From Bacteroidaceae bacterium (GTDB lineage Bacteria; Bacteroidota; Bacteroidia; Bacteroidales; Bacteroidaceae), in assembly GCA_017516885.1 (NCBI GenBank), contig JAFXAR010000041.1, forward strand, positions 1 through 46,227: a stretch of 46,227 nt of DNA. The letters run 5' to 3'. The translations under genes were made by a program, and so were the position numbers. How positions within the stretch are numbered: position 1 is the stretch's first letter; each line of letters starts with the position of its first letter. The notes beneath the pieces were generated by a model. That model did no database searches, was not told where the DNA came from, and saw nothing but the letters and a program-made list of their open reading frames with translations. Below, one piece after another: positions 1 through 46,227 of the stretch.

Positions 1-472
1 AAGTGAGTTAAAACCATTGCTAAACTTTTTAACTAAAAACAGCCTTCAATCAGCTATTGTAACGACCATAAGTAAATACACATACAAACAAATGAGTGAA
101 GTAGGATTACAATATATACCAGCTGCTTTGTATGCGTATATTGTAGGCGATAATACCATTAAACAGCGCCATGTACAAAATATCGGATAACCAATAGCTC
201 AGATACATATTATCATAGCCGACTGGAATGTGAAACTATTAATTTGTAATATATCAGAGTTCATTAACATACAACCTCAAGCAGGAACTGAAATAAGTTA
301 AGCGCGCTACCAGAATGCGCTACCGGTTTCAAAAAGCAATGTAAGGTTTTAATATACAACTAGATATTAAAATGCCGTACGCACCGCAAAAAAATCGGAC
401 TTATAAAAGTTCGATTTTTTTGTTTGTCAATACACCTTAAACACAACTATCGGCTCAGCAGAAATCATCCGT
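1..472. other. Intergenic stretch without a convincing gene
   Basis: AT-rich sequence with no recognisable protein. A 32-codon reading frame at 92-190 (plus) has no family resemblance and is not called. A short direct repeat, GCGCTACC at 304-311 and 317-324, read on the minus strand looks like two tRNA D-arm pieces (GGTAGCGC), perhaps a tRNA remnant, but no full cloverleaf can be folded. The stretch ends in a hairpin terminator at 388-422. Confidence 0.6.
388..422 (+). terminator. Hairpin terminator
   Basis: The arms AAAAAATCGGAC and GTTCGATTTTTT enclose an AT-rich loop; one position is a G-U pair, and a T run follows on the plus strand. It lies 50 bases before the acyltransferase start and so probably ends a transcript entering the window from the left. 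The A-rich left arm would also let it act on the minus strand. Confidence 0.6.
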
Positions 473-1501
473 ATGAAAAACGAACATAGCGAAATCCACT
501 TTTTAAGGCTGGCAGCCACAATGGCTGTTGTAATGCTGCACACAAGCAGTGGCATTTACGGCAACTGGGACAATTATACAAGCGATGCAAATTCCGACAA
601 AAGCATTTTTGCCCTTTATATCCACCTTTCCGAATGGGGCGTTCCTGTGTTCCTGCTTATTAGTGGAGCTCTGCTTTTATCGCCCGAAAGAGATACCAGC
701 TACAAAGCCATCTTCAAAAAATATTTAAGAAGAATATTTTGGGCTTTATTGATATTCGCACTGCCAATGACCTTGTCGGAATCTTTTTTGGAGAACAGGG
801 GTGAAAGCATCCTTTACACTCTTTATGACGGGGTTACAGACTGGTTGCGCGGACACTCATGGGCTCATTTATGGTATCTTTATATGCTAATAGGCATATA
901 TCTCATAACACCAATAATAAAACCGTTCGCAGTAGCAGCAAACGACAGGGATTTGGAAATTGCACTATGCACACTGTTTTTCCTTTCAATGCTTTTGCCA
1001 ACTATATCAGACAACATGACACCCATTGAAGGATACCTGCTGCTGTCGCCGCCGTATATATTCATATATATGCTTGGGTACTATCTGCATTCACGCGCCG
1101 AACACCACAAGATTTTCAGGAGCAAAGGTTTATGGATTGCGGTCTTCGCCGCAGCAACTGCTGCAACAACGCTTGGAGTATTCACAAAGGACTCACTCGG
1201 CGGATGGACGGAACTTGCCTGGTTTCCCTTGGCTATTGCCATATTTATGCTTGCCAAACTGACGCACATCAACTGGGGCATTGCAAGAAAAGCAGCACCC
1301 TACTGTTTCGGGGTATATCTGCTACACCCTGTATTTGTAAATTTGAGCTATAAGATATTGAATATCACACCACTCAATTCTTTGGACACAATACCCTGTG
1401 CCATTACCATACCACTGTTTTTCGTTATTTTCACCGCACTTGCATTCGGCGCTGCATACATTGTCTCAAAAATTCCTTTTATAAAAAAATTGGCGATATA
1501 A
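473..1501 (+). CDS. Membrane acyltransferase, family 3
   Basis: 342 residues, nearly all hydrophobic, with about ten membrane segments. The N-terminus carries the family signature of an Arg in the first helix followed by a His in the same segment (FLRLAATMAVVMLHTSSG, residues about 10-27), which in acyltransferase-3 proteins is the presumed site of acyl transfer. Such enzymes O-acetylate or O-acylate cell-surface polysaccharide, LPS or peptidoglycan using cytoplasmic acyl donors. The ATG at 473 is used because it starts the conserved N-terminal helix directly. No glycan gene lies next to it, so the substrate cannot be inferred. It stands alone, with a terminator upstream and a convergent gene pair downstream. 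Confidence 0.88.
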   Translation: MKNEHSEIHFLRLAATMAVVMLHTSSGIYGNWDNYTSDANSDKSIFALYIHLSEWGVPVFLLISGALLLSPERDTSYKAIFKKYLRRIFWALLIFALPMTLSESFLENRGESILYTLYDGVTDWLRGHSWAHLWYLYMLIGIYLITPIIKPFAVAANDRDLEIALCTLFFLSMLLPTISDNMTPIEGYLLLSPPYIFIYMLGYYLHSRAEHHKIFRSKGLWIAVFAAATAATTLGVFTKDSLGGWTELAWFPLAIAIFMLAKLTHINWGIARKAAPYCFGVYLLHPVFVNLSYKILNITPLNSLDTIPCAITIPLFFVIFTALAFGAAYIVSKIPFIKKLAI

Positions 1502-1732
1502 ATTTAAACAGCTTCTAACAATCACAGCCAACTGCTGTTTTTTTGCGGTTTTATTGTTTTGGACAGCCCCAACGTGCCACCGAGCACCTTCAGAACAAGA
1601 AGTGCAAGAACATCGCCAATGCTGATATGAAAAGTCTTGCCACCTAAATGCGAAGCATATTGCAAGAACCGGCCTTTGCTAACCAACGGGGTGATAGTCC
1701 ACACATCAAGCGTACATGCAGCCATAATATAC

Positions 1733-1772
1733 AATGAAAAGCGGTTTCCCATAAGAGAAACCGCTTTTCATT
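1733..1772. terminator. Perfect 16-bp hairpin, terminator of the repeat-protein gene
   Basis: The arms 1733-1748 and 1757-1772 (AATGAAAAGCGGTTTC and its exact complement) enclose an 8-base loop. It starts 15 bases past the stop of the minus-strand gene at 1787-2188. The A run on the plus strand becomes a T run on the minus strand, and the mirror arm gives T's on the plus strand as well, so it should stop transcription from both sides. Confidence 0.8.
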
Positions 1773-1786
1773 TGTTTTCTGCGAAA

Positions 1787-2188
1787 TTACTTGTTAGTTT
1801 TCTTAGCAGCCTTTCCAGGAGCAGCCTTAGGACCGGCTGCTCTTACTGCAGCCTTTCCAGGAGCACCCTTTACAGCAGCCTTAGGACCAGCGGCTCTTAC
1901 TGCTGCCTTTCCAGGAGCAGCCTTTGCAGCAGCCTTAGGACCGGCCGCTTTTACTGCAGCCTTTCCAGGAGCACCCTTTACAGCAGCCTTAGGACCAGCG
2001 GCTCTTACAGCAGCCTTAGGACCAGCGGCTCTTACTGCTGCCTTGGGGCCTGCAGCTCTTACAGCACCCTTAACAGCCTCTTTTGTTGCCTCTTTCTTGG
2101 CAGCAACTTCGCCATCGTTCGCAACCTGAGCGTTTGCAGTAAAGCCCAAGGCAACAAACAACATCATTACAAAAAGTTTTGCTTTCAT
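1787..2188 (-). CDS. Exported Ala/Lys/Pro nonapeptide-repeat protein (histone H1-tail-like)
   Basis: 133 residues. Residues 1-21 form a clear signal peptide (MKAKLFVMMLFVALGFTANA, cut before or after Gln21). The rest is low complexity: after an opening VANDGEVAAKKEATKEAV come about nine tandem 9-residue units of the forms RAAGPKAAV and KGAPGKAAV, then PGKAAKKTNK. The mature chain has only a few acidic residues near its start and is strongly basic, like the tails of histone H1, Hc1 or AlgP. Unlike those it is exported. The DNA shows matching 27-bp repeats, so copy number can vary by slippage. A minus-strand promoter at 2234-2264 and a perfect terminator downstream make it a self-contained transcription unit. 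Possible roles are binding extracellular DNA or anionic glycan; function is unknown. Confidence 0.85.
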   Translation of the reverse strand: MKAKLFVMMLFVALGFTANAQVANDGEVAAKKEATKEAVKGAVRAAGPKAAVRAAGPKAAVRAAGPKAAVKGAPGKAAVKAAGPKAAAKAAPGKAAVRAAGPKAAVKGAPGKAAVRAAGPKAAPGKAAKKTNK

Positions 2189-2233
2189 TGTTTAGAATTT
2201 TATGTTAATAAATATCGTTTTCGTAACGGGGCG

Positions 2234-2264
2234 CAAAATTACTAAAAAATCTTAAAACACGCAA
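2234..2264 (-). promoter_or_regulatory. Bacteroidetes-type promoter of the repeat-protein gene
   Basis: Read on the minus strand: TTG at 2264-2262, 20 bases, then TAATTTTG at 2241-2234. This fits the -33/-7 consensus of the Bacteroidetes primary sigma factor and leaves a leader of about 40 bases before the start codon at 2188. Confidence 0.55.
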
Positions 2265-2489
2265 TCTTTTTTTAATTTTATTTTACAAACAGAACATCAT
2301 ATTTATTTGAAATAGAGGATTCAACGGCAAATTTAGAACAAAATATCGGTTACACAACCGACAAAGCTTTGCAGATAAGCGTATATTTCCATATCCCATT
2401 ATTTAATTTCCCGTTTACAACACTATGCTTTTTGTATTTATTCAGCAAATCTGGCACATGGCAAACATACCCTGCACTCGCTGTAATCA

Positions 2490-2540
2490 TGTTTCTCGCT
2501 CGTTTGTTGCTCATATTTGCGCTGCGCGCGAACATGCAAG
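2490..2540 (+). promoter_or_regulatory. Promoter-like element similar to 34499-34545
   Basis: The block TTTCTCGCTCGTTTGTTGCT followed by CATATTTGCG closely matches the sequence in front of the metallophosphoesterase gene, where the -7 box is a perfect TATCTTTG. Here the -7 is a poorer CATATTTG. No gene follows in this orientation for 600 bases; a hairpin follows within about 100 bases. Confidence 0.4.
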
Positions 2541-2601
2541 ACAAGAGATAAATATACCCTTTAAAAAAGTGAGGGCGGTCGCCCGGGAAATCATTTTCAC
2601 A

Positions 2602-2643
2602 AACTAACACCCACGTTAGAATGCTCTAGCGTGGGTGTTAGTT
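2602..2643. terminator. Long hairpin between hypothetical genes
   Basis: The arms AACTAACACCCACG (2602-2615) and its exact complement (2630-2643) continue inward through a T-G pair and TAGA/TCTA to a 4-base loop, giving about 19 pairs. No strong T run follows on either strand. It lies 53 bases beyond the stop of the minus-strand gene at 2697-3329 and may end that transcript, or a small RNA arriving from 2526 on the plus strand. Confidence 0.5.
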
Positions 2644-2696
2644 CAAAAAGAGGGCTTTTGCCCCGGCATCACCAAAAAAAAGCGGACAGCAACGGA

Positions 2697-3329
2697 CTAC
2701 ATATCCCCTATTATCGGCTTGGGCAAGTATCGGGACATACGCTCCCGATACTCCTGCTCTGTCGCCCTAACGATCAATCCGCGAAATTCGTAATATACCA
2801 TATCGGCATAATCTAAATAATAGACAGTTTTATCGCCACGCCCCTTCTCGTAAATTGTTTTTCTAGGCGCACTGAACATATAGCGGGGATTCTCCTCTAA
2901 TTCGCCAAAGCTCCTTGGTGCATAGATATACTCCTCGCCGGAATCTCCTGAATCATCATTGCTGCCCTTAGCGCTGTATTCAACCGAAAAGAGCTTAAGC
3001 TCTCTGTCAGTTTCATTGCTGTAATATGTTGAGAAGAATGAAATATCATGCTTTACGCCACTTCCATCGACGTACGAAAAGAGATAGTGCCCCTCTTCGT
3101 ATTTATCATTGTCGTAAATAGTATAAACCTCGGAGACAAACACATGCACTAATGCACAAACAATCGCAGCAAAGCCGCCTGGATACACAATTACACAGAA
3201 AATTACACTACGGAGTATATTTTTTATACCACTTAGATACACCTCTCTATTTTTAGAGATATAAAATATTCCCAAAAGGCTAAAAATTACACTAAGAACA
3301 ATAAATACAATAACTAAATCAATCTTCAT
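2697..3329 (-). CDS. Hypothetical two-helix membrane protein
   Basis: 210 residues, family not recognised. Residues 3-24 and about 38-66 are hydrophobic helices; the remaining 140 residues are soluble, acidic and rich in Tyr, with no Cys and no obvious catalytic motif. The second half contains a stretch rich in Asp, Ser and Gly (residues about 122-132). The arrangement is that of an inner-membrane protein with a C-terminal domain outside the bilayer. A TAACTTCG -7-like box on the minus strand (3364-3357) precedes the start. It stands alone between a hairpin and the tRNA. The layout resembles small proteins of the DUF3592 kind, but I cannot assign it. Confidence 0.7.
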   Translation of the reverse strand: MKIDLVIVFIVLSVIFSLLGIFYISKNREVYLSGIKNILRSVIFCVIVYPGGFAAIVCALVHVFVSEVYTIYDNDKYEEGHYLFSYVDGSGVKHDISFFSTYYSNETDRELKLFSVEYSAKGSNDDSGDSGEEYIYAPRSFGELEENPRYMFSAPRKTIYEKGRGDKTVYYLDYADMVYYEFRGLIVRATEQEYRERMSRYLPKPIIGDM

Positions 3330-3508
3330 AGGACTACAGTTTTATGTTAACTTTTGCGAAGTTATGCAAAAAACCGCCATATAAAACAAAAAAAACAATT
3401 TATTTCAATTAAGAAGCTTTTTAAATTTCTAAAAAGCACCCCAAACAGTCAAGCACTGCACCCAATTACACATTACGAAGAAGTTTTTTAACGAAAAAGG
3501 CGAAAAAA

Positions 3509-3540
3509 TTTGCTGCTTTGAAATTATAGACTTATCTTTG
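3509..3540 (+). promoter_or_regulatory. Promoter of the tRNA gene
   Basis: TTTG (3509-3512), 20 bases, then TATCTTTG (3533-3540), a perfect match to the Bacteroidetes -33/-7 consensus, 17 bases before the mature tRNA begins. Confidence 0.8.
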
Positions 3541-3557
3541 CACCGCAAAAGTGCAAT

Positions 3558-3631
3558 GGCGAGATAGCTCAGCTGGTTAGAGCGCATGATTCATAATCAT
3601 GAGGTCCCCGGTTCAATCCCGGGTCTCGCTA
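3558..3631 (+). tRNA. tRNA-Met (anticodon CAT)
   Basis: A complete cloverleaf of 74 bases. The acceptor arm GGCGAGA pairs with TCTCGCT (first pair G-U), the D-arm is GCTC/GAGC, the anticodon stem CATGA/TCATG encloses the loop TTCATAA, and the T-arm is CCCGG/CCGGG. The CCA end is not encoded. CAT could also be read as the Ile-2 tRNA whose C is modified to lysidine, or as initiator Met. The stem sequences and the paired first position favour elongator Met, but this is not certain. Confidence 0.9.
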
Positions 3632-3736
3632 CTGAAGCGGAGAAAGTTGAAAAACTCTCTCCGTTTTTTGTTTCAAATTTTCAACCTCCCAGGTTGGACA
3701 CACAATATAGCAACCAAAATCAAAAAAAACATAACT

Positions 3737-4591
3737 ATGAAACAGAATCTATTGTTTATTCTAATCATCGGCCTGTGCGCGGGGCTTTCAAGCTGCGGCA
3801 AGGAGGAGTACATGGACTATGAAGTCTATGGCCTGAACACTCCTGTGAAATCTGTTAAAGTAAAAACCTACAAAGCTATCAGCAAATTTGGCGAAGTTAC
3901 AAAGGGCGATATGATGAGAGAGGGGAATTACCGCATTGAATTCAATTCCGCAGGCAACATTGAGACGATGAAACAGTTTGACGAAAATGGCGAACTGTCA
4001 GAACTTATAAAGTGCAAGTTCAAGGACGACGGCGTATACATGACAGAAATGTGTGCTTACGATAAAGAGGACAAAGAGATTTACCGTATAATAAATGAAT
4101 ATGACGGTGATTATGTAAACAAAACAACGCGAGAGCATTTCTTTGACTTTGACAGCACTGTGCATACTACTGAGTTCAAGCGCGACGGTAAATGGATTAC
4201 CGAAGCTAAGCATTACCGCAATGGCGAGTTAGTGTCAAAAGTAGTGTACTCCAAGAACGATGAGAGCGGTTCGGAATGGATTGAATATGCGGCCGATGGC
4301 AGTAAAGAGACGAAAGGTTCAATAGAACTGGACGAATGGCGACTCACCAAACGCTGCATGGGTGATTTCTGCTGTACAGTTGAATGGAATGAGAAGAACT
4401 TGCCGGTATATGTCAAAAATGCCACTCTTTTCAACAACACCCTAATTGCATTTACAGCTGATGAGGGCTCTGTATTTTATGCAGAATATGAGTATGACAA
4501 GGAGGGCAACTGGATTAAGCAGATTATTTACAAAGGCGACAATATGAAACCTTATTCAATTTCAATAAGAGATATTGATTATGGGGATTAA
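3737..4591 (+). CDS. Surface-exposed lipoprotein, function unknown
   Basis: 284 residues. The signal peptide ends in the lipobox LSSC (Cys20), followed by GKEE, which fits the Bacteroidetes lipoprotein export signal (a Lys or Gln and then two acidic residues), so the mature protein is expected on the outer face of the outer membrane. The body is beta-rich with loose repeats of the kind 'EYDKEGNWIKQIIYKGD', as seen in MORN-like or RHS-like Bacteroidetes lipoproteins of unknown function. An upstream extension of the frame runs into the tRNA; the ATG at 3737 is chosen because it starts the signal peptide. The gene may be transcribed by read-through from the tRNA promoter. It ends just before a 23-bp hairpin. 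Confidence 0.8.
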   Translation: MKQNLLFILIIGLCAGLSSCGKEEYMDYEVYGLNTPVKSVKVKTYKAISKFGEVTKGDMMREGNYRIEFNSAGNIETMKQFDENGELSELIKCKFKDDGVYMTEMCAYDKEDKEIYRIINEYDGDYVNKTTREHFFDFDSTVHTTEFKRDGKWITEAKHYRNGELVSKVVYSKNDESGSEWIEYAADGSKETKGSIELDEWRLTKRCMGDFCCTVEWNEKNLPVYVKNATLFNNTLIAFTADEGSVFYAEYEYDKEGNWIKQIIYKGDNMKPYSISIRDIDYGD

Positions 4592-4603
4592 GAAACAGTT
4601 TCT

Positions 4604-4656
4604 CCGTTAATTGAATGAGGAGCGGCCTTTGAAGCCGCTCCTCATTCAATTAACGG
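4604..4656. terminator. Perfect 23-bp hairpin between convergent genes
   Basis: Arms 4604-4626 and 4634-4656 are exactly complementary with a 7-base loop. The right arm contains the stop codon of the flippase (4650-4652, minus strand), and the left arm begins 12 bases after the lipoprotein stop. Neither strand has a T run after the stem, unusual for an intrinsic terminator; the stem may instead protect the 3' ends of both mRNAs. Confidence 0.7.
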
Positions 4657-6137
4657 AAGTACTTACCTATAACCGGCAGGCTCTTCAGCGGAAGGTCTTT
4701 CCTTATGAAGTAACCTACAAAAACAAGCAGCAGCACCGTATTGCATGCCATCCTCAGTATGCTGTTCTCTACCGGATTCACAATTGACAGTGTATAAACC
4801 ACCGCAAACAGCGCAGTGTATGCAAATATGCTCTTGAGGTCATAGTTTATTGCGTTTCTCTTCTGCCCTATTACATACGACATAACCATAGCAACAAAAT
4901 AGCCGCTGAACGAAGCCCACGCGCATGCAATGTAACCGAATTTGGGAACAAGCAGCAAATTCATCGCAAGCAGCACAGCGCAGCCCACAAATGAGAATAT
5001 CGCGCCCCAATAGGTTTCGTCATTCAGCTTGTACCAGAACGACAGATTGAAGTATATTCCCATGAATATCTCCGCCGCCATTACTATGGGCACAACCTTC
5101 AGGCCTTCCCAATAGGCAGGAGCAACAATGTAGCGCAAAATATCCATGTAGAACACTACAGCAAGGAAGGCAATCATGGCAACAACAATAAAGTATTTCA
5201 TTGCCGTAGCATAGAGCGTCTTGCTGTCCTTGCCCTGGCTGTTGCCGAACACAAACGGTTCGTAGGCATACCTGAAGGCCTGCATGAGCATAGCCATAAT
5301 GGCAGCAACCTTCACCGCCGCGCCATATACGCTCAGTTCCACTATTCCCTTCTGCCCGGGAACAAGATAGGGGTAGAGAATCTTGTCGGCATTCAGGTTG
5401 AGGATTCCGGCAACGCCCAACAAAAGCAGCGGCCACGAATATTTGAGCATGCTCCTGAGCATGGACATATCGGCTGTAAAGCGGAAAAGCCTTAGTTCCG
5501 GGATAAAAAAGAATGTTATGAACGATGTACAGACAAGGTTTATCAGGAACACATAAAATGCCTGGTTGTTGGGTTCGTAGAAACCGCCCAGCAAATCGGG
5601 ATTCTTTGAGTGTATATACGGCAGCAGCAGGAACACAATAAGGTTCAGAGATATATTTGTAAATATGTTCAGCAGCTTGAGTGCAGCAAACTTTATCGGA
5701 CGCTTCTGGAAGCGCAGAAGCCCGAACGGAATAGCCTGCAATGCATCAAGAGACACCACAACCGCCATCATTCCTATGAATTCAGGATTAGACGCATAGC
5801 CAAGAGCACCGGACACCGACGGCATAAAGGCAAACACAAGCAGCAGGAATATGCCGCAGAGCGCACCCACCACCTGCATTGACATTGAAAAAACCTTGTT
5901 AACATTTGCACCGCTCTTGCTTGCGAAGCGGAAGAATGTTGTCTCAAAGCCAAAGGTCAGTATTACAAGCAGTATTGCAGTCCATGCATAGACATTTGTA
6001 ACAACACCATAGTTGCCGCTCTCCACCGTCATTTTTGCCGTGTAGAGGGGGACTAACAGATAATTCAGGAAACGGCCTACAATGCTGCTTACACCATATA
6101 TCACCGTATCCTTTACTAAAGACTGAAGTTTACCCAT
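4650..6137 (-). CDS. Polysaccharide flippase (Wzx/MATE-like)
   Basis: 495 residues with about 14 membrane helices, the layout of polysaccharide-synthesis flippases in the MOP superfamily. The N-terminal MGKLQSLVKDTVIYGVSSIVGRF segment (quoted in part: KDTVIYGVSSIVGRF) is the typical first helix, with Arg and Asn spaced as in Wzx proteins. These carry undecaprenyl-linked sugar units across the inner membrane. Only nine bases separate it from ruvB upstream, so both probably share one mRNA. No glycosyltransferase cluster surrounds it, which fits a conserved housekeeping flippase rather than a capsule-locus Wzx. Its stop codon lies inside a hairpin. Confidence 0.88.
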   Translation of the reverse strand: MGKLQSLVKDTVIYGVSSIVGRFLNYLLVPLYTAKMTVESGNYGVVTNVYAWTAILLVILTFGFETTFFRFASKSGANVNKVFSMSMQVVGALCGIFLLLVFAFMPSVSGALGYASNPEFIGMMAVVVSLDALQAIPFGLLRFQKRPIKFAALKLLNIFTNISLNLIVFLLLPYIHSKNPDLLGGFYEPNNQAFYVFLINLVCTSFITFFFIPELRLFRFTADMSMLRSMLKYSWPLLLLGVAGILNLNADKILYPYLVPGQKGIVELSVYGAAVKVAAIMAMLMQAFRYAYEPFVFGNSQGKDSKTLYATAMKYFIVVAMIAFLAVVFYMDILRYIVAPAYWEGLKVVPIVMAAEIFMGIYFNLSFWYKLNDETYWGAIFSFVGCAVLLAMNLLLVPKFGYIACAWASFSGYFVAMVMSYVIGQKRNAINYDLKSIFAYTALFAVVYTLSIVNPVENSILRMACNTVLLLVFVGYFIRKDLPLKSLPVIGKYFR

Positions 6138-6146
6138 ATATTTTTA

Positions 6147-7166
6147 TTAGAATAGTGTTCCTTGTTCACCGTTGTTATACCGGCTGCGTCCCAAATGCTT
6201 GTAGGCAAGGTCGGTAACCTCGCGGCCGCGCGGGGTGCGCTTTATGAATCCCTCCTTTATCAGATAGGGCTCATAAACCTCCTCAATAGTTCCGGTATCC
6301 TCGCTAAGCGCGGTAGCTATTGTTCCAATGCCCACAGGACCGCCCTTGAACTTGTCAATTATGGTACACAGTATTTTGTTGTCAATCTCGTCGAGGCCGT
6401 ACTTGTCAATGTTAAGCGCCTCAAGCGCCATTTTCGCAATAGCGTTGGTTATGTGGCCGTTGCCCATTACCTGGGCAAAGTCGCGCACGCGGCGCAGCAG
6501 CGCATTTGCGATACGCGGCGTGCCACGGCTGCGCCGTGCAATCTCATAAGTAGCCTCATCGTCAAAAGTAACGCCAAGAATCTGCGCCGAACGGCTGATT
6601 ATGCCCGCAAGCGTCTTGCTGTCATAGTACTCAAGATGCATGTTTATGCCAAAGCGCGCACGCAAGGGAGCTGTGAGCAATCCGCTTCGCGTTGTAGCGC
6701 CGATAAGGGTAAAAGGACTGAGGTCAATCTGTATTGACCTTGCCGAAGGGCCTTTGTCAATAAGTATATCTATTCTGTAGTCCTCCATTGCCGAATAGAG
6801 GTACTCCTCGACTATTGGCGAGAGACGATGGATTTCGTCAATGAAAAGCACGTCGTTTGGTTCAAGCGAGGTAAGAATTCCGGCAAGGTCGCCAGGCTTG
6901 TCAAGCACCGGGCCTGATGTAACCTTGAAGCCCACTCCAAGCTCATTTGCAATAATGTTGCTCAAGGTGGTCTTTCCTAAGCCCGGAGGGCCATGAAGCA
7001 GCACATGGTCGAGCGACTCGCCACGCATGCGGGCAGCCTGAACAAATATCTTAAGGTTGCTCACAATCTTCTCCTGACCGTTGAAATCGGGGAAGGAAAG
7101 AGGCCTTAAAGCATTCTCAAACTCCTTGTCGCTGTTTTTGCCGCGTATATTGAAATCTCCGTTCAT
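6147..7166 (-). CDS. ruvB: Holliday junction branch-migration helicase RuvB
   Basis: 339 residues, the normal length. RuvB forms hexameric rings that drive branch migration with RuvA. Walker [10 protein letters not shown] (59-67) and Walker B LFIDEIHR (106-113) are intact, followed by sensor 1 (GATTRSGLL) and the winged-helix domain with [16 protein letters not shown] near the end. The frame can be extended 13 codons upstream, but the ATG at 7166 gives the conserved family start (MNGDFNIRG). A minus-strand TATTTTTG box (7192-7185) sits just upstream. The flippase follows after nine bases. Confidence 0.97.
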
Positions 7167-7263
7167 GCTAAAATATGTTTTATGCAAAAATAGCACACAA
7201 AACATTCATTTTAAAATTTAAGGCATACTTTTTGCAATTCGGCACTGTTTACATTTCAGCACG

Positions 7264-7359
7264 CTACATCCACGCTATGAAAAGCGCAGCGGCCACAATA
7301 AGTGCAAAGAGCAATATTCCCCTGCGCTGCCCCTTGGTAAAATTGAAAAAATCATCCAT
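7264..7359 (-). CDS. 31-residue small membrane protein
   Basis: An ATG at 7359 opens a 31-codon frame beginning MDDFFNFTKGQRRG and continuing as one hydrophobic helix rich in Ala, Leu and Ile, ending Trp-Met and a TAG stop. The start strongly recalls the N-terminus of Bacteroidetes ComEA-like helix-hairpin-helix proteins (an aromatic 'DFF.F.K.ERRGI' segment before a membrane helix), but the DNA-binding part is absent: after the stop the frame soon closes again. It may be a genuine small membrane protein or the remnant of a truncated gene. It lies between the deacylase and ruvB on the same strand. Confidence 0.5.
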   Translation of the reverse strand: MDDFFNFTKGQRRGILLFALIVAAALFIAWM

Positions 7360-7420
7360 TGAAGAGAATTCGGCTTTATTTATTCAACAATTAGAAGTTG
7401 TTTGAATGAGACGAACACCA

Positions 7421-8494
7421 CTATATTTTCAGTCCGTCAAGCATTTTACAGAACAGCTCCATGCCTTCGCGTATTTCGCTTACAAGTACAAACTCATTGG
7501 CCGTGTGCGAGCGGGTTGTGTCGCCAGGGCCCATTTTGAGCGTAGGAACTGTAAGCAGCGCCTGATTTGAGAGCGTGGGCGAGCCATAAGGCTTGCGTCC
7601 GAGCTCTACAGCACGCTTTACAAGCGGGTGCTCTAAGGATATTGCCGATGAGTTAAGGCGTGTTGAACGCGCTGCGACCTTGCTTTTTACGCTTTTCTCT
7701 ATTATTTCAAGCAGTTCACTGTTCGAATAACGCTCATTGCTTCTTATATCCACCACATAGCTGCAGCTGTCGGGAATCACATTGTGCTGCGTGCCGGCCG
7801 AAATTTGAGTCACAGTCATCTTTACATCACCGAAAAGTTCCGATGACTTGGGGAATTTATGATTGCGAAACCATTCAATATCCTGCATGGCATTGTATAT
7901 TGCATTCACTCCCTCGTTGCGCGCAGCATGGCCCGATACGCCCTCAGCAACGCAATCAAGCACCATAAGTCCCTTTTCGGCAACTGCAGGATGCATGCTT
8001 GTTGGTTCGCCTATTATGGCGCATGAAATGGGGGGCAGATGCGGTATGACAGCCTCTATTCCGTTCTTTCCCGAAACCTCCTCTTCGGCCGATGCAAGAA
8101 ATATTGTATTGTAGTTCTGCTTGCTCTCGCAAATTTTGTAGAATACCTGCAGCAGGGTGACAAGCGATGCGCCATCGTCATTGCTTCCAAGGCCGTATAT
8201 TCTGTCGCCTTCCACTATGGGCGTAAATGGGTGCTTGCTCCATCCGCTGACAGGCTTTACTGTGTCAATATGCGCATCGAGCAAAAGGGTTGGACGGCCG
8301 GCATCGTATCCCGGCGCAACGCACCACAGATTGTTGAGATGACGGTGCACTTCGCACTGCACAGGCGCGCCACGTTCAATGAACATCTGCAGACGGTCTG
8401 TCGCATCGCCCTCTTCGCGGCTTAGCGATGGGGTGTTTATAAGTACTTTAAGCAGCTCTACAGCTTGTTTTACATTCGGTTCGCTTATATTCAT
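7421..8494 (-). CDS. argE: M20 deacylase, acetyl/succinyl-ornithine deacetylase type
   Basis: 357 residues, a metal-dependent M20 amidohydrolase. The metal motifs are DAHIDTV (about 73-79), GLGSNDDGAS (about 96-105), the catalytic Glu pair in SAEEEVSG (about 130-137) and GEPT; a dimerisation domain follows the GHAAR segment, and the last ligand is His in RSHTANEFV. Bacteroidetes make arginine through N-succinyl-ornithine, and this type of enzyme removes the acyl group to release ornithine. No other arg gene is nearby, so succinyl-diaminopimelate or a dipeptide remain possible substrates. A good promoter precedes it at 8517-8548. Confidence 0.82.
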   Translation of the reverse strand: MNISEPNVKQAVELLKVLINTPSLSREEGDATDRLQMFIERGAPVQCEVHRHLNNLWCVAPGYDAGRPTLLLDAHIDTVKPVSGWSKHPFTPIVEGDRIYGLGSNDDGASLVTLLQVFYKICESKQNYNTIFLASAEEEVSGKNGIEAVIPHLPPISCAIIGEPTSMHPAVAEKGLMVLDCVAEGVSGHAARNEGVNAIYNAMQDIEWFRNHKFPKSSELFGDVKMTVTQISAGTQHNVIPDSCSYVVDIRSNERYSNSELLEIIEKSVKSKVAARSTRLNSSAISLEHPLVKRAVELGRKPYGSPTLSNQALLTVPTLKMGPGDTTRSHTANEFVLVSEIREGMELFCKMLDGLKI

Positions 8495-8516
8495 GCAAAA
8501 TATCTTCTTCAGTCTG

Positions 8517-8548
8517 CAAAGTTACAACATGAAAAGTGCATTTTCAAA
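8517..8548 (-). promoter_or_regulatory. Promoter of the deacylase gene
   Basis: On the minus strand: TTTG at 8548-8545, 20 bases, then TAACTTTG at 8524-8517, a full match to the Bacteroidetes consensus, 22 bases before the start codon. Confidence 0.75.
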
Positions 8549-8620
8549 ATACATGTAGTATTATTTATCAACAAATGGCAGTAAAGAAGCGTTCGGAAAC
8601 AACCTTTGCGCGCGCATATA

Positions 8621-8652
8621 TTTGCGTATTTTTGAATATCGTTGTATCTTCG
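8621..8652 (+). promoter_or_regulatory. Promoter of prfB
   Basis: TTTG (8621-8624), 20 bases, TATCTTCG (8645-8652). Transcription should begin near 8658. This rules out the upstream in-frame ATG at 8622 and supports the start at 8682. Confidence 0.75.
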
Positions 8653-8681
8653 CGGAGAATTTCAAAAAAGATACACAGCAA

Positions 8682-9797
8682 ATGATTACAACCGACCAGC
8701 TTAAGGATATAAAGGAGCGCACCGAGGCGCTCAAGCAGTACCTTTCAATAGACGAGAAGATTATACAGGTTGAGGAGGAGCAGCTTCGCACCCAAGCCCC
8801 CGGATTCTGGGACAATGCCAAGGAGGCTGAGGCTCAAATGAAAAAAGTGAAGGCTCTGCAGGGGTGGATTGACGGTTACAAGGAGGTTAAGAACCGTACC
8901 GAGGAGGCCGAAATGGCCATGGAGCTCTACCGCGAGGAGATGGTTGAGGAGCATGAGGTTGACGATGCCTATGCACGCGCACTTGCTGCTGTTGAAGAAC
9001 TTGAATTAAAAAACATGCTCCGCGGCGAGGCCGACGATATGGATTGCGTGCTCAAGATAAATTCGGGAGCGGGAGGAACAGAGGCGCAGGATTGGGCAAG
9101 CATGCTCATGCGCATGTATATGCGCTGGGCCGAGGCAAACGGCTACAAGATGACCGTAGCCAACCTTCAGGAAGCTGAGGACGCCGGTATAAAGACTGTC
9201 ACCCTTGAGCTCAAAGGCCCTTATGCATACGGCTATCTAAAAGGCGAGAATGGCGTGCACCGTTTGGTGCGCGTCAGCCCATACAATGCTCAGGGCAAGC
9301 GAATGACTTCGTTCAGTTCGGTATTCGTAACCCCGCTTGTCGATGACAGCATTGAGGTGGTGGTTGAGCCAGCACGCATATCTTGGGACACCTTCCGAAG
9401 CGGCGGTGCCGGCGGACAGAATGTGAACAAGGTGGAATCGGGTGTACGTCTGCGCTACCAGTACAAAGATCCTTACACCGGCGCTGAGGAGGAGATTCTG
9501 ATTGAAAATACCGAAACCCGCGACCAGCCAAAGAACAAGGAGAACGCTATGCGTCAGCTGCGCTCAATCCTCTACAACAAGGAGATGCAGCACCGCATGG
9601 AGGAGCAGGCAAAGGTTGAGGCAGGCAAGAAGAAAATTGAGTGGGGTTCGCAGATTCGCAGCTATGTATTTGACGACCGCCGCGTGAAGGACCACCGTAC
9701 AAATTACCAGACATCGGACGTTGGCGGTGTCATGGATGGCAAGATAGACGGTTTCATCAAGGCCTTCCTCATGGAGTTCTCCGAGGACGCAAAGTAA
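8682..9797 (+). CDS. prfB: Peptide chain release factor 2
   Basis: 371 residues, usual length. RF2 reads UAA and UGA stops and triggers peptide release. GGQ, the catalytic motif, is at 244-246 within RSGGAGGQNVNKVESG. The stop-reading tripeptide, SPF in E. coli RF2, is SPY here (199-201). Many prfB genes need a +1 frameshift at CTT TGA C near codon 25; here the equivalent place reads CTT TCA ATA GAC (codons 21-24), so the frame is open and the autoregulatory frameshift is absent. The start at 8682 follows the promoter and gives the conserved MITTDQLKDI opening. A CYTH gene follows after 27 bases on the same mRNA. Confidence 0.96.
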   Translation: MITTDQLKDIKERTEALKQYLSIDEKIIQVEEEQLRTQAPGFWDNAKEAEAQMKKVKALQGWIDGYKEVKNRTEEAEMAMELYREEMVEEHEVDDAYARALAAVEELELKNMLRGEADDMDCVLKINSGAGGTEAQDWASMLMRMYMRWAEANGYKMTVANLQEAEDAGIKTVTLELKGPYAYGYLKGENGVHRLVRVSPYNAQGKRMTSFSSVFVTPLVDDSIEVVVEPARISWDTFRSGGAGGQNVNKVESGVRLRYQYKDPYTGAEEEILIENTETRDQPKNKENAMRQLRSILYNKEMQHRMEEQAKVEAGKKKIEWGSQIRSYVFDDRRVKDHRTNYQTSDVGGVMDGKIDGFIKAFLMEFSEDAK

Positions 9798-9824
9798 TAA
9801 ACCCGGTAATAAGCAAATCCTGCC

Positions 9825-10295
9825 ATGGCTCTTGAGATTGAGAGAAAGTTCCTTGTAACAAGCGACGCCTACAGGAGTGCAGCCTTTCACAGCGACAGGA
9901 TTGCACAGGGGTATCTGTGCCGCGAAGGCGGCAACTCTGCTCGTGTAAGGGTAAGGGGCGGCAAAGGATACATTACAATAAAAGGGCCATCTTTAGATAA
10001 TGGCCTCAGCCGCTACGAATGGGAAAAGGAGATTCCCGCCGATGAGGCCTGGGAACTTATGAAGCTGTGTCATGGCGGCATCATTGACAAGACACGCTAT
10101 CTTGTGAAGTGCGGCAGCCACACTTTTGAGGTTGACGAGTTCCATGGCGACAATGAAGGGCTTGTTGTTGCTGAAGTTGAACTTGATAATATTAGCCAGC
10201 AGTTCGAGCGCCCCGATTTCTTGGGCGAGGAGGTTACGGGCGAGAGAAAATACTACAATTCGCATCTTACACGCTTCCCGTTCAAGCTTTGGTAG
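9825..10295 (+). CDS. CYTH-domain protein (triphosphate tunnel enzyme)
   Basis: 156 residues. The family signature ExExK is at residues 4-8 (EIERK), at the start of the eight-stranded tunnel, and later Arg, Lys and Glu strands (SARVRVRGGKGYITIKG, TRYLVKCG, EVDEFHG) line the tunnel. Members hydrolyse inorganic triphosphate or nucleoside triphosphates, or act as class IV adenylate cyclases; small bacterial forms like this one are usually inorganic triphosphatases. It probably shares the prfB transcript. Confidence 0.9.
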   Translation: MALEIERKFLVTSDAYRSAAFHSDRIAQGYLCREGGNSARVRVRGGKGYITIKGPSLDNGLSRYEWEKEIPADEAWELMKLCHGGIIDKTRYLVKCGSHTFEVDEFHGDNEGLVVAEVELDNISQQFERPDFLGEEVTGERKYYNSHLTRFPFKLW

Positions 10296-10354
10296 CTGAT
10301 TCCCGCATCAGGAAGCGGTTTTATGCCGAAATGTTAATGCAGCCGCCGGAACAC

Positions 10355-10780
10355 TCAAGCGCTCCTCGTCTCTTTTTTCCTTGACCTTTTCCCAAGCAGA
10401 TATTTGCCAAGTGCAAGGCATAAAATGTTTGCAAAAATTATACCAAGAACATTGAAGAGCAGGTCCATAGGGTCGCCAGAGCGGTACTTCGTAAGCTTTT
10501 CCTGTAAAATCTCCATTATCCAGCTGAGCAGTGCCGGAGCAAGGAATGAGGAAAGCAGCAGCCTAAAGTAGTTTATTCTGTGGTGGCAGTGGCAATATTC
10601 ATACCAAAGCACAGCGCTGAATGTGGCATACATCATAAAATGAGCCACCTTGTCCATGTTGGCAAACATCATTATCGCACTCTTCCCTGCCGGCTTGTAG
10701 AGGCTCAGGTAGAGAATCACGCAAAATGTGACTATTGACACATGATAGTGCTTTATTATGTTTACACAGCGCTTTAACAT
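10355..10780 (-). CDS. VanZ-like membrane protein
   Basis: 141 residues with four hydrophobic helices. The VanZ pattern is visible: an Asp-Lys-Xaa-Xaa-His group after the first helix (MDKVAHFMMYATFS, about 42-55) and a second conserved acidic helix with GDPMDLLFNVLG near residue 101. VanZ of enterococci gives low-level teicoplanin resistance; the common bacterial homologues have no known activity. A minus-strand TATATTTG box (10868-10861) lies upstream. It converges on the CYTH gene with a 59-base gap. Confidence 0.85.
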   Translation of the reverse strand: MLKRCVNIIKHYHVSIVTFCVILYLSLYKPAGKSAIMMFANMDKVAHFMMYATFSAVLWYEYCHCHHRINYFRLLLSSFLAPALLSWIMEILQEKLTKYRSGDPMDLLFNVLGIIFANILCLALGKYLLGKRSRKKETRSA

Positions 10781-10922
10781 ATAAAAGGCTTCTAAAAATC
10801 ACTGCATGGCTCGCCCATCAGCTTATCTCCTTGCTGCAGCAACGCAAAACAGCATGCATGCAAATATAGGACAAAGAAATCTGCTTTTGGTTTATAGACT
10901 GCTTGAAATTTAATAAACATTA

Positions 10923-11333
10923 TTAAAGCATTGCCAGCGCCTTATCCTCACACGCCTCCATTATCTCACGCTCGCCTTCGCCCTTATCGTTTATTCCGCA
11001 CAGATGCAGCACGCCATGAATTATAACACGGTGAAGTTCCTGCTCGTATGCAGCACCCACCATTTCGCTGTTGCTGCGCACTGTGTCAAGCGAAATGAAG
11101 AGGTCGCCGCTTATTGTATCGCCTTCGCAGTAGTCAAAGGTTATGATGTCGGTGTAATAATCGTGCTGCAGATACTCGCGGTTCACTTCAAGAATTTTCT
11201 CGTCGCTGCAGAAAATGCAGGCAATATCACCTGCCTTCTTGCCGTATGTGGCAGCAACAGCCTTTATCCACGCTGTTGTCTCGCGCCTTTTTATTGCGGG
11301 CATCTTCACGCCCTCTGTCTGGTAGCTTATCAT
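10923..11333 (-). CDS. ybeY: Endoribonuclease YbeY
   Basis: 136 residues. YbeY takes part in 16S rRNA 3'-end maturation and ribosome quality control. The core motif HGVLHLCGIND is at 106-116: His106 and His110 are two of the three zinc ligands. In E. coli the motif continues GYDH, giving the third His; here the place reads GINDKGEGE, so the third ligand is not obvious. I recall similar endings in other Bacteroidetes YbeY proteins, so this is probably a lineage feature. It follows the SpmA/SpmB gene by 12 bases. Confidence 0.92.
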   Translation of the reverse strand: MISYQTEGVKMPAIKRRETTAWIKAVAATYGKKAGDIACIFCSDEKILEVNREYLQHDYYTDIITFDYCEGDTISGDLFISLDTVRSNSEMVGAAYEQELHRVIIHGVLHLCGINDKGEGEREIMEACEDKALAML

Positions 11334-11345
11334 AATCTGTAACTT

Positions 11346-12578
11346 TTATCCAAAGAATATATATGCAATTATTATTGCCGCAATAATTCCGGCAAGGTCG
11401 GCAAGCAGTCCGCATGTCACAGCATGGCGTGTCTTGCGTACTCCCACGCTGCCGAAGTAGACGGCAAGAATGTAGAATGTAGTGTCTGTCGCGCCCTGGA
11501 AAAGACAGGCCAAACGGCCGGCAAACGAATCGGCGCCGTAGGTGTTCATGGCATCAATCATCATTCCCCTTGCACCGCTGCCGCTCAGAGGCTTCATTAT
11601 TGCTGTGGGCAGAGCGCCTACAAAATCATCGCCCCAACCCATGGAATTGGCGCACCATGCAATGCCGTCCATTATAACATCCATGCCGCCCGAAGCGCGG
11701 AACACACCAATGGCAACAAGTATGGCAATGAGGTAGGGGATTATGCGCACAGCTGTGCCAAAACCCTCCTTTGCTCCCTCAATAAAGGCATCGTACACAT
11801 TTATTTTGGCCCGCATGCCGGCAATGATGAATATTACTATTACTGAAAAAAGTATTATGTTAGCAAGCGAGGTCGACACAATCTCTATATGTACCTGCGA
11901 CAGCTGCATCATACCCCATGTGCCTCCGGCAATGAGCAGGCACACTCCAAGCAGAAACAGCATCATTGTTCTGTTAAACAGATTTATGCGCTGGTAGATG
12001 CTTGTGATAACGAGGCCTACTACGGTAGACACTGTTGTAGCCAGCAGAATTGGAATAAATACATCGGTGGGATTGGCTGCACCGGCCGTTGCACGATAAA
12101 GCAGCACCGACACCGGTATAAGCGTAAGCCCCGATGTGTTGAGCACCAGGAACATTATCATGGGGTTGCTTGCGGTATCCTTGTCGGTGTTAATCTCCTG
12201 AAGCTCCTGCATAGCCTTCAAGCCCATTGGAGTTGCGGCGTTGTCAAGCCCCAGCATATTGGCCGAGAAGTTCATGAACATTGTTCCCATAACCGGATGC
12301 CCTTTCGGAATATCGGGGAAAATCTTATTAAGCACCGGACTAAGCAATTTTGCAAGCCCGGCAACCAATCCGCCCTTCTCCCCAATCTTCATTATTCCCA
12401 TCCAGAGCGAGAGCACGCCGGTAAGCCCCAGCGAAATTTCAAATGCGTTCTTTGCCTGGTCAAAGGTTGATGTTATTACAGCCGGAAATACCGTTGTATC
12501 GCCCATGAAGAGAAGCTTTCCCATTGATATGACAAAAGCCAAAAGAAAGAATGCTATCCAAATGTAATTCAGTACCAT
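11346..12578 (-). CDS. Fused SpmA/SpmB-type Gate-domain transporter
   Basis: 410 residues with about ten membrane helices. Two Gate (nucleoside-recognition) domains are joined: the first half resembles spore maturation protein A (MFMNFSANMLGLDNAATPMGLKAM, quoted in part: NMLGLDNAATPMGLKAM, near 110-126) and the second half SpmB (ending with KPLSGSGARGMMIDAM and GATDTTFYILAVYFG). In Bacillus these are two genes needed for spore dehydration; non-spore-forming Bacteroidetes carry the fused form, whose cargo is unknown. Two palindromic sites lie upstream. ybeY follows 12 bases later, so they are probably co-transcribed. Confidence 0.9.
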   Translation of the reverse strand: MVLNYIWIAFFLLAFVISMGKLLFMGDTTVFPAVITSTFDQAKNAFEISLGLTGVLSLWMGIMKIGEKGGLVAGLAKLLSPVLNKIFPDIPKGHPVMGTMFMNFSANMLGLDNAATPMGLKAMQELQEINTDKDTASNPMIMFLVLNTSGLTLIPVSVLLYRATAGAANPTDVFIPILLATTVSTVVGLVITSIYQRINLFNRTMMLFLLGVCLLIAGGTWGMMQLSQVHIEIVSTSLANIILFSVIVIFIIAGMRAKINVYDAFIEGAKEGFGTAVRIIPYLIAILVAIGVFRASGGMDVIMDGIAWCANSMGWGDDFVGALPTAIMKPLSGSGARGMMIDAMNTYGADSFAGRLACLFQGATDTTFYILAVYFGSVGVRKTRHAVTCGLLADLAGIIAAIIIAYIFFG

Positions 12579-12600
12579 GCTCTGTATTTTTTTAACGCTA

Positions 12601-12608
12601 CGAAGATA
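12601..12608 (-). promoter_or_regulatory. -7 box of the SpmA/SpmB-ybeY unit
   Basis: TATCTTCG on the minus strand, 22 bases before the start codon. The expected -33 position falls on the first palindrome (12621-12633); no clear TTTG is seen there. Confidence 0.45.
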
Positions 12609-12620
12609 GTAAAAAAAAAC

Positions 12621-12665
12621 ATGAACCGTTCATTGTAGGGATAAAACCTGCCATGAACAGTTCAT
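12621..12665. promoter_or_regulatory. Two identical 13-bp palindromes, probable operators
   Basis: ATGAACCGTTCAT at 12621-12633 and ATGAACAGTTCAT at 12653-12665: identical 6-base arms about a single variable base, with starts 32 bp apart (three helical turns). They lie upstream of the SpmA/SpmB gene; the first overlaps the expected -33 region. This is the arrangement of a dimeric regulator binding cooperatively. An alternative is that one acts as the transcript end of the preceding gene. Confidence 0.55.
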
Positions 12666-12737
12666 AATGGAGCTGATTCTTGGAATACTACCTTTTAAGC
12701 GGTACAGCGTTCTTGCCATCTTGCGATAAAGCCGTTT

Positions 12738-13259
12738 TTACTTATCAAGACGCATGTAATAATGGCATTCATTGGAGAAGATATTGTTAACGTAATCTCT
12801 GCGTCTCATCACTGCTGTATCGGGCCAGAAACTTAATGTATCACTATGTATAAACAGCATTGTTGTATCATTGAGCAGTTCAAATGAAAAATCATTGTAT
12901 GTTTTTGCTCTTTTTATATTAAAATAGGCATTTGACATAGCTGCGCACATTTTACCTTTCACAAGAGTCCCTTCTGTCTTTTTAATTCGCATCAATTGAA
13001 GGAAATTATTGTCATCACCATAATCAGGCATATGTATTCTACTGCCACTATAAAAGACACCACCCATTGTAAAGAGCAAAGAATCGTTTCTCTCCCCAAT
13101 CCATATTGAGAAACGGTGAGTAAGTTCAGGATTATATTCCCAATCCCATGTCCCCACAAATGGCGATAATTCGCCATCGTCCTGTGGCGCGCTGCGAAAA
13201 CTTTGCAATGCAAGCAACGCTGTTATAAGCACTGCAAAAACCAACAATGTTTTTTTCAT
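12738..13259 (-). CDS. Exported hypothetical protein, lipocalin-like; candidate immunity protein
   Basis: 173 residues. Residues 1-24 are a Sec signal peptide (MKKTLLVFAVLITALLALQS). The mature part opens with FVGTWDWEYN, a Gly-Xaa-Trp start seen in lipocalin-like beta-barrels, and appears beta-rich. Family not firmly recognised. It begins seven bases after the stop of the GH108 muramidase gene and shares its low GC content, so the two are very likely one transcript. A periplasmic protein encoded directly behind a wall-degrading enzyme that lacks its own signal peptide is the classic layout of an immunity protein; this is inference only. Confidence 0.7.
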   Translation of the reverse strand: MKKTLLVFAVLITALLALQSFRSAPQDDGELSPFVGTWDWEYNPELTHRFSIWIGERNDSLLFTMGGVFYSGSRIHMPDYGDDNNFLQLMRIKKTEGTLVKGKMCAAMSNAYFNIKRAKTYNDFSFELLNDTTMLFIHSDTLSFWPDTAVMRRRDYVNNIFSNECHYYMRLDK

Positions 13260-13266
13260 GATAAAA

Positions 13267-14166
13267 TTAATATTTTATTGGAAACCTAAGTTCACTGCCG
13301 CACTTCTCTGAAACACGGTTCAAGCGCTTTATCCACCCGGTATAAAATTCAATCTGACCAGGATCTTTCTTCACTAATTCTCTATAGTGCGAATAACGCT
13401 CTTTTATAATCTCATCAATAAGCCATTTGGTATCTGCTTTATGTATTGCCTCAAGGCTCTTCGGTCCAAAACAACCATCAACTTTTAACGAAGCTCCTTG
13501 ACTATTTAATATTTTTTGTATTCTGCGGGCAACACTGCCGGCATAAGAATTTATCATGTAATCATTTATTGCATATGCAAGTTTCTTGTCCCTAATCTGC
13601 CATAAATTATACCGTTCCCACAAAGCTTTAAATAATTTTTTTGCATCGTCAATTGTCAAATCCTTAATTGGTATAGCCTCCCCACCTGGCAATGCATATT
13701 TATAATCCTCCATAAAACTTCTTGTTATACCAAAATTTGTCTCTCCACCTCTGTCATTCTTATTATTAGAATAACCACCTTCAGAATACAAAGAATCACC
13801 TATAACAGACTCAAACTTCGCATTACTTATGTAAGGAATTTCTTCCTCATGATAAGGAGCTCTATCAAGGATTTGCGTTCCATATTCTCCATTTAACTTT
13901 GGATACCTTATAACCCTCATCCAATCAAGTGTCCTCTCAAGTTCCCATGGGTCAAAATTATATTTTTTTTTGTCATTTTCAAAATCAGAATCACTTTTTG
14001 TGTCATTTGATTTCTTTTCTTCGACCAATACATAGTTAACATTGTCTTTACCACCCATTGAATAAGGAAGTAATGCATGTAAAGCTTGGCGTTTTTTCCT
14101 CTCTTTCTTTAATTCTTCCAAATCATTAGAATAGAAAAATTCTTCACTTTCAAATTGTCCATCCAT
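13267..14166 (-). CDS. GH108 peptidoglycan muramidase (lysozyme-like), possible secreted toxin
   Basis: 299 residues from the ATG at 14166. Residues 1-115 are charged and of unknown fold, with no signal peptide. From about 118 comes a GH108 domain: catalytic Glu in EGGYSNNKNDRGGETNFGIT (Glu129), typical of this lysozyme-like family that cuts the glycan chain of peptidoglycan, and then the linked wall-binding segment with VDGCFGPKSLEAI (229-241). GH108 proteins act as phage endolysins or as antibacterial effectors. No phage genes are near. Longer starts exist (ATG 14202, TTG 14238) that add a short hydrophobic stretch, but they give a poor signal peptide. The gene is markedly AT-rich compared with both neighbours, suggesting transfer. 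Confidence 0.85.
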   Translation of the reverse strand: MDGQFESEEFFYSNDLEELKKERKKRQALHALLPYSMGGKDNVNYVLVEEKKSNDTKSDSDFENDKKKYNFDPWELERTLDWMRVIRYPKLNGEYGTQILDRAPYHEEEIPYISNAKFESVIGDSLYSEGGYSNNKNDRGGETNFGITRSFMEDYKYALPGGEAIPIKDLTIDDAKKLFKALWERYNLWQIRDKKLAYAINDYMINSYAGSVARRIQKILNSQGASLKVDGCFGPKSLEAIHKADTKWLIDEIIKERYSHYRELVKKDPGQIEFYTGWIKRLNRVSEKCGSELRFPIKY

Positions 14167-14264
14167 AATATTAAGTAATTTAAAAACTATCCAAAGAAAC
14201 ATTACAAATATAAAATCAAGGTTGTAATATTGACACAAACAGCCGTGCTGTCCAATGATTTTAC

Positions 14265-14293
14265 ACCGGTTGTCTAAATATTTGACAAACGGT
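14265..14293. promoter_or_regulatory. Inverted repeat, candidate activator site for the sigma-54 regulator
   Basis: ACCGGTTGTC (14265-14274) and GACAAACGGT (14284-14293) are complementary at nine of ten positions around a 9-base AT spacer. The centre is about 90 bases upstream of the start expected from the sigma-54 promoter, the usual distance for enhancer sites of NtrC-type activators. The activator gene is in the operon it would control. Confidence 0.6.
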
Positions 14294-14341
14294 TAAAATT
14301 TAAGAATCACTATGTTGTTAATTACAAATGGATTATATATT

Positions 14342-14358
14342 TTGGCACGCTTTTGGCA
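14342..14358 (+). promoter_or_regulatory. Sigma-54 promoter of the efflux operon
   Basis: TTGGCACGCTTTTGGCA contains GG at 14344-14345, exactly ten bases, then GC at 14356-14357, and matches the full -24/-12 consensus (TGGCACG-N4-TTGCA) apart from one or two bases. Transcription would start near 14369, 35 bases before the tolC start codon. Confidence 0.7.
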
Positions 14359-14403
14359 TGTAATCTTGCAGAAATGTTTTTAGATATTCAAACAGTCTCT
14401 TAT

Positions 14404-15735
14404 ATGAAAAGATTATCTATAATGATTATTGCAGGATGCCTATCCTTTACTACTGTACAGGCACAGGTTATGACACTAGACGAATGCATGGCCTACGCCG
14501 TTGAACACTCTGTTTCAGTAGGCAAGCAGAAGAATGCCCTTGACAATGCCAAAATGAATTACAGGCAGTCAGTAGCAGCACTGTTCCCTTCTGTTTCGGC
14601 AAACATATCGGCATCAACAAATTTCGGCCGTTCTATCAACCCCGAAACAAACAACTACACAACAATATCCACATTCGGCAACTCCTACAGCCTTTCGGCA
14701 TCTATGCCTCTTTTTGCAGGACTTCGCTATGTGAACAGCATACGCGCTGCAAAGGTTGCGCGTGAGCGCGGATACAGCGACCTTCAAATAGCACGAGACA
14801 AAGTGGCTATGGATGTAATGAAGGCATACACCGATGTCATATATTACAAAGAGGCTGTGACTATTGCCGGGGAGCAGCTCTCGGAATCCCGCAAAAGGTT
14901 TCATCAGGCACAGAAACTCTATGAACTTGGGCGAAAAAGCGCAGCTGAGGTTGCCGAGGTTGCATCGCAGGAGGCTAACTATGATTATCTCTTTACCGAG
15001 CAGCAGAACAATCTTGCCATGGCGTGGATTGCCCTGCGCGAGACAATGAACATGCCCTATGATACTGAATTTGATGTTGCCGGAGAGAGTTTCACCGTAA
15101 CAGCCGCAGACGAAGCCCCGGTGCAGAAAGTTGTTGAACAAGCCCTTTTGTGCAACGCCCAGGTACTCTCGTCGGAACTTGCCGTAAAAGAGTACAAGCT
15201 GCACTATGCGCGTGCAAAAGGCGCCTGGTTTCCCACAATAAGCCTGTCAGCGGGTATAAATACTAACTACTATACCAATTTAAACGGCAAGCAGTCATAC
15301 CCCTCCTTTGCATCACAGTTCAAGAACAACTGCGGTGAATACATTGGTGTTTCAATGTCGCTTCCTATATTCAGCAATCTAAGCCGCAAGGCATCGGTGC
15401 GCTCTTCGCGCAATGCATTGCGCAATGCCGAGCTTGAGCTGTTGGCTGTGCGCAGCTCAGTAGAGAACGAGGTTGTGCAGGCGTGCCGCCGCATGAACGG
15501 ATACGGAAAGCTCTACAACCAGGCTGTGAAGAAGGTTGAGGCTTCGCAGCTGGCATACGATGGCATTGCCGCCAAATTTGACAAAGGCCTTGTAACTGCC
15601 ATTGAACTGCAGAGTGCAGCAACAACACTGTTGCAGGCAAAGTCCGACCGCCTGCACTCACAACTGCAGTATATGATTGAAAAACGGATGGTAGACTATT
15701 ACAGTGGCATTCCGCTTATAATTACAAATAAATAA
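14404..15735 (+). CDS. TolC-family outer-membrane efflux channel
   Basis: 443 residues with a signal peptide (residues 1-21, ending TTVQAQ). Two repeated OEP domains follow with long coiled-coil helices rich in Ala, Gln and Arg and the usual Asn/Ser beta-barrel strands (SASTNFGRSINPETNNY; GINTNYYTNLNG). It forms the trimeric channel in the outer membrane through which the adaptor and ABC pump downstream export substrate. An in-frame ATG upstream (14353) lies inside the sigma-54 promoter, so the ATG at 14404, which begins the signal peptide, is chosen. First gene of a six-gene operon; the adaptor follows after ten bases. Confidence 0.93.
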   Translation: MKRLSIMIIAGCLSFTTVQAQVMTLDECMAYAVEHSVSVGKQKNALDNAKMNYRQSVAALFPSVSANISASTNFGRSINPETNNYTTISTFGNSYSLSASMPLFAGLRYVNSIRAAKVARERGYSDLQIARDKVAMDVMKAYTDVIYYKEAVTIAGEQLSESRKRFHQAQKLYELGRKSAAEVAEVASQEANYDYLFTEQQNNLAMAWIALRETMNMPYDTEFDVAGESFTVTAADEAPVQKVVEQALLCNAQVLSSELAVKEYKLHYARAKGAWFPTISLSAGINTNYYTNLNGKQSYPSFASQFKNNCGEYIGVSMSLPIFSNLSRKASVRSSRNALRNAELELLAVRSSVENEVVQACRRMNGYGKLYNQAVKKVEASQLAYDGIAAKFDKGLVTAIELQSAATTLLQAKSDRLHSQLQYMIEKRMVDYYSGIPLIITNK

Positions 15736-15745
15736 ACAAAATGCT

Positions 15746-17014
15746 ATGGATATAAAATTAGAAAAGAAAAACGGATGGCGTGCCCTGTTCAGCAAGAAAA
15801 GCCTGCCTTATCTGGGTGGAGCACTTGTAACCGTGCTTGTTGTATGGCTTCTTATGAAAGAGAACACCACGACACTGCGTGTAAACATGGCCACCGTTAC
15901 GGTATCAAGTGTTGAAGAGGGCGAGTTCAATGATTATGTAAGCCTGAGCGGAACAGTACAGCCAATGACAACAATGCAGCTCTCCCCGCTTGAGAGCGGG
16001 GTGGTTGAGCGCATAGTTGCCGATGAGGGCACTTCAGTAAAAACCGGGGATGTAATACTTGAACTGTCGAACAAGCAGCTGTCCATGCAGATTCTGCAAT
16101 CGGAAGCCGACCTCGCCGAAAAGCAGAACATCCTGCGCAACACTCTTATATCAATGGAACAGGAACGCCTTTCGCTCCGTCAGGAGATGCTCCAGCTCGA
16201 CCTTGAAGTCACACGCAAGCAGCGCGCCCATGAACAGAACAAAGAACTTTTTAACGAGAAGCTTATTGCCCGCGAAGTATATTTGCAGTCGAAAGAGGAT
16301 TATGAACTTGCACTGAACCGGCGCTCACTTGTACGCGAACGCCAGCGTCAAGACTCGCTCTACCGTACAGTGCAGGTGGCGCAGCTTGACGAGAACCTTC
16401 GTTCAATGCAGCTCAACATGCAGCTTATACGCGAGCGTGTTGATAACCTCAAGGTGAAAGCACCCATAGATGGAGAGCTTGGCATGCTCAGCGCTGTCCT
16501 TGGACAGACACTCTCGCAGGGCAGCGCAATAGGACAGATAAACGACCTTTCGGCCTACAAGGTAACCGCCATGGTTGACGAGCATTACATTGACCGTATT
16601 GTTACCGGTCTTACGGCATCCTTTATGCGCCAGGATAACAGTTATGGAATGATTATAAGAAAAGTGTATCCCGAGGTGCGCGAGGGCAAGTTCAGGGTAG
16701 ACCTCACCTTCAACAGTGAACTGCCCGACAATATACGCACCGGACAGACATATAACCTGAACCTGCAGCTGGGACAGCCTGTTGAGGCGGTTTACATTCC
16801 CCGCGGGGCATTTTTCCAAAAAACCGGCGGCCGCTGGATTTATGTGCTCGACGAAAGCGGAGAAAAGGCCTACAGGCGCGAAATACGCATAGGACGGCAG
16901 AATCCAAGATTCTACGAGGTTCTTGAAGGTCTCTCCAAGGGCGAGAAGGTTATAACATCGTCATACGACAATTTTGGTGACAATGAAGTGCTTATTTTAA
17001 AAACGGAAAACTGA
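15746..17014 (+). CDS. HlyD/MacA-type periplasmic adaptor
   Basis: 422 residues. One membrane anchor at about 22-39, then a lipoyl-like half (SPLESGVVERIVADEGTSVKTGD, quoted in part: SGVVERIVADEGTSVKTGD), a long coiled-coil hairpin at about 112-225 rich in Gln, Glu and Arg, the second lipoyl half (LKVKAPIDGELGML), and beta-barrel and membrane-proximal domains. It bridges the ABC permease and TolC. The last codons come from the intergenic repeat that follows: the coding end AAAACGGAAAACTGA is itself repeat sequence, so the C-terminal KTEN was probably created when the repeat arrived. Confidence 0.92.
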   Translation: MDIKLEKKNGWRALFSKKSLPYLGGALVTVLVVWLLMKENTTTLRVNMATVTVSSVEEGEFNDYVSLSGTVQPMTTMQLSPLESGVVERIVADEGTSVKTGDVILELSNKQLSMQILQSEADLAEKQNILRNTLISMEQERLSLRQEMLQLDLEVTRKQRAHEQNKELFNEKLIAREVYLQSKEDYELALNRRSLVRERQRQDSLYRTVQVAQLDENLRSMQLNMQLIRERVDNLKVKAPIDGELGMLSAVLGQTLSQGSAIGQINDLSAYKVTAMVDEHYIDRIVTGLTASFMRQDNSYGMIIRKVYPEVREGKFRVDLTFNSELPDNIRTGQTYNLNLQLGQPVEAVYIPRGAFFQKTGGRWIYVLDESGEKAYRREIRIGRQNPRFYEVLEGLSKGEKVITSSYDNFGDNEVLILKTEN

Positions 17015-17178
17015 AAACTGAAAGCGGAAAGCGGAAAGCGGAGCCGGAGGCGAAGTTTAGACAGCGCTGGCAGCAATTAGTCGCACGAAGCACAGACGCA
17101 GTTTGTGCCGTGCGGGTTGCGATTAGACAGCGCTGGCAAAGGTGAAAACGGAAAGGTGAAAACGGAAAACGGAAAACT
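17000..17178. repeat. Intergenic repeat, one long unit (relative of 32168-32631)
   Basis: The block starts inside the end of the adaptor gene with GGAAAAC/TGAAAAC heptamers, has one long unit beginning GAAGTTTAGACAGCGCTGGC at 17052, and ends with more GGAAAAC heptamers. It includes an imperfect hairpin at 17082-17114 (CGCAC/GTGCG outside, GCACA/TGTGC inside) and a second GACAGCGCTGGC copy at 17126-17137. About 70 bases are nearly identical to the first unit of the array 15 kb away. It contains the palindrome CAGCGCTG. It is not coding: frames through it shift and have no family resemblance. Confidence 0.85.
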
Positions 17179-17311
17179 ACGATGCCTCCAAAGGCAAATA
17201 TCTCAATGTGGTTAAGAGATTCCTAGTTTCACTCAGGATGAACTGGACAATATTTATACGTTACTTACAACAATTACAAGGCTGCGAACGATAATCCTGT
17301 CAAAGCAATAA
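17178..17311 (+). pseudogene. Possible frameshifted remnant of a MarR-type regulator C-terminus
   Basis: One frame from 17178 reads YDASKGKYLNVVKRF, and another from 17228 reads FTQDELDNIYTLLTTITRL before a stop at 17309. Joined by a frameshift near 17220-17228 these resemble the last helices of MarR-family regulators (an acidic 'EEL..lY.LL' helix). No DNA-binding part remains; the repeat block abuts it directly on the left. Short, so chance is possible. Confidence 0.3.
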
Positions 17312-17350
17312 ACAAATGATAATTAAATAAATAACTTAAAAAATACAATT

Positions 17351-18031
17351 ATGCTTAAAGTAGAAAATTTGAAGAAAAGCTTCTTCACAGAAGAGATTGA
17401 GACCATTGCTCTTAACGGTGTTTCATTTGAGGTAAAGGAAGGTGAGTTTGTTGCTGTCATGGGCCCATCGGGCTGCGGCAAGTCAACCCTTCTGAACATT
17501 CTTGGCCTGCTTGACAACCCCACAAACGGCAAATACACCCTGCTTGGCAAGGAGGTTGGCGGACTGCGCGAAAAGGAACGCACTCAGTTCAGGAAGGGCA
17601 ATTTGGGCTTCGTATTCCAGTCGTTCAATCTCATTGACGAGATGACTGTATTTGAAAATGTGGAGCTGCCGCTCGTATATATGGGAGTAAAGGCCTCGGA
17701 GCGCAAGCAGCGTGTAAACAGCATTCTCGAGCGAATGAATATATCGCACCGCGCAGGACATTTTCCCCAGCAGCTCTCAGGAGGCCAGCAGCAGCGCGTG
17801 GCAATAGCGCGCGCAGTTGTCTCAAGTCCAAAGCTTGTGCTTGCCGATGAGCCAACAGGCAACCTTGATTCAAAGAACGGCCAGGAGGTTATGCATCTTC
17901 TTCAGGAACTGAACCGCGAAGGAACAACTATTATCATGGTCACCCACTCGCAGCACGATGCTCAGTATGCTTCGCGCACTATATGCCTCTTTGACGGACA
18001 GATTGTGACTGATGTTGCAAACAAACTCTAA
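17351..18031 (+). CDS. ABC transporter ATPase (MacB/LolD type)
   Basis: 226 residues. Walker [10 protein letters not shown] (about 38-46), Q-loop [11 protein letters not shown], signature LSGGQQQR (about 141-148), Walker [14 protein letters not shown], and the switch His in MVTHSQH are all intact. The LSGGQQQR signature and 226-residue length are typical of ATPases that pair with MacB/FtsX-type permeases. It powers the tripartite system with the following permease, the adaptor and TolC. The start at 17351 is supported by the conserved [11 protein letters not shown] opening. Confidence 0.96.
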
Positions 18032-18178
18032 AGAGAGCCCCGGCCCTCTCCGGCAGGGAGGGTGAACAACTGCATTGCAATGTCGGGCGTATGCAATACA
18101 CCTTTTGCTTTCATGGCGTGCCGCAAACGAGAATCCTGCAGAAATGATAAAAACCGGAAACTAATAACATTTAGAACA

Positions 18179-20548
18179 ATGAAAACAGCATTAAACAATT
18201 TTATAACAACGCTCAAGCGGTACAAGATTGCATCGCTGCTTAATATTGCCGGACTGGCGCTGGCATTTACAGCCTTCTACATAATAATGGCACAGGTGCA
18301 CTACTCCATGACCTTTAACAGCTCGATAAAGGATAGTGAGCGCATTTATATGCTTTCGCCCTATTCCGAAATCTTTGGAGGATGGGAGGAGAGCGTTCCC
18401 AACCCTATATGCTACGACACGGCCGAAGAATTGCCGTTCGTGGAGGCAATAGCTTCAATGACCAGCTATACTGCTGAAGGCTCTGTATGGATAAACAGGG
18501 AAGGCGGCAGCGAAAGAATCGCATGTAACATGGTAAATTGCAACAGTCCGCTCCTTGATGTATTCTCTTTTGACATTATCGCAGGAAACAGGGAGGACTT
18601 CAAGCAGGAAGATGCTGTTGCAGTATCGGAAAGCGCCGCTAATGCAATGGGCATCACAGTGGGTTCCATTGTAAATCTGGCCGATGAGAATCTTAACCCG
18701 GGAACACCGCTTACCGTAGTTGCTATATTCAAGGATTTCGAGAAGAATACTATATTGTCGGACAAGCAAATGTTCCGCAACGATAACCGAAAGAACGGCA
18801 TGGACAACCAAAACTGGAACTATTCCGTATTTGTTAAGCTTAAAGATGGGGCCGACCCAAATGACTACGCTGCCCTTTGGAGCAAGAAATTCCGTGAATT
18901 CGGAGAGCAGCTCTATGCCGAATATGTTGCTGCAACCGGAAATGAGATAAGCAATGAGGAAAAGGCGAAAGCGCTTGAGATGACCATTAAATTAGTTCCA
19001 ATGGATGATTTCTATTTCAACACCGAATATGAGGACTACCCCAGCGGTTCATGGAGCACCACGGTAACAATGCTTGCAATTGCGTTTGTGATAGTAATTG
19101 TAGCATTCATAAATTTCATAAATTTCTTTATGGCCCTTATACCGGTAAGAATACGCACAGTGAATATCTGCAAGGTATTTGGTGCAGGCAAGTGGACAAT
19201 GCGCATGAATTTTCTGTTAGAGGCTGTGGGGCTCGTTGTGGTGGCTTTGGTTACTGCGCTTTGCATTGTACACGCCATTGACGGCAGCTTCGTAAACGAA
19301 TACATTACTGGTTCGCTTGCCATTGCAGACAATATTGCCACAATAAGTTTTGTACTTGCCGCAGCCATTGTCATGGCCTTGGGAGCAGCCATCTATCCTG
19401 CTTTATACATAACAAGGTTCAACGCATCAATGGCTGTAAGAAGCGGCTTTGCATCATCCAAAGCTGGGCGCGCATTGCGCTCCTTACTTGTATCGTTGCA
19501 GTTCATTGCCTCTATGATTCTGATGATTATAGCGCTTGTATTCTCCATTCAGTACCGCTACATGGTGCGTTACGATATTGGCATAGAACGCGAGAACCTG
19601 TTGGCAGTTGAAGCGCCTGACCTGTCAGGCAAAAGCAATATATTCATTGAAGAGCTTGAGAAGATTCCAGGGATTTCAGGTGTTGCCTCGGCTAACAATT
19701 CCCTCTTCGGGCACTCCCATAGCGAGCAGTCAAGAGCTATCAAAAACAGAATGGTTGCAATAAATCTGTGGAGTGTAAGCCACAATGCGCCCGAGGTTCT
19801 TGGCATTCCCATATTGGCAGGAGAGGGATTTACAGAAGGTAAAGATGGCTTTATCATTACAGACTACACTTCAAAGGCTACAGGGCTTGGAATAGGGGAC
19901 AAATGGGACGATGTGGAAATTACAGGCATAATTCCGCATATAAATTTCATGGGTGCAAACTCTCCCAAAATAAACACCATGCTCTATTCTGGACAACTAT
20001 ACGCCCATGGAATATTTTATGTGCGCCTGAACAGAGGAACAGACATTGAGGCTATGTCAAAAGAGATAAAGGCCGCTGCCAAGAGAGTTGAGCCAAATGC
20101 AAGCGAACCTGATATTGAGTTTGCCGACAGTGCCATTGCCAAGGTCTATGGCGATACAAAAAAACAGACAGTTGTTATCTCTTTCTTTGCCCTTATAGCC
20201 GTGGCAATTTCACTGATGGGCGTGTTCGGCATCGTGCTCTTTGAGACACAGCACCGCCGCCGCGAGATTGCCGTGCGCAAGGTCTACGGTGCAACATCGG
20301 GCAGTGTTGTGGCTATGTTCAACCGCCGTTACGCAGCTATTGTGACAGCGTGCTTTGCCATAGCTGCACCAATTGCCTGGATTATTGCCGGCAACTGGCT
20401 TGAGCAGTTTGCAAACCGCATTGAACTCTCATTGTGGCTGCCGCTGGCAGTGCTTGCAATAGTGGCATTGCTGACAGCATTGTTAGTTACATTGCGCTCG
20501 TGGAAGGCCGCGACGGAAAACCCGGCCGACGTGGTCAAGTCAATTTAG
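18179..20548 (+). CDS. MacB/FtsX-type ABC permease
   Basis: 789 residues. The first helix (about 20-38) is followed by a large periplasmic MacB-like core domain, a group of three helices at about 290-410, a second periplasmic domain, and a last FtsX group of three helices after about 670 (SFFALIAVAISLMGVFGIVLF, quoted in part: ALIAVAISLMGVFGIVLF), with the coupling motif RRREIAVRKVYGA. This doubled, approximately 800-residue form is common in Bacteroidetes. It works with the ATPase upstream as a mechanotransmission pump passing substrate from the periplasm to TolC. An upstream extension to 18062 is rejected since the family start MKTALNNFITTLKRYK is at 18179. Confidence 0.92.
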   Translation: MKTALNNFITTLKRYKIASLLNIAGLALAFTAFYIIMAQVHYSMTFNSSIKDSERIYMLSPYSEIFGGWEESVPNPICYDTAEELPFVEAIASMTSYTAEGSVWINREGGSERIACNMVNCNSPLLDVFSFDIIAGNREDFKQEDAVAVSESAANAMGITVGSIVNLADENLNPGTPLTVVAIFKDFEKNTILSDKQMFRNDNRKNGMDNQNWNYSVFVKLKDGADPNDYAALWSKKFREFGEQLYAEYVAATGNEISNEEKAKALEMTIKLVPMDDFYFNTEYEDYPSGSWSTTVTMLAIAFVIVIVAFINFINFFMALIPVRIRTVNICKVFGAGKWTMRMNFLLEAVGLVVVALVTALCIVHAIDGSFVNEYITGSLAIADNIATISFVLAAAIVMALGAAIYPALYITRFNASMAVRSGFASSKAGRALRSLLVSLQFIASMILMIIALVFSIQYRYMVRYDIGIERENLLAVEAPDLSGKSNIFIEELEKIPGISGVASANNSLFGHSHSEQSRAIKNRMVAINLWSVSHNAPEVLGIPILAGEGFTEGKDGFIITDYTSKATGLGIGDKWDDVEITGIIPHINFMGANSPKINTMLYSGQLYAHGIFYVRLNRGTDIEAMSKEIKAAAKRVEPNASEPDIEFADSAIAKVYGDTKKQTVVISFFALIAVAISLMGVFGIVLFETQHRRREIAVRKVYGATSGSVVAMFNRRYAAIVTACFAIAAPIAWIIAGNWLEQFANRIELSLWLPLAVLAIVALLTALLVTLRSWKAATENPADVVKSI

Positions 20549-20568
20549 AAGTTGACAACTTCTAAATT
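20542..20568. promoter_or_regulatory. 27-bp perfect palindrome between permease and regulator
   Basis: AATTTAGAAGTTG (20542-20554) and its exact complement (20556-20568) flank a single A. The permease stop codon TAG (20546-20548) lies in the left arm. As RNA it would be a 13-bp hairpin with almost no loop, so it may be a DNA site or a processing signal separating pump and regulator genes. The half-site TTAGAAGTTG also occurs at 7391-7400. Confidence 0.5.
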
Positions 20569-20595
20569 TCTAAAAATTATTATTAACTTCGCACT

Positions 20596-21933
20596 ATGGC
20601 AAAAAGAGGTGTATTACTTATTGTTGATGACAACAAGAACATTCTATCGGCAGTGAAACTGCTTGCCGACGGATATTTCACAAAGGTGGTGACATTGTCC
20701 TCGCCAACGACACTCATTGCTGCAATTGCGGCCGAAAAGCCCGATGTCCTGCTGCTTGACATGAACTTCAATGCAGGAATAAACAGCGGCAACGAAGGCA
20801 TATACTGGCTAAGAGAGAGCATATCCAAATTTCCCGGGCTTAAGGTTGTGCTCTTTACCGCATACGCTGACATTGACCTTGCAGTGAAAGCAATGAAACA
20901 CGGAGCATTTGACTTTGTTGTAAAGCCCTGGAATAACGACAAGCTTATTGAGACACTGACAAACGCACTTGAAAGTTCAAAAGAGAAGGGAAAGAAGAGT
21001 GCATTGCCGGCGCGCAAGGAAATGCCGATGTTTTGGGGTTCAAGTGCCGAAATGGCACATATACGCACTGTTGTTGAGCGTGTAGCGGCAACAGATGCCA
21101 ATATACTTATAACCGGAGAGAATGGAACGGGAAAAGAGCTTCTTGCCCGCGAGATTCACCGTCTTTCAGCACGAAGCAGCAAGCCTATGGCAGCTCTTGA
21201 CATGGGCGCAATTCCTGAACAGCTTTTTGAAAGCGAGCTTTTTGGTCACAAGAAAGGTGCTTTTACCGATGCATACAGCGACCGCGACGGAAAAATGGTT
21301 GCAGCAAACGGCTCTACCCTCTTCATGGACGAGATTGGCAACCTTCCACTGCACCTTCAGGCAAAAATGCTCGCAGCGCTGCAAAACCGCACGGTTACTC
21401 CATTGGGAGGCAATATCTCTCAGGCAATAGACATACGGCTTGTGGCAGCAACCAACCGCAACCTCTTTGCGATGGCCGAAAACGGCGAGTTCAGGCAAGA
21501 CCTCCTCTTCCGCATAAATACCATTCACATAAACCTCCCGCCGCTAAGGAAACGCGCTGTGGATATTGTTCCGCTTGCCGGCATATTTCTTAAGCACTAC
21601 TGCGAGAAGTACGGCAAACAGCCAATAAGCATCTCCCAGAATGCTGCTGCAAGGCTCACTGCACACACTTTCGAGGGGAATATTCGTGAACTTCAGAATA
21701 TCATGGAAAAGGCGGTCATCATGTGCGATGGCAATGAGATTCAGCCGGAACATCTCCAGCTTTATGTTCCCAAAGGAAGCGTACAAAGCACAGCCTCAAC
21801 ACTTGAAGAGATGGAACGGGAGGCTATTGCAAATGCAATAGAATCATGCGGAGGCAACCTTTCTATGGTAGCTCAGAGATTAGGGATAACCCGGCAGACA
21901 TTGTACAACAAGATAAAGCGTTACGGATTATGA
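20596..21933 (+). CDS. Sigma-54-dependent response regulator (NtrC family)
   Basis: 445 residues. Receiver domain 1-125 with Asp11/Asp12, phosphoacceptor Asp55 (VLLLDM), Thr88 and Lys110. AAA+ domain about 145-385: Walker A GENGTGKE (174-181), the sigma-54 contact loop GAFTDA (221-226), Walker B TLFMDEIG (241-248) and the arginine-finger region (FRQDLLFRI). A Fis-type helix-turn-helix closes the protein (NLSMVAQRLGITRQTLYNKI). It opens promoters bound by sigma-54 RNA polymerase after phosphorylation. Its likely target is the promoter and inverted repeat before tolC, so the operon would be self-activating. The kinase gene overlaps its stop. Confidence 0.96.
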   Translation: MAKRGVLLIVDDNKNILSAVKLLADGYFTKVVTLSSPTTLIAAIAAEKPDVLLLDMNFNAGINSGNEGIYWLRESISKFPGLKVVLFTAYADIDLAVKAMKHGAFDFVVKPWNNDKLIETLTNALESSKEKGKKSALPARKEMPMFWGSSAEMAHIRTVVERVAATDANILITGENGTGKELLAREIHRLSARSSKPMAALDMGAIPEQLFESELFGHKKGAFTDAYSDRDGKMVAANGSTLFMDEIGNLPLHLQAKMLAALQNRTVTPLGGNISQAIDIRLVAATNRNLFAMAENGEFRQDLLFRINTIHINLPPLRKRAVDIVPLAGIFLKHYCEKYGKQPISISQNAAARLTAHTFEGNIRELQNIMEKAVIMCDGNEIQPEHLQLYVPKGSVQSTASTLEEMEREAIANAIESCGGNLSMVAQRLGITRQTLYNKIKRYGL

Positions 21934-23234
21934 ACAGACACAAGCTGCCGCTTTTCAGAATATTACTGCTTGTTGCCACGCTTGTGGCAGCAAGCGTGCT
22001 TTTTGGGTGGCTTGTGACACGCGGACTTAACGGATACCTCTTTCCGGCAGCAGTGCTGATTGCTGTTCTTGCATGGAAACTTGTGAATATCTACCGCAGA
22101 ATAGTAAAAAATCTTGACTTTATTTTCAATGCAGTACGAAACGATGATTTCTCATTCCGCTTCATAGACACTCCACGGCGCACCGAAAATGCCGTTGTAA
22201 ACTACTCTCTCAACAGAATAAAAGAGGTGCTTGATGAAGCTAAGGCGAACGCAAAGGAGAAAGAAAAATATTTTGAAACCATTATGGAGTGTGCCAACAT
22301 AGGCATAATCATTCTGCTTGACAACGGCACGGTAATGAAGCACAACAGCAAAGCTCTGGAACTGCTTGGCATTAAAATGCTCAGTCATGCCGACAGGCTG
22401 CGGCCAATATCGCAAAACCTTGCCGACACAATGCTTGCAATATCACCTATGGAGCAGAAAAGCGTATGCTTCACAACAGAGACCGGAGAGATAACACTGC
22501 TGCTGAACTGCTCTCTAATGCAGCATGCCGGACATAATCTGCGCGTAGTCTCCATTGAGAACATAAACCGCGAGCTTGATACTCAGGAAGGCCTTGCATG
22601 GGAGAAGCTTACACGCATACTTACCCATGAGATAATGAATTCGCTTGCACCCGTAACATCAATAAGCAATACGCTCTTGCATAATAAGGAAAATGCCGAA
22701 GTGCTGCAGCAAGGCCTTGAAACAATACACAATACAAGCGACAGGCTTATGCAGTTTGTCGATTCATTCCGCTCGATAACACGCATACCGCCTCCAAACA
22801 AAGCGCCATTTTACCTAACAGACCTATTCAGTGAAGCTGTTTCCCTTATTGATTCAGGAAACACAACGCTGGCATTCTCTGTCACTCCCGAAGATACCAT
22901 GATATATGCCGACAGAATACAGCTTCAGCAAGTTATTGTAAACCTTGTAAAGAATGCCGTTGAGGCCTGCGCATTGCGAGGCGGTGCGCAAAGTATTGAA
23001 CTTAACTCACATATTGCCCCCGATGAAAAGGTGCATATTGAGGTTAGCAACAGCGGCGGTGCAATACCGCCGGATGTAGCAGCAAACATTTTCACCCCAT
23101 TCTTTACCACAAAAAACGACGGTTCAGGAATTGGGCTTGCCGTATCAAAACAGATTATACGCCTGCATGGAGGAACAATAAGCCTTTCACAGAATAACGA
23201 TGAAAAGGTGACTTTCCTGATTATACTTGAATAA
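21930..23234 (+). CDS. Sensor histidine kinase, partner of the sigma-54 regulator
   Basis: 434 residues. The ATG overlaps the regulator's stop codon (ATGA at 21930-21933), which ties the pair together and decides the start. Two membrane helices (about 10-28 and 36-52) with almost nothing between them on the outer side, a short HAMP-like linker, a PAS-like domain (about 115-210), the phosphoacceptor His233 in LTHEIMNSLAP, and the ATPase domain with N-box VNLVKNAVEA and G-box GSGIGLAVSKQI. The tiny external loop suggests it senses something in the membrane or cytoplasm, as the ATPase-type NtrY kinases do. Its stop codon abuts the stop codon of the convergent dehydrogenase gene with no base between. 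Confidence 0.94.
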   Translation: MNRHKLPLFRILLLVATLVAASVLFGWLVTRGLNGYLFPAAVLIAVLAWKLVNIYRRIVKNLDFIFNAVRNDDFSFRFIDTPRRTENAVVNYSLNRIKEVLDEAKANAKEKEKYFETIMECANIGIIILLDNGTVMKHNSKALELLGIKMLSHADRLRPISQNLADTMLAISPMEQKSVCFTTETGEITLLLNCSLMQHAGHNLRVVSIENINRELDTQEGLAWEKLTRILTHEIMNSLAPVTSISNTLLHNKENAEVLQQGLETIHNTSDRLMQFVDSFRSITRIPPPNKAPFYLTDLFSEAVSLIDSGNTTLAFSVTPEDTMIYADRIQLQQVIVNLVKNAVEACALRGGAQSIELNSHIAPDEKVHIEVSNSGGAIPPDVAANIFTPFFTTKNDGSGIGLAVSKQIIRLHGGTISLSQNNDEKVTFLIILE

Positions 23235-24248
23235 TCAGCCATTCTCCTTCATAAGCCTTATGCCCCACTCGTAAATTCTATCAATATTGGGAACATCAAT
23301 GCCTAAACTGTGTGCAATATCATGAATAAAGCGCAAACCGTAGTTGAAATCCTCCTGAAAGTATCTGCTGCTTAAATCGGGCTGCCAGCCATTGCTGCTC
23401 TGTACCATTGGAGAGAGAATGCCTTTGAAGCTTTCAATTGAGGTTATCTTCCTTGTAAGCGCGCTTACGCTGCTGCTTTCGTAATATTCAAGTATTGGAG
23501 TGAGATAGCCGGGTGTTACAGGGAGTTTGTCGAGCAGCATGAACAGTTCCTTGTCAAGGGCTACAAGATTTTCCGATGCAGCATCGTCCCACTCTTCGTA
23601 GAAAAGGAAACGGCGGCCGTAATACACATTCTTGTTCCAGTTTGAAAAAAGTGAATAGAGACGTGCCGGATGAAGAATGGGATTACTGTTGGTGATACTT
23701 GCCTCGTAGTAATTCTTCAAGAGCTTTACCGGCCTGTCAAACAGTTCCTCAATAACCTTTCTGAAGGCTTCCTTGTCGCTGCAGTTCTCTACTGCTATAT
23801 TGTGTCCGCTCTTGTAGCCAAGCAGGTTCGCACTTTTCCCATACTCGCTCAGTCGGGCGATAAATGGCACTCTTTGGAATCCCCAAAGAGGTATATTGCT
23901 GCTGAATATCCGCAATGCCTCAAAAAAGAATCCTGTTGATGAAAATACACTGCCTACAAATGTGCCTTCCTTTACAAACGGAGAAATCTCCTCAAGCGTT
24001 CCCTTTATTGCATAGCCGGGAAGGCAAAGCAGCACAATGCCGGCATTTTCAACAGCAGCCCGGGCGTTATCGGTTACCAATCCGAGAGAGCCCTTGAGAC
24101 AAGCGCCTTCGGGAGTTGCAACAGCAAGTTCACTGCTCCACTCTGCCGGACGGCGGGTAAGTACATTCACATTAACTCCCTTTGCAGCTAAGTAACCGGC
24201 TATAACGTGTCCTAATGAACCTCCGCCGCAGATACATACTGTAATCAT
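23235..24248 (-). CDS. Opine (octopine/nopaline) dehydrogenase-family protein
   Basis: 337 residues. The Rossmann start has GGGSLGHVIAGYL with the glycine set at 8-13, a CLPGYA segment at about 75-80, and the C-terminal helical domain has NPILHP (189-194), which carries the conserved catalytic His of opine dehydrogenases. Those enzymes reductively join an amino compound to a 2-keto acid with NAD(P)H, producing N-carboxyalkyl products; relatives include glycerol-3-phosphate-type dehydrogenases. Its start overlaps the stop of the nucleotidyltransferase/PLP fusion by four bases, so it belongs to that pathway. Family is fairly clear; substrate is unknown. Confidence 0.85.
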   Translation of the reverse strand: MITVCICGGGSLGHVIAGYLAAKGVNVNVLTRRPAEWSSELAVATPEGACLKGSLGLVTDNARAAVENAGIVLLCLPGYAIKGTLEEISPFVKEGTFVGSVFSSTGFFFEALRIFSSNIPLWGFQRVPFIARLSEYGKSANLLGYKSGHNIAVENCSDKEAFRKVIEELFDRPVKLLKNYYEASITNSNPILHPARLYSLFSNWNKNVYYGRRFLFYEEWDDAASENLVALDKELFMLLDKLPVTPGYLTPILEYYESSSVSALTRKITSIESFKGILSPMVQSSNGWQPDLSSRYFQEDFNYGLRFIHDIAHSLGIDVPNIDRIYEWGIRLMKENG

Positions 24249-26062
24249 GCCCCTATTGCCTTGAGCGCTTCAATAAGGCGCTGGTTATCATTGTGGCTGC
24301 GCACCGCTATGCGCATATATTGCTTTCCGTCAAAGCCTGCCTTGCCCGAACAGTCGCGAAGCAATATATTATGCTCCTTGAGCATGCGCAGCACAAGGCC
24401 ATTTGCCGTATACGGAGGCAGAACCTCAACAAGGAAGTAGTTTGCCTGTGACGGCATCACGCGCAAGAAATCTATTGTGCGAAGCTGGTTGCCGAAGCTG
24501 TTGCGCTCCTCTATGAACTTATCGCACGCACGGGCATAATCGCCTTCGTACTTGCTGAATATCTGCATAAAGAACTCGCAGAAGGAGTTTATATTCCAGA
24601 TGCTCACCATCTTCTTTATCTGCGAGATTATTGCACTGTCGGCCGAACAGAGTATGCCCAATCTTATTCCAGGAACACCATAGCTTTTGCTTATTGATTT
24701 CATTACAAGCATGTGCGGATATTTCTCAAGCGTTGCATTGCTCAGCAATGTGTTCTGCCTCCAGCCGTCACTGAAGTCAACAAAGCTCTCGTCAACAATA
24801 AGGCGCATGTTCTGTTTCTCGCACCACTCAGCCAAGCGGCAAACATCGGCCAATGGGATGAAGTTTCCCGATGGATTATCGGGGTTTATGAGCAGCAGAT
24901 TGTCGGCCTTATTCTTGCCAAAGAAGGCAATGAGGTCGTCAGCAGTGTATCGGTACTCATTATTCTGCGGAACGAAAGTAACGAGCGATTCTTTGTCGCG
25001 GCGGTTGGGATACTCCTCAAATGTTGGGCGCACAATGCCTAACTTTCCCGGCAGAAGCTCCATAAGCGCCTTTATAAGTTCGGCTGCGCCGTTTCCGGGC
25101 ACAATGTAATCCTCTTTTATCCCCCAGCACTTGCTTGCCAATAGAGTATTTACCTTCATGCCCGATGGATACTCCTGAATAAGAATATTGAAGTTAGACT
25201 TCATTTCGTCCACTATCCTTGTCGATGCAAAATAAGGGTTCACAAGATAGCAGTAGTCGAGCATCTTGGGGAATCTCCAGTATCCGCCGAAACGGCCGTA
25301 ATACTTGTTAAGAATATCTTTCTCTTCGGCAAACAGGGCTTCGGCAATGTCAAGGTCCTGCTTGTCGTCAATCTCATACCACTTCTCATTGCTTACAGGC
25401 AGGGCCTTTAGCTCGCGGCTGTCGAGGAAAGTAATCACGCGGAGCACATTTTCATAATACTCGTTATTGCCCACCGCCTTTGTATATGCCTCAAGGAAGG
25501 GCACATACTTTGTACGGCTGAACTCCTTGGAGAACTTGTATATATTTATTGTCTTGTAGTATTTGTCAACATCATCGAAACAGAATGCAGCCTTTGGTAT
25601 AAAGTTAACAATGTTGTTCTCGTCGTCAATGCAAACAACAGTGCCGTCCATCCAGCTTTCATACTTTGCTACAAGGGCCAGGTTAGGCTGCTCGCTGCTG
25701 ACAAGAAGCTGCAGCATGGCATCATCGAACACAAGGTCCGATTCAATAAGCAGCGTATCATCCTGCTGCAACTGCTCCTTTGCCAATGCCAGCGAATATA
25801 TGTTGTTTGTCTTGTCGTATATGCTGTTTTCAACATACTCTATTTTCAGTGTATCACTGTATCTCTCCCCTATGTGCTCGATAAGCTTGCCGCCTTCGTA
25901 GCCCACTACTATAACAACACGCTCAAGATTCAGCTTGGACAGCTGCTTCAGCAAACGGTCTATTATGCATTCGCCGTTCATCTTTACCATGCATTTGGTA
26001 TTGTCCTTTGTAAACTCTCCAAGTCGCTTGCCCATTCCGGCAGCCAGTATGATTGCTTGCAT
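24245..26062 (-). CDS. Fused sugar/choline-type nucleotidyltransferase and PLP aminotransferase/decarboxylase
   Basis: 605 residues in two enzymes. Residues 1-240: LicC-like nucleotidyltransferase, with LAAGMGKRL (6-14), the Lys in TKCMVKMNG (22-30) and the metal Asp in ESDL (Asp109). Residues about 255-605: fold-type I PLP enzyme of the HisC/CobD branch, with NPDNPSG (393-399), Asp424 in IVDES, the PLP lysine Lys459 in SISKSYGVPGIRLG, and a substrate carboxylate Arg in YMRIAVR (Arg584). LicC makes CDP-choline; CobD-type enzymes decarboxylate threonine phosphate or serine phosphate. Joined, they suggest in-line synthesis of a CDP-activated amino alcohol such as CDP-ethanolamine. A plain aminotransferase acting on another substrate is possible. 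The LicD gene is nine bases upstream. Confidence 0.88.
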   Translation of the reverse strand: MQAIILAAGMGKRLGEFTKDNTKCMVKMNGECIIDRLLKQLSKLNLERVVIVVGYEGGKLIEHIGERYSDTLKIEYVENSIYDKTNNIYSLALAKEQLQQDDTLLIESDLVFDDAMLQLLVSSEQPNLALVAKYESWMDGTVVCIDDENNIVNFIPKAAFCFDDVDKYYKTINIYKFSKEFSRTKYVPFLEAYTKAVGNNEYYENVLRVITFLDSRELKALPVSNEKWYEIDDKQDLDIAEALFAEEKDILNKYYGRFGGYWRFPKMLDYCYLVNPYFASTRIVDEMKSNFNILIQEYPSGMKVNTLLASKCWGIKEDYIVPGNGAAELIKALMELLPGKLGIVRPTFEEYPNRRDKESLVTFVPQNNEYRYTADDLIAFFGKNKADNLLLINPDNPSGNFIPLADVCRLAEWCEKQNMRLIVDESFVDFSDGWRQNTLLSNATLEKYPHMLVMKSISKSYGVPGIRLGILCSADSAIISQIKKMVSIWNINSFCEFFMQIFSKYEGDYARACDKFIEERNSFGNQLRTIDFLRVMPSQANYFLVEVLPPYTANGLVLRMLKEHNILLRDCSGKAGFDGKQYMRIAVRSHNDNQRLIEALKAIGA

Positions 26063-26071
26063 ATCTTATAT

Positions 26072-26857
26072 TTAAATTTTATAGGCTTGTGAATTATGAT
26101 GTGAAATCTGCTTGTCGGCAGGAGGCAGTGTCATATAATCGCCATAAAGCGCGCTCAGGTAGACATCGCATTCTATGGGAGCACGGAACTCCTTTCCTTC
26201 AAAGGGAATCATCTTGTAATTGTCAAATATCTCACGCGGAAAGACCTCCTTTTCGGCACAGCGGGAATATGAGCTGTAAACCTTGACGCTGTTGTCATAG
26301 GCACACTCCGTTGCACTCTTCTTTATTGCCTTGAAAAGGGACTTTAGACTGAAAGGAAGCAATATAAACTTTGTTGCCGCAAGACGCAGCTTGCGGGCAA
26401 AAGTCATCTGAGGAAGGAACACGGAATTCTTCACATGCATATAACGGCGCAGTTCTCCGCAGCGGTGCGCCTGCTTTCTGCCAGCATAGCCGTCAAGAGG
26501 AAAAATATCAATATATACACCAAAAACATCATGCTTGAAGTGGAACTCCTTTACAATTGTCCCTTTGCGGTAAACCTTTGCAAAGGCAACTCTGTAATGC
26601 GGGTCATTTTCATTGCAAACTGCAACATTGCTGTTTCCTTTGCTGTTATATGTATTCAGAAATTTTTCATAGTCGGGGCGTGGCATGTGTATGTCAATGT
26701 CATCGTCCCATGGAATATATCCTTTATGGCGCACAGCACCCAACAGTGTACCGTATGCAAGGAAATAGCGAAGCCCGTGCTTTTCACAGAAAGCTGCAAC
26801 ATCGCACAATATATCAAGCTGAATGCCTTTAAGCTCCTTTTCTTGTATTGCTTCCAT
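26072..26857 (-). CDS. LicD-family phosphoryl-amino-alcohol transferase
   Basis: 261 residues. The LicD core is clear: YFLAYGTLLGAVRHKGYIPW (31-50) followed by DDDIDIHMPR (51-60), whose Asp cluster binds metal and catalyses transfer. LicD proteins move phosphocholine or related groups from CDP carriers to cell-surface sugars. It fits directly with the nucleotidyltransferase half of the next gene. One base separates its start from the stop of the DUF1015 gene, so the two are translationally coupled. No signal peptide: it would act in the cytoplasm on lipid-linked precursors. Confidence 0.93.
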   Translation of the reverse strand: MEAIQEKELKGIQLDILCDVAAFCEKHGLRYFLAYGTLLGAVRHKGYIPWDDDIDIHMPRPDYEKFLNTYNSKGNSNVAVCNENDPHYRVAFAKVYRKGTIVKEFHFKHDVFGVYIDIFPLDGYAGRKQAHRCGELRRYMHVKNSVFLPQMTFARKLRLAATKFILLPFSLKSLFKAIKKSATECAYDNSVKVYSSYSRCAEKEVFPREIFDNYKMIPFEGKEFRAPIECDVYLSALYGDYMTLPPADKQISHHNSQAYKI

Positions 26858-26858
26858 A

Positions 26859-28106
26859 TCAGGACAATTTATGTATCACTAACCCTGAACGCAGTTTGGG
26901 TTCAAACCAGGTTGTCTTAGGCGGCATTATATTGCCTGTGTCGGCAATGTCTACAAGCTGCTTCATTGAAACTGGATAGAGTGCCAATGCGGCCTTCATT
27001 TCTCCGCTGTCGACACGCCTTTCCAGCTCATGCAGCCCGCGTATGCCGCCTACAAAGTCAATGCGGTCGCTGGTGCGCAAGTCCTTTATCCCAAGAATTC
27101 CGTCAAGTATTATATTCGATGAAATTGTAACGTCAAGAACACCTATCGGGTCATTTTCATCGTATGTTCCCGCCTTTGCCGTGAGACTGTACCATTTTCC
27201 GGCAAGGTAGAGCGAAAAATTATGCAGACACGAAGGCCTGTAAGCCTCATCGCCCTTCTCCTCAACAATAAAATATTCAGCAACAGCTGCCAGAAATTCA
27301 CTATCCGAAAGTCCGTTCAAGTCCCTTATAACACGGTTGTAGTCCATTATGGTAAGTTCGTTCACCGGGAAACAGACTGCCATAAAGTAATTATATTCTT
27401 CATCGCCACGATGAAAAGGGTTGTTTTCGGCCTTCTCCTTGCCCACCAGCGCTGCCGCAGCCGAACGGTGATGCCCATCGGCAATATACAGCGACGGCAT
27501 TTTCCCAAACTCCTCAGTTATGCAGGAAATATCGTTCTCGTCATCAATAATCCATAGCCTGTTGTGCAAATTTCCGGGCTGCGCCACAAAATCATATTCG
27601 GGCTGCAGTGATGAATATTTCTCCACTATTTGCGAAAGACGGATATTATCGGGGTAAGCAAAGAACACAGGCTCAATATTGGCATCATTCAACCGAACAT
27701 GCCTCATGCGGTCCTCTTCCTTGTCCTTGCGTGTAAGTTCGTGCTTCTTTATTGCACCGTTCAAATAATCGCTTACCGACGCACATACCACGAAACCATA
27801 AAATGTGCGGCCGTTCATTGTCTGGGCATAAAGATAGTAGAGCTCTTTTTCGTCCTGCCTGAGCCACCCCCTCTCCTGGAACTTGCCGAAATTCTCAACA
27901 GCCTTTCTGTATACAAGCGGAGAGTGCTCGTCCGTCCCGGCCGGAAAATCAATCTCAGGACGTATTATATGGTAAAGCGACATCTCATTGTCGCCGGCTG
28001 CAATACGCACCTCATCAGAACTCATCACATCATAAGGCAAGCTCTGGACGTATTCTGCAATATTTTTGGGCGGACGCAGTCCGCGAAAAGGTTTAACTAT
28101 AGCCAT
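26859..28106 (-). CDS. DUF1015 protein, possible kinase of free serine
   Basis: 415 residues. DUF1015 family by its opening MAIVKPFRGLRPPKN and by the later motifs SLPYDVMSSDE, ADGHHRSAAA (about 212-221) and the closing PPKTTWFEPKLRSGL. The ADGHHR segment resembles the active site of ParB/SerK-like enzymes; archaeal SerK phosphorylates free serine. From memory, not verified here, some DUF1015 proteins have been linked to serine phosphorylation. As the first gene of this operon it could supply phosphoserine to the PLP domain. An upstream ATG six codons earlier is less likely, since the conserved family start is at 28106. A TATCTTTG box on the minus strand (28172-28165) precedes it. Confidence 0.88.
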   Translation of the reverse strand: MAIVKPFRGLRPPKNIAEYVQSLPYDVMSSDEVRIAAGDNEMSLYHIIRPEIDFPAGTDEHSPLVYRKAVENFGKFQERGWLRQDEKELYYLYAQTMNGRTFYGFVVCASVSDYLNGAIKKHELTRKDKEEDRMRHVRLNDANIEPVFFAYPDNIRLSQIVEKYSSLQPEYDFVAQPGNLHNRLWIIDDENDISCITEEFGKMPSLYIADGHHRSAAAALVGKEKAENNPFHRGDEEYNYFMAVCFPVNELTIMDYNRVIRDLNGLSDSEFLAAVAEYFIVEEKGDEAYRPSCLHNFSLYLAGKWYSLTAKAGTYDENDPIGVLDVTISSNIILDGILGIKDLRTSDRIDFVGGIRGLHELERRVDSGEMKAALALYPVSMKQLVDIADTGNIMPPKTTWFEPKLRSGLVIHKLS

Positions 28107-28414
28107 ATTATTGTATATCAACATAATACAGAATTATTCTGTAATATATTTTTGTGCAATAGTACAAAGATAATACTTTTCGGGCAGTTTTTTTATTTTT
28201 TCACAACTTATCTCTTTGCTACATAATCAGGGAAGCGGCTTTTTAGAAGTTTCCAAATAAAGCATTATCACTTTTTTGCCTGCTATTTTTTTAAAAATTG
28301 TCAATTTCATCTATAATATTCAACATTTTACAGATAATAATTGTAATTATGAATTAAAATTCCTATCTTGCGACTAGGAAATAATTTGTGACAGTTTCTA
28401 ATAAACTCAATTCT
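28107..28414. promoter_or_regulatory. Divergent promoter region
   Basis: This gap holds the start regions of two divergent units. On the minus strand a TATCTTTG box (28172-28165) serves the DUF1015 operon, with no good -33 partner seen. On the plus strand TTG (28341-28343) and TATCTTG (28364-28370) spaced by 20 bases serve the START-like gene. The rest is AT-rich with nothing else recognisable. Confidence 0.55.
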
Positions 28415-28795
28415 ATGAGCAAAGAGAAAATATACATAGAGTATCCCATGAAAGGCAGCGCCTCAATGATATGGAAGTACATAGGAACAGCATCGGGCCT
28501 GTCGCCCTGGTTTGCCGACCGTGTTGAAAGCATTGATAAAAACTACAGATTCTATTGGGGCAAAACCGAACAGAGAAGCGCACACCTTGTTGCGCAGAGA
28601 AACGGAGTATATGTAAAATTCCGCTGGGACGACGAGAGCCAAAGCACATACTTTGAAATGAGAATTGCATATAACGAACTTACAAGGGAGCATACTCTTG
28701 AAATTACCGATTTTGCCGAAAAGGGAGAGGCTGATGACCAAAGGGATTTGTGGGACTCACAGATTGAGAACCTTAGAAGGCAGTCGGGAATGTAA
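28415..28795 (+). CDS. START-like domain protein
   Basis: 126 residues from the ATG at 28415, the conserved MSKEKIYIEYPMKGS opening; nine further codons upstream are possible but unlikely. Helix-grip fold of the START/AHSA1 type: SASMIWKYIGTASGLSPWFAD, quoted in part as IGTASGLSPWFADRV, then FYWGKTE, VKFRWDDE, TYFEMRI, and EITDFAE before the last helix DLWDSQIENLRRQSG. This family is nearly universal in Bacteroidetes and its ligand is unknown. It precedes the LptF/LptG gene, a neighbourhood I recall from other Bacteroidales, though that gene has a promoter of its own. Confidence 0.88.
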   Translation: MSKEKIYIEYPMKGSASMIWKYIGTASGLSPWFADRVESIDKNYRFYWGKTEQRSAHLVAQRNGVYVKFRWDDESQSTYFEMRIAYNELTREHTLEITDFAEKGEADDQRDLWDSQIENLRRQSGM

Positions 28796-28874
28796 GAAAC
28801 TGCCCTAATGCCTGTTTTTGAATTTGCTTTTTAAAAGAATTTTAAACAGCTTCTCAAACAACTTTCAAAAACAG

Positions 28875-28906
28875 TTTCCTAATTCAAGCATTTTATACTA
28901 ACTTTG
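28875..28906 (+). promoter_or_regulatory. Promoter of the LptF/LptG-ribBA unit
   Basis: TTTC (28875-28878), 20 bases, TAACTTTG (28899-28906). The -7 is a perfect consensus match; the -33 has one mismatch. The leader to 29010 is about 100 bases. Confidence 0.55.
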
Positions 28907-29009
28907 TGCAGATAACCTGAATGCCAATTTTTATGGGGCATGGTTACTGCACTTTTTTTAGATAAACACGCATATATATAATTGCAGGCAACAAAAGCAG
29001 GCAACAACT

Positions 29010-30935
29010 ATGAAATTTCCGAAGCTAAACATAATAAAGAAGCTTGATCTTTTCATAATAAAGACATTTGCCACCAATCTTATGGGCACCTTCTTTATTT
29101 GCCTTTTCATATTCATATTGCAGCTGCTTTGGAGGTGGGTTGACGATTTTGTAGAAAAAGGGCTTGACTTTGTAGTCCTTGCCAAATTCTTTGCCCTCGG
29201 CTCAATCACCCTGGTTTCACAAGCTCTTCCGCTTGCAATACTCCTCGCATCGCTCATGACATTCGGCAACTTTGGCGAGAAGCACGAACTTCTTGCAATG
29301 AAAGCGGCCGGAATACCATTGTTCAGAATTATGACGCCGCTTATTGTATGCTGCGCAATACTGGGCGGTGTATCGTTCTATTTCCAAAATGTAGTAAGCC
29401 CGTATGCACAGATGCAGCTGCGCGCTGTAATGTACTCAATAAAGCAATCGGCTCCCGAAAGCGAGATTCCTGAAGGAGTATTCTACGACAGGCTTGACGG
29501 CTACAACATTTACGTTGAAAAAAAGGACAAGGAGACCGGAACGCTGCACAATGTAATCATATACGATGTAAAGTCGGGATTTGAGAACACAAACATTCTG
29601 CGTGCCGACTCTGCAATAATAACAAACACTGCCGATGACAAGCACATGATTCTTTCACTCTACTCGGGAGAGCAGTTCTCGAATATGAAAGACCAGAATG
29701 TAAAAAACACCAAGGCATCGTACCGCAGGGAGAATTTTATCAAAAAGGATTTCATTATTGAAATTGAGGGCGGTTTTGAAATGCAGGATGCGGCAATGAT
29801 GAAGTCTGATGCCGGAAGCAAAAACATTAAAGAGCTTGAGCATGCAATAGATACCATTGCAATAAACAACGACAGCATTGCCGGAAAATATTGGGAAGGA
29901 CTTGCCCGAACTACTTATAACGCTAAATACGGACTTAACAAGGACGATTCGGCAAGCATGATTAAGAATAACATCTACAGCATAAATGCCGACAGCGTGT
30001 ACAACACTGCATCAAAAAAGTCCAAGCTCACCTGGAAGAGGGCGCAGCTGAACAAGATAAAGCAGCTTAAGGTTGATTATGAGATAAAGCACAATATTCT
30101 GCACTCACAGGAAAAGAATCTTAACAAGCACAAACTGTCGTGGTGGGACAAGTTCACGCTGTCAGTGGGATGCCTGATATTCTTCTTCATAGGCGCACCG
30201 CTTGGAGCAATTGTAAGAAAAGGAGGATTAGGATACCCTGTGCTTATTTCAGTTGCCACATTTGTGCTCTACCTTATATTTAACACTTCGGGCTACAAGA
30301 TGTCACGCGAAGGCGAATGGGTTATATGGATAGGAGCATGGCTCAGCACACTGATACTTGCGCCAATAGGCATATTCTTTACAATACAGTCGAACAAGGA
30401 TTCCGAAATATTCAACAGCGACTCAATAAAGAGATTCTTTAGAATGCTTTTCGCAATTCCTGAAAAGAGAAACGTAACGCTGAAAGAGGTTGTAATAAAC
30501 GACCCCGACTATGCAAATGATTATAAAATACTTGAAGAACTCTACAGCGAAGCCAAGCTTTACAAGAAAAACTACAAACTAAAGAAACTCCCTTCAATAA
30601 AGAGTGTATTCTTCAGTGAAAAAGACAACACATTGAATGATTTCAACGAAAAGCTTGAGAGCCTTGTCGAAGAACTTGGCAACAGCAAGAACAAGAAAGT
30701 TGTAATAAGGCTTAACGAATTCCCAATCCTTTCGCCTCATGCAACAGTGTCTCCATTTAAAAGGAGATACCTCAACGTGCTGTCACTCATAATTTTCCCT
30801 GTGGGAATTATTATATACATGAGAGCAATCAAGTTCCGCCGCAGGCTTATGAAGGACCTTGTAAAAATTGAAAAGAACAGCAAGAACCTGATTGAGGTTT
30901 TTAAGAAACAGGGACTTATTGAAATTACAGAATAA
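29010..30935 (+). CDS. LptF/LptG-family permease of LPS transport
   Basis: 641 residues, much longer than E. coli LptF or LptG (about 360). Three N-terminal helices (about 14-40, 55-90, 105-125) with the family segment [14 protein letters not shown], a large periplasmic jellyroll-like region, three C-terminal helices after about 378 ([21 protein letters not shown], quoted in part: [19 protein letters not shown]) and then a cytoplasmic tail of about 180 residues unique to the longer Bacteroidetes form. It extracts LPS from the inner membrane together with LptB. The tail ends with a further hydrophobic segment ([18 protein letters not shown]). ribBA follows 20 bases later. Confidence 0.9.
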
Positions 30936-30955
30936 TAAAAAACAATAACCATAAT

Positions 30956-32179
30956 ATGATGGATAATTTTAGATTGAATGGAATTGAAGAGGCTCTTGAT
31001 GACTTCAGAGCCGGTAAATTCGTTATAGTGGTGGATGATGAAGACAGAGAGAATGAAGGTGACTTTATTATTGCAGCCGAAAAGATAACTCCTGAAGCTG
31101 TAAACTTCATGCTTAAGAACGGCCGCGGAGTACTTTGCGCACCTATTACACTTTCGCGCTGCAGGGAACTCCAGCTCGACCCCCAGGTAAACGCCAATAC
31201 AAGCCTTTTGGGTACACCATTTACTGTTACCATAGACAAGGTTGAAGGATGCACCACGGGAGTATCTACAGCCGACCGCTCAGCAACAATAAAGGCTCTT
31301 GCCGACCCCTCAAGCACGCCCGATACTTTTGCACGCCCCGGACACATAAATCCGCTTTATGCACAGGATAACGGAGTGCTTCGCCGTGCCGGACACACTG
31401 AAGCAAGCATTGACCTTGCACGTCTTGCCGGACTATACCCTGCAGCCGCGCTCATTGAAATAATGAACGAGGACGGAACAATGGCACGCATGCCTCAGCT
31501 CATTGAAATAGCAAAGGAGCACAACCTTAAAATTATATCAATAAAAGACCTTATTGAATACCGCCTGAAGAACGAGTCTATTGTTGAAAAAGGCGAAGAG
31601 GTTGACATGCCCACCGACCACGGCCACTTCCGCCTGATACCATTCCGCCAGAAATCGAATGGTCTTGAGCATGTAGCACTTATTAAAGGAGAGTGGAAGG
31701 ACGACGAACCTATCCTTGTACGCGTACACTCGTCATGCATAACCGGAGATATATTCAGTTCGCAGCGTTGCGACTGCGGCGCACAGCTCCACAAAGCAAT
31801 GGAGATGATTGAAGAGACCGGAAAAGGTGTTATTGTATATCTTAACCAGGAGGGACGCGGAATAGGGCTTATGAACAAAATGCGTGCCTACAAACTGCAG
31901 GAAGAGGGAATGGACACTGTAGATGCTAATCTCTGCCTCGGTTTTAAGGCCGACGAGAGAGATTATGGTGTTGGAGCAGAAATACTGCGCAAGATAGGAG
32001 TGCACAAAATGAGGCTTATAACAAACAATCCTGTAAAAAGAATAGGACTTGAGAGTTACGGCCTTGCCATTGACGAAATTGTGGGAATTGAAATTGAGCC
32101 AAACACACACAACTCACGCTATCTGCATACAAAAGCCGAGCGCATGGGACATACGCTGCACTTTGAAGGTGAAAACTGA
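30956..32179 (+). CDS. ribBA: Bifunctional riboflavin enzyme RibBA
   Basis: 407 residues. The N-terminal half is 3,4-dihydroxy-2-butanone 4-phosphate synthase ([12 protein letters not shown] at 26-37, [13 protein letters not shown] later) and the C-terminal half is GTP cyclohydrolase II, with the zinc site [10 protein letters not shown] and the [10 protein letters not shown] motif. Together they give the two precursors of riboflavin from ribulose 5-phosphate and GTP. Two ATGs are adjacent (30956, 30959). The last residues EGEN are encoded by the intergenic repeat: GGTGAAAACTGA is repeat sequence and supplies the stop. Confidence 0.96.
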
Positions 32180-32631
32180 GCCGAAGGCGAAGTTTAGACA
32201 GCGCTGGCAGCAATTAGTCGCACGAAGCACAGACGAAGTTTGTGCCGTGCGGGTTGCGGTAAGGCAGCGTTGTCAAAACGGAAAACTGAAAGCTTTGCTT
32301 GAAGTTTAGACAACACTGGCAGCATTTAGTCGCACGAAGCACAGACGCAGTTTGTGCCGTGCGGGTTGCGGTAAGACAGCGTTGGCAAAACGGAAAGCGG
32401 AAAACTGAAAGCTTTGCTTGAAGTTTAGACAGCGCTGGCAAAGCGGAAAACGGAAAACGGAAAGCTTTGCTTGAAGTTTAGACAGCGCTGGCAAAGCGGA
32501 AAACGGAAAACTGAAAGCTTTGCTTGAAGTTTAGACAGCGCTGGCAAAGCGGAAAACGGAAAACGGAAAGCTTTGCTTGAAGTTTTGACAGAGTTGGCAA
32601 AACGGAAAACGGAAAACTGAAAACTGAAAGG
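32168..32631. repeat. Intergenic repeat array, two long units and a 53-bp tandem series
   Basis: Units start GAAGTTTAGACAGCGCTGGC (or close variants) at 32189, 32301, 32420, 32473, 32526 and 32579. The first two spacings are 112 and 119 bp because of an inserted block with an imperfect hairpin (CGCAC..GCACA..TGTGC..GTGCG); the next three are exactly 53 bp. Each short unit ends with GGAAAAC heptamers and AAAGCTTTGCTT. CAGCGCTG and AAAGCTTT are palindromes. Since 53 is not a multiple of three, frames through it shift at each unit, so it is not a gene. It has no spacers of the CRISPR kind. The rest of the ribBA-aspartate aminotransferase gap holds nothing else. Confidence 0.92.
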
Positions 32632-32674
32632 TGATGATAATATAAAAACAAACTATAACTAACAGCAAAATAAA

Positions 32675-33868
32675 ATGAACAAACTATCAGACCGCGTAAA
32701 CCGATTAGCGCCGTCGGCAACACTGGCAATGTCGCAGAAGAGCCAGGAACTTAAAGCACAAGGCGTTGATGTAATAAATATGAGTGTTGGAGAACCTGAC
32801 TTCAATACACCCGACGCTATCAAGTCGGCAGCAAAGCAGGCTATTGATGACAACTGGTCACGCTACTCTCCAGTGCCAGGCTACCCTACTCTTCGCAAGG
32901 CAATAGTTGCCAAGCTTAAGAATGAGAACGGACTTGATTTTACCGAAGCTCAGATTTCTGTTTCAAACGGAGCAAAGCAAGCTGTATGCAACGCTATTAT
33001 GGCACTTGTTAATCCTGGAGATGAAGTTATTGTACCCGCACCATACTGGGTAAGCTACCCCGACATGGTTAAGCTTGCCGACGGTACTCCGGTAATTGTA
33101 AGCGCAGGCATTGAGCAGAACTTCAAGATTACAGGAGCACAGCTTGAGGCTGCAATAACTACAAAAACAAAGATGCTTATCCTTTGCTCTCCATCAAACC
33201 CCACCGGTTCGGTATATACCAAAGAAGAGCTTAAGGAACTTGCCGGTGTACTTGCAAAACACCCCAATGTTTTTGTTGTTGCCGATGAAATTTACGAGCA
33301 CATCAATTATGTTGGCAAGCACGAAAGCATTGCCCAGTTCCCCGAAATAAGAGAACGTGTAATAATTATAAACGGTGTATCAAAGGCATACGCCATGACA
33401 GGCTGGCGCATAGGCTATCTTGCAGCTGCCGACTGGATTGTAAAAGGATGCAACAAGCTGCAGGGACAATATACCAGCGGACCATGCTCTGTGTCACAGA
33501 TGGCATCACTTGAGGCATACATCGGTTCTCAAGAGCCGGTAGAGGAGATGCGCAAGGCTTTCCAGCGCCGCCGCGACCTTATTGTAAAATTGGCAAAGGA
33601 GATTCCCGGACTTGAGGTAAATGTGCCCGAAGGCGCTTTCTACCTTTTCCCAAAATGCAGTTCATTCTACGGAAAGAGCTATAACGGTACAGTTATCAAT
33701 AACAGTGACGACCTTGCAATGTATCTTCTTACCGAAGCGCATGTTGCAGCTGTGGGAGGAACATCATTCGGCGCACCTGAATGCTTTAGAATGAGCTATG
33801 CCACAAGTGACGAGAATATTATTGAGGCAATACGCCGCATAAAGGAAGCGCTTGCCAAACTGTCATAA
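32675..33868 (+). CDS. aspB: Aspartate aminotransferase, class I
   Basis: 397 residues, standard length of the prokaryotic Ib-type enzyme. The PLP lysine is in NGVSKAYAMTGWRIGY, the substrate and cofactor Asn/Asp/Tyr are in SPSNPTG and VADEIYEH, and the carboxylate-binding Arg is in FRMSYATS. It interconverts aspartate and oxaloacetate and may also act on aromatic amino acids or prephenate. The gene stands after the repeat array and is followed by two hairpins. Confidence 0.94.
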   Translation: MNKLSDRVNRLAPSATLAMSQKSQELKAQGVDVINMSVGEPDFNTPDAIKSAAKQAIDDNWSRYSPVPGYPTLRKAIVAKLKNENGLDFTEAQISVSNGAKQAVCNAIMALVNPGDEVIVPAPYWVSYPDMVKLADGTPVIVSAGIEQNFKITGAQLEAAITTKTKMLILCSPSNPTGSVYTKEELKELAGVLAKHPNVFVVADEIYEHINYVGKHESIAQFPEIRERVIIINGVSKAYAMTGWRIGYLAAADWIVKGCNKLQGQYTSGPCSVSQMASLEAYIGSQEPVEEMRKAFQRRRDLIVKLAKEIPGLEVNVPEGAFYLFPKCSSFYGKSYNGTVINNSDDLAMYLLTEAHVAAVGGTSFGAPECFRMSYATSDENIIEAIRRIKEALAKLS

Positions 33869-33888
33869 AAGATAGCGGTTATCCTCCT

Positions 33889-33932
33889 CGCTGCTAATGA
33901 GAGCAAAGAGGCTTGTGCTCTCATTAGCAGCG
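33889..33932 (+). terminator. 16-bp hairpin after aspB
   Basis: CGCTGCTAATGAGAGC (33889-33904) pairs perfectly with 33917-33932 around a 12-base loop, 20 bases after the stop. The T content after the stem is moderate (TTGGTTCCGGTTTTT). Confidence 0.65.
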
Positions 33933-33991
33933 TTGGTTCCGGTTTTTCAGGCTGCGCAAGCCTTAAACTGCATCTTTTTACTCATCTCAAC

Positions 33992-34035
33992 AAAAATGAG
34001 ACTGCTAATAATCTTTTTAGCCAGTCTCATTTTTT
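33992..34035 (+). terminator. Second hairpin terminator with T run
   Basis: AAAAATGAGACTG (33992-34004) pairs with 34022-34034; CTA/TAG extends the stem past one bulged base. Six T's follow. A stronger intrinsic terminator than the first, and suited to both strands. Confidence 0.75.
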
Positions 34036-34489
34036 AAGTTATAAACCATTGTTGAAAACCTGTTCAAAACATAATAATAAATCAAATAAAAAAAGTGTCA
34101 TTATAATTTTGTTTTCAGGAATAAAAAAACAAGCAGTGAACACTATTTGAAATCCAAATTATTCTGCCACTTTTTAACTTTAATTTTTCAAAGGTATTTT
34201 CAACAGTTTTCAACCGGTTTTTAAACATAAGTTTTCAATAAACGCAATTATTAACAATATGTTGAAAACATACCATATTTAATTTATTATAAACATTTTA
34301 GGTTGTTGACAAAGTATAGATAAATATTACTCTTAAACTAATAACCCAAAAAGCAAATTTAAGGCAAGTTTTTTCTCTACATAATCAACAGGAGTTATTG
34401 TTGTTATTGTATTTTTTTATTTTTTAAAAAAGGATATATATAATAAAAGTCTGGTTGAAAGGGTGGATAACTCAATTTAACTGCAAGGC
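34036..34489. other. AT-rich gap with DnaA-box-like cluster, candidate replication origin
   Basis: No gene is seen in this long gap. It holds repeated 9-mers related to the DnaA box TTATCCACA: TTTTCAACA at 34050-34058 (minus), 34197-34205 (plus) and 34260-34268 (minus), TTTTCAACC at 34207-34215, TTTTCAATA at 34232-34240, TTGTCAACA at 34304-34312 (minus), CTTTCAACC at 34453-34461 (minus) and TTATCCACC at 34462-34470 (minus). A very AT-rich block at about 34408-34447 could be an unwinding element. Gene direction does not switch here as at many origins, so this is a hypothesis. Confidence 0.35.
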
Positions 34490-34522
34490 TTTGTTTTTCT
34501 CGCTTGTTTGTTGCTATCTTTG
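34490..34522 (+). promoter_or_regulatory. Promoter of the metallophosphoesterase gene
   Basis: TTTG (34490-34493), 21 bases, TATCTTTG (34515-34522). It lies in a block shared with 2490-2540. It shows that the in-frame ATG at 34508 is not used. Confidence 0.75.
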
Positions 34523-34570
34523 CGGCGAACTGCGAACATAGCAGCAAAATTCAAACAGCTTTTAAAGAAC

Positions 34571-35746
34571 ATGGCAAAAATACTTACCCTTATATTGGCA
34601 TTAGCCTCTGTATGGTTAGACTACACGGCCTACAAAAGACTAAAGTCACATAGCATAAACAGGAAAATCCTATACTCGTTCGCAGGAACAGTTCTTGCAT
34701 CGTGTCTGCTTATTCTGCTTACGCCTCTTTTTATGTTCATATTCATTGATGCTGAAAACAGCCAGTGGATGATGAAATTTTCAATGTCAATTCTCACTGT
34801 CTATCTTTTCTTTTCGGTATCAAGATTATTCGCCTATGCATTTTGGCTGCCGTCGAAAAGGAAATTTTGGATGAAAGCCGGAATATCTGCCGGAGCATTG
34901 CTTTTTATGTTCCTTGCTTACAGTGCTTTTGTTACAAGAACTGATTACAAGGTAAATAAGGTTACTCTATCATTCAATAATGTTCCAAATGAATTCAGCG
35001 GCTGCAGAATAGCTTTTATTTCGGATATGCATATAGGTTCAATGTGGAATGCCGAAAGCGAGCTTGAAGAACTTTCGGAATTGATAGGTGAAATAAATCC
35101 CGACCTCCTTGTTTTTGGAGGTGACTTAGTAAATATACACAATTCTGAGCTTAGCCCGGAAATATTGTCTTTACTGGGCTGTATAAAAGGAACTGAGGGC
35201 ACTTTTGCTGTTCTTGGCAACCATGATACCGGAGCGTATATAAACGGCTCTACGCCCGAATCACGAGCTTTAAATATAAGTATGATTGAAAGCAAGATAA
35301 AAGATGCCGGCTGGACACTTTTAAGGGACAGTACAGTATATATACGCCGAGGGAGCTCATGCATTGCATTAACAGGAATAGACTACTCCGAAAAGCTTCT
35401 CGATTACAAGCATTCACTGAATGCAATTGAGGATTTTGATGTGAGCCATGTATATAAGAATGTTCCCGATTCTGTATTTAACATAACTGTTTCGCATCTT
35501 CCTCAGCTGTGGCATTCTCTCTGTGACAATGGATACAGCGACCTGACGCTTTCGGGCCACATACATGCCATGCAGATGAAGATAGCAGGGCTCTCTCCTG
35601 CTGCGCTTATGTATGACGAATGGAGCGGCCTTTACGAGCGGCCTAACGGCAAGCTTTATATCAATGACGGAATAGGCAGCGTAGGCTTCTTTGCCCGCAT
35701 AGGCGCCCGGCCTGAGGTTACGGTTATTGAGCTTAGGTGTGAATAA
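34571..35746 (+). CDS. Membrane-anchored metallophosphoesterase (YkuE/YaeI type)
   Basis: 391 residues. Four hydrophobic helices in the first 125 residues, then a calcineurin-like domain with all metal motifs: FISDMHIGS, FGGDLVN, LGNHDTG, a His in TVSHLPQ and SGHIHAMQ. YkuE/YaeI relatives hydrolyse UDP-diacylglucosamine-like lipids or other phosphodiesters at the membrane; the true substrate here is not known. The ATG at 34571 follows the promoter; the frame extended to 34508 would begin inside it. Confidence 0.9.
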   Translation: MAKILTLILALASVWLDYTAYKRLKSHSINRKILYSFAGTVLASCLLILLTPLFMFIFIDAENSQWMMKFSMSILTVYLFFSVSRLFAYAFWLPSKRKFWMKAGISAGALLFMFLAYSAFVTRTDYKVNKVTLSFNNVPNEFSGCRIAFISDMHIGSMWNAESELEELSELIGEINPDLLVFGGDLVNIHNSELSPEILSLLGCIKGTEGTFAVLGNHDTGAYINGSTPESRALNISMIESKIKDAGWTLLRDSTVYIRRGSSCIALTGIDYSEKLLDYKHSLNAIEDFDVSHVYKNVPDSVFNITVSHLPQLWHSLCDNGYSDLTLSGHIHAMQMKIAGLSPAALMYDEWSGLYERPNGKLYINDGIGSVGFFARIGARPEVTVIELRCE

Positions 35747-35795
35747 TCAGGAGGTCTTTTTATTATACAATTCAACCTTGCCGTTTGTCGTTGTT

Positions 35796-38087
35796 TTATC
35801 GTGTAACAAGTATCTTTGTTGCAATGGATTCATTGCCGTAGCTGTCGTAGAGCAAAACGTAATAAACTCCGCTTGCTACCTTTTCGCCACGGCTGTTGCG
35901 GCCGTTCCATTTGTATTGTCCGCCGGTTGACGTGCCTTCATTTACAAGCATGCCTGCTGCATCTACAATCTTAACATTGCAATCGGATGTTAGTCCGGCT
36001 ATTGAAATATATCCGTTATATCCCGGGCGCACGGGGTTTGGATAGGCATGCACGCTGTTTTCATCAAGCGTCTTCTGAGGGCGTGTAGCATCGCTCATGT
36101 AGCTGACTATTCCCTTGTCTGTTCCAATGAACACCTCTCCGCTTTCGTCGTTTATTGCTATGCTTTCAATAGTGTTCGACGGCAGTGGGGAGTTATCGGT
36201 CTTGAAGTGGTGTATTGTCTCAAGGCCGTCGGCGCTTATCAGGTATATGCCGTTGTCGTTTGTCCCAATCCATTTTCGGTTAGCGCCGTCAATCTTTATG
36301 CTTTTTATATATGTTCCGCTCATAAGATAATCGGCAAGCCCTGTACCGTCGTTGCGAGGCACTTTTATCTGCTTGAATATGCCGTTGCTGAAGAATGCCT
36401 CGGGATTGTCAATTACAAATAGTCCAATATTTGTACCTATCCAAATTGTACCGTTTTTGTCCTCTTCAAGTGCATAGAGCTGGTAAATCTCATAGCTTAC
36501 TCCATCCTGGTTGGTAAAGTGGTTTATCCATCTTTTTGTTTCGTCATCGCTTGTGTCAAGTGGAGTTCCGTTCATTTTGGCGCAGAAAATTCCAGGCTTG
36601 CTTTGCAGTGATGTAACCCACAGCCAGCCTCTTGAGTCAATGAGCGGCTGTACAACAGTGGGCAGATATTCAAGATCCTTATATGGAAGCTCAATCCATG
36701 TGCCGTCTCTTTTAAGTACCTTTATTATGTTTTTCATACCTGTGTTTATGCACCACAGGTTACCTTCGCTGTCGAATTTTACGGTGGGCACGCGAATGTA
36801 TCGGTTGTTATTTGGGATAACGCTTTCAAGAGAGCTGTTGTTATAGTCGTAGTGCTTTACAAATTCTCCGTTTCTGAATTCGTAAATTCCGTATCCGAAT
36901 GAGCTTGCAAAATAGTGCCCGGGCTCAAGCGGGTCTTCGTCAATGGAGCACATATTCACGTAATTGCGCCCGGTGGCTTTTCTTATGGTGTCTTCGGGTA
37001 GGTTTGTCCATTTTCCGCTTACCGGATTATATTCCATAAGTGTTCCATCGTGGAATGTGATGTCAAAGTAGTTGATGTTTCCTCCTGCAATGAGCAGTTT
37101 TCCGCTATCGGTAAACTTCATGAATTCACTGTAGTTCCTTACCGGGCTGTTGGGCTGCAACGGTTCTGCAACGGCTGCAAGAGCGTTATCCTTTACTGTG
37201 CACTCCTCTACTCCATTGTAACCTTTACAGCACCAATATGATTCTTTGTCTTTTAGTATAAAATTATATTTGCCGTCAATGTTGCATATTTTACTTGTTC
37301 CGTTGCTGTCAATTTTTACAATACGGCTTGCTGACACTGCTATAAAGCTGTCGCCATCCCTGTAGAGGTAACTGTAGCTGTCACTGTTGTCAACCATTGT
37401 CACCTTGTCTGTTTCAGGGATAATTTCAAGAAATTTACCATCGCTTGCCAGGCAGTAGAGTTTGCCGTTCAGTTCATCAAGCGCCTTCATTGCATTCTGG
37501 TGCACTTTTTTCCAGTTGTTTTTATCGAGCATGTTTTTGCTTGTGTCGCAGAAATGCAGTCCCGATTCGGTTGCTGTGTACAGGCGGTCTTTAAAGAGGC
37601 GGGCGCACTTTGTCTTGAGCCCAGTGTTGTAGGTGTTGCTGAACTCAAGGTTTTCAAGGTCAAGCTCCACTACTCCAAAATCGGTGGAAAGATAGGCTGT
37701 ACTGCCTTGAATGCCAATGTGGTTGATGTTTTTTTGCTGGAGCGACTTGTTTTTGAGGTCGGCAATATTGTAAACTTCGCCATCATCGTAAAGAATGTCA
37801 ATATTTGCATTGGCGTACACGATAACTAATGCCTTGGTGCTGCTGCAGTAGGATATATGAGTTATATTTATATCGCTCAGGGAGTTTATTTTGTCGTAAG
37901 TGTAGAGTTCATTATCGGCCTTGCTGTACGAGTACAGCGCCCCTGAAGTAAGCACATACAATTTATCTCCTGCTTTTTGGCAGTATGTGGCATTGTGGTA
38001 CGATGGGTATAGTGTCCAGTCGCCAATGCCTGCTTTAAGTGTCATTGCCGACAGGAGCAGGCATAATGCAAATATTCTTTTTATCAT
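35796..38087 (-). CDS. porZ: PorZ-like beta-propeller protein with T9SS sorting domain
   Basis: 763 residues. Signal peptide (1-19), two consecutive seven-bladed beta-propeller regions formed by repeats such as TESGLHFCD, GTNIGLFVID and GTDKGIVSYM, and a C-terminal domain of the type A sorting kind (HAYPNPVRPGYNGYISIAGL, then GQYKWNGRNSRGEKVASGVYYVLL). PorZ is part of the attachment complex of the type 9 secretion system that links cargo to A-LPS on the cell surface, and it is itself T9SS-exported. Length and layout match PorZ of Porphyromonas (about 776). It is two bases after rdgB in the leuS-yitT-rdgB-porZ series. Confidence 0.85.
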   Translation of the reverse strand: MIKRIFALCLLLSAMTLKAGIGDWTLYPSYHNATYCQKAGDKLYVLTSGALYSYSKADNELYTYDKINSLSDINITHISYCSSTKALVIVYANANIDILYDDGEVYNIADLKNKSLQQKNINHIGIQGSTAYLSTDFGVVELDLENLEFSNTYNTGLKTKCARLFKDRLYTATESGLHFCDTSKNMLDKNNWKKVHQNAMKALDELNGKLYCLASDGKFLEIIPETDKVTMVDNSDSYSYLYRDGDSFIAVSASRIVKIDSNGTSKICNIDGKYNFILKDKESYWCCKGYNGVEECTVKDNALAAVAEPLQPNSPVRNYSEFMKFTDSGKLLIAGGNINYFDITFHDGTLMEYNPVSGKWTNLPEDTIRKATGRNYVNMCSIDEDPLEPGHYFASSFGYGIYEFRNGEFVKHYDYNNSSLESVIPNNNRYIRVPTVKFDSEGNLWCINTGMKNIIKVLKRDGTWIELPYKDLEYLPTVVQPLIDSRGWLWVTSLQSKPGIFCAKMNGTPLDTSDDETKRWINHFTNQDGVSYEIYQLYALEEDKNGTIWIGTNIGLFVIDNPEAFFSNGIFKQIKVPRNDGTGLADYLMSGTYIKSIKIDGANRKWIGTNDNGIYLISADGLETIHHFKTDNSPLPSNTIESIAINDESGEVFIGTDKGIVSYMSDATRPQKTLDENSVHAYPNPVRPGYNGYISIAGLTSDCNVKIVDAAGMLVNEGTSTGGQYKWNGRNSRGEKVASGVYYVLLYDSYGNESIATKILVTR

Positions 38088-38089
38088 AG

Positions 38090-38677
38090 TCAGAAGCTGT
38101 CTGAAGTTTTATTCAAGTAATCGCTTAACTGCTCTGTTGCACGGTAGCGGTGGCTTATGCTGTTCTTCTGCTCACTGCTCATCTGTGCAAAACTCTCTGA
38201 AAATCCTTCGGGTACGAATATAGGGTCGTAGCCGAAGCCTGAATCTCCCCTTTTCTCCTCTGTTATTCTCCCCTTCACAATTCCGTTGAACAGTTTCTCC
38301 TCTCCGTCTATTATTAACGCAATAACTGTGCGAAATTGTGCGTTGCGGTTGCTTTTTCCTGTTAAATTATGCAACAGCTTCTTCATATTGGCTTCGGGAC
38401 AGCACTCTTCGCCGGCGTAACGTGCCGAATATACTCCCGGCTCGCCGCCAAGAGCCTCTACTTCAAGGCCGGTATCGTCGGCAAAGCAGTTGGCTCCAAA
38501 CTTTTCATATATGTAGCGCGCCTTTATGAGCGCATTGCCCTGCAGGGTGTCGGCGGTTTCGGGAATATCATCAAAGCAGCCTATATCCTTTAGCGAGAGA
38601 ACCTCTACCCTATTGCCAAGAATGGCCTTTACCTCGTCTAATTTATGTTTGTTGTTTGTTGCAAATACTAATTTCAT
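38090..38677 (-). CDS. rdgB: Non-canonical purine NTP pyrophosphatase (RdgB/HAM1)
   Basis: 195 residues, normal for the family. Motifs: [13 protein letters not shown] (5-17) binding phosphate, [12 protein letters not shown] (about 66-77) with the catalytic Asp, [14 protein letters not shown] and the closing ISHRYRA. It hydrolyses ITP, XTP and dITP to keep them out of nucleic acids. Its start overlaps the yitT stop by four bases, showing translational coupling. Confidence 0.97.
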
Positions 38678-39657
38678 TTTTGTGCCTCATTGCTGTTTTC
38701 TGTGATTTCCTTTGGTGCTATGTGCTCTTTCTTCACCTTTTTGGAGTTTGCCTTGATTCTGTCGAATCCGTTGCCGTATACAGCCATTACCTTTGACTGT
38801 GAAATAAGGGCATTAGGGTCAATCTTCTTTATTGCGCTGAGCAGCTGGTTCGACTGGTTGGCGCGGGCAATTGTGGTAACAACCTTTCCTTCCTTGCCCG
38901 AATAGTAGCCTACTGAATCAAGCAGTGTAACACCGCGCTTGAGGTAGCGTGTGATGTAGTATGCAATTTCATCGTATTTGCTCGAGAATATGAAGAACTG
39001 CACTGCCTGGCGGTTGCTGTTTACCATGTAGTCGAGCGATACGTTTACAATCACAAGGTTTATGAATCCGTAAAAAACCTTCTGCAGGCCGGTTACAAGG
39101 TCGTTGGGGATTATAAAGAAACTGCTCATGATGATGCAGGCGTCGACATATAGCATAGCGCGCCCGAAACTGACATCCTTGTACTTGTTTACGATGGCTG
39201 CAATAATGTCAACTCCTCCTGTGCTTCCGTTGGCAAGAAAGCAGAATGCAATTCCCATTCCTGTGAATATTGAACCAACAATACATGCCTCAAGCTGCTT
39301 CTCAGGACCAAGAATATCGTAAGCAGTTGGCCATGTCTTGAACAGATAATCAAAGCCCTCAAGCATAAGTGTCATCACAATGATGGCATATATGGTCTTT
39401 ATGCAGAACTTCAGTCCCAGCTGCTGTATTGCAATAATTATAAGTATAATGTTTATTGCAAAATAGGTGTATTGCATGGGCAGGCCTGTTGTGTACTCTA
39501 CAATGCCTCCTACACCGGTTATGCCTCCTGTAACAAACTGGTATGGGGCCATGAAGAACTTCCATGTGAATGCGTAGGTTGCAAGTCCTAATGTAATCAT
39601 GATGTAGTTCTTTATCTCGCTCATGATTGTAGGTCTTGGAATGAATCGTTTAGGCAT
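38674..39657 (-). CDS. YitT-family membrane protein (DUF161/DUF2179)
   Basis: 327 residues. About five hydrophobic helices, with [20 protein letters not shown] opening the family pattern and [16 protein letters not shown] central to it, followed by a C-terminal cytoplasmic DUF2179 domain (about 225-300) ending in [14 protein letters not shown]. Function unknown; the soluble domain is related to ligand-binding domains. Between leuS (29 bases) and rdgB (overlap of four). Confidence 0.92.
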
Positions 39658-39686
39658 AATGGAAACTGTTTAGATTAAACAAATTC

Positions 39687-42518
39687 TCAGATTACAATAT
39701 TAACAATCTTCTTTGGTACAATGATGACTTTCCTTATAGGTTTGCCGTCAATGTATTTTTGGCTGTTCTCGTTTGCCAATACAGCTGTTTCAATATCAGC
39801 ATTTGATGCTTCGGCTGCAAAATCCATTGTAAAGCGCGCCTTTCCGTTAAAGGATATTGTGTACTTTATTGTATCTTCCTTGAGGTATTCCTCGTTGAAT
39901 GCTGGCCACTCTGCATCGCATATTGTTGTTGTGTGCCCGAGCACTTCCCACAGCTCCTCGCAAATATGCGGAGCGAACGGAGATAGCGCCACCACAAGCT
40001 GTTCAAGGATTGCCTTCTTGCTGCACTTGAGTGCCGAGAGTTCGTTCACGCAAATCATGAATGCGCTCACATTGGTGTTATACGAGAATGCCGGAATATC
40101 CTCAGTAGCCTTCTTTATAAGCTTGTGCAGTGACTTCAGCTCCTCTTTTGAGGGCGCTTCATCGGTTACAATGCAGTTGTCGTTCTTGTCGAAGAACATT
40201 CCCCACAGCTTGCGCAGGAAACGGTGGCAGCCGTCGATTCCGTTGGTATCCCATGGCTTTGACTGCTCAATGGGGCCCAAGAATATTTCGTACATGCGCA
40301 GAGTGTCGGCGCCGTACTTCTCGACAATGACATCGGGGTTAACCACGTTGAACATTGACTTGCTCATTTTCTCCACAGCCCAGCCGCAGATGTATTTGCC
40401 CTCCTCAAGGATAAACTCTGCATTGGCATATTCGGGACGCCATGCGCGGAATGCGTCAATATCAAGAACGTCATTTGATACAATGTTTACATCGACATGC
40501 AGCGGAGTTACATCGTACTCCTTTGACAGGTTGAGTGAAACAAATGTGTTAGTGTCCTTTATGCGGTATACAAAGTTGCTTCGTCCCTGAATCATACCCT
40601 GGTTTATCAGTTTCTGGAACGGTTCTTCCTTTATGCTTATGCCCATGTCAAAGAGGAACATATTCCAAAAGCGCGAGTAGATGAGGTGGCCTGTAGCGTG
40701 CTCTGTGCCGCCTACATAAAGGTCGACATTCTGCCAGTATGCATCGGCCTCACTTGATACAAGCGCTGTGTGGTTGCGCGGGTCCATGTAGCGCAGATAG
40801 TATGCGCTTGAACCGGAAAAGCCCGGCATTGTGTTAAGCTCAAGCGGGAATACTGTTTCGTTATTGATATTCTCCTTGCTTGTTACACATCTGTTTGCTG
40901 TGTCCCATGCCCACATTTTTGCGTGTCCCAATGGCGGCTCTCCGCTTTCTGTGGGGAGGAATTTCTCAACCTCAGGAAGTTCAAGAGGCAGACACTCCTC
41001 CGGGATTGGGCAAGGCACTCCGTTCTTGTAGTAGATGGGGAATGGTTCACCCCAGTAGCGCTGGCGGCTGAAGATTGCGTCGCGCAGACGGTAGTTCACC
41101 TTTACGCGGCCCAGCTTGTTCTCTGTGACGAACTCTTTAGTCCTTGCAATGGCCTCTTTTACTGTAAGGCCGTTGAGATTGAGCTTGCAGTCTGCAAATT
41201 TTGCAACCGGGGAATTTGTCATTATACCCTCTTTTGCATCAAAGCTCTCCTCGCTCACGTCGCAGCCCTCTATGAGCGGACGAATCTCAATGCCAAAGTG
41301 CTTGGCGAATGCGTAGTCACGGCTGTCGTGGGCGGGTACTGCCATAATAGCGCCTGTTCCGTACCCTGAAAGCACATAGTCGCTTACCCATACAGGGATT
41401 TCTTCGCCTGTGATAGGGTTGATTGCGTATGAGCCGGTAAACACACCGGTTACATTGCGGTCAATCATGCGCTCGCGCTCGGTGCGCTTCTTTGTGCGGT
41501 CAAGGTATGCTTCAACCGCTTCCTTCTGCCCTTCTGTGGTAATTTGCGCCACAAGCTCGCTCTCAGGTGCAAGAACCATGAAGGTTACGCCGAAGATTGT
41601 GTCGGCGCGGGTTGTGAATATTGTAAACTGAATGTCGCTGTCCTTTATGCGGAAGTTCATTTCCGTACCCTCGCTGCGGCCAATCCAGTTGCGCTGTGTC
41701 TCCTTTATTGAGTCGGTCCAGTCTATCCTGTCAAGTCCGTCAAGCAGGCGCTGTGAATATGCCGAAACTCTGAGGCACCACTGCTTCATCTTCTTCTGCA
41801 CCACAGGGTGGCCGCCGCGCTCCGACACTCCGTCAACAACCTCGTCGTTGGCAAGCACTGTTCCAAGCATAGGACACCAGTTAACCATAGTCTCGCTTAT
41901 GAAGGCTATGCGCCAGTTCATGAGCAGTTCCTGCTGTTCGGTCTCGCTCATGCCGTTCCACTCGGCTGCTGTAACCTCAACCTCTTCGCTGCATGCGGCG
42001 TTGATGCCCGCACTGCCCTCCTTGCTGAGCCTGTCTATGAGCTCCTCTATCGGCCTTGCGCTTTTTGTGTCGTTGTTGTAGTAGCTGTTGAACATCTTGA
42101 TGAATGTCCACTGAGTCCAGTGGTAGTATTCAGGGTCGCATGTTCTTATTTCGCGGTTCCAGTCGAAGCAGAAGCCAATCTTGTCGAGCTGCTCGCGGTA
42201 GCGTGCGATATTCTGTTCTGTAGTCACAGCAGGGTGCTGGCCGGTCTGTATTGCATACTGCTCGGCGGGGAGGCCGTATGCATCGTAGCCCATGGGGTTA
42301 AGCACATTGTATCCCTGAAGGCGCTTGAAACGCGCGAATATGTCGGATGCTATGTATCCCAGCGGATGGCCGACATGAAGGCCTGCTCCCGATGGATAAG
42401 GGAACATGTTGAGCACATAGAACTTCTTCTTGTCATTGTTTTCAACTACGCGGTAGGTGTTATTCTCCTTCCACCTCTTCTGCCACTTCTGTTCAATCTC
42501 GTTAAAATTGTATGCCAT
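39687..42518 (-). CDS. leuS: Leucyl-tRNA synthetase
   Basis: 943 residues. Class I signature HVGH (48-51) in [13 protein letters not shown] and KMSKS (near residue 715, [11 protein letters not shown]), with the CP1 editing domain between ([20 protein letters not shown], threonine-rich peptide and [18 protein letters not shown]). It charges tRNA-Leu. Thirteen extra codons upstream are possible, but the family start [16 protein letters not shown] is at 42518. A 17-bp palindrome sits in the leader at 42555-42571 and a TATTTTTG -7 box at 42589-42582. First gene of the leuS-yitT-rdgB-porZ series. Confidence 0.97.
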
Positions 42519-42554
42519 ATTTTTGTTAGATTTATATACAAACATCACTATTGT

Positions 42555-42571
42555 CATCTACATAGTAGATG
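42555..42571. promoter_or_regulatory. Perfect palindrome in the leuS leader
   Basis: CATCTAC and GTAGATG flank ATA, 37 bases before the leuS start and downstream of the -7 box (TATTTTTG, 42589-42582, minus strand). It lies where a repressor dimer could bind or where the leader RNA could fold. Confidence 0.4.
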
Positions 42572-42682
42572 CAATAAACTGCAAAAATATATAAAAATCG
42601 GATGATTTATTCTTTTAGTGCATGAATTTGTTGCCGCATTGCGTTTTTTTCTCTTCCAAGGCAGATTTCGGATAAATTTTGC

Positions 42683-42690
42683 TATCTTCG
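42683..42690 (+). promoter_or_regulatory. -7 box of mutS
   Basis: TATCTTCG, the same -7 form as prfB, 36 bases before the mutS start. No TTTG is seen at the expected -33 position. Confidence 0.45.
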
Positions 42691-42726
42691 CAAGATAATA
42701 CAGTATAACAAGAAACGACAATCAAG

Positions 42727-45354
42727 ATGCCCGAAAAAGATACGGCCGTTACCCCTATGATGCGCCAGTTCAACGAACTGAAGGCTAAGCATCCCGATGC
42801 AGTGTTGCTGTTCCGTTGCGGTGACTTTTATGAAACATATTGCTCCGATGCCATTGTGGCGTCGGAAATTCTTGGCATTACGCTTACAAGGCGCTCCAAT
42901 GGCAAGAGTGATTCAGCAAAGGCCATTGAAATGGCCGGCTTTCCGTTTCATGCGCTTGATACCTATCTGCCAAAGTTAGTGAGGGCCGGAAAGAGGGTTG
43001 CAATATGCGACCAGCTCGAAGACCCCAAGATGACTAAAAAACTCGTAAAGAGAGGCATTACCGAGCTTGTTACTCCGGGCGTTTCAATAAATGACAATGT
43101 TCTTGACTATAAAGAGAACAACTTCCTTGCTGCGGTACACTTCGGCAAGCCGATGTGCGGCGTTTCGTTCCTTGACATTTCAACGGGAGAGTTCCTTGTT
43201 TCCGAGGGTACATACGATTATGTAGAGAAACTGCTTATAAACTTCCGTCCAAAGGAGGTGCTTTTTGAACGCGGCCTTAAAGGGCGCTTCAACGACTGCT
43301 TCGGCAGCAAATACTTTACATTTGAACTTGACGACTGGGCATTCACTGAGGAGTTCGCGAACGAGAAGCTGAACAAGCACTTTGAGACAAAGAACCTCAA
43401 GGGATTCGGCATTTCGCACTTGCGCAGCGGAGTGGTGGCGGCAGGCGCTATTCTGCACTATCTGGGCGTAACTCTTCACACTCAGATTTCACATATACGC
43501 AACATTTCGCGTATTGAGGAGGAGCGCTATGTGCGTCTTGACAAATTTACCATACGCAGCCTTGAGCTGCTTGGAAGCATGCACGACGGCGGTTCGTCGC
43601 TTTTGTCGGTGATTGACCGCACCCAGACAGCAATGGGCGCGCGCCTGCTAAAGCGCTGGATAGTCTTCCCGCTAAAGGACAAAAAGCCTATAGACGAGCG
43701 TCTTGACATAGTAGAATACTATTTCCGCGAACCGGGTTTCCGCGAGTGCGTCGAGGAGTATCTTAAAATGGTTGGCGACCTTGAACGCATAATAGCGAAG
43801 GTTGCTGCAGGGCGTGTATCGCCGCGTGAGCTTGTGCAGCTGAAGCTGGCATTGCAGGCAGTGGAGCAGATAAAGCGTGCCTGCGAGAGTACCGATAATG
43901 CAGTAATAAAGGAAATTGGCGAACGCTTTGACTGCTGTGCCGAAATCCGTGACCGCATAGCCCGTGAAATTGTGCCTGAACCGCCGTTGCTGCTAAACAA
44001 GGGCGGGGTAGTGGCCGATGGGGTAAACGAGCAGCTTGATGAGCTGCGTGCCGTGGCCTATCATGGCAAGGATTATCTTTTGCAGCTGCAGCAGCGCGAG
44101 AGTGAGCGCACCGGCATCCCCAGCCTGAAAATATCGTTCAACAATGTATTCGGCTACTACATTGAGGTGCGCAACACTTACAAGGATAATGTTCCCGGTG
44201 AGTGGATACGCAAGCAGACACTTGTGAATGCCGAAAGGTATATAACGCAGGAACTGAAGGAGTACGAAGAAAAGATATTGGGTGCAGAAGAGAAGATTCT
44301 TGCCCTTGAATCGCAAATTTACAATGCCCTTGTAGAGGCTCTTGCCTCATACATCCCGGCAATTCAGGTAAACGCATCGCAGCTCGCAAGGCTTGATGTT
44401 CTGCTGTCGTTTGCCAACATGTCGCGCGCCAACAAGTATATCCGTCCTGTGATAAGCGAAAGTGATGTTATTGACATAAAGCAGGGCCGTCACCCGGTCA
44501 TTGAGCAGCAGATGGCGGTAGGGGAGAGCTATATCCCGAATGATTTGTATCTCGACAGCGAGAAGCAGCAGATTATAATCGTAACCGGTCCGAATATGGC
44601 CGGAAAATCGGCACTCCTGCGTCAGACAGCGCTCATTACCCTGCTTGCCCAGATAGGCTGTTTCGTACCGGCCGACAGCGCGCATATAGGCCTTGTAGAC
44701 AAAATATTTACGAGAGTAGGTGCGAGCGATAATATCTCGGCCGGAGAATCTACCTTTATGGTTGAGATGACCGAAGCGGCGAATATCCTGAACAACCTTT
44801 CGGGCCGCAGCCTTGTGCTGTTCGACGAGCTTGGGCGCGGAACATCAACCTACGACGGCATGTCTATCGCCTGGGCTATTGTTGAGTATATCCATGAGTA
44901 TGCAAAGGGCAGGGCGCGCACGCTGTTTGCCACCCATTATCATGAACTTAACGAAATGGAGAAGAACTTTCCGCGCATCAAGAACTTTAATGTTTCGGTG
45001 CGTGAGATTGACGGCAAGGTAATTTTCCTGCGCAAGCTCATGCCTGGCGGAAGCGAGCACTCCTTCGGTATTCATGTAGCCCGCCTGGCCGGTATGCCAA
45101 AGAGCATTGTGAAGCGCTCGGAACAGATACTGCAGAAGCTTGAGGCAAGCAACAACCGCGGCGAACTCAAAGGCGCTCCCACAGTTGAAATTGCCGATAG
45201 CCGCGAGGGTATGCAGCTCAACTTCTTCCAGCTCGATGACCCGGTGCTTTCACAGGTGCGCGACGAGATTCTGGGCATTGATGTGAACAATCTCACCCCG
45301 CTTGAGGCCTTGAACAAGCTTAATGACATCAAGCGCATTGTAAAAGGGAAATAA
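42727..45354 (+). CDS. mutS: DNA mismatch repair protein MutS
   Basis: 875 residues. Mismatch-binding domain with the Phe-Xaa-Glu wedge in [10 protein letters not shown] (about 29-38), connector, lever and clamp, then the ATPase domain with Walker [15 protein letters not shown], Walker [13 protein letters not shown] and the helix-turn-helix ([18 protein letters not shown]). Bound to mispairs, it recruits MutL. Stand-alone gene between the divergent leuS series and a convergent FtsZ-like gene. Confidence 0.97.
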
Positions 45355-45409
45355 CTAAAAAGCAAACTGCTGCGACATTTTGTGGCTTCGCAAGTCTTGC
45401 AGGAATAAT

Positions 45410-46018
45410 TTATTTCTTTTTATGATTTTCTTTTGTGTGTCTAACGAATAGAGTATGATATGTTTTATTGAGCCATTTAAGACAGCCTAATATATTGCTG
45501 TCTGTAGTTTCAGTGCTTATTATTGAAGAGTTTATGCTTTTGATTATTTGGCACAGCATATGGTCTCTCTTCTTGAAAGCCTCGCTTATAGACATTTCCC
45601 TGTTGTTTTTCAAAATTGACTGGTTGTTCAGGAGGAATATTGCGTCAGTGTTCCTTGATAGTTCATTGGCTCCCTGCAGTGCCCGCTCATATTTTATGTT
45701 TCCTTCAAATGAGAATGGCATTATTGCAATACCTATGGTGATTTTGCCGGCTTTTTTGCATTCGTGTGCAATGGCCGGTGCAACCCTTGTGCCGAACTCT
45801 CCGCCCAAGCCTGTTACAATATAGACATTTCTTGAGTTCCGGTCAAGCATCTTGTAGGCTTCATTCTTATCGTAATTGTATTGGTCGCAGGCTGTGAGAA
45901 CAACTCTTTGGGTAAAGCGCTGCCTAAAACCCTCAACAATATTGCACCCTGCGCCACCTACACCAATAATCAGTACATCCGACAAAACTTCTTCTTTTTT
46001 CTTTTTCATAATTTTCAT
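45410..46018 (-). CDS. Miniature FtsZ/tubulin-like GTPase-domain protein
   Basis: 202 residues from the ATG at 46018, which overlaps the upstream stop by four bases (another ATG at 46024 gives two extra residues). A clear FtsZ nucleotide-binding half: GVGGAGCNIV (T1, about 19-28), VTGLGGEFGTRVAPAIA, the counterpart of AGMGGGTGTGAAPVIA, then GITIGIA-like strand and PFSFEG, then FLLNNQSIL and MSISEAFKKRD matching FtsZ helices. Differences: the T4 loop GGGTGTG is GGEFGTR, about 30 residues before it including the T3 loop are missing, and the chain stops before the T7 loop (NxDxxD) and the C-terminal domain. So it could bind GTP but hardly polymerise and hydrolyse in FtsZ fashion. It lies after a metallopeptidase gene. 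Confidence 0.8.
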   Translation of the reverse strand: MKIMKKKKEEVLSDVLIIGVGGAGCNIVEGFRQRFTQRVVLTACDQYNYDKNEAYKMLDRNSRNVYIVTGLGGEFGTRVAPAIAHECKKAGKITIGIAIMPFSFEGNIKYERALQGANELSRNTDAIFLLNNQSILKNNREMSISEAFKKRDHMLCQIIKSINSSIISTETTDSNILGCLKWLNKTYHTLFVRHTKENHKKK

Positions 46019-46227
46019 TCCCATATTCCTAAAATCTCCTGTTTAAACGAAATCCCTGCTCTGCCATAATAATGTGGTTTGACAGCATATCCTTTCTCAT
46101 TAGCAAGTTCCAGTAATCTGCTGTAAATGAACCAGAATCTATATCCGTGCGACGTTTCATATTTTGACATAGGTGCAGCCCCGTTCCACCACTCTGTCCT
46201 GTTTATATGGTGTGCATATTCGTGTAT
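46015..46227 (-). CDS. C-terminal part of an HExxH metallopeptidase (runs off the window)
   Basis: The last 70 codons of a gene whose start is beyond the right end. It has IHEYAHHIN, a zinc-metallopeptidase HExxH motif (His-Glu-Tyr-Ala-His), 26 residues later a likely third ligand in SHGYRFWFIYSRLLELA, and ends in FKQEILGIWE. The HExxH-then-His-Gly-xx-Phe pattern resembles SprT-like and related small zincins. No family is assigned. The stop TGA (46017-46015) overlaps the start of the FtsZ-like gene, so the two are translated together. Confidence 0.7.
   Translation of the reverse strand: MHEYAHHINRTEWWNGAAPMSKYETSHGYRFWFIYSRLLELANEKGYAVKPHYYGRAGISFKQEILGIWE

Follow-up and report, generated by a model that had tools for sequence, protein, structure and literature searches.

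The 46,227-nucleotide window analysed here, the whole stretch of DNA from a gut bacterium, contains four neighbouring genes on its minus strand, and the question they raise is what group they make and how it is attached. The reading developed here, to which we give just short of an even chance, is that the products of the operon build an N-carboxyalkylated phosphoethanolamine and attach it. The operon is headed by a DUF1015 gene (26859–28106; PF06245, 7e-109), followed by the gene for a LicD-family phosphotransferase (26072–26857; PF04991, 1.5e-47), the candidate transferase of the activated group; the gene for a 605-residue nucleotidyltransferase/PLP fusion (24245–26062; NTP_transf_3 at residues 3–135, Aminotran_1_2 at residues 316–600); and an opine-dehydrogenase-like gene, here OPD (23235–24248; Octopine_DH PF02317, 4e-28). 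An earlier sequence-only reading had placed these four genes on one strand, two of their junctions being short gaps and the third an overlap, and this layout was confirmed: 1 base separates DUF1015 from licD and 9 bases separate licD from the fusion gene, while the fusion gene and OPD overlap by 4 bases. For DUF1015 a start at 28106 is to be preferred to that of the longer predicted ORF at 28124: in the sister locus L004 the gene begins at the equivalent residue, and the two DNA sequences are similar from 28106 onward. The sister locus keeps the four-gene block at 73–75% DNA identity, together with two opposite-strand genes beyond it. Also on the minus strand, 66 bases ahead of the DUF1015 start, TATCTTTG (28165–28172) is a candidate -7-like element, so called from what we take to be the Bacteroidota -7 consensus, TAnnTTTG. 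At its other end the block lies tail to tail with a plus-strand ORF (21846–23234) that is by eye a histidine kinase.

A contig scan for relatives of the fusion found 290, of which the best 80 were analysed; these come from Prevotella, Bacteroidaceae, other Bacteroidales and Fibrobacter. Loci L001–L003, which belong to the window's own genome, were excluded from the comparisons among relatives, and residue invariance within the fusion refers to the 35 sequences aligned out of 81. Distant relatives are few: of 395 genomes sampled across the phylum, only 2 have one at E 1e-60, the window's own and a second genome whose fusion (locus L085, 35% identity) overlaps a LicD gene, with no reductase adjoining it. 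In a scan of 126 neighbour proteins from 18 loci the families met most often were LicD (12), acyltransferase (11), glycosyltransferase 2 (8) and polysaccharide biosynthesis (6), which identifies these as glycan loci.

The PLP half of the fusion (residues 260–605; 24248–25285) is of CobD type. In profile comparison with solved structures it matches 6oux (3e-55), then 3ftb (2e-37), which bears the name histidinol-phosphate aminotransferase, CobD 1lc5 (4e-33) and HisC 8bj1 (6e-24). The best NCBIfam model is likewise CobD (TIGR01140), with HisC-type models next, at a score of 172.4 bits against a curated equivalog cut-off of 290.55, so that the PLP half is not filed as CobD itself. K459, R569 and R584 are invariant in 35/35 fusions aligned, and they align with K216, R323 and R337 of CobD, which we take to be the PLP lysine and the carboxylate arginines; the closest family, the lysine and the arginines are thus those of a CobD/serine-phosphate decarboxylase. 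The structure 6oux is presumably that of SMUL_1544, an enzyme which we take to be active on serine phosphate and which is reportedly linked to norcobamide, and the closest solved relatives of the PLP half are accordingly SMUL_1544-like and CobD decarboxylases (6oux, 1lc5). PMC7755780 gives SMUL_1544 the same protein name that 6oux carries; a search of the open-access literature found no paper giving the SMUL_1544 reaction. Cj1436, which according to PMC12409886 decarboxylates serine phosphate to ethanolamine phosphate for the capsule of C. jejuni, is a related kind of enzyme, likened to the PLP half by its described function. The SMUL_1544-like, CobD and Cj1436 enzymes are all free-standing, whereas the PLP half here is fused to a cytidylyltransferase. 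The profile matches support the earlier proposal of a CobD-type enzyme as against a transaminase acting on unrelated sugars, and a sugar transaminase identity was rejected or given less weight on both the NCBIfam and the solved-structure matches.

The nearest solved structures to the nucleotidyltransferase half (residues 1–240; 25343–26062, minus strand) are 6pd1, PntC of T. denticola (5e-12), and 1jyk, LicC of S. pneumoniae (3e-10). R13, K23, E107 and D109 are invariant in 35/35 fusions aligned, R13 and K23 aligning with Arg15 and Lys25 of PntC, so that the sequence relation, the arginine, the lysine and the metal-site residues all indicate a LicC/PntC cytidylyltransferase; a nucleotidyltransferase giving CDP-ethanolamine is what had been proposed earlier. 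E107 aligns with PntC Glu104, where LicC has Asp105. In PMC6697681 Glu104 is described as contacting the primary amine of AEP, and the same glutamate is present in the reductase-free L085. The PntC-AEPT fusion of Treponema denticola, Tde1415 (6pd1; PMC6697681), likewise joins a cytidylyltransferase to a PLP enzyme, and it has in common with the nucleotidyltransferase half both the ESD motif containing the primary-amine glutamate and the catalytic Arg and Lys positions; but the PLP enzyme there belongs to class V and serves a phosphonate pathway as AEP aminotransferase, while the PLP half here is class I/II and CobD-type. A phosphonate (Pnt) pathway was rejected or given less weight, since the genome, which is 86.8% complete, gave no PEP mutase over the cut-off and one partial match only (28.7 of 31.5 bits). 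The likeliest reading of the fusion is that one protein takes phosphoserine to CDP-ethanolamine, and CDP-ethanolamine is probably its product.

OPD gives a match to octopine dehydrogenase (9e-29) and a weak one to N-(1-D-carboxylethyl)-L-norvaline dehydrogenase (2.5e-7), and its Octopine_DH domain scores 98.7 bits against a cut-off of 30. H193, R295 and D300, invariant in 51/51 sequences, align with His212, Arg324 and an aspartate of octopine dehydrogenase (OcDH) that we take to be number 329; both the domain and the His-Arg-Asp residues are therefore those of an opine dehydrogenase, which strengthens the earlier assignment. PMC2924402 describes His212, Arg324 and a His-Asp relay in octopine dehydrogenase of Pecten maximus (3c7a), which has family and His/Arg/Asp residues in common with OPD. 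In OcDH the guanidinium of arginine is held by Glu142 (PMC2924402), a position occupied in OPD by Q125 (50/51) and followed by R126 (51/51); this replacement suggests that the amine substrate of OPD differs from arginine, and R126 is a possible phosphate contact. In relatives the same slot may be occupied instead by a reductase of the OCD/mu-crystallin type (here OCD), for which PF02423 is over its cut-off of 24 bits in the four genes scanned (83.8–104.8 bits). The nearest solved structures of OCD are pyrroline-2-carboxylate reductase 6t3e and 4m54, the latter presumably SbnB; this is the branch to which OCD belongs, although SbnB and imine-reductase models all score below their curated cut-offs, and here it is an alternative occupant of the OPD slot. 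The OPD and OCD families have in common that they reduce imines formed between an amine and an oxo acid, so N-carboxyalkylation is likely to be their common function, and we consider it moderately probable that this is what the slot reductase does. N-(1-carboxyethyl) derivatives of phosphoethanolamine, cited in the earlier reading, are reported to occur in some Proteus O-antigens; a search of the open-access literature found no Proteus O-antigen with N-carboxyethyl phosphoethanolamine.

The LicD protein belongs to the LicD family (PF04991, 163 bits against a cut-off of 22.6), and against the Mf1 model it scores 89.8 bits, below the cut-off of 225. LicD homologues reach a density of 1.68 per 10 kb in the first 1.5 kb from the fusion and at most 0.12 beyond 3 kb; 38 of the 50 around the fusion lie within 1.5 kb, and this supports the linkage of LicD with the fusion that had been proposed earlier. 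The expected co-occurrence held for LicD in part: it lies within 3.5 kb of the fusion in 36/61 full-flank loci, and none was detected there in the other 25/61. In three LicD-free loci (L054, L032 and L021) a Glyphos_transf protein, of a CDP-donor family, stands next to the reductase, and for the proteins that follow the reductase in L073 and L076 there was no match in Pfam. A protein of the Sulfatase family, which we take to have the fold of EptA-type phosphoethanolamine transferases, lies close downstream of the reductase in two LicD-free Prevotella loci (L046:11782-13569, L048:13031-14824). LicD would probably be the enzyme that transfers the activated group, and we hold this with some confidence. 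According to PMC11982090, Mf1, a LicD-family protein, moves P-Etn from CDP-Etn; the Lic-1 pathway (LicA-LicC-LicD) and Mf1 have CDP activation and LicD-type transfer in common with the operon here, but Lic-1 has a choline kinase, which this operon lacks, and the group here would instead be made from serine.

The proposed pathway would thus begin with phosphorylation of free serine to O-phosphoserine by DUF1015, in a genome with no SerA found, followed by decarboxylation of phosphoserine to phosphoethanolamine by the PLP half of the fusion and reaction of phosphoethanolamine with CTP at the nucleotidyltransferase half to yield CDP-ethanolamine. OPD, or in relatives the OCD-type reductase in the same position, would then join the amine to a 2-oxo acid, for which pyruvate is the plain guess, and reduce the imine with NAD(P)H, and LicD would move the resulting group to a surface glycan or glycolipid. 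Because the nucleotidyltransferase pocket keeps the primary-amine glutamate, the reductase may act on CDP-ethanolamine; that this residue is found in fusions with OPD, with OCD or with neither (L085) weakly favours cytidylyl transfer before N-alkylation. The interpretation offered by the sequence-only reading survives in part: the CobD-type PLP half, the PntC/LicC-type nucleotidyltransferase half, the OPD residues and the LicD linkage agree with it, and DUF1015 as a general operon member does not. It is extended by an OPD/OCD swap and a serA/DUF1015 rearrangement, which, like gene content, gene order and conserved residues, are observed directly.

Among the best 80 of the 290 relatives, the gene directly downstream of the fusion is OPD in 50, OCD in 22 and neither in 5, while 3 loci end at the contig edge, so that one or the other reductase occupies this position in 72/77 loci; in the available sequence no locus has both. 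The arrangement exceeds chance, as both this figure and the drop in LicD density away from the fusion show. Of the co-occurrence that had been expected of all four families, the pairing of fusion with reductase therefore stood, and DUF1015 proved to be an operon member only here and in L004. The five loci with neither reductase directly downstream are L020, L027, L029, L034 and L044, and in L029 and L034 an OPD-like gene lies about 6.4 kb off on the opposite strand. In L044 (12321-14020), an OCD gene lies directly behind a second, free-standing LicC/PntC-like nucleotidyltransferase, 2.2 kb downstream of the fusion; since it follows a separate nucleotidyltransferase, this reductase may belong to a different pathway.

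On a quick tree of the 81 fusions, with 25 open forks, the OPD/OCD labels require 21 changes, of which the starred branches alone force 16; recombination within the fusion could inflate the count of 21. Shuffling the labels of the 22 OCD rows gave a mean of 19.7 changes, so the label is unclustered on the fusion tree. Replacement of exactly one gene can be seen in L054 and L055, which show 93.5% identity in a 3.9-kb stretch that ends with the fusion and 91% in the 8.0 kb past the reductase, with no alignment between these flanks, and the same pattern is found in L007/L008, L030/L031 and L069/L078. Comparison of 67 of the 72 loci gave 19 OPD/OCD pairs with colinear flanks and none with an aligned reductase; the two same-type pairs are no control, because their alignments run unsplit through the shared reductase. 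Such in-place swaps occur in Fibrobacter, Bacteroidaceae and Prevotella. Within each reductase family, sequence identities track those of the fusion, with a Spearman coefficient of 0.44 for 51 OPD and 0.74 for 23 OCD (including that of L044), and 0/999 permutations were as high. Full-length homology of OPD and OCD was rejected on the hhalign result, a probability of 3.4% over 71 columns of the nucleotide-binding region only. The simplest reading is of two old alleles that travel with lineages and are swapped locally, and that both families hold imine reductases argues for N-carboxyalkylation and for a long-lived choice between two alleles. The swap would put two alternative decorations in a lineage, possibly opposite stereoisomers or the products of different oxo acids, and diversifying selection on a surface antigen may lie behind it.

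DUF1015 calls for separate treatment. A single copy was found in the window's genome, and the gene is present in 114/119 genomes of the order, once in each except G434, which has two fragments at contig ends; exactly one copy was found in 20/20 fusion-bearing genomes checked. It falls within the fusion-locus sequence of only 1/80 relatives (best 80 of 290), the sister L004, and its status as a regular operon member was rejected on this count. The usual order in relatives is serC-serA-DUF1015-yigZ. Across the order, within flanks of 1.5 kb, serA is beside DUF1015 or one small ORF away in 23/30 loci; an ORF of 130–170 aa lies between the two in 8/30 (L087, L094, L100, L102, L104, L107, L110 and L111). 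In fusion-bearing Bacteroidota genomes (17 of the 20 fusion genomes, the other three, from Fibrobacter, being read separately) serA adjoins DUF1015 in 14/17, with yigZ then on the same strand in 12; the exceptions are the sister, the genome of L021, where serA is 2.2 kb away, and that of L041. The serA-DUF1015 pair is gone from between serC and yigZ in the window's genome, where serC and yigZ overlap by 1 base, and in the sister genome, where 2 bases separate them; in both, DUF1015 heads the operon that contains licD. No SerA was found in the window's genome, where the best match is 25% identical and PdxB-like (419 of 434 bits), nor, at 1e-20, in the sister genome or in the three Fibrobacter genomes, where DUF1015 is located elsewhere. 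SerC is present in the window's genome (453 bits against a cut-off of 253), which fits vitamin B6 synthesis. SerB (TIGR00338) is missing in 4/9 genomes, namely the window's, the sister's, G521 and G524; as the last two also lack it, yet keep SerA, SerB loss as something special to the window/sister lineage was rejected. At 86.8% completeness the absence of SerA and SerB from the window's genome is no proof of loss.

That the serA-DUF1015 pair is gone and that no SerA was found make DUF1015 a candidate serine kinase: if the fusion needs phosphoserine, the cell must produce it by some other means, for which DUF1015 is the evident candidate. Its DGHHR box resembles, in our assumption, the ParB/SerK type. 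The comparison with solved structures gave no relevant match up to E 10 and no solved kinase, and thus no sequence relation to a solved SerK/SbnI-like kinase, and no open-access paper on DUF1015 as a kinase was found. The earlier suggestion that DUF1015 forms phosphoserine consequently gains from the serA neighbourhood in relatives and the missing SerA here and in the sister, and loses from the finding of no kinase homology and from an operon position confined to these two genomes; we regard the assignment as a free serine kinase as evenly balanced. DUF1015 may instead stand outside the pathway, as a near-universal gene of the order that landed here when serA was lost, an account to which we give somewhat less than even weight. 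Its near-universality, its place in the operon in 1/80 relatives (best 80 of 290) and the search that found no kinase homology all suit such a bystander; but DUF1015 is the first gene, 1 base from licD, of a block common to both carriers, and serA, its usual neighbour, was found in neither carrier genome.

The remaining steps can also be read otherwise. The fusion might make CDP-ethanolamine and LicD transfer it as plain phosphoethanolamine, with the reductase acting on a different amine of the same surface glycan, one carried by an amino sugar or an amino acid. A fusion and LicD do occur without a reductase in L085, 5/77 relatives (best 80 of 290) have no reductase directly downstream, and Providencia O-antigens contain N-carboxyethyl lysine and alanopine (PMC10609480); yet the reductase is tied to the fusion (72/77, best 80 of 290) and to no one sugar gene, and single proteins of about 600 aa join OPD to LicD in L068 (10818-12614) and L081 (10869-12656), so that we think this account rather unlikely. 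Less likely still, with the other steps unchanged, the PLP half could act on threonine phosphate to give aminopropanol phosphate, or transaminate dihydroxyacetone phosphate to serinol phosphate: true CobD (1lc5) is among its closest solved relatives, HisC-type transaminases come after, and PMC12409886 names a serinol-phosphate enzyme, Cj1437, beside Cj1436, but 6oux scores far above CobD, and a DUF1015 that adjoins serA in relatives and heads the fusion operon here points to phosphoserine. It is very improbable that faulty metagenome assembly or an unreliable tree merely simulates the OPD/OCD alternation; 79/80 loci are titled as MAGs or uncultured genomes and the tree is a quick one, but the exact replacement of one gene lies inside contigs with both flanks matching, in several genera, and both reductase families show variation that parallels the fusion's.

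If the N-carboxyalkylated phosphoethanolamine reading is right, these genes are linked to an opine-type phosphoethanolamine decoration, for which no open-access paper on such genes was found; a search of titles and abstract openings in the open-access literature returned no paper on the fusion, on an opine dehydrogenase with LicD, or on the reductase swap. It would also mean that a single protein leads from phosphoserine to CDP-ethanolamine, would give DUF1015, widespread as that gene is in the order (114/119 genomes), a function that can be tested, and would offer a clear example, at surface-glycan loci, of allelic exchange between two unrelated enzymes. More tentatively, and as something we would put well short of probable, non-homologous N-carboxyalkylating reductases could be interchangeable alleles across Bacteroidales and Fibrobacter that give different, for example mirror-image, opine phosphoethanolamines and so form a one-gene serotype switch, with DUF1015 a further free serine kinase family moved into the operon on loss of serA. 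A cultured carrier exists in Prevotella ruminicola KHT3 (L025), the sole cultured strain among the 80 loci.

Two minor observations were made in passing. In the three Fibrobacter loci L156, L157 and L158, DUF1015 is extended at its N terminus by about 200 residues, which look membrane-bound. In the window's own genome, just before serC on contig C48 (L159:4194-5674), there are two ORFs in tandem, one of 228 aa and one of 232 aa, whose first 50 residues are near-identical, with a signal-like start.
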